Shown: positions 1 to 40,569 of the stretch, piece after piece
Numbering within the stretch: the stretch's first letter is position 1
Layout of the letters: each line of letters begins with the position of its first letter
Assembly (NCBI GenBank): GCA_903955385.1
Contig: CAJBNH010000115.1
Location: 1 to 40,569, forward strand
Length of the DNA: 40,569 nucleotides
From: an uncultured Myxococcales bacterium
GTDB lineage: Bacteria > Myxococcota_A > UBA9042
Reading direction: 5' to 3'
Program-made: the position numbers and the translations under genes
The notes under the pieces: model-generated
What the model saw: the letters and a program-made list of their open reading frames with translations, nothing else
Databases searched by the model: none
What the model was told of the DNA's origin: nothing

Positions 1-1
1 G

Positions 2-745
2 CTCGCCCACCATCAACACCGCACACTGCATCATGATCTGCGCCTTCAGGTGAGTGGCGACGTCGACGGGCGCAAGGTGGGTCTGGGGACCAGCGCGGCG
101 GTGACGGTGGCGGTGCTGCGGGCGGTGTTGGCCTCTGAGCGGCTCGCCGGCATCGACGGCGCCCCGACCTCGCCGACCACCGTGACGAGCTGGGGCCGCG
201 CGATCCATGCGCAGGGACAGGGGAAACGCGGCAGTGGCTACGACGTCGCGACCATCGCGCATGGTGGTGTGCTTGCGTGGCAACACGAGCCGGCGCAGGC
301 GGTCCATCTGGCGTGGCCGGACGGCCTGCACGGCGCCGCGTTGTTTTCGGGTGTGCCGGCCGCCACGACGTCGGCGCTTGCGCGGGACCCTTTGCCAGAC
401 GCAGACTTGGACAACATCGCCGGTGCCGCGACCGCGCTGCTGCAGGTGTGGAGCCACGGCCGGCCAGAGCTGATCCTCGATGCGCTGCGGGCCTGCGAGC
501 GGGCCTTCACCGGCGCGGCCATCCACGTTGCTGACCTGGATCCTGCTCCGCTGCGGGACCTGAGAACCCTCATTCAGTCCACCGGTTGCATCGCCCGCAC
601 CTCGGGCGCGGGCGGTGGCGACTGCGTCCTCGCCCTGTCCGACTCACCGCAAGCCGTTCAACAGGCGATCGCGGCCTGGACGGCCATCGGTGGCCGCACC
701 GTCGCCCTGTTGCCGCAAGATCTGGCCTTAGGGAGCTGCCAATGA
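2..745 (+). CDS. GHMP kinase, phosphomevalonate kinase-like (5' truncated by the window edge)
   Basis: The reading frame is open to the first bases of the window, so the true start lies upstream; a GTG at 50 is probably internal. Two GHMP-kinase signatures are visible: the ATP-binding loop GLGTSAA near the start of the visible part and a C-terminal glycine motif SGAGGGDC. A GSGYDVATIAHGG segment also fits. Together these match phosphomevalonate kinases, which phosphorylate mevalonate-5-phosphate with ATP in the cytoplasmic mevalonate pathway to isopentenyl diphosphate. The stop TGA (743-745) overlaps the ATG of a polyprenyl synthase, which supports an isoprenoid operon. Mevalonate kinase or diphosphomevalonate decarboxylase remain possible, but the GGGDC motif favours the phosphomevalonate kinase branch. 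Confidence 0.75.
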   Translation, partial: LAHHQHRTLHHDLRLQVSGDVDGRKVGLGTSAAVTVAVLRAVLASERLAGIDGAPTSPTTVTSWGRAIHAQGQGKRGSGYDVATIAHGGVLAWQHEPAQAVHLAWPDGLHGAALFSGVPAATTSALARDPLPDADLDNIAGAATALLQVWSHGRPELILDALRACERAFTGAAIHVADLDPAPLRDLRTLIQSTGCIARTSGAGGGDCVLALSDSPQAVQQAIAAWTAIGGRTVALLPQDLALGSCQ

Positions 746-1761
746 CCTTCGACGCCCTGCTTGCCCCGCACCGCGCCGGTCTCGAGACGCGCGCGCTGGG
801 TCTGCTGTCCCACGTGCACTCGCTCGGCGCCCCCAACAACGCCGGCGCAGCAGGCCTGCAGGCAATGATTCGCGACCAACTGGGCTCAGGCGGCAAGCGT
901 TTGCGCGGTCTGCTGCCGGCGGCGCTGGTGGCGGCGGGCGGCGGTCCGATAGAGGCGGCGCTGGATCTGGGCGCGTGTCTGGAGCTTCTGCACAACGGAA
1001 CGCTGGTCCACGACGACATTCAGGACAACGACCGACTGCGCCGAGGCAAGCCGACGCTGTGGACGCAAGTAGGCGTCGCGCAAGCGATCAATGGCGGCGA
1101 CGGGCTGCTGGTGGGGCCGCTTGCGGCGCTGCTGGAAGCCCCCTCGATCCCCGAACACCTGCGGGCCCCCCTCACCAGCCTGGCCGCGCGCGCGCTGATG
1201 GCGACCGTCCGTGGTCAGGTGGCTGATCTGGATCTACGGGACGACCCGGCCCCTTCGCGAGCCACGGTCGAGGCCGTGGACATCGGCAAGACGGGGCCGC
1301 TGTTCGGCGCGTGCTTGGCCGGGGCCGCCCTGCTGCTGCAGCTGCCCATCGCGCAGGTCCGGGCGGCGGAGCGTCTGGGTGCCGACGTGGGTCTGGCCTT
1401 CCAAATCCGCGACGACCTGCTGGACCTGCTTGGACGCAAAGGCCGCGGCGACGCGGGCGCCGATCTGCGAGAGGGCAAGCCGACTTGGCCGGTGCTGTTG
1501 GCGTGCGAAGGGGCTGAGCCTGCGGACGTGGCCGGGCTGCAGGGTCTGCTGGCGCGCGCGAGGCAGGGAGAGGCACCCGACGACGCCGAAGTTCGCAAGT
1601 GGGTCGAGTGGTTGCAGCTGCGCGGCGCCGAAGCGTCCACCCGTGCAAGGCTGACGTCCGCCTTGAACGAGGGCCGGACAGCGGCACGGCAGGTGTTCCC
1701 GCCCGCGCCCGCGCAAGTCGTGCTGGCCCTGTTGGATCGGTTGGAAACGCTGGACGAATAG
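742..1761 (+). CDS. Polyprenyl (geranylgeranyl/farnesyl-type) diphosphate synthase
   Basis: 339 residues, the usual size for trans-isoprenyl diphosphate synthases, which condense allylic diphosphates with isopentenyl diphosphate. The first Asp-rich motif is HDDIQDND (D91, D92, D95) and the second is QIRDDLLDL (D224, D225, D228). Both bind Mg2+ and the diphosphates. The KTGPLF segment (183-188) and the GKR near residue 51-53 are typical substrate-binding elements. The ATG at 742 is chosen because it overlaps the preceding kinase stop (ATGA) and is preceded by AGGGAG six bases upstream; the frame is open further upstream without a good start. The overlap couples the gene to the mevalonate-pathway kinase. 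Chain length of the product cannot be read from the sequence. Confidence 0.88.
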   Translation: MTFDALLAPHRAGLETRALGLLSHVHSLGAPNNAGAAGLQAMIRDQLGSGGKRLRGLLPAALVAAGGGPIEAALDLGACLELLHNGTLVHDDIQDNDRLRRGKPTLWTQVGVAQAINGGDGLLVGPLAALLEAPSIPEHLRAPLTSLAARALMATVRGQVADLDLRDDPAPSRATVEAVDIGKTGPLFGACLAGAALLLQLPIAQVRAAERLGADVGLAFQIRDDLLDLLGRKGRGDAGADLREGKPTWPVLLACEGAEPADVAGLQGLLARARQGEAPDDAEVRKWVEWLQLRGAEASTRARLTSALNEGRTAARQVFPPAPAQVVLALLDRLETLDE

Positions 1762-1794
1762 GGACTTGCCGCTGCCGCTGCTGTCCCAAGCCAG

Positions 1795-3453
1795 CTACGT
1801 CGGCTCAACCGGCAAGGCGACGACAGCGGTGGAGTCCAACATGCGTCGAACGCGCACCGGACACACCGGGTCGGCCATGCCCTTGAGGAATCGCTCCGCC
1901 AGCACCTCGGCGTCGACCCAATCGCGCACAGCAGCGTGCGTCGTGGGCGCCAGCAGCACCTCGCCCGGCCCCGCCACGCCGCACAACCGAGCCGCCAGGT
2001 TCACGCCGCGGCCGAACACCGTGTAGCTCATGGTGCGTGTCGAACCGACGTAACCCGCGATGACTTGGGCGGTTGCGATGCCCACACCCACGCTGATCTG
2101 CTCCTGACCTGCGGCCAGACGCTCTCGATTGAAGGCATGGACCGTCTGCTGGATCTCATAACCCGCTCGTACGGCTCGCAATTCGTCGTGCTCGGTGCCC
2201 AGCGGCGCACCCCAAAGGGCCATCACCGCGTCGCCGATGTACTTGTCGAGCGTGCCGTCATGCGCAAACACGACGTTGCTCACGCGCTCGAAGTACTCGT
2301 TCATCATCGCGACCATGTCGGGCGGCGGCAGGCGCTCGGTCAGGCTGGTGAAACCGCGGATATCGGCGAACAGCACCGTGACGCGCTTGACCACGCCACC
2401 CTTCTCGATCACCAGATCGCCCGACACGATTCGCTCGACCAGATTGGGCGACAGCATGCGTGACAGGGACGACCGCAGGGCCGCCTCTTCCAGCACCCGT
2501 CGCTGCAACAGCACGTTATCGATGGAGATCGACGCCTGCTGGGACACCGCCGCCAGCACCGCCAGGTCCTTCTCTGTGAACAGACCCGACGAGATCAGCG
2601 AGTCCACGTGCAGCACGCCGATGATGCGGTCGTGGGTCAGGAGCGGCACCGTCATGCTGGACCGGATGCCCTGCATCAGGATCGACTCTGCCTGGTTGAA
2701 GCGCGCGTCGAGCATCGCATCGGTGCTCAAGACCGCCTCGCGGCGCCCCACGGCTTGCTTGAGGATCGACCGCGGGACCAAATACCCCTGATCATCCCCC
2801 AGGTTGGCACCGGGACGAGTCTTGAGGGCGGCGCGCACCAGCCGGTCCGCCGGGTCGCCCGCCAGCGAGTCGTCGACGAACAGCACGACGGCGCGGTCGA
2901 CCGGCATCCACTGAAAGATGCGGTTCAGCAGGCGGTCCAGCACGGCCTCGATGTCGGGGGCCGCGTGCAGGTCGCGTGACAGCGTGTAGGCGAGGCGAAG
3001 CTTGTCGTAATCGGCGCGCAGGGTGTGCTCATCGAACACGAGCTCGCTGGGCACAAAGTCGCTCTCGAGGTCGATCTGCACCGTCGCGTGAACGCTGGCA
3101 GAACGCTCATCCCACGCCGTCTCGACCACCGGCTCTTCGGGAATCCACCGGGGAATCTCGGCCACGAAGCGCCAGGACGTGCTGCCGATGCGCAGGATGT
3201 CGTCGTTGCGAAGGGCGATCTGCCCCTCGACCAGCACTTCGTTGCAGTAGGTGCCGTTGCGGCTGGAGAGGTCGCGCAGTGACCAGGACGACGTTTCCGG
3301 GTGCCGCTGAAGCACCGCGTGCTCTTTCGAAACCAGCCGATCGACGATCTGCAGGGTATTCGTCGGTTGTCGGCCGATCGTCGTCACGTCGGCGAGCACG
3401 ATCTCCTGCTCGGAGTCTTCGATGTCCACGCGGACCAGCCGGGTCGAACCCAT
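1795..3453 (-). CDS. FHA-GAF-class III adenylate/guanylate cyclase
   Basis: 552 residues. An N-terminal FHA domain (about 6-98; GRQP, SKEH and SRNGTY motifs) should bind phosphothreonine peptides. A GAF-like domain follows (about 150-315), then a class III cyclase domain (about 350-540). In the cyclase, D364 (FADIRGFT) and D408 (KYIGDAVMA) are the metal ligands, K404 is the purine-selecting Lys, and N485 and R489 (VNLAARL) are transition-state residues. The second purine-contact position, often Asp, is Thr478; this Lys/Thr pairing is the class IIIb pattern and suggests cAMP production. No membrane segment is seen, so it is probably cytoplasmic. The ATG at 3453 has a purine-rich GAGAGAGA upstream, whereas the 35 codons ahead of it do not resemble protein. 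It ends convergently with the polyprenyl synthase. Confidence 0.9.
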   Translation of the reverse strand: MGSTRLVRVDIEDSEQEIVLADVTTIGRQPTNTLQIVDRLVSKEHAVLQRHPETSSWSLRDLSSRNGTYCNEVLVEGQIALRNDDILRIGSTSWRFVAEIPRWIPEEPVVETAWDERSASVHATVQIDLESDFVPSELVFDEHTLRADYDKLRLAYTLSRDLHAAPDIEAVLDRLLNRIFQWMPVDRAVVLFVDDSLAGDPADRLVRAALKTRPGANLGDDQGYLVPRSILKQAVGRREAVLSTDAMLDARFNQAESILMQGIRSSMTVPLLTHDRIIGVLHVDSLISSGLFTEKDLAVLAAVSQQASISIDNVLLQRRVLEEAALRSSLSRMLSPNLVERIVSGDLVIEKGGVVKRVTVLFADIRGFTSLTERLPPPDMVAMMNEYFERVSNVVFAHDGTLDKYIGDAVMALWGAPLGTEHDELRAVRAGYEIQQTVHAFNRERLAAGQEQISVGVGIATAQVIAGYVGSTRTMSYTVFGRGVNLAARLCGVAGPGEVLLAPTTHAAVRDWVDAEVLAERFLKGMADPVCPVRVRRMLDSTAVVALPVEPT

Positions 3454-3527
3454 GCGTCGTCTCTCTCTGGGGGAGTGGTGCCCAATCGACCGACGCCGAC
3501 AGCAACTGCGGCCAGCGCGAACGCGCG

Positions 3528-3558
3528 AGCTTACCACCGCCTGCGAACGACCTGTCAA
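3528..3558 (-). promoter_or_regulatory. Candidate sigma-70-like promoter for the FHA-cyclase gene
   Basis: On the minus strand a perfect TTGACA (3558-3553) is followed by TAAGCT (3533-3528) with a long 19-base spacer. The start codon is about 75 bases downstream. The -35 is strong; the spacing is not ideal. Confidence 0.3.
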
Positions 3559-3602
3559 TCACGATGGCGCCGACCGAGTTCCTCCGGGGTCTGGACGCCG
3601 GG

Positions 3603-3632
3603 TTGCTCCCTGTTCGTCGCCCCTGTTACCGT
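3603..3632 (+). promoter_or_regulatory. Candidate promoter placing transcription start at the ATG of the MA peptidase gene
   Basis: TTGCTC (3603-3608), an 18-base spacer, then TACCGT (3627-3632) preceded by a TGn extension. A start about seven bases downstream would fall at 3639, the chosen ATG, which lacks a Shine-Dalgarno sequence. This would give a leaderless transcript. Weak match, so tentative. Confidence 0.22.
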
Positions 3633-3638
3633 CGGCGG

Positions 3639-6002
3639 ATGCCCTCGCTTGCCCGACGCCTCCGTACCCTGCCCTGGCCCGCGCTCACCACCCTGTGCGT
3701 CGCCTGCGCGCTGACGACTTCGCCCGGTCTGGGGGTGCTGGACTACCACGCGTCTTTGTTCCTCGCGCTCGTCGTAGGGCTCGCCGGGGGCTGGGTCGTC
3801 CTCGCCGGGACCCGCAAGTCCCTACGGCGTCTGGCCTTCGAGCTGGCGGCCGTCGTCGTTCTGCCACTGTTCGCGCTGCTGGTCGCCGGTGTCTGGGTGC
3901 CGAACTGCAACCTCTTGCAGGGACTGGCCTTCTACGCGCTGGGCCCGGTCTGTTCGGCGCTGATCGGCGCAGCGTGGGCCGCGGCGTCCCTGCAGGCATG
4001 GCCAACCGCCGCAGACGGGTCATCACGCGTCGGGCGGGCGACCGCGACGTTTGCCGCTCTGGTGCTGCTGTCGTTGGTGCGGCCGTTGCTGCACTTCTAC
4101 ACCCAGCCGCAGGTGCAGGCGTGGCACGGGCTGGTCGGCTGGCTCGCCGGTGCACTGTACGAGGACGCGGTGGCGGTCGGAACGCCCTACGTCGTCTGGC
4201 GAATCGTCGGTCTGGCGACGTGGGGACCGCTGCTGGTTCTGTTTGTCGCGCTGCGGTCGGTCGATGCCCCGTACGGCCTGCGAGCGGTCGGGACGCTGCT
4301 GAGGAGGTCGCGAGCGGCCCAAGTCGGCGCGCTATCGGTCGTGCTGGGTCTGCTGGCGGGAGAGTGGCTGGCCGAGCCGATGGGCTGGCGTCTGCCCGCC
4401 GCCGCCGTCGAGCAGGTGTTGTCGGTCCGTCTGGAGATCCGTATGCCTGGCGTGCGGTTGCAGGATCCCGCGGCTGCCGTCGTCCACCTGTCCCCACAAG
4501 ACGCGGACGGTCCCGACGGTCTGGCCCTGCAGCGCGCGGTCACGGCTGATGTCGCCTTTCGCCATCACCAGCTGCACCAGTGGTTTGGGGTCACGCCGCC
4601 GACGGTGCAGGTGTATCTGTACGAGGACGCTGAGCAGAAGCGGCGCTGGATGGGCGCCGAGCACGTCGACATGGCCAAGCCGTGGCTTGCGCAAGTGCAT
4701 CTGACGCTTCCGGAATATGGTGCGTCGGTGCTTGCCCACGAGCTGGCGCACGTGTTTGCCGGCGTGCTGGCCCCTCTCCCCTTCCGGGTTCCACTGCGTG
4801 GCGGGGTTCTGCCGGACGCGCTGCTGATCGAGGGTACCGCGGTTGCCGCCGAGTGGCCGCAGACCGACGGCATGGATCCGCACCGCTCCAGTCGCGCGAT
4901 GCGGATGTTGGGTTTGGCGCCGCCGCTTCGCGAGTTGTTCTCGCCCGTTGGCTTCTTCGGCCAGTCGAGCGGCCGCGCCTACACGCTGGCCGGGTCGTTC
5001 CTGCGCTGGCTGCGGGATCGCTATGGGCCGCAGGTGTTTGCGCAAATCTACCGAACGGCCGACCTGACGCAGGCGACCGGCGTTGCGGTGGACCAACTGG
5101 TTGCGGAGTGGGAGCGCTTCGTGGATGACGCGGCCGCGCACCCGGTGTCTCCCGACGAGCTGGATAGGGCACGCGCGCGGTTCGAGCGTCCGGGGCTGTT
5201 TGGCCAAGCCTGTGCGCTGGAAGTCGGCCGATCCGTTCGTCGCGCGACCGACCTTTGGCGCGACAACGACTTGCAGGGGTCACAGGAAGTGTGGAGACGG
5301 CTGCTGGATCGGCTGGGCACCGTCTGCACGCCTGAGCCCGGACTGCAGCTGGGCCTCGCGGCGGCCCAAGGGCGGATTGGACGATTTCCCGAGGCGCTGC
5401 GGCTCGCTCAAGCCGTGCTGGACCTGCCCGACGCTGTCACCGCAACCCAAGGCCTGAATCGGCTGGAGCGGGCGGAAGCCCTTGTCGTCCATGGAGATCT
5501 CTCCCTGGGCGCGGGCAATCTGCAGCGGGCGCAAGCCGACTGGCACGCGGCGCTTGCGCTTCCGGTGCACCGGGCGGCGCGGCGGGCGTTGGAGGTGAGA
5601 CTGCTGCTGGCAAGTACGCTGCCGGGGCGCGAGGCGATCCGCGACCTGCTGGGGGCCCACGGCCCCTACCGCAAGCCCGGGCCGGTCGTCGATCGGCTGC
5701 ACGCGGCGCTACCGGATTCCCCTGTCGCCACTTACCTTTGGGCGCGCTACCACCTGCTGCGGGGCGAGCTGACCCAGGCCCCGCGCACCCTGCAGGCCAC
5801 ACTGCCCGCGCTGCAAGCGTGCTGCACCGAGCTCCCCCAAGAGACGGTGCGGCTGGTGGCGCTGGCGGCGGCGCGCGAAGGTCGCTGTGCAGAGCTGGAC
5901 GTGTGGTTGCGTGCGCAGTCCGCGGTGCTGGACGCGCGCCCGGTGTGGGCCGACGAGCTGAGGCAGCGCTGCCTCTTCGCGTCGTCCCCGACAACCCGTT
6001 GA
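3639..6002 (+). CDS. Membrane-anchored MA-family (gluzincin-type) metallopeptidase with helical repeat tail
   Basis: 787 residues. The first 245 or so hold several hydrophobic stretches (about 12-28, 38-56, 66-87, 96-120, 136-152, 185-205, 228-243), so this is a polytopic N-terminal membrane region. A zinc-peptidase core follows with H367-E-L-A-H371 in SVLAHELAHVFAG and a candidate third ligand E398 (LLIEGTA), as in gluzincins of the peptidase MA type. The C-terminal 350 residues are Ala/Leu-rich helices with TPR-like spacing. A membrane-tethered protease acting on the periplasmic face is the simplest reading; the substrate is unknown. The ATG at 3639 directly precedes a basic stretch and the first membrane segment. 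The frame is open upstream but overlaps the divergent gene and lacks a start signal. Confidence 0.72.
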   Translation: MPSLARRLRTLPWPALTTLCVACALTTSPGLGVLDYHASLFLALVVGLAGGWVVLAGTRKSLRRLAFELAAVVVLPLFALLVAGVWVPNCNLLQGLAFYALGPVCSALIGAAWAAASLQAWPTAADGSSRVGRATATFAALVLLSLVRPLLHFYTQPQVQAWHGLVGWLAGALYEDAVAVGTPYVVWRIVGLATWGPLLVLFVALRSVDAPYGLRAVGTLLRRSRAAQVGALSVVLGLLAGEWLAEPMGWRLPAAAVEQVLSVRLEIRMPGVRLQDPAAAVVHLSPQDADGPDGLALQRAVTADVAFRHHQLHQWFGVTPPTVQVYLYEDAEQKRRWMGAEHVDMAKPWLAQVHLTLPEYGASVLAHELAHVFAGVLAPLPFRVPLRGGVLPDALLIEGTAVAAEWPQTDGMDPHRSSRAMRMLGLAPPLRELFSPVGFFGQSSGRAYTLAGSFLRWLRDRYGPQVFAQIYRTADLTQATGVAVDQLVAEWERFVDDAAAHPVSPDELDRARARFERPGLFGQACALEVGRSVRRATDLWRDNDLQGSQEVWRRLLDRLGTVCTPEPGLQLGLAAAQGRIGRFPEALRLAQAVLDLPDAVTATQGLNRLERAEALVVHGDLSLGAGNLQRAQADWHAALALPVHRAARRALEVRLLLASTLPGREAIRDLLGAHGPYRKPGPVVDRLHAALPDSPVATYLWARYHLLRGELTQAPRTLQATLPALQACCTELPQETVRLVALAAAREGRCAELDVWLRAQSAVLDARPVWADELRQRCLFASSPTTR

Positions 6003-6013
6003 TTTCCGGAAAT
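6002..6013. other. 12-bp perfect palindrome between convergent genes
   Basis: ATTTCCGGAAAT lies exactly in the 13-base gap between the convergent MA peptidase and MerB-like genes, sharing one base with the stop TGA. It has no T-tract, so it is not a standard terminator. It may be chance or a small protein-binding site. Confidence 0.3.
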
Positions 6014-6015
6014 TC

Positions 6016-6723
6016 CTAGTCGTAGTCGGGCAGACGATCGAACAGGGGCGCCAAGGCACGCCCCAACTCCTCCCCCAACTCTGCCGCGGCCATCGGGAAC
6101 AGAAACGAGGCCACCGGCATCCCGGGCGGGTCACCGTGCTGCTCCTGCCAGCGACCAAGTGCGTCATCGTCGCGGAATAGGCCACCGCCCGACGCGTACG
6201 CCACCGGCGAGCCTTGACCGTCCCAAGCCGGCAAGAACAGGCCGATCGACTCGGGTCGCCGCTCAAAGATGCCGGAGGCGTCGCAAACCAGCACCAGACG
6301 CGTCGTTGCGTCGTCGGCACACACGGCGCGCACCTCGCCCTTGCGGTGCAGCGCGACCGCTGCGGCAAGCGCCGCCAACGGTCCCACCAAGTGCACGGCG
6401 TGTTGGGCGTCCAGCACGAAGTCGATCCCGGTCGATCGCGCGGCCAGCAAGGCCCCAACCGTGGTCACCTTGCCGTCCTGCACCGTCACAAGGTCAAGCG
6501 CGACCAGAGCGTCCAGATCGGCGTTGACGCGATCGACCGGCTCGCCCAAGGCGTCGGCCGCAGATTCGCGAAGCTTGTCGAGGGGATGCAACCAGCCGCG
6601 ACCCACAAGGCCCGAGGCCAAGTGACTCAGCAGAAAGCGCTGGCTTTCAGTAGTTTGGGCAGCGACGCGGCACCAGTGGCGCACGAGCTCGAGGCCAGGA
6701 GGGGCGGCAGTCGGCTCGACCAC
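6016..6723 (-). CDS. MerB-like (alkylmercury lyase fold) protein lacking the second catalytic cysteine
   Basis: 235 residues. Residues about 25-95 look like a winged-helix segment, and residues 105-235 follow the layout of organomercurial lyase: a hydrophobic helix (LVGPLAALAAAVAL), a strand with a cysteine (VRAVCADDAT, C135), a second strand pair, and a final ALGRW...AAELGEEL helix. In MerB a conserved Cys sits in a FC-H-FF motif before this helix; here the matching segment reads ASGGGLF with no Cys. C-Hg bond cleavage is therefore doubtful and a binding or regulatory role is more likely. GTG start at 6723 with GAGGTG six bases upstream. It lies 21 bases after rpsT and is probably co-transcribed with it. 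The family call rests on pattern reading only. Confidence 0.5.
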   Translation of the reverse strand: MVEPTAAPPGLELVRHWCRVAAQTTESQRFLLSHLASGLVGRGWLHPLDKLRESAADALGEPVDRVNADLDALVALDLVTVQDGKVTTVGALLAARSTGIDFVLDAQHAVHLVGPLAALAAAVALHRKGEVRAVCADDATTRLVLVCDASGIFERRPESIGLFLPAWDGQGSPVAYASGGGLFRDDDALGRWQEQHGDPPGMPVASFLFPMAAAELGEELGRALAPLFDRLPDYD

Positions 6724-6744
6724 GGGACACCTCGCCGCGAACGG

Positions 6745-6996
6745 CTAGGCCTTGGCGGCTGCGCGCGACAGGCGGGCGATCTTGCGGGAAGCGCGCTTCT
6801 TGGGGATGACCCCCTTGGCAGCGCTACCAGCCAGCTGCGCCATGACCTCGGGCAGGACCTTCTGGGCCTCGCCGGCTTCGAGGGCCGTCGCGAACTTGCG
6901 AATGATGGTGCGATTCACGGCCTTGCCAGCGCGATTGCGCAGACGCGCCTTCTCGTTCTGACGGGCACGCTTGAGGGCGGAAGGATGGTTCGCCAC
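6745..6996 (-). CDS. rpsT: 30S ribosomal protein S20
   Basis: 83 residues, the normal length, with the characteristic N-terminal MANHPSALKRARQ and Lys/Arg-rich helices (RNRAGKAVNRTIIRKF, KKRASRKIARLSRAA). S20 is a primary 16S rRNA-binding protein of the small subunit. Start is GTG (6996-6994) with AGAGGA five bases upstream. A well-formed promoter lies about 100 bases upstream (7100-7128). In E. coli S20 represses its own translation; a 97-base leader here leaves room for such control, but no specific site is seen. Confidence 0.97.
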   Translation of the reverse strand: MANHPSALKRARQNEKARLRNRAGKAVNRTIIRKFATALEAGEAQKVLPEVMAQLAGSAAKGVIPKKRASRKIARLSRAAAKA

Positions 6997-7099
6997 GGGA
7001 TCCTCTTGGAAAAATCAATGCTTGCTGTCGACTGTCCGCAGGGTGTCGCGGGTCTGGATCGCACCCGAAAGGGGCGGCAGACGCGCGTGCGGGGCCGTC

Positions 7100-7128
7100 G
7101 TTTTAGGGCAAACCGGGCTTGGCGTCAA
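7100..7128 (-). promoter_or_regulatory. rpsT promoter
   Basis: On the minus strand TTGACG (7128-7123), a 17-base spacer and TAAAAC (7105-7100) form a near-consensus sigma-70 promoter. Predicted start is near 7093, giving a leader of about 97 bases before the GTG of rpsT. Confidence 0.7.
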
Positions 7129-7192
7129 GGCAGAAGCGACGGTGTGGAGCCGATGGCCGCCGGAAACTCGGGAGTTCCCCACCGTCCTCTGC

Positions 7193-7957
7193 TCACAGCT
7201 CTGGCAATCCGCCGTCTGGCTCGCTGCCGCTGTCGGCATCCTCGGCGTCGACCGCTGTGATCGCGTCGGGCAGCACCGCAGCGTCGTTCGCGTCCTCGAC
7301 GTCGGTCGGGGTCGCGTCGTCGGCCGCATCGGTCGCCGTCGCGTCGTCTGCCGTGTCGTACGCGTCCAGGTCCACCCAAACGTCGGGCAGCGGCGGCAGC
7401 TCAGTTCGCACGCACACGCCCGCTTGGCAGGTGGGATTTCCCTGTGCTCCCAAGAACTTGCAAATCTCGTCGTCCACGCACGCCACCACCGCGCAGACGT
7501 CGCCCGAGCACAAGCCGGACGAGCAGCCGTCGGGGCTGCCTTCAGTGCAGGTGGCGGTGTAGTCGGCGACAATCTGGATCGTGGACTGCACGGTCGAGGT
7601 CAGACCGCGAGTGTCGGTGATCGTCAGCGCAACGGCGTAACTGCCCGCAGCTGCGAAGGTATGCGTGGTCGTCGCTTGGGCTTGGTCCACCACTGGCGAG
7701 CCATCGGCAAACGTGAAGCGAAAGCGCGTCAGCGGGTGTTCGGCAACGCCGCCCGTCAGACCGACGACGGATGCTGACGTAAACGCCACAGCATCGCCGA
7801 CGCGCGCCATCTCGGGGTGGGTCAGACCAGCCAGCGGCGGCGGATCTACCTTGGGGGTCGAGGACTCACTGCACGCGACGGCCAGCAGACCCGCCGCGCT
7901 CGCCCAGACCAGACCGTGCAGGGTCGCCCGTCGTGCCGTCGCTGCCCACCGCGTCAT
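7193..7957 (-). CDS. Secreted lipoprotein with PKD domain, Cys-rich segment and acidic tail
   Basis: 254 residues. A basic N-terminus and hydrophobic stretch end in LLAVAC, a lipobox with acylated C29; Ser at +2 predicts outer-membrane sorting. Residues about 42-135 form a PKD-type beta domain (strand pattern ending THTFAAAGSYAVALTITD). Residues about 138-190 contain nine cysteines in short spacing. The last 60 residues are a low-complexity Asp/Ala/Thr tail. PKD domains are surface interaction modules; no catalytic site is seen. ATG 7957 is preferred over an in-frame GTG five codons upstream because GGGAGGG lies just before it. It stands alone between rimO and rpsT. Confidence 0.75.
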   Translation of the reverse strand: MTRWAATARRATLHGLVWASAAGLLAVACSESSTPKVDPPPLAGLTHPEMARVGDAVAFTSASVVGLTGGVAEHPLTRFRFTFADGSPVVDQAQATTTHTFAAAGSYAVALTITDTRGLTSTVQSTIQIVADYTATCTEGSPDGCSSGLCSGDVCAVVACVDDEICKFLGAQGNPTCQAGVCVRTELPPLPDVWVDLDAYDTADDATATDAADDATPTDVEDANDAAVLPDAITAVDAEDADSGSEPDGGLPEL

Positions 7958-7996
7958 TCGCCCCTCCCGCACACGTCAAGCCACCTGACGAATCGC

Positions 7997-8025
7997 AGTC
8001 TCGACGCCGACCTGCCGGGTGTCAA
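7997..8025 (-). promoter_or_regulatory. Candidate promoter for the PKD lipoprotein gene
   Basis: Perfect TTGACA (8025-8020), a 17-base spacer and GAGACT (8002-7997), a poor -10 match. It lies about 40 bases upstream of the ATG. Confidence 0.28.
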
Positions 8026-8046
8026 TTCGCGTGACCGAAGGCCACC

Positions 8047-9423
8047 CTACCCGACCACGTGGCCGACCAGATCGTGCTGTCCCGTCTGCGTGATCTCGAC
8101 CAGACGAATCTGCCCACGGCCGATGTCCTTCGGCGCGTCGTTCACATACACCACGCCGTCGATGTCGGGCGCCTGACCCTGGGTGCGCCCTTGCAACAGC
8201 AGGTCGGTCTCGTCGCTCAGCCCCTCGATCAAGACCGGGACGACGCGGCCCATCATCTCCTGCAACCGCTCGGTCGAGATGCGTTCCTGCAGCTTCATCA
8301 GCTGGTTGACCCGCGCGCGCCGCACCGGGGTGGGCACCGAACCGGGTAGGCGGGCGCTCAGGGTGCCCTCCTCGCGACTCCAGGCAAACGCACCGACACG
8401 GTGAAAGCGTTGCTGCTCGACGAATTCCATCAGCTCGCGAAAATCCGCTTCGGTCTCACCGGGGTGCCCGCAAAGGAAGGTCGTGCGCAGCGTCAGGTCG
8501 GGGATGCCGTCGCGCAGCCGCTTCAGCAGGGCCTCGATCTCCGCACGGCTGGTCTTGCGCTTCATCTGCGACAGCACCGCGTCTGAGGCGTGCTGCAGTG
8601 GCATGTCCAGGTACTTGCAGCAGTTGTCGGTGGTGGCGATGGCGTCGATCAGATTGTCCGTGATGTTGTCCGGGTAGGCGTACAGCAGGCGCACCCACTT
8701 CAGCCCGTCGACCTTGCCCAGCTCGCGCACCAACCGCGCAAGGGCGTCGGGCTCGCCGATGTCCTCACCGTAATGCGTCAAATCCTGAGCCACCACGTTG
8801 ACTTCGATGACCCCACGGGCGACCAGCTGACGCGCCTCGGCCACGCAGTCCTCGACGGTTCGCGACCGCTGGACTCCCCGCAGCTTGGGGATGATGCAGA
8901 ACGCACAGGCCTGCGAGCACCCCTCGGCGATCTTCAGGTAGGTCGAAAAGGATTCCGGTGCCAGATAGCGAGGTTCCAAGTGGTCGGCCAGGTACTCCGG
9001 GCGCGGCTTCCGCTCGGCCCCCAGCACCGACGCGCCCGCTCCCGGCAGGCCCAGTCCCAGCCTCGCGACGATCTGGTCCAGCTCGCCTGTACCCACGAAC
9101 GCGTCGACCTCGGGCATCGACTGGCTCAAGTCGGCGGCATGGCGCTGGGCCAGACAGCCCGCCACGACCAAACGCGTTCCCGGCCGCGACGCCTTGTGGT
9201 CGGCCATCTCGAGGATGACGTCGATGCTCTCGGTCTTGGAAGCCTCGATGAACGCACAGGTATTGACCACCAGCACGTCAGCTTCATTCGGGTCGCCGGT
9301 GGGCTCCAAACCGGCACGCTGCAGCTGACCAAGCAGGTGCTCGCTGTCGACGCGGTTCTTGGGGCACCCCAACGAGACGAGGTGGACGCGGCGCGGTGTC
9401 TGGGGAGCTTCGGGAAGCGTCAT
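8047..9423 (-). CDS. rimO: Ribosomal protein S12 methylthiotransferase
   Basis: 458 residues, typical of the MiaB/RimO radical-SAM family. The N-terminal UPF0004 domain has its three auxiliary-cluster cysteines (C20 in LGCPKN, C56 in NTCAF, C90 in AGCLA). The radical-SAM cluster motif CSQACAFC gives C169, C173 and C176. A C-terminal TRAM domain ends the protein. The LGCPKNRVDSE start and the GVQRSR segment fit RimO rather than MiaB. The enzyme methylthiolates a conserved Asp of S12 in the cytoplasm. ATG 9423 with a weak GGAA upstream. It lies 38 bases after the M1 peptidase gene on the same strand. Confidence 0.95.
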   Translation of the reverse strand: MTLPEAPQTPRRVHLVSLGCPKNRVDSEHLLGQLQRAGLEPTGDPNEADVLVVNTCAFIEASKTESIDVILEMADHKASRPGTRLVVAGCLAQRHAADLSQSMPEVDAFVGTGELDQIVARLGLGLPGAGASVLGAERKPRPEYLADHLEPRYLAPESFSTYLKIAEGCSQACAFCIIPKLRGVQRSRTVEDCVAEARQLVARGVIEVNVVAQDLTHYGEDIGEPDALARLVRELGKVDGLKWVRLLYAYPDNITDNLIDAIATTDNCCKYLDMPLQHASDAVLSQMKRKTSRAEIEALLKRLRDGIPDLTLRTTFLCGHPGETEADFRELMEFVEQQRFHRVGAFAWSREEGTLSARLPGSVPTPVRRARVNQLMKLQERISTERLQEMMGRVVPVLIEGLSDETDLLLQGRTQGQAPDIDGVVYVNDAPKDIGRGQIRLVEITQTGQHDLVGHVVG

Positions 9424-9461
9424 GTGTTCCGTGGGTTGGGGCGCGGTTTGGCCGCAGAGGG

Positions 9462-11480
9462 TCAGAAGGGCTCGGCCTCGACGCCAGCCCAGGGAATCAG
9501 GGTGTCGACGTCGTCGATGTCGATCCGGTTGTCGGGCGCGACGTCGTAGATCTCGTTGAACCCTGTGTCCGGCATGAAGTAGTCGTTGCCGTTCTTGGCC
9601 GTGAACACGACACCGCGACCGTGACGGATCGCCATGTCGACGAGATCGCGGCCATCGACCAGCCCGCTGAGATTCACGTCGCCGGGGGTAGTGACCGTAA
9701 ACGCGCGCAACAGTAGGCGCTGGGGGTCCGCGCGCACGCGCACGGGCTGCGAGGGCACCTGCACCTCAGCCAGCACCACCGTCTCTGTGGCACTGGGGGC
9801 GATCTCGACGACCCGCTCCTCCGTCTTGCCGTCGGCCAGGTCGATGGCCAGCACCAGCTGGAAACGCTTCAGGTTCTCGGCCTTCTGTGTGACCTGGAAG
9901 CGCACCGTCCACGTGCCGTCGTCCTGCGGCAGAAAGCGGGCCGCCAGATGCGCGCGGATGGCGCCCTTGCCGCTGAACCACTGCTTGAAGAACCAGCCCA
10001 AGTCCTGGCCAGACGTCTCTTCCAGCACGGCCCGCAATTGCTCCACCTTCGCGTAATCCCTGTGGTACTTCTGCGCGTAGGCGGACAGGCTCTTCAGCAT
10101 CACCTCGTCCCCCAGCTCACGACGCAGCATGTCGAACACCACGGCGCCCTTGTGGTAGATGATTTGGATGTAGGCCGCTGAGTAGTAGACCGTGGACGAG
10201 GTCATCGGCCGGTCCGACGCATCGGGGACCGTGAAGATGTAGCTGAGGTTGTCGCCCAGGATCTGCGAACGGTTGTCCAGCGCCGTCTCGGTGTAGAGAC
10301 AGCTCGCGAACTCGGACAACGACTCGGACAAACAGACGTTGCCCGCCCCCAGCGGTGCCACCAGATTGCCCCACCACTGGTGAGCGATCTCATGCGCGAT
10401 CAGCTCGACGGTCGACTGCCACTGGCCGTAGTCCTGGTCTGAGGGCTCCATCCCGAACACTTCGCCGTACAGGAAGGCCGCGCCCAACGGGGCATAACCG
10501 CCGCCGAAGTTGTTCGCGAGCTGAATCATGTTCAGCCCCTGCCACGGGAACTTCACGAACCAGCCGCCATAGGCCGCGATGATCTGCTGCCCCAAGTCGG
10601 CCATCGTCTGCGCGTTGTCGGCAGACGGCTGGATGGCGTAGACGCGCACGGTAGGCAGGTCGCCCTTCGCATCGACCACCAGCGGCTCGTACTCGGCGAT
10701 GCTGAAGCCCGCGTTGTCGGTGATCTCTTCCTGTGCGAAGGACCAAATCAGCTTGCCACTCTCCAGCTTGACCGGACCGCTGGGCACGCCGGGGGCCGCT
10801 GCGACCTCGTCTGCCGCCGTGATGACATGCAGGTCGCTGGTGAAAGGCGAGTACGACGAAACCGCCGACCACAGGTAATACCGCACAAGGACAACGGACT
10901 TGAAGCTCGAGTCGAACGAGCAGGACATCAGCCCCTCGTCGCCGTTGCAGTCCAGCACGGCCTTCGACGTGACCTCGAACGTCTGGTCCTGGTCCACCGT
11001 CAGCGGCGCCGGCAGGGTGATCGACAACATGCCATAGCCCTGCCCCGCGGCCTCCGTCGTGGCCGTCAGCTCGTTGCCGTCCGCGTCCAGCACGGTCGCA
11101 TCGCTGATTTCGAGGCTGACGAAATCCAGCTTCTGGATCCCGGACTTGTTCGCCCGTACGGTCACTTTCACGGTCGTGGACAGGGTCTTCGTCGCGGCCA
11201 CGACCTCAGCCGTAATGTCCTGATGAACGATCGTCCACTTCTGCGCCGGCATGCCCGCGAAGTCCTGGGCGGCCCAAGCAGCAGGCGTGTACTGGGGCAG
11301 CCGACTCAGCTGTTCGTGCGCCTCACGTTGCTGCGCCTGAACTTTGCGAGCGAACGCGGTACCTGGCAGCGGTGGCAGATCAACCGACGCGGCGGGCTGC
11401 ACGGGAACTGCAAGTGCGGCCCCGGCGGCAAGGACGGCGGTGGCAGCGGCGAGGGCAAGAAGCTTCAGGTGGGTGTTCAT
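9462..11480 (-). CDS. Secreted M1-family (gluzincin) peptidase with C-terminal dockerin
   Basis: 672 residues. A Sec signal peptide (about 1-25) precedes an M1-type N-terminal beta domain and a catalytic domain with H363-E-I-A-H367 and E386 (HExxH-x18-E), the zinc site. Y442 (YHKGAVVF) matches the catalytic Tyr. The GAMEN exopeptidase motif is not recognisable; its place holds FGGGYAPLG. Residues about 600-668 contain two dockerin-like calcium loops, DVNLSGLVDGRDLVDMA and YDVAPDNRIDIDDVDTL, separated by a short insert. The ATG at 11480 has GGGAGGTG upstream and overlaps the stop of the cohesin-like lipoprotein gene by four bases. A secreted peptidase docked by its partner is the inferred role; whether it is an aminopeptidase or has altered specificity is open. 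Confidence 0.85.
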   Translation of the reverse strand: MNTHLKLLALAAATAVLAAGAALAVPVQPAASVDLPPLPGTAFARKVQAQQREAHEQLSRLPQYTPAAWAAQDFAGMPAQKWTIVHQDITAEVVAATKTLSTTVKVTVRANKSGIQKLDFVSLEISDATVLDADGNELTATTEAAGQGYGMLSITLPAPLTVDQDQTFEVTSKAVLDCNGDEGLMSCSFDSSFKSVVLVRYYLWSAVSSYSPFTSDLHVITAADEVAAAPGVPSGPVKLESGKLIWSFAQEEITDNAGFSIAEYEPLVVDAKGDLPTVRVYAIQPSADNAQTMADLGQQIIAAYGGWFVKFPWQGLNMIQLANNFGGGYAPLGAAFLYGEVFGMEPSDQDYGQWQSTVELIAHEIAHQWWGNLVAPLGAGNVCLSESLSEFASCLYTETALDNRSQILGDNLSYIFTVPDASDRPMTSSTVYYSAAYIQIIYHKGAVVFDMLRRELGDEVMLKSLSAYAQKYHRDYAKVEQLRAVLEETSGQDLGWFFKQWFSGKGAIRAHLAARFLPQDDGTWTVRFQVTQKAENLKRFQLVLAIDLADGKTEERVVEIAPSATETVVLAEVQVPSQPVRVRADPQRLLLRAFTVTTPGDVNLSGLVDGRDLVDMAIRHGRGVVFTAKNGNDYFMPDTGFNEIYDVAPDNRIDIDDVDTLIPWAGVEAEPF

Positions 11481-12145
11481 TTCACACCTCCCTGCTTCCA
11501 AACGATTTGGCCGGAACCCCAGGTGGCCGAAACCTCCTCGTTGCCATCGTTGCGCGCTGTCGTGCTGGCCGGGTCGAAGGCGATCGTGTGGGTACCGGGC
11601 TGCAGCACCTCAAACTCAAGGGTGACCCACAGCTCGCGATCGACGACCGCGCCCTCAGGGCCGACGTAGGGATTGGGCTTCTTGCGAAACCGCGCTCCGC
11701 CCAGCAGCACACGGCCCGCTGGACTCTCCTTGGCCATGGTGCGGGCCTCCCAAGTCAGCGTGTCCTTCGACGGCCCCAACGGCACCGGAGCGCCCGTCAG
11801 CGCGGTAAGCTTGAGCGCCGACGGATCGAAGCGCAGGTGCCCGGCAAGACCCAGGAGGTTGGCGAAACCAGCGACGTAGAGGCGAACGCGAACGTGCTTG
11901 CTGGCGTCGTCCCAGCCGCCCTCGAGGTCGACTCGGGCGCCGGTCGCGGGGGTGCTGGCCTGAAACGCAGGCAGGGCGCCGTTGCTGATCGAACCGTCGT
12001 CGGCGCCAGCCGTCGCGTCGGTCTCGGTCCCCGAACCGGTGTCGGTCTGGTTGTTGGAACAGGACCAGAGCAGCGGTGTCACGACGATCGTGGCGGCGGC
12101 GAGCCGGGAAAGGGCGGAACGAGACCGCCGCGGGATCGGAAGCAT
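11477..12145 (-). CDS. Lipoprotein with a cohesin-like domain
   Basis: 222 residues. The signal sequence ends in LLWSC, a lipobox with C29, and Ser at +2 predicts the outer membrane. A short Thr/Gly/Asp linker is followed by one beta-rich domain (about 58-220). Its strands VRLYVAGFANLLGLAGHLRFDP and LKLTALTG resemble cohesins, in which a strand pattern around LAGF/YDPSVLEV recurs. Cohesins bind dockerins, and the next gene, overlapping by ATGA, encodes a peptidase ending in a dockerin. ATG 12145 has ACGGAG six bases upstream. The cohesin call is by fold pattern only; a carbohydrate-binding or general adhesin beta-sandwich is the alternative. It is divergent from an ECF sigma gene. Confidence 0.68.
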   Translation of the reverse strand: MLPIPRRSRSALSRLAAATIVVTPLLWSCSNNQTDTGSGTETDATAGADDGSISNGALPAFQASTPATGARVDLEGGWDDASKHVRVRLYVAGFANLLGLAGHLRFDPSALKLTALTGAPVPLGPSKDTLTWEARTMAKESPAGRVLLGGARFRKKPNPYVGPEGAVVDRELWVTLEFEVLQPGTHTIAFDPASTTARNDGNEEVSATWGSGQIVWKQGGVK

Positions 12146-12351
12146 GTCGACTCCGTGCTAACTCACTTGGAATTACGGGATGTTCACAACCAGACCGCCG
12201 CGAACGCGGGCGGTGAGTATACTGCCGGACCCCCTTGCGCGCCATCGAAATGCAAGCAAGGGTAGGTCTGGAAAGTGCGCGAAACGCCGCCGATGAACCT
12301 TTCTTGACCGGCCGGCAACCCAATGTTCAGTAGTGTGCGGGAGTCCGGACG
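12146..12351. promoter_or_regulatory. Divergent control region between the cohesin operon and the ECF sigma operon
   Basis: About 205 bases. On the minus strand a strong -10-like TATACT (12221-12216) stands about 70 bases before the cohesin gene without a convincing -35 at 17 bases. A GC-rich inverted repeat (CCGCC...GGCGG, around 12196-12213) adjoins it. On the plus strand TTGACC (12304-12309) stands 43 bases before the sigma ATG but lacks a good -10. No clear ECF-type AAC/CGT promoter pair was identified by eye. Confidence 0.4.
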
Positions 12352-12972
12352 ATGATCAGCGCGGTACAAGACCTCAACGACGACAAGACACAGGCGGACG
12401 CCGTCGACGTGGCGCTCGTTCAGGCCTACCAGCGTGGCAACGGCAACGCGTTGACAGAGCTTTACCGGCGGCACGGACGCCGGGTCGAGTCCATCGCCCG
12501 GAACATCGTCGGCCCCTCGAGCGAGCTGGAAGACATCGTACAGGACGTGTTCATCGAGTTGCAGCGGGCGCTCTATCGGTTCCGCGGCGACGCCCGGTTC
12601 ACGACCTGGCTGCATCGCATCGCGGTGAACGTGGCCCTGCAGTACCTGCGCCGTGGCCGCCGCAAGGGGTTCCTGCGCTGGGTCGGCATCGAGAAGGCGG
12701 AGACGTCGCAGTTGCACGCGGGCGAGTCCCGCCTCGAAGCACGCGACACGTGCCGGCAGCTCTATGACATCTTGGGCAAACTGCCTGAGAAGAAGCTGAC
12801 CGTGTTTGCCCTGTACGAGCTGGAGGGCATGAGTCTGGACGAGATCGCGGCGGCGCTGGGCATCGGCGTCAACACCGTGAAGTCCCGGCTGTTCCATGCC
12901 CGCAAGGATGTGTTCGAGACGGCGCGACTGCGGGGCGTTCTGCCCCCCCACGCGCTGCAGGTGGTGCGATGA
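12352..12972 (+). CDS. ECF-family RNA polymerase sigma factor
   Basis: 206 residues, ECF size. Region 2 (about 20-100) has the core-binding and -10 helix pattern with EDIVQDVFIELQRAL and FTTWLHRIAVNVAL. Region 4 (about 138-195) has the -35-binding helix-turn-helix, MSLDEIAAALGIGVNTVKSRL. Regions 1.1 and 3 are absent, as expected. It directs RNA polymerase to a limited promoter set. The stop overlaps the next ATG (ATGA), and that gene encodes a zinc-finger/FecR anti-sigma factor, so the pair is a coupled sensory unit. ATG 12352 follows GGGAG by nine bases. Its targets are unknown; the divergent cohesin-dockerin operon is the nearest candidate. Confidence 0.93.
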   Translation: MISAVQDLNDDKTQADAVDVALVQAYQRGNGNALTELYRRHGRRVESIARNIVGPSSELEDIVQDVFIELQRALYRFRGDARFTTWLHRIAVNVALQYLRRGRRKGFLRWVGIEKAETSQLHAGESRLEARDTCRQLYDILGKLPEKKLTVFALYELEGMSLDEIAAALGIGVNTVKSRLFHARKDVFETARLRGVLPPHALQVVR

Positions 12973-14087
12973 GCCAGCAGATTTCACAACTTCCGGGCTG
13001 TCCCGGCCGCGACGAGTGGCTCCAGCTGCTCGGCGACGCCCATGGAACGACCGACGCGCTGACGGGACGCCCCGACCTGACCGCACACCTCGAAGGGTGT
13101 GGTGCGTGTCAGGACACGGTCGACGACGTGCGGCGTTACTATGGCTTCCTGCAACGCGGTCGCGCCCCTGGCCTGACCCAAGAGCAGCGGCTGTCGCTCG
13201 ACGAGCGGGTGCGCATGCTCGCCGGTCAGTGGCGGGCGCCCCCACGCGTGCCTGCGCGCGTTGGCTGGGCCGTATCCTTCGCTGCGGCGACGGCTCTCGT
13301 CTTTCTGTTCGTGGCGCCGATGCTCCGGTCGGCCACAGATCCGGACAAGCAGACCTTCGCGCAAGCCGTGTCAGCGGCCCAGAAGGGCGTGCAGACTGCC
13401 GAGGTGGAAGGCGACGTGCAGTTTGCAGGCGTCGATGGCCATTGGAGGCTGCTGCGGGCCGGTGACGCGCTGCGAACGGGTGACAAGCTGCGCTCGTTGA
13501 AGCTGGCAGGAGCGCCGGCACGCGTGGTCGTTCCTGGTCGTTTCGAGCTGACGCTGACAGCGGGCGCTGAGCTGGAATTGCTGACCGTGAACCCGAGCCT
13601 CGCTTTCCTCCGCGTTCGGCAAGGCGAGGTCGAGTGTCAGGTCGACAAGCTGCGGCCTGGACAGAAATTTGGTGTGATGTTCGCGGGTTTCCGTGCCTCC
13701 GTTCTGGGCACTCGCTTCACCGTGACCAACCGCGAGGAAGCCGGCGTCGCGGTGCAGGTCACCGACGGTGCGGTCCGCATCGATGCCGCGGACGACCCTC
13801 AGGCGCCTCCCAGCGAGACCCTGACCACCGTGCGCGCCGGGCATCTGTGGAACTTTGCGGCCGGTCGCATGTCGCTCGAGCCAACTCCGGTGCCGACCGT
13901 GCAAACCGAGGCTGCTCCGACGGCATCGACGCCCCCGCCCGCTTCCGACGCCGAGTCGGCGGATCGTCCGGTCAAGGCCAAGCGGCCGGTCCAGAAGGAA
14001 TTTGTGATTGAGGTGCCGCCGCAGTCGATGCCGATGGACGACTCCGCGGCGCCGCTGCCCAAGGCGGCGACGCCTGCCAAGCGCTAG
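12969..14087 (+). CDS. Membrane anti-sigma factor: zinc-finger-like N-terminus, one TM segment, periplasmic FecR domain
   Basis: 372 residues. An N-terminal H40-x3-C44-x2-C47 matches the ZAS-type anti-sigma motif. One membrane helix (about 98-119) follows, then a FecR-type beta domain (about 145-275; LLRAGDALRTGDKLRS, FRASVLGTRFTVTN). The C-terminus is a Pro/Ala/Glu-rich tail. The arrangement suggests that the cytoplasmic part binds the ECF sigma and the periplasmic FecR part senses or relays a signal. FecR proteins classically relay signals from TonB receptors, but no TonB gene is in the window. The start overlaps the sigma stop by four bases. It ends convergently with the beta-barrel-like gene. 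Confidence 0.85.
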   Translation: MSQQISQLPGCPGRDEWLQLLGDAHGTTDALTGRPDLTAHLEGCGACQDTVDDVRRYYGFLQRGRAPGLTQEQRLSLDERVRMLAGQWRAPPRVPARVGWAVSFAAATALVFLFVAPMLRSATDPDKQTFAQAVSAAQKGVQTAEVEGDVQFAGVDGHWRLLRAGDALRTGDKLRSLKLAGAPARVVVPGRFELTLTAGAELELLTVNPSLAFLRVRQGEVECQVDKLRPGQKFGVMFAGFRASVLGTRFTVTNREEAGVAVQVTDGAVRIDAADDPQAPPSETLTTVRAGHLWNFAAGRMSLEPTPVPTVQTEAAPTASTPPPASDAESADRPVKAKRPVQKEFVIEVPPQSMPMDDSAAPLPKAATPAKR

Positions 14088-14096
14088 TCCGCTTCC

Positions 14097-17083
<2,987 letters not shown>

Positions 17084-17133
17084 GCCGGGGCCGCGATGCC
17101 GGCCGGCCCGTCCGCTGCCAACCCAAGGTGACC

Positions 17134-18429
17134 ATGACCCTGCCCGACAATCTGGAAGCGGACTACGGTTCCGATCCCGACGATTCCAACGACAAGCCCC
17201 GCAGCTACGTCCCGAGCACCAACGTGCCGTTCACGGACCTGCCCATCCCCGAACCGGTGCTGCGCGCGATCGCGGACCTGGGCTTCGAGCGGTGCACGCC
17301 GATCCAGGCCAAGTGCCTGCCTGAGAGCCTGCACGGCTATGACGTCGCGGGTCAGGCGCAGACGGGCACCGGCAAGACTGCGGCGTTCCTGATCACGATC
17401 TTCAAGGAGCTGCTGGAGACCGACCGGCAGCACTCGAACGCGCCGCGCGCCGCCATCATCGCCCCGACCCGCGAGCTTGCCCTGCAGATCGCCAGCGACG
17501 CCGAAGAGCTGGGGCGCTATCTGGACTTCCGCACGGTCGCCGTGTTCGGCGGCATGGACTGGGAGAAGCAGGCGCGGCAGATCGAAGGCGTCGTCGACAT
17601 CGTGGTGGGCACACCTGGCCGGATGATGGACTACATGCGGCGCAAGCTGCTGGACCTGCGCTATGTGCAGATCGTGGTCATCGACGAGGCCGACCGCATG
17701 TTCGACATGGGGTTCGTCGACGACATCCGCTTCATCCTGTCGCACTGCGCTTCCGACCGCCAGACGATGCTGTTCTCGGCCACGCTCTCGTTCGACGTGA
17801 TGCGGTTGGCGCAGAAGTACATGCACGAGCCCGTCGAGATCCGCATCGAGCCGGAGCAGGTCACCGCCGCCAACGTCGAGCAGGTGCTGTACCACGTGTC
17901 CGAGCGCGACAAGCTGCCGCTGCTGCTGTGGGTGCTGGAAGAGGAGAAGCCCAAGAAGGCACTGATCTTCATCAACACCAAGCGCGCGGGAGAGTGGCTG
18001 CAGTTCAAGCTGTACCACAACGGCTGGGAGTCCGAGTACATGTCGGGCGACATCGCGCAGGCCAAGCGCCTGCGCCTGGTCAAGGACTTCAAGGCCGGCA
18101 AGATCGAGGTCCTGGTCGCCACCGACGTCGCGGCCCGCGGCCTGCACGTGGACGACGTGGACCTTGTCGTTAACTTCGATCTGCCCATGGATCCTGAGGA
18201 TTACGTGCACCGCATCGGCCGTACCGGGCGCGCGGGCAAGAAGGGCAAGGCGGTCGCGTTGGCCGACGAGGGGCTGGTCGTTCACCTGCCGCCGATCGAG
18301 AAGTACATCGGCGTCAAGGTTCCATCGTCCATTCCGACTGCGGACATGTACCTGGAAGACCTGAGCCCTTCGTTCCGCGACACGGTGCTGCTGAAGCGAA
18401 AGAAGCCGGTTCGCAAGGGGCGCCGCTAG
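17134..18429 (+). CDS. DEAD-box ATP-dependent RNA helicase, RhlB-like
   Basis: 431 residues. All core motifs are present in order: Q motif (FTDLPIPEPVLRAI...TPIQ), AQTGTGKT, PTREL, TPGR, DEAD (VIDEADRMFDMGF), SAT, IFINTK, ATDVAARGLHV and HRIGRTGR. The short basic tail KKRKKPVRKGRR is likely RNA-binding. Similarity of the DEADRMFDMGF and LPMDPEDYVHRIGRTGRAG segments points to RhlB, which in E. coli works with the RNA degradosome. A degradosome role here is inference. ATG 17134 is chosen over GTG 17128 because AAGG lies five bases before it. It follows tRNA-Arg on the same strand. Confidence 0.92.
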   Translation: MTLPDNLEADYGSDPDDSNDKPRSYVPSTNVPFTDLPIPEPVLRAIADLGFERCTPIQAKCLPESLHGYDVAGQAQTGTGKTAAFLITIFKELLETDRQHSNAPRAAIIAPTRELALQIASDAEELGRYLDFRTVAVFGGMDWEKQARQIEGVVDIVVGTPGRMMDYMRRKLLDLRYVQIVVIDEADRMFDMGFVDDIRFILSHCASDRQTMLFSATLSFDVMRLAQKYMHEPVEIRIEPEQVTAANVEQVLYHVSERDKLPLLLWVLEEEKPKKALIFINTKRAGEWLQFKLYHNGWESEYMSGDIAQAKRLRLVKDFKAGKIEVLVATDVAARGLHVDDVDLVVNFDLPMDPEDYVHRIGRTGRAGKKGKAVALADEGLVVHLPPIEKYIGVKVPSSIPTADMYLEDLSPSFRDTVLLKRKKPVRKGRR

Positions 18430-18480
18430 CCGCGGCCCGAGAATTCGCGCCACCGGGTGCGATTTCGGGGACGACTGACC

Positions 18481-18509
18481 TTGACAACCCACCCGTCCAA
18501 GGGCATTGT
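18481..18509 (+). promoter_or_regulatory. Candidate tRNA-Leu promoter
   Basis: Perfect TTGACA (18481-18486), 17 bases, then CATTGT (18504-18509), a partial -10. It lies about 110 bases before the tRNA in the otherwise featureless 189-base gap after the helicase gene. Confidence 0.4.
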
Positions 18510-18618
18510 AACGCCGCTCTCGCAGCCCGCGCGGCCAGCCGAGAGCACCCGGGCACACCAGCCAATTCCCTCAAGAAGTTCAAACTTGAGAGCAGCGGCA
18601 AGGCGCCCGGAGACCGAT

Positions 18619-18705
18619 GCGAAAGTGGCGAAATTGGTAGACGCGCTAGATTCAGGTTCTAGTGGGTGCAAGCCCTTGCGGGTTCAAGTCCCGCCTTTCG
18701 CACCA
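18619..18705 (+). tRNA. tRNA-Leu (anticodon CAG)
   Basis: 87 bases with encoded CCA and the long variable arm typical of Leu. Acceptor GCGAAAG (18619-18625) pairs with CTTTCGC (18695-18701). The anticodon stem CTAGA/TCTAG encloses TTCAGGT, with CAG at 18653-18655, reading CTG, a very common codon in this window. Confidence 0.96.
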
Positions 18706-18742
18706 AGCCCTTCCCTGGGCTGGACAGCCACGCGACACAGAC

Positions 18743-18785
18743 AAGCGCCACCGAGACTCGTGCTCGTGTGGCGCTTCTGGTTTTT
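18743..18785 (+). terminator. Rho-independent terminator downstream of tRNA-Leu
   Basis: A 9-bp stem AAGCGCCAC/GTGGCGCTT (18743-18751 with 18768-18776) is extended by an inner CGAG/CTCG stem and followed by CTGGTTTTT. A smaller AGCCC/GGGCT hairpin (18706-18721) directly follows the tRNA. The T-tract ends only 10 bases before the next ATG (18796). Confidence 0.85.
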
Positions 18786-18795
18786 GCGCACTTCC

Positions 18796-19389
18796 ATGAG
18801 CGATCTGCACCACCAACCCCGCTCCCGTTTGCCGCACTTGCTGCGGCGCAGTGCGGCGTTTGCGGCGACCGCGGTGCTCGCGCTGACCCTGTTTGGATGC
18901 GCCAAGTCCCCCGCGGACCAGCTGGTAGAGCGCAGCGCCCGGCGAGTCGAAGACGGCATCGCGCTGATGCTGCAGGCCAAGGGGGACGAGTCCAAGCTCG
19001 TGCGTCTGGCCATGCGATACCGCGCCGACCACTACGCCGAGATCGTGCAGCTGCGCAAGGATGGCGACGCGCTGGGGGCCAAGCTGCCCGAAGTCGAACG
19101 GCGTGCGCTGGAACAACAGCTGCAGGCTCGCATCCAACCTTTGCTGGCCAAGCTGCAGGGCGAGTCGATGCGCTTCCCGCGGCCGGCCAAGGCGCTGCTG
19201 TTCCTTCGGCCCATCGTTCAGGTCGTCACACCGCGCCCTCGGCCCGACGGCAAGCTGCCGTGGCTGCCTGAGGTTCCGCCGCTGCCGCCTGAGCTCGGGG
19301 GGACTCCCGTGTTCCCGCCCGGCGAGCCGACGCCCGGCAGCGACCCGCACGGCCACGGTTCCGACGGCCACGAGCACGACCAGCCATGA
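18796..19389 (+). CDS. Small lipoprotein of unknown function, coupled to lnt
   Basis: 197 residues. The signal peptide ends in LTLFGC, a good lipobox with C35; Ala at +2 predicts the outer membrane. The middle is helical and charged (about 40-135, possible coiled coil). The tail is Pro-rich and ends in a His/Asp/Gly cluster (DPHGHGSDGHEHDQP) that could bind metal. No family is recognised. The ATG at 18796 lies just after a strong terminator and has no Shine-Dalgarno sequence; the frame is open upstream through the tRNA but that part is not protein-like. Its stop overlaps the lnt start (ATGA), so the two are translated together; Lnt would acylate this product among others. Confidence 0.72.
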   Translation: MSDLHHQPRSRLPHLLRRSAAFAATAVLALTLFGCAKSPADQLVERSARRVEDGIALMLQAKGDESKLVRLAMRYRADHYAEIVQLRKDGDALGAKLPEVERRALEQQLQARIQPLLAKLQGESMRFPRPAKALLFLRPIVQVVTPRPRPDGKLPWLPEVPPLPPELGGTPVFPPGEPTPGSDPHGHGSDGHEHDQP

Positions 19390-22115
19390 TGCCTTCCGTC
19401 CTCGTCCGCGCCGCCGCCGTCACGCTTGCTGCGACCACCGGCGTCGCGGTGTTTCTGGCCTATCCGGACTGGAACCACCATTATCTCGCATGGTTCGCGT
19501 ATGTACCGCTGCTGATTGCGGCCAGCGGCACCACGCCGCGCCAAGGCTTCTGGTTGGGTCTGCTGGCCGGCACGATCACCAATCTGGGCGGCTTCCACTG
19601 GATCACGGAGATGCTCGGCGAGTTCGGGCACATGTCCGCCCTGCCCGCTTGGGCCATCCTGTCCGTGCAAGCCGTCACACAAGGGCTGTCGGTCGCGATC
19701 GGCCTGTTCGCTTGGCGGTGGCTGGTGGCGCGCGGGGCTCCGGTCGCGGTGTCCGCGTTTCTGTGCCTGTGGCTGGGCGAGGTCGTCACGCCCATGCTGT
19801 TCCCCTGGTTCCTGGGCAACGCGATCACCCCGGAATTGCAGATGATCCAGATCGCCGAGCTCGGGGGGGTACACCTCGTGTCGGCGATGCTCTACGCGGC
19901 GAACGCAGCGCTGACCGAGCCGTTTCTGGCCCTGCTGCAGCGACGGCGCCCGGCGTGGCGCTTCCTGGCCGTCACGGCGGCGGGCGTGGCTCTTGCCGCG
20001 GGCTGGGGTGCCCTGCGCATCCCGCAAGTCGATGCAGCGCAAAAGGCCGCGCCGAAGATGAAGATCGGCATGGTCGAGGGCGACATCGGCATTTGGGAGA
20101 AGGAGGCCCGCTACCTCAGCGGCCCCGCCCGCTCGCAGACGCTTCGCCACAACCTGCTGAAACACCAACAGATGACGCGCAGTCTGGAGGCCAAGGGCGC
20201 CGAACTCGTGGTCTGGCCCGAGAGCGCCTACCAGCCGTTCAGCGACAACCCCGTGCTGCATACCACCGACCACTTCCTGCTGGTCGGGGCTGGCGGCGCA
20301 ATCCTGAGGCACGACGGCACGAAGCTGACGTCGGAGCCGCCGGATCGTCTGGGGCTGCCGCGCGATCTGGGACTGCTGAGCGCCCTTTCCTCGCCGCGTG
20401 GCGACCTGTGGCGGGCCATCGACGGCGGTCATCGTGTCGTGACGGTCACACCGGAAGGCGCATGGCGCGTCGACTTGCCGCAGGACGAAACGGGCGTCGC
20501 CACCGTGTCGCCCAACGTGGACGGAGACGGCAAGCTCGCCCCAGGACTCGTGGTTTCCCGCAGCGGCCGGGTGTGGAAGCTGGACTTCGAAGTGCCGGCC
20601 GCGCCCGTCACCGACAAGGGTGCGCCGGTCCAGGTGCCCGGGCAGGGTGCGCCGCGACCGCAGCTGCTGCCGGTGGCGCACGCGGGCAGTGCGGGACCGG
20701 TCGACGTGACCTCTGCCGCACGCAACTCCTTGGGAACTATCGTGTTGGTCGGTCGCTCTGGCGCCCTGCTGAAGGTCCAAGGCGACCTTCTGGTGCGGAT
20801 GCCTGCGCCAGCGCTGGCCGATCTGTGGAGCGTCTCGGGCGACCCCAGGGACGTGACCTTCCTGGCAGCAGGCGACGGCGGCACCGTCGTGATGGGAGAA
20901 GGCGACCGTTGGTTCGCGCAACGTGTCGGCGTCGAGACGTTCTATGCGACCTGGTTCGGCCCAGACGGCTCCATGTACGTCGCGGGCAAACACGGCGCCT
21001 GGTACACCAGAACCCCGCGTGGCAAATGGCAAACGCCAACTCGCGCGGCCGACGTGGACCTGCTGGCAGGCGCCACCGACGCTGAGGGGCGTGTGCTGCT
21101 GGTTGGCCGCGGCGGACGGGTGTTTCTGACCGACGACAATGGGGTGCCGCGCGAGGTCAACGCCGGCAGCCGAGGCGAGATCACGGCCGCAGTCGGCTTT
21201 CAGGCGCAGCCCGCGTGGGTGCTGCCGCGGAACGTGAAGCGGATCCTGCCAGCCGACCGGCCACTACCCGACGCCGCGCTGACCTTCCCCGCCGACGTTC
21301 AAGCCGACCTGTCGCAAGGGCTGCAGCAATCGTCTTCTCCCATCCGGGGTTTCCATGTGCCGCTGCTGTTCGGCGCGATGACCCAAGGGGGACGTCCGGA
21401 GCACTCCGACTCCACCTGCACCGAGTGCAACTACAACAGCGCCTTGCTGCTGGACGGCAAAGGCAACGTGCTGGGGATGCACGACAAGGCGTTTCTGCTC
21501 ATGTTCGGCGAGTACCTGCCGTTCGGTGAGCGCTTTCCGTGGCTGTACGACCTGTCGCCCGAGACGTCACGCTTCCAACCCGGCACCCGCACGGCACCGC
21601 TGGAGCTGGGCAAGGCGCGCATGGGGATGCTGATCTGTTACGAGGATCTGGTGCCGCGCTATGCCCGCCGCATCGCCGCGCACAACCCCAATGTCTTCGT
21701 AAACCTGACCAATGACGCATGGTTCGGTAAGACGGAGGAGCCCTACCACCACCTCAATCTCGCGCTAATGCGGACGGTGGAGTATCGCCGGTGGCTGCTG
21801 CGGTCGACCAACACAGGCGTCAGCGTCTTCATCGACGCCGTGGGGCGGCGGGTGGCCGAGACGTCGCTCGACGGCGCCGAAACGCTGCTGCAAGACGTGC
21901 CGTTGCTGGAGGACAGGACCGTCTACGCGAGCATGGGCGACTGGCCCCTGCTGGTGCTGGCGGCGTGGCTGTTGCTGCTGTGGGGACGTGCGCTGCGAGG
22001 ACCGGGCCCGGCAGGCAGGGCGAAGAAGACCGCGAAGCCCCGCAAGACCGCGCCGAAGAAGAAGTCGGCGAGTCCAGAGGCTCCCGAGATCATGGAACCG
22101 GCCAAGCTGAAGTAA
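19386..22115 (+). CDS. lnt: Apolipoprotein N-acyltransferase with a beta-propeller-like insertion in the nitrilase domain
   Basis: 909 residues against about 510 in E. coli. The N-terminal region (about 1-212) has the usual set of membrane helices. The nitrilase-like periplasmic domain has the catalytic triad E279 (VVWPESAY), K701 (MHDKAFLLMFGEYLPFGE) and C751 (GMLICYEDLVP). The domain then continues to VNLTNDAWFG and TNTGVS, with a last membrane helix (about 853-870) and a Lys/Pro-rich cytoplasmic tail. Between E279 and K701 lie 422 residues instead of about 68. The extra part (about 290-640, nt 20253-21305) consists of roughly 40-residue units of the form LVGxxGxhh...W (LVGRSGALLKVQGD, AAGDGGTVVMGEGDRW, VAGKHGAWYTRTPRGKW, LVGRGGRVFLTDD), like YCF48/WD-type blades. 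Lnt adds the third acyl chain to lipoproteins; the triad looks intact. The frame is continuous across the insertion. Confidence 0.93.
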   Translation: MMPSVLVRAAAVTLAATTGVAVFLAYPDWNHHYLAWFAYVPLLIAASGTTPRQGFWLGLLAGTITNLGGFHWITEMLGEFGHMSALPAWAILSVQAVTQGLSVAIGLFAWRWLVARGAPVAVSAFLCLWLGEVVTPMLFPWFLGNAITPELQMIQIAELGGVHLVSAMLYAANAALTEPFLALLQRRRPAWRFLAVTAAGVALAAGWGALRIPQVDAAQKAAPKMKIGMVEGDIGIWEKEARYLSGPARSQTLRHNLLKHQQMTRSLEAKGAELVVWPESAYQPFSDNPVLHTTDHFLLVGAGGAILRHDGTKLTSEPPDRLGLPRDLGLLSALSSPRGDLWRAIDGGHRVVTVTPEGAWRVDLPQDETGVATVSPNVDGDGKLAPGLVVSRSGRVWKLDFEVPAAPVTDKGAPVQVPGQGAPRPQLLPVAHAGSAGPVDVTSAARNSLGTIVLVGRSGALLKVQGDLLVRMPAPALADLWSVSGDPRDVTFLAAGDGGTVVMGEGDRWFAQRVGVETFYATWFGPDGSMYVAGKHGAWYTRTPRGKWQTPTRAADVDLLAGATDAEGRVLLVGRGGRVFLTDDNGVPREVNAGSRGEITAAVGFQAQPAWVLPRNVKRILPADRPLPDAALTFPADVQADLSQGLQQSSSPIRGFHVPLLFGAMTQGGRPEHSDSTCTECNYNSALLLDGKGNVLGMHDKAFLLMFGEYLPFGERFPWLYDLSPETSRFQPGTRTAPLELGKARMGMLICYEDLVPRYARRIAAHNPNVFVNLTNDAWFGKTEEPYHHLNLALMRTVEYRRWLLRSTNTGVSVFIDAVGRRVAETSLDGAETLLQDVPLLEDRTVYASMGDWPLLVLAAWLLLLWGRALRGPGPAGRAKKTAKPRKTAPKKKSASPEAPEIMEPAKLK

Positions 22116-22121
22116 GTCGGG

Positions 22122-22289
22122 TCAGCCCGGCGCATCCGTGGACTTGCGGCGCTGCTCGCTCTTGTGAAGTCGCCGCTTGAGTGCGCGCATCCCCATGTAC
22201 TTGCGAACCATTTGCAGGCCGACGACGCCCATGGCGACCGCGCCCAGCCACTGCCCGATGCCCACTCCGTTGCCCATCGCCATCGTCAT
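22122..22289 (-). CDS. Small 55-residue protein with one possible membrane helix
   Basis: Short open frame from ATG 22289 to TGA 22124-22122. The first 30 residues are hydrophobic and Gly/Met-rich (GIGQWLGAVAMGVVGLQMV), and the rest is basic (RALKRRLHKSEQRRKS). This composition is that of a one-pass, N-out small membrane protein. A G-rich stretch precedes the ATG, but there is no clear AGGAG. It fills the gap between the convergent lnt stop and the upstream modular lipoprotein, 75 bases after that gene. No family is recognised and expression is uncertain. Confidence 0.45.
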   Translation of the reverse strand: MTMAMGNGVGIGQWLGAVAMGVVGLQMVRKYMGMRALKRRLHKSEQRRKSTDAPG

Positions 22290-22364
22290 CCCCCCGAAGC
22301 CGTACCTTCTGCCGGCCTCGTGGTGTCAGAGCCCGCGACCCGGGCAAAGGATTCCCGACATCGG

Positions 22365-24776
22365 CTACTTGCGAACCCGCAGCGTGGCCAGCGTGGTGAC
22401 TGTCTTGCCGTCCGGCGGGCTGATCTGCGTGGGCAGGAACTGATTCGCGTTGCCGTTGCCGTCCTTGGACACCAGCGCCGCAAAGAACTGCAGATCGGCG
22501 CCGCCCGCAGGCACTCCATTGGGAAACAGCGTCGCGATCGGGATCGAGGCCTCGATCACCTTGTTGGCGAAGTGCGCCTTGACCGGAAAGGCAAGCCACG
22601 AGAAGTCCTCGAGGTTGCCCAGCCCGCGCCAGCCCGCGCCGGTCGACTGTCCCGCATCGCCGCCGTCGAAGCCCGCCATGCCGATGGTGGCAAACGCGAA
22701 CTCGAAACCGTTGCTGGTGTTCGCGCCCACGAGCAGGTTGCTGATGGCGTCGTCGACCGCGCCGGCTTGGTCCTTCAGCAAGGCCGGGCTCTTGGGACCC
22801 GTGGTCTTCCCCGGATCGACGTCCACGTACAGCACGATGGCGTTGCCGGCCTCACAAACGCCCTGGATCCCGAAGTAGACGTTCTGATCGTCAAAGGCCG
22901 CCTGCAGCGTCGTCAATTCGTTCTTGTCCGCGCCCCAGTCGGTCACGACGGTGCTGGCCCCGGCAAGCGAGGTCGCGTCCCAATCGTTCAGGTTGCCGTC
23001 CAGCTGTGGCGACTCGAACGCCAGCAGCTCCAAGGCTCCGGCCAGCTTCAGCGTGCTCTGGCCCGGGACGACGACCGTGACGTCGGCCCAGCCGACCGGC
23101 AGGCCCGGCACCGTCACCGACAGCCCCTGTCCCGCCACGACCGTCGCGTCGGTGCCCACACCGGATGTCGCCGAGGGGTTCGTCGAGGTAAACGTCACCT
23201 TGTGCCATGGCTTGAGGTTGTCGCCCTTCAGTACGACCATCCCGCCGCCCTTTGCCGGGGCCCAGCCCGGCGTCACGGCGGTCAGCGTCGCGGGGCCGAC
23301 CAGCACGCACTTGCCACCGACGCACTCTTCGGTGTCCTTGCACGCGGGATCGCAGGGAATGGCCTCGCACTTGCCCTTGTTGCACTGAAAGCCATCGCTG
23401 CAGGCCGGCTCGCACGGCAGATCCTGGCACGCGCCCTTGACGCACTGCTGGCCTTCACCACACGCAGGGTCGCACGGCTTGTCTTCGCACGCGCCCTTGA
23501 CGCACTGCTGGCCCTCGCCACACACGGGGTCGCAGACCTTGTCCTCGCACTTGCCGGCGTTGCAGACCTGACCATCGCCACACACCGGGTCGCAAGCGTT
23601 GGGGTCCACGCAGGTGCCGCCCACACAGTTCCACCCTTGGGTGCAGGCGGGGTCGCACGCATTGGGGTCGACGCACTTGCCCTCGACGCACTGCAGGCCA
23701 CCCTCGCACGCCGGCACGCAACCTGCGATGGCCACGCACTTTCCTGAGACGCAGGCCTCGGTCTCCTTGCAGGCCGGGTCGCACGCCGCTCCGCCCGGAA
23801 CGACGATGGCGGTGTTCTCGAACTTGCCCTTGGAGTCCTTGGCGAACAGGACCGCCGCCGACTCCCACGCACCGCCCGCGCCAGTACCGGTCCAGGCCTC
23901 GACACCCTCGGCGTTGGCCTTCATCGCGCCTTTGTACTCCTGACCTTCCTCAGGCAGCGCATCGCCTTGCGTGGCGACGAACATGAACTGCACCTCATCG
24001 CCCGCCGGCAGCCCGCCGTCGTGCTTGCCCAGGTTCAGCAGGTGCACGTAGGTGTAGATGCCATCGTCGGCCACGGCGTCGCCCTTCTGGCCGTCGTCCA
24101 GCAGCTGCACCGGCGTCCACTGGTTCATCGAGCCCTTGAGGTAGAACTTGTGGGTCGCCGGCTTCCACAAGGCGAAATTCGGGTGCAGCGTCTGGGTGTC
24201 CAGCGTGACCTTCATGTCGATGGTGCCGAACTTCTTCAGCGTCTGCCCGGGGGCATCGATCACGCCGGTTGCGCCTGCGGGGACGACCAGCTTGCCGTTC
24301 GGTCCCACCCACATCCAGTTATCGAACTCGTTCAACACACCGTATTCGAAGGTGGTATCCGTCGCCGCCTTGAACTTGACCTGAGTGCTGAAGATGTGGT
24401 CGCCCTTGACCGCACCTTCCTTCTCATGGCCGCCCGCCGAAAGTGGTCCGTCGTCGTACAGCAGCGGATAGGGACCGTCGCTGGGCAGCCACGAGTCCGC
24501 CGGCACGATCTCGTTGGTCGTCTCGTCCCATGCGAACGAGCCAGTCCACTTCATGTCGCCGTCGCCGAACGTCTGGTTGGCCGAGTCGTCGACTTGAAAC
24601 GCCAGCCAGACGCCATCGCCGGGCAACACGGTCTCGCCGGTGGTATCGGTCGCGTCGCTGACGTCGGTCGCGTCGTTCGACGCCGCGTCCTGCGGGTCCT
24701 GTTCGGGAGTGCCGCAGGCGGAGAACGCCAAACAAGTCACGGCAAGGGCAGCGAACCAGCGGTGCGCGTGCAACAT
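22365..24776 (-). CDS. Large modular lipoprotein: beta domains, eight Cys-rich repeats, IPT/TIG and CBM9-like domain
   Basis: 803 residues. Lipobox FSAC with C21, then an Asp/Thr/Ser linker. Two beta modules follow (about 50-165 and 170-310), the second with KFYLKGSMNQW, like carbohydrate-binding E-set domains. Residues 332-490 hold eight Cys repeats of about 20 residues, CDPxCxxxxxCxxGxC. An IPT/TIG-like domain (about 495-590; LTAVTPGWAPAKGGGMVVLKG) leads into a C-terminal domain with LDGNLNDWDATS...VYFGIQG, resembling CBM9/DOMON-type glycan-binding folds. No catalytic site is seen; an outer-membrane surface binding protein is likely. ATG 24776 with AGGAG eight bases upstream. It lies 73 bases after the neighbouring peptidase-like lipoprotein on the same strand. 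Confidence 0.75.
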   Translation of the reverse strand: MLHAHRWFAALAVTCLAFSACGTPEQDPQDAASNDATDVSDATDTTGETVLPGDGVWLAFQVDDSANQTFGDGDMKWTGSFAWDETTNEIVPADSWLPSDGPYPLLYDDGPLSAGGHEKEGAVKGDHIFSTQVKFKAATDTTFEYGVLNEFDNWMWVGPNGKLVVPAGATGVIDAPGQTLKKFGTIDMKVTLDTQTLHPNFALWKPATHKFYLKGSMNQWTPVQLLDDGQKGDAVADDGIYTYVHLLNLGKHDGGLPAGDEVQFMFVATQGDALPEEGQEYKGAMKANAEGVEAWTGTGAGGAWESAAVLFAKDSKGKFENTAIVVPGGAACDPACKETEACVSGKCVAIAGCVPACEGGLQCVEGKCVDPNACDPACTQGWNCVGGTCVDPNACDPVCGDGQVCNAGKCEDKVCDPVCGEGQQCVKGACEDKPCDPACGEGQQCVKGACQDLPCEPACSDGFQCNKGKCEAIPCDPACKDTEECVGGKCVLVGPATLTAVTPGWAPAKGGGMVVLKGDNLKPWHKVTFTSTNPSATSGVGTDATVVAGQGLSVTVPGLPVGWADVTVVVPGQSTLKLAGALELLAFESPQLDGNLNDWDATSLAGASTVVTDWGADKNELTTLQAAFDDQNVYFGIQGVCEAGNAIVLYVDVDPGKTTGPKSPALLKDQAGAVDDAISNLLVGANTSNGFEFAFATIGMAGFDGGDAGQSTGAGWRGLGNLEDFSWLAFPVKAHFANKVIEASIPIATLFPNGVPAGGADLQFFAALVSKDGNGNANQFLPTQISPPDGKTVTTLATLRVRK
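23307..23783 (-). repeat. Tandem coding repeat: eight CDPxC Cys-rich units
   Basis: Eight in-frame units of 60-63 bases encode CDPxCxxxxxCxxGxC. Neighbouring units around 23428-23547 are nearly identical in DNA (GCGCCCTTGACGCACTGC recurs), pointing to recent duplication. These are protein repeats inside a CDS, not a CRISPR array. Confidence 0.85.
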
Positions 24777-24849
24777 GGCAGGGCTCCTGTCGGCGGTCCG
24801 GGAACCGCCAGGGGGGACAACGAGCGAGGGACTCAAGCGTTTCGGGAGG

Positions 24850-27489
24850 TTACTTTACTGTCACGTCGTCGAGCAAGATGGCGGTGTCGAGGATCGAGTC
24901 GCCAATGTCGGTCGCGAAGAACTTCAGCGTCACCTTCTTGCCAGAACCCGCAAGGGTCGACACGTCCTTGCACGAGGTCTGCCACGGCGTCATGAACACG
25001 CCGCCCACATCGAAGCTGACGTCCGCCTTGGTCAGGGTCTTCCACTGCTGTCCGCACTTGCACAGCGGCGACCCCGCCTCGCACGGGTACTTGCCATCGC
25101 AGTCGTAGGGACACAGCGGGTCGATCCAGACGTCGGTCAGCGTGACCTTACCGGTTTCGGCCGTCAGCGTGGCGGTAAAGCGGTCCATGTAGGCGGAACC
25201 GCAGTACTCCAGAAACTCCTCGCTGTAGAACTTCCAGTAGAAACAAAGCTCTTGCGTGGCGGGCGGGACGCAGAACGGCTGCTCCAGCGATCCGCTCTGG
25301 GCGGTAAAGCCAAGCCCCGTCGAGATGATGCCCATGAACTTGCCCTGCACGGGCGTGGTGACACCAAGCCGCGAAATCACCCGACCGTCGCCGATCTGCT
25401 TCCACCCGGTGACCTTGCCCAAGTCCCAGCCAGGATTCATCAATCCGCCCTCGCTGGCGCGCGCCTTGCTGTTGCCGACAAAGCGCATCCGCCCCGGCAA
25501 GGTCGGGTCCTGTGCGGTCGACGAGGCCTGCAGCACGTTCTCGTCCTTCTGCAGCAACCCCTCGAAGAACCCACCGCCCTCGGCAAACGCAAACGCGTTG
25601 GACACGTAGTCTGAGTAGCCGACGACAGCCGCCGCGCCGTTGCCCAGCAGCTGGACGGCCAGCGACCCGTTCCACAGCGACCGGCAAGCGCCCAAATAGA
25701 CGATGGAGGACGGGAAGGGCTCGATGCTATGGCGCTGGATGAACGAGGGCAGGACGCCGTAGGTCTCGTCGCCGATGACGACCCGACCGCGCATGATGTC
25801 GCCTTGGGTGTGGTCGACGCACACGCCGCTGGCGGTCTCTGTCTTGATGCACGTCTCACCGGCGGAACACCCCGACCCCTGCTGGTTGCACGACTTCTTG
25901 CCAGTCGACAGCGCCGAGCACGTGACCGGCTCGCCCGACCAGATGACCTCCTGCGAGCCCAAGTGCTCCCAGCCCAGCACTTGCTTGGCTTGGGTGTCCA
26001 TGCTGCCGAAGTACGCCTCGCCGTGACCGGAGATCGCGATGACGCCGTAGGTCGACATGGCCCGGTAGTACTTCAGCAACGCGCTCGACCCTGAGAGGGC
26101 GTCTACGCTGAACGGCGGGCACTGCTTTTCCTGCAGGACGGTGCCGGCGACCTCAGCCTCGTCTCCCCCTCCCACAACCTTGAATTCTTGGGCAAAGGGC
26201 GCCAGCGTCAGGGCTCGGCGGGTGCCGACGTTGTAGGTCTGCGGTGCTCCGTTGGGCAGACCAGGCTCGCCGGGACCACCGCGGGTGCCGGCCGGTGCCA
26301 GATTCAGAGCGCCGACGCGACCGCTGAGATAGCGCACCCACACGCCGTAGCCTCCACCGCTGGCAGGACCGGCTTCCGCGACGATGGAGCTGCCCTTGAG
26401 CGAGGCAATCGCCTGTGCTTGCGCCTGGACGGGGCCGTCGGCCTGCAACGCCGCAAGATAGGCCGCCTTCACCTGCTTCTGCAGCGACACGATCTGGGTG
26501 CACTCGGTCTGGTCGAACCGCTGGACGACGTCGACCTGTGCGACCGGGGACAGGGCCTCGAACGTCTTGCCCGGCAACGTCACCGTCGCACGGACCCGGA
26601 AGTACATGGTCTTCGGGGCGCTGGGGGACACGTTGAGGCAGTTCGAAAAGACGCTGTCTTTCTGGACGTCATCGCAATTCGTCGAGCTGCCGGAGTCGAC
26701 CAGCTTGGTGTGCTCCTGAACCAGCTTTCCCGCCGCGTCGACCTCAATCAGCTGAATCGTCGCGGGGTTGACGACGCTTGAGCCATCCGGCCCCGGGGAC
26801 GCCGCCGTCAGCCGCATCCGCACCACCAGCTTGGCGGGTTCGTTGACGAACAACAGGTCGGGTGCCACCTCTGGCGGCCCTTCGAACGAGAAGTACGGGT
26901 TGTAGGTCACCCGCACGCTGTCGGTGACGATGGCGGTGCCCTTGGTCGCCGTGACGGTCAGGATGTTGTCCCCCGGTTCCAGCAGGATGATCGGGCTCTG
27001 CCAATACGCACTGGGGGTGATGCTGCCGGTCTGGCCGTTGCTGTTGCTCCACGTCATCGAGTCGGGGCCGCCGTAAACAACGCCGGCGAGCTGCATCGCC
27101 TGTCCCTCGCTCTGCAGCGACTCGCGACCTCCGGGGCCCAGAATCTTGACCAGCAACTCTGCGAAATCATCGGGATTGGTCGTGTCGGTATCGGGGCTGA
27201 CGTCAGAATCCTTCGCCACGTCGGTGTCGGCGATCACGTCCGTTCCCGGCGCGGTGCCATCGGCCTCAGTCGTGTCGTCGATAGCCGAATCTGGTGTGAT
27301 CTCGCTCACCTCCTCAGTGGCACCCGCATCCACCGTCTCGGTGGCGTCACTGGCGACATCGACTGAGGTCTCAGCCCCATCGGCCGCCGCGTCGGTCGTG
27401 CCGTCCTCGCCGCCGGACGAGCTGCAGGCCGCACTGCACAGGACGATCGCAGCCCCGACGGCCAGCCACGTGCTCCACCGCTTCTTCAT
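24850..27489 (-). CDS. Lipoprotein with clan CD (caspase/gingipain-like) cysteine peptidase domain
   Basis: 879 residues. A signal peptide ends in LCSAAC (C22), followed by a linker of about 85 residues rich in Asp, Thr and Ala. A beta region (about 110-325) may be Ig-like. The peptidase-like region has H489 in VIAISGHGEAYFG and C602 in SIVYLGACRSLWNG, matching the hydrophobic-strand-then-HG and GAC dyad of clan CD peptidases (C25, caspase, CHAT). A Cys-rich insert (about 524-557) lies between the two. The C-terminal 170 residues (ending DTAILLDDVTV) resemble a choice-of-anchor beta domain. A surface cysteine peptidase is likely; specificity is unknown. ATG 27489 starts the signal peptide after GGGGGA; the 102 codons upstream are not protein-like. 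Confidence 0.78.
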   Translation of the reverse strand: MKKRWSTWLAVGAAIVLCSAACSSSGGEDGTTDAAADGAETSVDVASDATETVDAGATEEVSEITPDSAIDDTTEADGTAPGTDVIADTDVAKDSDVSPDTDTTNPDDFAELLVKILGPGGRESLQSEGQAMQLAGVVYGGPDSMTWSNSNGQTGSITPSAYWQSPIILLEPGDNILTVTATKGTAIVTDSVRVTYNPYFSFEGPPEVAPDLLFVNEPAKLVVRMRLTAASPGPDGSSVVNPATIQLIEVDAAGKLVQEHTKLVDSGSSTNCDDVQKDSVFSNCLNVSPSAPKTMYFRVRATVTLPGKTFEALSPVAQVDVVQRFDQTECTQIVSLQKQVKAAYLAALQADGPVQAQAQAIASLKGSSIVAEAGPASGGGYGVWVRYLSGRVGALNLAPAGTRGGPGEPGLPNGAPQTYNVGTRRALTLAPFAQEFKVVGGGDEAEVAGTVLQEKQCPPFSVDALSGSSALLKYYRAMSTYGVIAISGHGEAYFGSMDTQAKQVLGWEHLGSQEVIWSGEPVTCSALSTGKKSCNQQGSGCSAGETCIKTETASGVCVDHTQGDIMRGRVVIGDETYGVLPSFIQRHSIEPFPSSIVYLGACRSLWNGSLAVQLLGNGAAAVVGYSDYVSNAFAFAEGGGFFEGLLQKDENVLQASSTAQDPTLPGRMRFVGNSKARASEGGLMNPGWDLGKVTGWKQIGDGRVISRLGVTTPVQGKFMGIISTGLGFTAQSGSLEQPFCVPPATQELCFYWKFYSEEFLEYCGSAYMDRFTATLTAETGKVTLTDVWIDPLCPYDCDGKYPCEAGSPLCKCGQQWKTLTKADVSFDVGGVFMTPWQTSCKDVSTLAGSGKKVTLKFFATDIGDSILDTAILLDDVTVK

Positions 27490-27594
27490 ACGCGTTCCCC
27501 CGGGCAGGCACCCCGGCCCCCCGTCGTCATCCCAAATCCGCTCGTCGCGAGCCGTGCCGATTGTCAGCCGACCCACGCCTGAGGCGAACCCGTA

Positions 27595-27623
27595 AGAATA
27601 CCGACTAGCCCACCATGAAGCAA
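27595..27623 (-). promoter_or_regulatory. Promoter of the clan CD lipoprotein gene
   Basis: TTGCTT (27623-27618), a 17-base spacer and TATTCT (27600-27595) on the minus strand. Predicted start near 27588 gives a leader of about 100 bases. This lies in the 197-base gap after the diacylglycerol-kinase-like gene. Confidence 0.6.
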
Positions 27624-27686
27624 CTGAGGGAACCGCGTCGTGATCGGCCGCTTCGAGACGGTGAACGGCGTTGGTGGCCCCAACGG

Positions 27687-28835
27687 CTACCACTCGTCGG
27701 CAGTGAAATCTCCTGGCACCGCGTGCAGCCGCTCTGTGCTCGCCGTGACGACCAGAGGCTGACGTGCCGATGACACGGCGGGCTCGCTGAAGCACTCACC
27801 GTCCAGTGTGTAGGGACCCGACAGATCCATGCGCGTCGCCTCGGGAAAGTCGCGCACGCCCGCGACCGATCGCTCCGACATCAGCCCCGGAACGACGCGC
27901 ATCAGCCGCGACAGGTCGGTCTCCTCCACCACCCGCGCGGCAAATCCTGGCCGATGCAGGGATCTTCGGATGGTGCGCACCGAGCCGATCGCCAGCGTCA
28001 GGTCCACCGTCGAGGCCACGACCCCGGAGTACCGGCCAAAGGTCTGGTCATCGACGCGCAAGTCGGCATACGGCCCCAGCTTCCAGCCCTCGGTGTCCCA
28101 AAGCTCGCCCCCCACCAGCGCTCCGCGGAAGAACTCGAGGAGGAACCGGGACAGCCCCAAGTAGCCTGCTCCAAAGCGCCCGTAGAGCTCCAGCGCGTGA
28201 AACGCCGCCTCGGATCCGAACACGAAGCCCCAGCGCGGCGGCAGATCCGTCCACGACGGCGTGCGCGGAGCCGCTGCGCCGTCCGACTGTGACTCTGGCG
28301 CCACGCCGCAACGCACTTCGAGCAGGGGCAAGCGCCTTGCCGGCACACGGGACAGCGGCGCGCCTTGAAAATAGCGCAAGAAGTTCCGAAGGGTATCTCG
28401 CGGGGCACCGTGGATGGCGACCGTGCGACCGACGATGTTCAGCGTGCCGCCGTTGAGGATCAGCAGCCTCGGCAGGGGCGGACGCACGCCCGTCGCCGCT
28501 TCCGCCTCGCGTCCCAAGGCCAGCAACGCGTTGACGACGTGGTGGACCGTTCCGTCTCCTCCGGCCACCGCCAACACGTTCGCCGCGCGCACGCACAGCA
28601 GAAACGCAAGCGCGCGCCGCAGGGACGCCAGATCGTGCGTCTCCATCCACGCATCGCGCTCACCCAGCAGGTCGGCAAGGGCCGCGCGCTCTCCCGAACG
28701 CCGCAGTCGCCGCGCCTTGGGATTCATCAACAGGCCCACCCGCACGCGAGCCGACGGCTGACACGCGCGCTGGCGAGTCTCGACGCCTTCAGCCGACAGG
28801 GCCAACTGGACGGGGTCGGTGTCGAAGGTCGGCAT
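27687..28835 (-). CDS. Diacylglycerol kinase-family lipid kinase
   Basis: 382 residues. The N-terminal half has the DAGK catalytic pattern: VGLLMNPKARRLRR (32-46) and the nucleotide-binding loop AVAGGDGTVHHVVNALL (GGDGT 92-96). The next loop, normally LPxGTxNDFA, reads LNGGTLNIVGR (127-137). The C-terminal half is beta-rich as in YegS/DgkB proteins. These enzymes phosphorylate diacylglycerol or related lipids with ATP at the inner membrane; sphingosine or another lipid is possible. The variant second loop leaves the substrate open. ATG 28835 with AAGGA about nine bases upstream. It is divergent from the double-FHA gene. Confidence 0.82.
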   Translation of the reverse strand: MPTFDTDPVQLALSAEGVETRQRACQPSARVRVGLLMNPKARRLRRSGERAALADLLGERDAWMETHDLASLRRALAFLLCVRAANVLAVAGGDGTVHHVVNALLALGREAEAATGVRPPLPRLLILNGGTLNIVGRTVAIHGAPRDTLRNFLRYFQGAPLSRVPARRLPLLEVRCGVAPESQSDGAAAPRTPSWTDLPPRWGFVFGSEAAFHALELYGRFGAGYLGLSRFLLEFFRGALVGGELWDTEGWKLGPYADLRVDDQTFGRYSGVVASTVDLTLAIGSVRTIRRSLHRPGFAARVVEETDLSRLMRVVPGLMSERSVAGVRDFPEATRMDLSGPYTLDGECFSEPAVSSARQPLVVTASTERLHAVPGDFTADEW

Positions 28836-28887
28836 CGTCGGGGGTCCTTGCGCCTCGATCGCGGTCGCCGTGCGCGTTCACCACTTC

Positions 28888-28916
28888 TTGTCGCGCTTTC
28901 GCCTGCGTGTTAGCAT
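28888..28916 (+). promoter_or_regulatory. Promoter of the double-FHA gene
   Basis: TTGTCG (28888-28893), a 17-base spacer and TAGCAT (28911-28916). Predicted start near 28923 gives a leader of about 135 bases. It lies in the 222-base divergent gap. Confidence 0.6.
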
Positions 28917-29057
28917 CCTGCCGGTTTCGTGTGCCTGCACACCGGCACGCTGCGGAACCGATTGTGCCTCGTCCCCGGTGGGCTGACCATGCCCACCACG
29001 CTGCACCGGCCCAATGCCGCGCGGCCCTGACTGCTGCCAGGGAGTTCCACAGGCCCC

Positions 29058-30851
29058 ATGCTCAAGCTGTCCATCCAAGATAGTGAAGGCAGGAGCACCA
29101 TCGTCCCCCTGACGGATGGCGAGCTCAGCGTCGGCCGCGATGAGGCCAACTCGATCTGCTTGGCCGATCGCAACGTCTCACGCCAACACGCGCGTTTGAC
29201 GACGAAGAGCGGCCACGTTTGGTTGGAGAACGTCCACGCGACCTACGGCACCCGCTTCAACAACCTGCTGCTGCGCGAACGCGCCGAGCTGCGGGAAGGC
29301 GATGTGGTTCAGGTTGGCGACTACGTGCTTGAGCTTGTGTCCGAGGGAGGCCCCGCCAAGCGCGACAATGCGCTGGTCGATGCTCCCGCCTCTCAGGCTC
29401 CGCCCCCGCCTCCGCGTCCGGCCGCAGCGCCGGCCGGACGACCGCGTCCCGTCGACGAGAATTCGACTGCTGTCGTGAACTTGTTGGACATCCAGGACCT
29501 ACTGAAGAGCGAGCCCGCGGGCTCTGTCAGCAGCCTGCCCGAGTCGTCCCAGCCCCGCCTGGTCGTCGAGAGCGACAATCTGCGCGGGCTGGAGCTGCGC
29601 ATTACCCGCTCGCCGGTTACGGTCGGCCGCGTTCGCGACGCCTGCGATTTGGTCGTCGATCACCGCTCGATCTCGAAAGAACACGCGCGCTTCACCCGCC
29701 TGACCGACGGCACCTGGCAGGTGTTGGACCTCGCCTCGGCCAACGGCATGAAGGTCAATGGCGAGCCCTACTCGAAGTGCGAGGTGCGCAGCGGCGACCT
29801 CGTCGAGCTGGGTCACGTGTCCCTGCGCTTCCTGACTGCCGGCGCCCGCGCGCCTGCCACCAGCGACAAGCCCCGGTCCAGCAACCTGATCATCTATCTG
29901 GCCGTGGCCGCCCTGCTCGTCGTCGGCGCTGCGGTGGCCGCGTTCTTCGCGATGAAGGGTGACGGGGGCAAGACGCCGCCGAAGTCGGACGTCAAGGTTC
30001 AGGCCGCTGCGACTGCTGAGACCGAGTCTCCCAGCGCCGAACCCGCAACCCGTGATGCCGCGACCGAAGTGCGCAAGGCTGAGAAGCTGCACGAAGCCGG
30101 CATGTTGGCCGAGGCTCGCACGGTGCTGAAGGCTGCTGAGGCCGACAACCCCGGAAACGCCTCGATCGCCCTGCTGTTGCGGCGCATCGAGCTCGAGTTG
30201 GGTCAGTTGGCGGATCTGGATGAAGCGGAAACGTTGATCGAAACCGACCCCGCGACGGCGCTTGCCCGGATTCAGGGCATCCTGGCCGAAGCGAAGCCAG
30301 AGACTCCGATCGCCGACCGCGCTGAAAAGCTGCTGGCCAAGAGCAAGGAAGCGGTCGCTGCCGCCGCCAAGCAGGAAGCCAAGGCCGCTGAAGCCGCGCC
30401 TGCCGAAAAGGCCAAGCCCACGGCCGTCAAGCCTGCTGCGGCCCCTGCGCCTGCGCCGAAGGCCGTCGCCAAGCCGACCCCTGCACCCACACCCAAGGCC
30501 GTCGCGCCCAAGCCGGAGCCGAAGCCCGAACCCAAGGTCGAGCCCAAGCCTACGCCGGCCCCCGCGCCCGCTCCTGAGCCCGCCGCTGAGCCCGCCCGCA
30601 AGACCGGTGCCGACTTCCACAAGGAAGGCCGCGACGCGATCCTTGCCGGCAAGCCCGACGAAGCGATCTCTCTATTCAAGCAGGCGGTTGCCAACGGTTA
30701 CTTCAAGGCCCACGGCCAGCTCGCGCGCATCTTCTTCCAGCGCGGCGACAAGGCGAACTGCGCCAAGCATGCCAAGGCCTATCTCGACCGCTACCCCGAC
30801 GCCGGCGACGCCCAGCCGCTTCAGGGCATGCTCGAGAAGTGCTCGAACTGA
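29058..30851 (+). CDS. Membrane protein with two FHA domains and a TPR-like periplasmic tail
   Basis: 597 residues. FHA1 (about 1-93; SVGRDEANSI, SRQHARL) and FHA2 (about 167-259; VTVGRVRDACDLVV, SKEHARF, SANGMKVNG) should bind phosphothreonine partners in the cytoplasm. One membrane helix (about 277-298) follows. Beyond it lie a helical TPR-like segment (about 325-410), a 95-residue Ala/Pro/Lys low-complexity spacer and a C-terminal Sel1/TPR-like unit (about 520-597; GRDAILAGKPDEAISLFKQA). The spacer could span the peptidoglycan, with the tail in the periplasm. The layout suggests a link between cytoplasmic phospho-signalling and the envelope. No kinase or phosphatase lies nearby. ATG 29058; AGGGAG lies rather far upstream. 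nagZ follows after 70 bases. Confidence 0.82.
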   Translation: MLKLSIQDSEGRSTIVPLTDGELSVGRDEANSICLADRNVSRQHARLTTKSGHVWLENVHATYGTRFNNLLLRERAELREGDVVQVGDYVLELVSEGGPAKRDNALVDAPASQAPPPPPRPAAAPAGRPRPVDENSTAVVNLLDIQDLLKSEPAGSVSSLPESSQPRLVVESDNLRGLELRITRSPVTVGRVRDACDLVVDHRSISKEHARFTRLTDGTWQVLDLASANGMKVNGEPYSKCEVRSGDLVELGHVSLRFLTAGARAPATSDKPRSSNLIIYLAVAALLVVGAAVAAFFAMKGDGGKTPPKSDVKVQAAATAETESPSAEPATRDAATEVRKAEKLHEAGMLAEARTVLKAAEADNPGNASIALLLRRIELELGQLADLDEAETLIETDPATALARIQGILAEAKPETPIADRAEKLLAKSKEAVAAAAKQEAKAAEAAPAEKAKPTAVKPAAAPAPAPKAVAKPTPAPTPKAVAPKPEPKPEPKVEPKPTPAPAPAPEPAAEPARKTGADFHKEGRDAILAGKPDEAISLFKQAVANGYFKAHGQLARIFFQRGDKANCAKHAKAYLDRYPDAGDAQPLQGMLEKCSN

Positions 30852-30921
30852 CGCGATTCTCTCCTCTTCCAACGCTTGCCGGGCTCCTGCGGCGCACCCA
30901 TGCGCCATCGAGAGGCTTTGC

Positions 30922-32106
30922 ATGAAGCTCGCCGACCTCGCCTCGCTGCAGGAACGCTCCCTGACGGATCAGGAGGCCGCCGACCTTGCGCTCGAGCTGT
31001 TCGTCGTCGGCTATGAGGGCACCGACCTTGCCCCCTTGGTGGAAGACCAGCTCGCACGCGGACTTGCCGGCGTCATCCTGTTTCGCCGCAACCTGACCTT
31101 CACGTCGGATGGCGCGATCGATCTGGAGGCACTGGCCGCGCACACCCGGGCCATCCACACCGCCGCCGGTCGCTCCCCGCTTGGCCTGCCTGCCGTCTGC
31201 TCTGTCGATCAAGAGGGTGGACTTGTGGCTCGGCTGCGCGCGCCCTTCACCATCCTGCCGCCGATGCGCGTGCTGGGCGACTACGGCGACGAAGACCTGA
31301 TCCACCGCGTGGGCCGCCAGCTGGGACGCGAGTGCCGGGCTGCGGGCTTCAACGTCGACTTCGCCCCGGTGCTGGACGTCGACACCAACCCGGCCAATCC
31401 GATCATCGGCAATCGTTCGTTCTCGCGAGACCCGCATCTGGTGGCCCGCTTCGCCAAGGCGCTGCTACAAGGCATGGAAGCGGAAGGCGTCTTGGGCTGC
31501 GGCAAGCACTTCCCCGGTCACGGCGACACGGACGCGGACAGCCACCTGGCGCTGCCGGTGCTGCCCCACGGCCTCGACCGGCTGCGGGCGGTCGAGCTCG
31601 TCCCCTTCCGCGAGCTTTCGCCTCACCTTTCTTTGGTCATGACAGCCCACGTCCTGTTCCCGGCTTTGGATCCTTGCCGACCGGCCACCGTCTCACCAGA
31701 CATCCTGCGGCCGCTGCTGCGGGACGAGTGTGGATACGATGGCGTCATCGTCAGCGACGATCTGGAAATGGCCGGCATCGCAAAGGTGTTGGAGCCAAGG
31801 GCCATCGTGCTGGCGGGCCTGCTGGCGGGGGTAGACTTGTTTCTGGTGTGCAGACGCGACGACATGCGAGCAGAGGCGATCGAGGCAGCCGGCGAAGTGC
31901 TGCGACGACCACCGGGCGACCCTCTGCGGCAGACCGCCCTGCAGGCAATCGGTCGAGTGCGGAAGATGCGCTCGCACCTGACCGCACCCTTTGCCTACGC
32001 GGATGACATCCGACAGCTGCTGGCTTCGTCCGAGACATGCGACTTGCGCCGCGTTCTGGGGGCTGGCACGCTCGAAACCACGGAACACAAGCGAACGACG
32101 ACGTGA
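30922..32106 (+). CDS. nagZ: Beta-N-acetylhexosaminidase (glycoside hydrolase family 3)
   Basis: 394 residues, near the NagZ size. The TIM-barrel motifs are present: KHFPGHGDTDADSH (195-208) carries the His/Asp general acid-base loop, and VIVSDDLEM carries the nucleophile D279. NagZ removes N-acetylglucosamine from muropeptides in cell-wall recycling, usually in the cytoplasm; no signal peptide is seen here. The C-terminal 110 residues are helical. ATG 30922 follows GAGAGG by six bases. The S41 peptidase gene begins 35 bases after the stop, so the two envelope genes are probably one transcript with the double-FHA gene. Confidence 0.9.
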   Translation: MKLADLASLQERSLTDQEAADLALELFVVGYEGTDLAPLVEDQLARGLAGVILFRRNLTFTSDGAIDLEALAAHTRAIHTAAGRSPLGLPAVCSVDQEGGLVARLRAPFTILPPMRVLGDYGDEDLIHRVGRQLGRECRAAGFNVDFAPVLDVDTNPANPIIGNRSFSRDPHLVARFAKALLQGMEAEGVLGCGKHFPGHGDTDADSHLALPVLPHGLDRLRAVELVPFRELSPHLSLVMTAHVLFPALDPCRPATVSPDILRPLLRDECGYDGVIVSDDLEMAGIAKVLEPRAIVLAGLLAGVDLFLVCRRDDMRAEAIEAAGEVLRRPPGDPLRQTALQAIGRVRKMRSHLTAPFAYADDIRQLLASSETCDLRRVLGAGTLETTEHKRTTT

Positions 32107-32141
32107 CGGAAGGCGCAGATGCGGGAGGCGCGAAAGACCTG

Positions 32142-34325
32142 ATGACGCGAATTTTTGGCTGGATCTCATGGGTTTCGGTTGTCCTTGTCGGCGCCGCCTG
32201 GCTCACCACAGGCTGCGATAGGCAGGCCGCCGGAGCCCGCGCGCCGCGCAACGCTCGGGCGAAGGCCACGGCTGCCGCTGACGAGCGCCCGGGCGGCGCC
32301 GCACAGGCCGTCACCCCGACCGCCTCTGCCACTGCGGGGGACCAGGTCGCCGAAACCGACGAGGATGCCAACGAGGTCGACCACTGGAAGGACGTGCCCT
32401 TCGACGTGCACAACTTCGATGAAGTGTTGGACTATGTCGCGACCTACTACATCGACAGTACGGCCGACCGAAAGCGCGCATGGACTGAGGCGGCGAACTT
32501 CGCGTTGATGACACTGGAGCCGGCAGTCGAGCTGTTGCCCTTGACGTTCTTCGAGCAACGCAAGGGACTTGCCGACGAAGAGGGGCGTCTGGACGGGACC
32601 ACGGAGGCCTTCCTGTGCCGCGGTGCGCCCATCCCCGGCGTCGTCCTGCATCACATCCCGAACGACGAGTACCTCAAGGCGCATCAAACGACCAAGCGCC
32701 ACCGCCGGCTCACCGACGACGAGGTGCGCGAGCTGCGCGACCGCATCCGCACGCGAAACAGCGCCTACAACGAAGCCTGGAAGCCGCTTGCGTTTTCTCG
32801 CCCTCAGTTCGACTGCGTGATGGCCTACACGGAGCAGAAGGTCGAGGAGTTCAAGGCAGAGGCTGCGCGCAAGGCCGCGGAACCCAAGCCCGTAGTCCAA
32901 GCCGCTCCTGTCGGTGCCGTCGCCAAGGCTGACGCGCAGGCGCAGGGAAAGCCCGCGGACGCAGCCGCCGGTTCAGGGCCCGCGCACAAAGGTGGCGCGA
33001 AGGTGAGCGACGACAAGGCCAAGGCGGGCAAGTCTGGCAACGCCAAGGATGCTCAGGCCAAGGACAATCCGGCACAGACTGAACCGAAAGCGGCGAACCG
33101 TGGCGAGCCCGACGACCGGCCGCGCCCGCCCCCGGACCTGAACCGCGTGTGGGAATCGGCGGCGTCGGGCTACTTGTACGCGCTGGACCCGCACTCATCG
33201 ATCATCCCGAAAGAGGCATGGAAACAGTCGACCGACGAGACCCAAGATGCCTCGTTCGAGGGCATTGGCGCGGTGCTGACCCAGCGGGAGGAGATGACGA
33301 TCGTCGAGAACCCGATGGAGGGCCTACCGGCTTGGCGAGCTGGCATCCGTGCAGGCGACATCATCCACAAAGTGGACGGCGTCGACGTGTCGGGGTGGGT
33401 GCTGACCAAGGTCGTCAAGCTGATCCGTGGTCCCAAGGCCACCCAAGTCAAGCTGACGATCAGCCGCGAGAGCGACCCGACACCGCGTGACATCGCCATC
33501 ACCCGCGAGCACATCGACGTCAAGAACGTCGTCGGTCACTTGCTGAAGGACTACCCGGGTATCGCTCACATCAAGATGACGGGCTTCATCCCCGACAGCA
33601 CCAAGGACCTGCGGCAGATGCTGGACAAGCTGGCCAAGGAAGCTCCCGGCGGTCAGCTGACCGGCATCATCCTCGACTTGCGTAACAATTCTGGAGGCTT
33701 GCTCAATAAGGCGATTGAAGTCGCCGACATGTTCATGTCGTCGGGACGCATCGTGAGCGTCAAGAGCCGCCACCGCCGCGAGGAAGTCTACGACGCCTCA
33801 CGCCAGAGCTCGGACATCAAGCTGCCGCTGGTCGTGCTGGTGAATGACGGGGCCGCTTCCGCCTCAGAAATCGTGGCTTCGGCCATTCAGGACAACGCGC
33901 GAGGTCTGGTCGTCGGTCTGCGCACGTTCGGCAAGGCGTCGGTGCAGACGCTGTTCGAGCCTGCCCTGCACACCGAGTACTACATCAAGCTGACGATCGC
34001 CCGGTACTACGCCCCCAGCGGCACGACCATCCAGGTCGTCGGTGTCACGCCGGACGTCGAGGTCGCCCCCGAAGCGGATGGCAAGATCCCGGTCGGTTTC
34101 CGTGAAGAGAACCTGAACAACCACTTGGTGCCGATCGAGGGTGCGGCCAAGTCCCCGTGGACCCCGGCGATGCCCTCGCTGAACCGATGCGTCGAGACAT
34201 CGGGCCTGGCCGTCCAGATCGCCAAGCGCGAGCCGGCGCCACAGGTTCACCCCGACTTCCAGCTACTGCGTGCTGCCGACTACGTGACCTGTCTGGGTCG
34301 TCTGCCGCAACCGCCGGTCCGCTGA
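32142..34325 (+). CDS. S41-family C-terminal processing peptidase, probable lipoprotein
   Basis: 727 residues. The N-terminus is a signal sequence ending LTTGC (C25 lipobox-like). A helical region (about 75-245) is followed by an Ala/Lys/Pro low-complexity stretch (about 246-330). The conserved core then starts with YLYALDPHSSIIP, continues with a PDZ domain (about 385-450; AGIRAGDIIHKVDGVDV), and ends in the S41 catalytic domain. The catalytic Ser lies in NDGAASASEIVAS (573-575) and the Lys is K598 in TFGKASVQ. Such enzymes cut proteins at C-terminal ends in the periplasm. ATG 32142 best starts the signal peptide; an alternative GTG at 32103 overlaps the nagZ stop but has no ribosome-binding site. 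Confidence 0.87.
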   Translation: MTRIFGWISWVSVVLVGAAWLTTGCDRQAAGARAPRNARAKATAAADERPGGAAQAVTPTASATAGDQVAETDEDANEVDHWKDVPFDVHNFDEVLDYVATYYIDSTADRKRAWTEAANFALMTLEPAVELLPLTFFEQRKGLADEEGRLDGTTEAFLCRGAPIPGVVLHHIPNDEYLKAHQTTKRHRRLTDDEVRELRDRIRTRNSAYNEAWKPLAFSRPQFDCVMAYTEQKVEEFKAEAARKAAEPKPVVQAAPVGAVAKADAQAQGKPADAAAGSGPAHKGGAKVSDDKAKAGKSGNAKDAQAKDNPAQTEPKAANRGEPDDRPRPPPDLNRVWESAASGYLYALDPHSSIIPKEAWKQSTDETQDASFEGIGAVLTQREEMTIVENPMEGLPAWRAGIRAGDIIHKVDGVDVSGWVLTKVVKLIRGPKATQVKLTISRESDPTPRDIAITREHIDVKNVVGHLLKDYPGIAHIKMTGFIPDSTKDLRQMLDKLAKEAPGGQLTGIILDLRNNSGGLLNKAIEVADMFMSSGRIVSVKSRHRREEVYDASRQSSDIKLPLVVLVNDGAASASEIVASAIQDNARGLVVGLRTFGKASVQTLFEPALHTEYYIKLTIARYYAPSGTTIQVVGVTPDVEVAPEADGKIPVGFREENLNNHLVPIEGAAKSPWTPAMPSLNRCVETSGLAVQIAKREPAPQVHPDFQLLRAADYVTCLGRLPQPPVR

Positions 34326-34413
34326 CCGACCGGGTGGACGGCAAGCCGAAGGTCGCGTAGCTTCTGCTGACATCCCGGCGCAACCGCTGCACGGTCTACC
34401 TTTCAGGAAGCCC

Positions 34414-35004
34414 ATGACTTCGCAACCCAATCTCGTCCCCAACAGCTCCGCGGAGGACCGACTTGCTGCGCTAGAGACCGAGCTTGCCAAGGTCTTGGCC
34501 AGAGTCGTGGCGTTGGAGCAGCAGGTGGTGACGCCTGTCACGATAGCCGCTGTGGCGCCCGTTGCTGCGGAGGCCGACCTGCCCGCCGATCGGCCGCCCC
34601 CGACCCCGCGCCCGGCAACCCCGCAAGGCGAGATTCGCGCCATCCTCACGTCCATGTTCCATTTGGCGACACGCCCTCCGACGCAGGATGACGAGGAAGC
34701 GGAGCAGAGGTTCCGCTCGTTTGCCGACCTGTTCCACCACGCACGCCGGGGCTCACCGCTGCTGGAGAGCGAGCTGATGAACTACAAGTGGCGCCCGCTG
34801 TGCACGCGCGCCACCGCCTACCTGCGCGACGCCGCCGACGCGTCGAGCTTCGACATCGTGCAGATGTTGCCCGCGGTGGTCGACGATCGCACTGCGACGA
34901 TCAAGGTATTCCTGCGCGCAGAACGTCGGATGCCGCCCCCCGTGACGTTCCGCCGCGACGACCTGGCGGAGGGTGCGCTGCGCATCGAGAGTTCCTCCCT
35001 CTAG
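34414..35004 (+). CDS. Conserved-looking protein of unknown function
   Basis: 196 residues, not recognised. Residues about 13-42 form a likely coiled coil (AALETELAKVLARVVALEQQV). A Pro-rich linker (about 55-72) follows. The C-terminal 125 residues have a mixed helix-strand pattern (FRSFADLFHHAR...ATIKVFLRAERRMPPPVTFRR) that could be an NTF2-like or similar small alpha/beta fold. No signal peptide or membrane segment is visible. ATG 34414 has AGGAAG five bases upstream, and the codon pattern is that of the neighbours, so the gene looks real. It lies 88 bases after the S41 peptidase gene and ahead of tRNA-Cys. Confidence 0.7.
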   Translation: MTSQPNLVPNSSAEDRLAALETELAKVLARVVALEQQVVTPVTIAAVAPVAAEADLPADRPPPTPRPATPQGEIRAILTSMFHLATRPPTQDDEEAEQRFRSFADLFHHARRGSPLLESELMNYKWRPLCTRATAYLRDAADASSFDIVQMLPAVVDDRTATIKVFLRAERRMPPPVTFRRDDLAEGALRIESSSL

Positions 35005-35081
35005 CGATCGCTGGGACGAATCATCCGCCTGCTGACGCCCCGCGAAGGGATGCTGCGACGGCGTGATCCCCCTGCGGGCCC

Positions 35082-35110
35082 TTGACCTGTCAGACGTTTT
35101 GGAGTACCTC
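35082..35110 (+). promoter_or_regulatory. Promoter of tRNA-Cys and possibly the rimP-nusA-infB operon
   Basis: TTGACC (35082-35087), a 17-base spacer and TACCTC (35105-35110). Predicted start near 35117 is only about six bases before the mature tRNA 5' end. Confidence 0.55.
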
Positions 35111-35122
35111 TCACGCGCCCTC

Positions 35123-35193
35123 GGCGGCATGGCCAAGTGGTAAGGCAGAGGACTGCAAATCCTCCATCCCCGGTTCGAATCCGGGTGCCGCCT
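35123..35193 (+). tRNA. tRNA-Cys (anticodon GCA)
   Basis: 71 bases to the discriminator. GGCGGCA (35123-35129) pairs with TGCCGCC (35186-35192). The anticodon stem GAGGA/TCCTC holds CTGCAAA, with GCA at 35155-35157. The three bases after the discriminator T are CCG, so CCA is not encoded, unlike the other two tRNAs here. Confidence 0.95.
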
Positions 35194-35515
35194 CCGAGTG
35201 CTTCGTCCGGTCGGAACTCGCCGTCCCACGTTCGGCGTCCCGATCCCTGCGAAGCTGGCGCTCTTCACCAGCGCCTCGTGACCTGGACTGCGGTCCAAGA
35301 TCGCGACCCCGGTCCCGGCGGGCGTTTCGTCTGCCGCAGGGGGTTGCGCGACCGCCCAGGTGATGATGCCCCCATTGGCCCAGGCTGATGACCGGCACCG
35401 TCGCTCCGCGGGAATCGCGGGCGCACGAGGCGGACCGGACCACCGTGTCGACGGACGCGGCCAGGTGACCGAAACGAAGGACTGAGTCGATACGCAGACA
35501 GGAGACCGACCGCAC
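35194..35515 (+). other. 322-base leader region without a gene
   Basis: No credible reading frame is present; open frames are shadows of GC-rich sequence. Two small perfect hairpins are visible: GGCGCT-N7-AGCGCC (35257-35275) and TGGAC-TGCG-GTCCA (35284-35297). No T-tract follows either. The stretch probably forms the 5' leader of rimP and may be structured. Confidence 0.4.
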
Positions 35516-36133
35516 GTGAGCCCGATCGCACCCGACCTCAGGGCCTTGGAAGCCCGCCTCGAGGCGATGCTCGTCCCCGTCGTCGACGCGGCGGGACTCG
35601 AGCTGCTGGCCGTGCGCGTGACGCCTGCCGGACGGGGACTGCGGCTGCTGCTGCAGATCGATCGGCGCGAAGGCGATGGGGCTGTGGGACTGCGGGACTG
35701 CACCACGGTGTCGAAGAAAGTCAGTGCGTTGCTGGACGTGAAGGATCCGATCGAGCCCGAGTACGATCTCGAGGTCTCGAGCCCTGGGATGAACCGCCCC
35801 CTGCGCGGCGTGGCGGACTTCCTGCGGTTTGCAGGCATCACCGCCAAGGTTACGCTTGCGGGGGCCGACGGGCTGGGCCGCAGGTCGGTCAACGGTGTCC
35901 TGATCGGCTGCGTGGACGGCACGTTGCGGTTGCGCACGGGCAAGGACGAAGAGCAGACGTTCGCGGTGGCGGACATCCAGCGCGCAGCGTTGAACCCCAC
36001 GTTCGACGAATGGCAAGCGCTGGGACGCAAGCTGGCGGCTCAGGATGCGGCGAAAGGCCGCGCGGCCGGTGATGAAATCGATGACGACCCGGAAGATGAC
36101 GGGGCGTCGGACGACGGTGCGGAACAAGAGTAG
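35516..36133 (+). CDS. rimP: Ribosome maturation factor RimP
   Basis: 205 residues. The N-terminal domain begins [28 protein letters not shown], and the family signature [17 protein letters not shown] (about 82-98) is clear. The C-terminal Sm-like domain is followed by an acidic tail ([17 protein letters not shown]). RimP assists 30S subunit maturation in the cytoplasm. GTG start at 35516 with GGAG about 11 bases upstream. It heads the conserved rimP-nusA-ylxR-infB order, with nusA starting 68 bases downstream. Confidence 0.95.
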
Positions 36134-36201
36134 CGTGGCGCGGGTCGACGGGCACATGGGTCCGGCGGAACGGTGACGCAACGGCAAGGAGCAAGAGTGC
36201 G

Positions 36202-37685
<1,484 letters not shown>

Positions 37686-37689
<4 letters not shown>

Positions 37690-38198
37690 GCCCAGAGCGG
37701 ACCGGCCCGGTCCGGACGTGCATGGGGTGTCGGCAACGAAAGCCAGCCCTCCAGCTCGTACGGGTTGAGGTGACGGACGCTGGTGAGTTGGACGTCTCGG
37801 CCTTGGCCGGTACGCCCACGGTGAAGAGACCGGTGGTGAAGGGATCGCCGGTCGCGGGGTCAGGCAAGGGTTTGCACCTGTGCCCGGACCTCGGTTGCGT
37901 CGAGAAGGCTCTGTGGATGCTCTCGCATTCACGCAAGAAGTCGGCGACGCGCAAAGACGCTCGTTCAGGCCCCTCGGCTGGACGGGAAGGGGGCGATGGC
38001 CCCGCACGGGTTTGGCTCGAAGGCACGGCGCACACGGCGCAGCGCCTGATCGAGCGACGCGAAGCGGGACTGCGCCGCCGACGCCTCGATGCCTCGGAAG
38101 ACGAGCGTATCGGGGCATGGAAGGTCCTGGCCGCAAGGATCGCGCAGACGCTGCAAGCGGAGCGCGTTCAGGGGCACGGGAGCCACAGGCGTGGGTAA
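37686..38198 (+). CDS. ylxR: YlxR/RnpM-family RNA-binding protein with C-terminal extension
   Basis: 170 residues; family members are usually about 90-110. The N-terminal signature is [18 protein letters not shown] (10-27), with a later [15 protein letters not shown]. Between them an insert ([15 protein letters not shown]) departs from the usual compact GRGAYLC form. The last 60 residues are basic and helical, ending in an Arg/Gln-rich tail. YlxR proteins bind RNA and have been linked to RNase P in some bacteria. The GTG start overlaps the nusA stop; infB follows after about 20 bases. Confidence 0.85.
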
Positions 38199-38218
38199 CC
38201 ACGCGTTCGGAGTTGCAC

Positions 38219-40569
38219 TTGGCGGTCGCGACTACCCTTCGAGTCTCTGATCTGGCCCGCGAGTTGGGCATCCCGGAAGCCGTCCTCGTCAAGCGGGCGG
38301 GTGACAACGGCATGCTGTTGTCGACGATCTCGCGCTTGGACCAGGCCCAGTCGGACACGCTGCGGCGGATGTTCGCACCGGCTCGTCCTGCCCGCGCTGC
38401 GGAAGCGGCCCCCGTCACGACTGCCGTCGAGGGCACCGGTCGCACCGTCGTGCGCCGGCGCATCGCACGTGCCGACGGAGATGGGCCCGAGGCCCACGTG
38501 GAGCCCGCTCCCGCTCCAGTCGCGCCGCCGGTCGCCGCGCCGCGCCCCGTAGTCCGCCGTGCCGCCGAGCCTGCGGACAAGCCCGCTGTCGTCGTCGCAC
38601 CGCCGACACAAACGGCTCCCGTCGCACCAGAACCCCCTGCGGCCGTCGAGGAAGCACCTGCGCCGGCACCGGAGCGCGAAGTCGCCGTTGTCGCCGCCGT
38701 TGCCGCTGTCGTTGAGACCGCGCCCGCCCCGACCCCCGCGCCGCCGCCGCTGCCGACGCCCCCCGCGCCGCCGCAGCAGCCCGCGCTGACGGACAATCGT
38801 CCGCGTCTGCGTCGCGCCAAGGTTGAGGATCTGGCGCCGCCGCCCGAGCTCCAGCTGCGTGTCTACGAGACCGTGCCTGAAGCTACACCTGTCGTCGTGC
38901 CCGTGGCGGAAGCGCCCGTCGGCGCCCCCGTCGTTCAGGCGGTGGAAAGCGCTGCAGTCGTCGTCCACGTGCCGGAGGTCGTTGCTGAACCGGCCCAGGT
39001 TCCTGCGAACGGCAACCTCGACCTCAACGAGATCGGCGCTGCGCTGCAGCCGACGACCCAGCTGCCCAGCAACACCAAGGTGCCGCGTCTGATCCGCACC
39101 AAGATGCCGGAGTATCTGGTCAACATTCCGAAGGCTACGCCCAAGCCTGCACTGACCGACCCGCCCCCGCCGCCGCCCGCGCCGGACGTCGAGCGCGGTC
39201 GCCCGATCCCCGCGACCGAACGTGCTCCGTCGGCTCCGGTCGACGACCGTTCCGGTGGTCGTGGCCGCAAGGTGATTTACGACCGTCGCCGCGACACCGT
39301 GGGCCAGACGGCTGAGGACCGCCGACGCGGCAAGAAGCGTGGCAAGGGCAAGGGCATGATGCCCGTCGTCCCCGTCACGGTCGCGCGGCAAGAGAAGCGG
39401 CACCTGCGCATCGAGGACACCATCACGGTCGCCAATCTGGCGCACCAGATGTCGGTCAAGGCCAACGAGGTTATCAAGAAGCTGTTTGATCTCGGCATCA
39501 TGGCTACGATCAACCACGCTCTGGACCTGGACACGGTCGAGCTGGTTTCTGCCGACTTCGGCTTCACCGTCGAAAACGTCGGTTTCGACCTCGACGCCTA
39601 TCTGAAGACGCCGGCCGCCGAAGACGTCTCGATGCAGCCGCGCTCGCCGGTCGTCACGGTCATGGGCCACGTCGATCACGGCAAGACCAGCTTGCTCGAC
39701 GCGATCCGCAAGACCCACACGGCGGCTCGCGAAGCCGGCGGCATTACCCAGCACATCGGCGCGTACGTCGCGGAAGTGACGGGCAAGGGTCGCGTGGTCT
39801 TCCTGGACACCCCCGGCCACGAGGCGTTTACCGCCATGCGTGCCCGTGGCGCCAAGGCGACCGACGTCATCGTGTTGGTCGTGGCTGCCGACGACGGCGT
39901 CATGCCGCAGACCATCGAGGCGATCAACCACGCCAAGGCCGGCGCCGTGCCGATCATCGTGGCCGTCAACAAGATCGACAAGCCGAATGCGGACATCGAC
40001 CGGGTCCGTCGCGAGCTGGCCGATCAGGGCGTTGTCAGCGAGGAGTGGGGCGGCGACGTCACCTTCTGCGAGATCTCGGCCAAGAAGGGCACGGGCATCG
40101 ACAAGCTGCTCGAGATGCTGGCCCTGCAGTCAGAAGTCATGGACTTGAAGGCGGATCCGTCCACGGACGCTCGCGGTCTGGTCATCGAATCACGCCTCGA
40201 AAAGGGCCGCGGTCCGGTCGCCACGCTGTTGGTCCAGCAGGGCACGCTCAAGCGCGGTCAGTATGTCGTTGCGGGATCGCAGTACTGCCGCGTCCGCGCG
40301 ATGCTCGACTACATGCTCAAGCCGCTGGAGGAAGCCGGCCCCGCGACTCCGGTCGAGGTCATCGGCTTCGACGGCGTGACCAGCGCAGGCGACGAGTTCT
40401 ACGTGGTGGCCGACGAGAAGAAGGCCAAGGCCATCGTCGAGCACCGGGTGGAGAAGCAGCGCGAGCGCGATCTGCTGAAGACTTCGCGACGCACGCTCGA
40501 CTCGCTGTTCGAAGACATGGCGGCCGGCGAGACCAAGGACCTGAACCTGATCATCAAGGCAGACGTGCA
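38219..40569 (+). CDS. infB: Translation initiation factor IF-2 (3' end beyond the window)
   Basis: 783 complete codons are visible, with no stop before the window end. An N-terminal IF2N-like segment ([23 protein letters not shown]) precedes about 270 residues of Pro/Ala/Val low complexity. A second IF2N segment (about 395-440; [21 protein letters not shown]) follows. The GTPase domain has GHVDHGKT (483-490), DTPGHE (531-536) and NKID (584-587). Domain II begins near residue 655. IF-2 places initiator tRNA on the 30S subunit. The start is taken as TTG 38219 because GGAG (38209-38212) lies six bases ahead and the IF2N segment follows at once; the only other nearby in-frame start is TTG 38213. 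Confidence 0.95.

Follow-up and report, generated by a model that had tools for sequence, protein, structure and literature searches.

The lnt locus and its neighbourhood

The stretch of DNA analysed here, referred to as the window, comprises 40,569 nucleotides from an uncultured Myxococcales bacterium. It contains a gene for an apolipoprotein N-acyltransferase (Lnt) that is read as a single uninterrupted frame of 909 codons (19386-22115, forward strand). A gene for a putative lipoprotein is located directly upstream of the lnt gene, with which it overlaps by 4 bp. The following features were assigned:

18796-19389, forward strand: putative lipoprotein of about 197 residues with the lipobox LFGC and a His-rich C-terminal tail (start codon chosen by eye)
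19386-22115, forward strand: propeller-bearing apolipoprotein N-acyltransferase, 909 amino acids plus stop codon (reading frame, Pfam, TIGR00546 and structural model)
19386-20237, forward strand: residues 1-284, comprising the seven transmembrane helices of the N-terminal region and the beginning of the nitrilase domain as far as the loop that follows the catalytic Glu (LNT_N and model)
20220-20222, forward strand: codon of E279, the catalytic Glu, corresponding to E267 of E. coli (alignment)
20259-21203, forward strand: residues 292-606, seven-bladed YCF48/WD-like beta-propeller (model, fold comparison and profile)
21204-21347, forward strand: residues 607-654, conserved linker following the propeller, with the pattern LPR..(K/D)..I...PLP...RGF, also present in propeller-less relatives (sequences of relatives)
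21348-22001, forward strand: residues 655-872, rest of the nitrilase domain together with the eighth transmembrane helix (Pfam and model)
21486-21488, forward strand: codon of K701, the catalytic Lys, corresponding to K335 of E. coli (alignment)
21636-21638, forward strand: codon of C751, the catalytic Cys, corresponding to C387 of E. coli (alignment)
22002-22112, forward strand: residues 873-909, disordered tail rich in Lys and Arg that is expected to be cytoplasmic (sequence; pLDDT below 50 for most residues)

The putative lipoprotein encoded upstream has no Pfam or NCBIfam match. Within the window's own family, homologues of it directly precede lnt at 16 further loci, and about half of these loci show the same 4-bp overlap. 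Such translational coupling suggests a joint function of lipoprotein and enzyme in the window's family. Elsewhere in the class, the position upstream of lnt is occupied, depending on the family, by a gene for a YegS-type lipid kinase, an iron-sulphur protein or a YggU protein. The upstream lipoprotein was also considered as a general reason for the presence of the propeller. This idea was rejected because no family other than the window's was found to have the lipoprotein, whereas the propeller occurs throughout the class.

Several other genes of the neighbourhood deserve mention. Two large putative secreted lipoproteins adjoin lnt and are encoded on the reverse strand, pointing towards it (22365-24836 and 24850-27795). 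Both contain choice-of-anchor domains, that of 24850-27795 only below its cut-off. Moreover, a YegS-type diacylglycerol kinase was recognised by eye at 27687-28835 (reverse strand), and a YegS-type kinase gene is located directly upstream of the propeller-bearing Lnt in other families of the class.

Lnt identity of the 909-residue protein

Lnt is viewed as a two-domain enzyme with a broad substrate range, and both domains are recognised in the 909-residue protein by Pfam models above their cut-offs (LNT_N, 1.6e-20, residues 19-175; CN_hydrolase, 2e-23). The protein also scores 226.6 bits against the NCBIfam equivalog model lnt (TIGR00546), which is above the curated cut-off of 132.9 bits. A previous sequence-only reading of the locus had recognised the 909-codon frame and had named E279, K701 and C751 as catalytic residues. 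Alignment to Lnt of E. coli K-12 confirmed these residue numbers exactly, the three positions being equivalent to E267, K335 and C387. In the same alignment, E709, Y752 and E753 correspond to E343, Y388 and E389 of the E. coli enzyme. Equivalents of R139, W237, P353, F358 and M362 could not be recognised in a loose alignment of the window's protein to E. coli Lnt, and they are also missing from Lnt enzymes of ordinary length from deltaproteobacteria and Myxococcota. For instance, W237 and R139 have no recognisable counterpart in the shorter Myxococcota or Geobacter-type enzymes either.

A structural model was generated with AlphaFold2 using an alignment of 42 sequences (mean pLDDT 88.4, pTM 0.88). 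Eight membrane helices are predicted, and the nitrilase domain is located between helices 7 and 8. The model superimposes on E. coli Lnt (5n6h) with a Z score of 33.3 over 473 residues (VIA-align). Thus, the window's enzyme shares with the Lnt structures of E. coli and Pseudomonas aeruginosa (5n6h, 5n6m) the eight helices, the nitrilase domain, the Glu/Lys/Cys residues and the equivalents of E343, Y388 and E389. It differs from both by about 354 extra residues, which form a propeller after the catalytic Glu. Judged by its sequence, the open reading frame is a genuine Lnt with intact catalytic residues, and N-acyltransferase activity would be expected from the family assignment and the conservation of these residues.

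A seven-bladed propeller between the catalytic Glu and Lys

The distance between the catalytic Glu and Lys is 422 residues in the 909-residue Lnt and 68 residues in the E. coli enzyme. The resulting surplus of about 354 residues agrees with the roughly 350 that had been estimated from the sequence. In the model, residues 292-606 form seven four-stranded blades that are arranged in a closed ring, and the pLDDT is mostly above 90. The inner strand of blade 1 (residues 599-604) is contributed by the C-terminal end of the insert, while its other three strands (297-316) come from the N-terminal end. Building one blade from both ends of the domain is the usual way in which propellers are closed. Fold comparison aligned residues 295-607 of the model with the seven-bladed designed protein 7bid at a Z score of 29.4 (VIA-align). 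The suggestion that a beta-propeller lies between the catalytic Glu and Lys and faces the periplasm is therefore borne out by structure prediction and fold comparison, as well as by conservation across the class. A predicted structure lacking a propeller in residues 290-640 would have spoken against it; the model instead places one at about 292-606. However, the propeller had been thought to extend to about nucleotide 21305. The domain itself stands but ends near residue 606 (about nucleotide 21203), and residues 607-654 constitute a separate linker.

The insert of the window's own protein has no Pfam match, including to YCF48 (PF14870). The Pfam YCF48 model directly matches 5 of 35 relatives (best E-value 9.9e-08), and YCF48 chains are matched with E-values of about 1e-10 to 1e-11 when a profile built from all 35 is used. 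Moreover, a "VGxxG...W" unit recurs every 40 residues or so in the inserts of the relatives, which fits the propeller-like units of this length that had been proposed for the window's protein. On these grounds, the insert can be described as YCF48/WD-like and is probably related to these propellers. YCF48 (2xbg, 5ojr, 8am5), which likewise has seven blades and VGxxG units of about 40 residues, is among the nearest natural relatives of solved structure as judged by profile. However, YCF48 is a free-standing lipoprotein involved in photosystem II assembly, whereas the propeller of the window is a domain within an enzyme.

The nearest described addition of a domain to Lnt is that in Ppm1 of Mycobacterium tuberculosis, in which Lnt is fused to a polyprenol-phosphate mannose synthase (PMC3460810). 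Here too, Lnt and an extra domain are parts of one polypeptide, but the additional domain of Ppm1 is a C-terminal enzyme, while that of the window's Lnt is a propeller inside the nitrilase domain. The open-licence literature searched here yielded no report of an Lnt that contains a propeller insertion, although absence from this literature is weak evidence. The propeller-bearing Lnt can be classified as a novel form of a known enzyme, and its anatomy can be regarded as close to certain.

Position of the propeller relative to the active site

The nitrilase domain of Lnt is periplasmic, and a funnel admits the phospholipid and the diacylated apolipoprotein to the catalytic Cys. In the window's enzyme, the insertion point is the loop that follows the strand ending in the catalytic Glu and leads to the second helix. 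Since membrane helices 7 and 8 flank the insert, it is expected on the periplasmic side. In the crystal structure of E. coli Lnt, the funnel that leads from the membrane to Cys387 is surrounded by arms, which consist of loops at the front of the nitrilase domain, and it was proposed that these arms guide the substrates (PMC5500888). A loop leading to the second helix is listed as Arm 5, and its first strand was named beta1 (PMC5500888). We read Arm 5 as the loop that bears the insert. Placing the propeller beside the active site, at an arm of the funnel, is well founded as judged by analogy with the E. coli enzyme.

Distribution in the class and the phylum

To survey the spread of the insert, whole-genome searches were combined with reading of the genes in 52 genomes of the window's Myxococcota class. 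The gene is present in 49 of the 52 genomes, and 46 of these 49 carry the propeller at one and the same position. This count includes one shortened form with a Glu-Lys interval of 280 residues as well as a few genes that are split between contigs, in which the propeller was read in the N-terminal piece. Two genomes have a propeller-less gene (G024, interval 112; G047, interval 135), and in a third (G046) the gene is cut by the end of the contig. Moreover, one genome (G044) possesses one copy with and one copy without the propeller. The propeller-less genes of G024 and G047 and the coexistence of both forms in G044 indicate that the propeller is not strictly required. GTDB records of the same genomes are named as uncultured Myxococcales, Bradymonadales, Myxococcota and "Deltaproteobacteria".

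It could be argued that the frame results from an assembly or binning artefact that joined two genes, an error that the sequence-only reading had named as a possible refutation. We found no support for such an event; dozens of genomes from many genera, each assembled independently, share the insert in an open frame, with identical position and junctions. Thus, the artefact is excluded for all practical purposes.

The search was extended to 106 genomes of the phylum that do not belong to the class. About 15 of them with a high score or a long frame were selected, and their genes were read. None of these roughly 15 Myxococcota genomes encodes a propeller in Lnt. Their loops are short, moderately extended, or about 190-200 residues long with a different insert.

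Two further observations concern individual sequences. A shortened propeller-bearing Lnt with an interval of 280 residues and about three blades fewer (L072 and G050 contig C107, L166) falls inside the propeller group and could be a real partial propeller. Moreover, a genome whose record is labelled Klebsiella pneumoniae (L033, CAMDBH010000023.1) encodes a propeller-bearing Lnt and groups with these Myxococcota; the label is evidently wrong.

History of the loop

The intervals between the catalytic Glu and Lys in related Lnt enzymes form a series of sizes, with 61-66, about 84-135, about 191-200 and about 379-473 residues. The segment that follows the propeller, LPR(D/N)V..I..S..PLP...RGF, also occurs in the forms with intervals of 108-135 residues. 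Thus, either the propeller was inserted into an already extended loop or these forms have lost it. In the forms with 191-200 residues, a helical domain is predicted with confidence in place of the propeller (L078, pLDDT 87.8). This alpha-helical insert of about 130 residues occupies the same loop in L078, L075, L077 and L080-L084, which belong to a UBA4248-type lineage that includes rumen genomes. Like the window's enzyme, these proteins have an intact Lnt core, but their insert is alpha-helical and not a propeller.

In a free tree calculated from the Lnt core only, the propeller-bearing forms fall into two or three groups; the window's family stands beside some of the 108-135 forms and other propeller-bearing forms are located elsewhere. 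However, a single propeller clade was not rejected by the AU test (p = 0.213; p = 0.67 in a test with more columns). The third-position GC content of the insert (0.81) is close to that of the flanks (0.86 and 0.85), and the codon composition thus gives no sign of a recently acquired foreign piece. A scan with the insert alone yielded no matches because the insert diverges quickly. A mobile origin was considered and rejected: none of the matching places in the plasmid collection reaches 80% coverage of the protein, and viral contigs yielded no relative. The best among the plasmid matches listed cover about 25% of the protein, namely the C-terminal enzyme part.

The genome of the window also contains long frames with many YCF48-like propeller repeats (G000 contig C122 at about 105000-111000, and also contigs C196 and C85). 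It is possible that these repeat proteins were donors of the Lnt insert. Indeed, the propeller might be a passenger of stable fold, derived from a resident YCF48-like repeat protein and having little function. The abundance of other YCF48-like propellers in the genome, the poor conservation of the surface, the members without a propeller and the shortened form with an interval of 280 residues are all compatible with this explanation. However, an open frame has been retained in 45 of the 49 genomes, in addition to the one shortened form, and across many families, which makes the passenger improbable.

Conservation of the propeller and its possible roles

Within the window's family, the propeller is 44% identical, compared to about 72% for the nitrilase parts, and its surface loops are poorly conserved (mean about 0.4-0.57). 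No conserved binding face was found on the propeller, the non-glycine loops of both faces being about equally variable. The sole notable polar motif, S335..R338.D340, is located in blade 2, in the loop that precedes strand B. With its variable surface loops and an identity below that of the nitrilase parts, the propeller has no evident conserved ligand site. The position of the insert, its retention in 46 of 49 genomes and the occurrence of a different domain in the same loop of a sister lineage favour a role at the active site.

Such a role could be purely steric. The propeller might act as a gate or lid that narrows access to the funnel, or it might steady the arms of the active site, in either case without binding a partner. 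Its location in a funnel arm (PMC5500888) would suit this explanation, as would a propeller whose core is kept while its surface diverges. The unlike helical domain in the same loop elsewhere in the Myxococcota would point in the same direction, as if bulk mattered more than surface. However, a large closed fold of seven blades is costly for a mere plug, and propeller-less relatives have evidently been retained. We consider a gate rather unlikely, but a serious rival of the docking model described below.

YCF48 and WD propellers commonly serve as scaffolds for protein-protein interactions. The propeller might accordingly tether Lnt to another envelope machinery, namely Lsp, the Lol release complex, the cell wall or a secretion apparatus, and thereby have a role in assembly and not in the handling of substrates. 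Lgt is present in all 33 good genomes of the class, so lipidated substrates are to be expected. Matches to LolCE-like proteins were obtained at the E-value level in all 52 class genomes, none of them over the family cut-off. As matches to the lolCE model were obtained in 13 of 14 control genomes, too, the Lol search says little. The presence of Lgt and the LolCE-like matches are in line with tethering, but there is no fused or consistently adjoining partner and the upstream gene differs from family to family. Tethering appears unlikely but is, like the gate, a serious rival.

We tentatively prefer the view that the protein is an active Lnt in which the propeller serves as a periplasmic platform for docking or guiding. 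This platform fits best because the sequences of the apolipoproteins themselves vary, as does the surface of the propeller; a partner of the propeller was not found. According to this docking model, the enzyme, in which a seven-bladed propeller has replaced the loop after the catalytic Glu, would retain the ping-pong N-acylation of the amino-terminal Cys of lipoproteins. The propeller, tethered by both of its ends at the rim of the funnel, would keep an apolipoprotein near the portal by holding either its folded part or a partner that delivers it. The lipoprotein encoded directly upstream is a candidate client in the window's family, and general substrates may be served by a second Lnt of normal length.

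A second Lnt and its implications

The genome of the window indeed encodes a second Lnt of 513 residues (G000 contig C8, 81988-83505; L104:8007-9545), which scores over the lnt cut-off and has kept the catalytic residues. The propeller-bearing enzyme is therefore one of two Lnt enzymes. The gene of the 513-residue Lnt is located between rpoA and a pseudouridine synthase gene. The relatives of this enzyme form a separate clade that spans the class, and genomes of the class usually possess such a second Lnt of normal length.

A broader proposal extends the docking model. The loop after the catalytic Glu may be a site of domain insertion through which the Myxococcota specialise Lnt, one class with a propeller and another with a helical domain, and the two Lnt enzymes may divide the lipoproteins among them, the propeller selecting the clients of the larger one. 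We regard this combination as speculative and somewhat on the unlikely side. If it were true, the propeller-bearing form would be a substrate-selective Lnt. The presence of the propeller in nearly the entire class, of another domain in a sister lineage and of two Lnt enzymes in one genome suggests that N-acylation of lipoproteins can be selective or regulated. Moreover, the propeller-bearing enzyme reveals the loop of Lnt at which a large insertion is tolerated.
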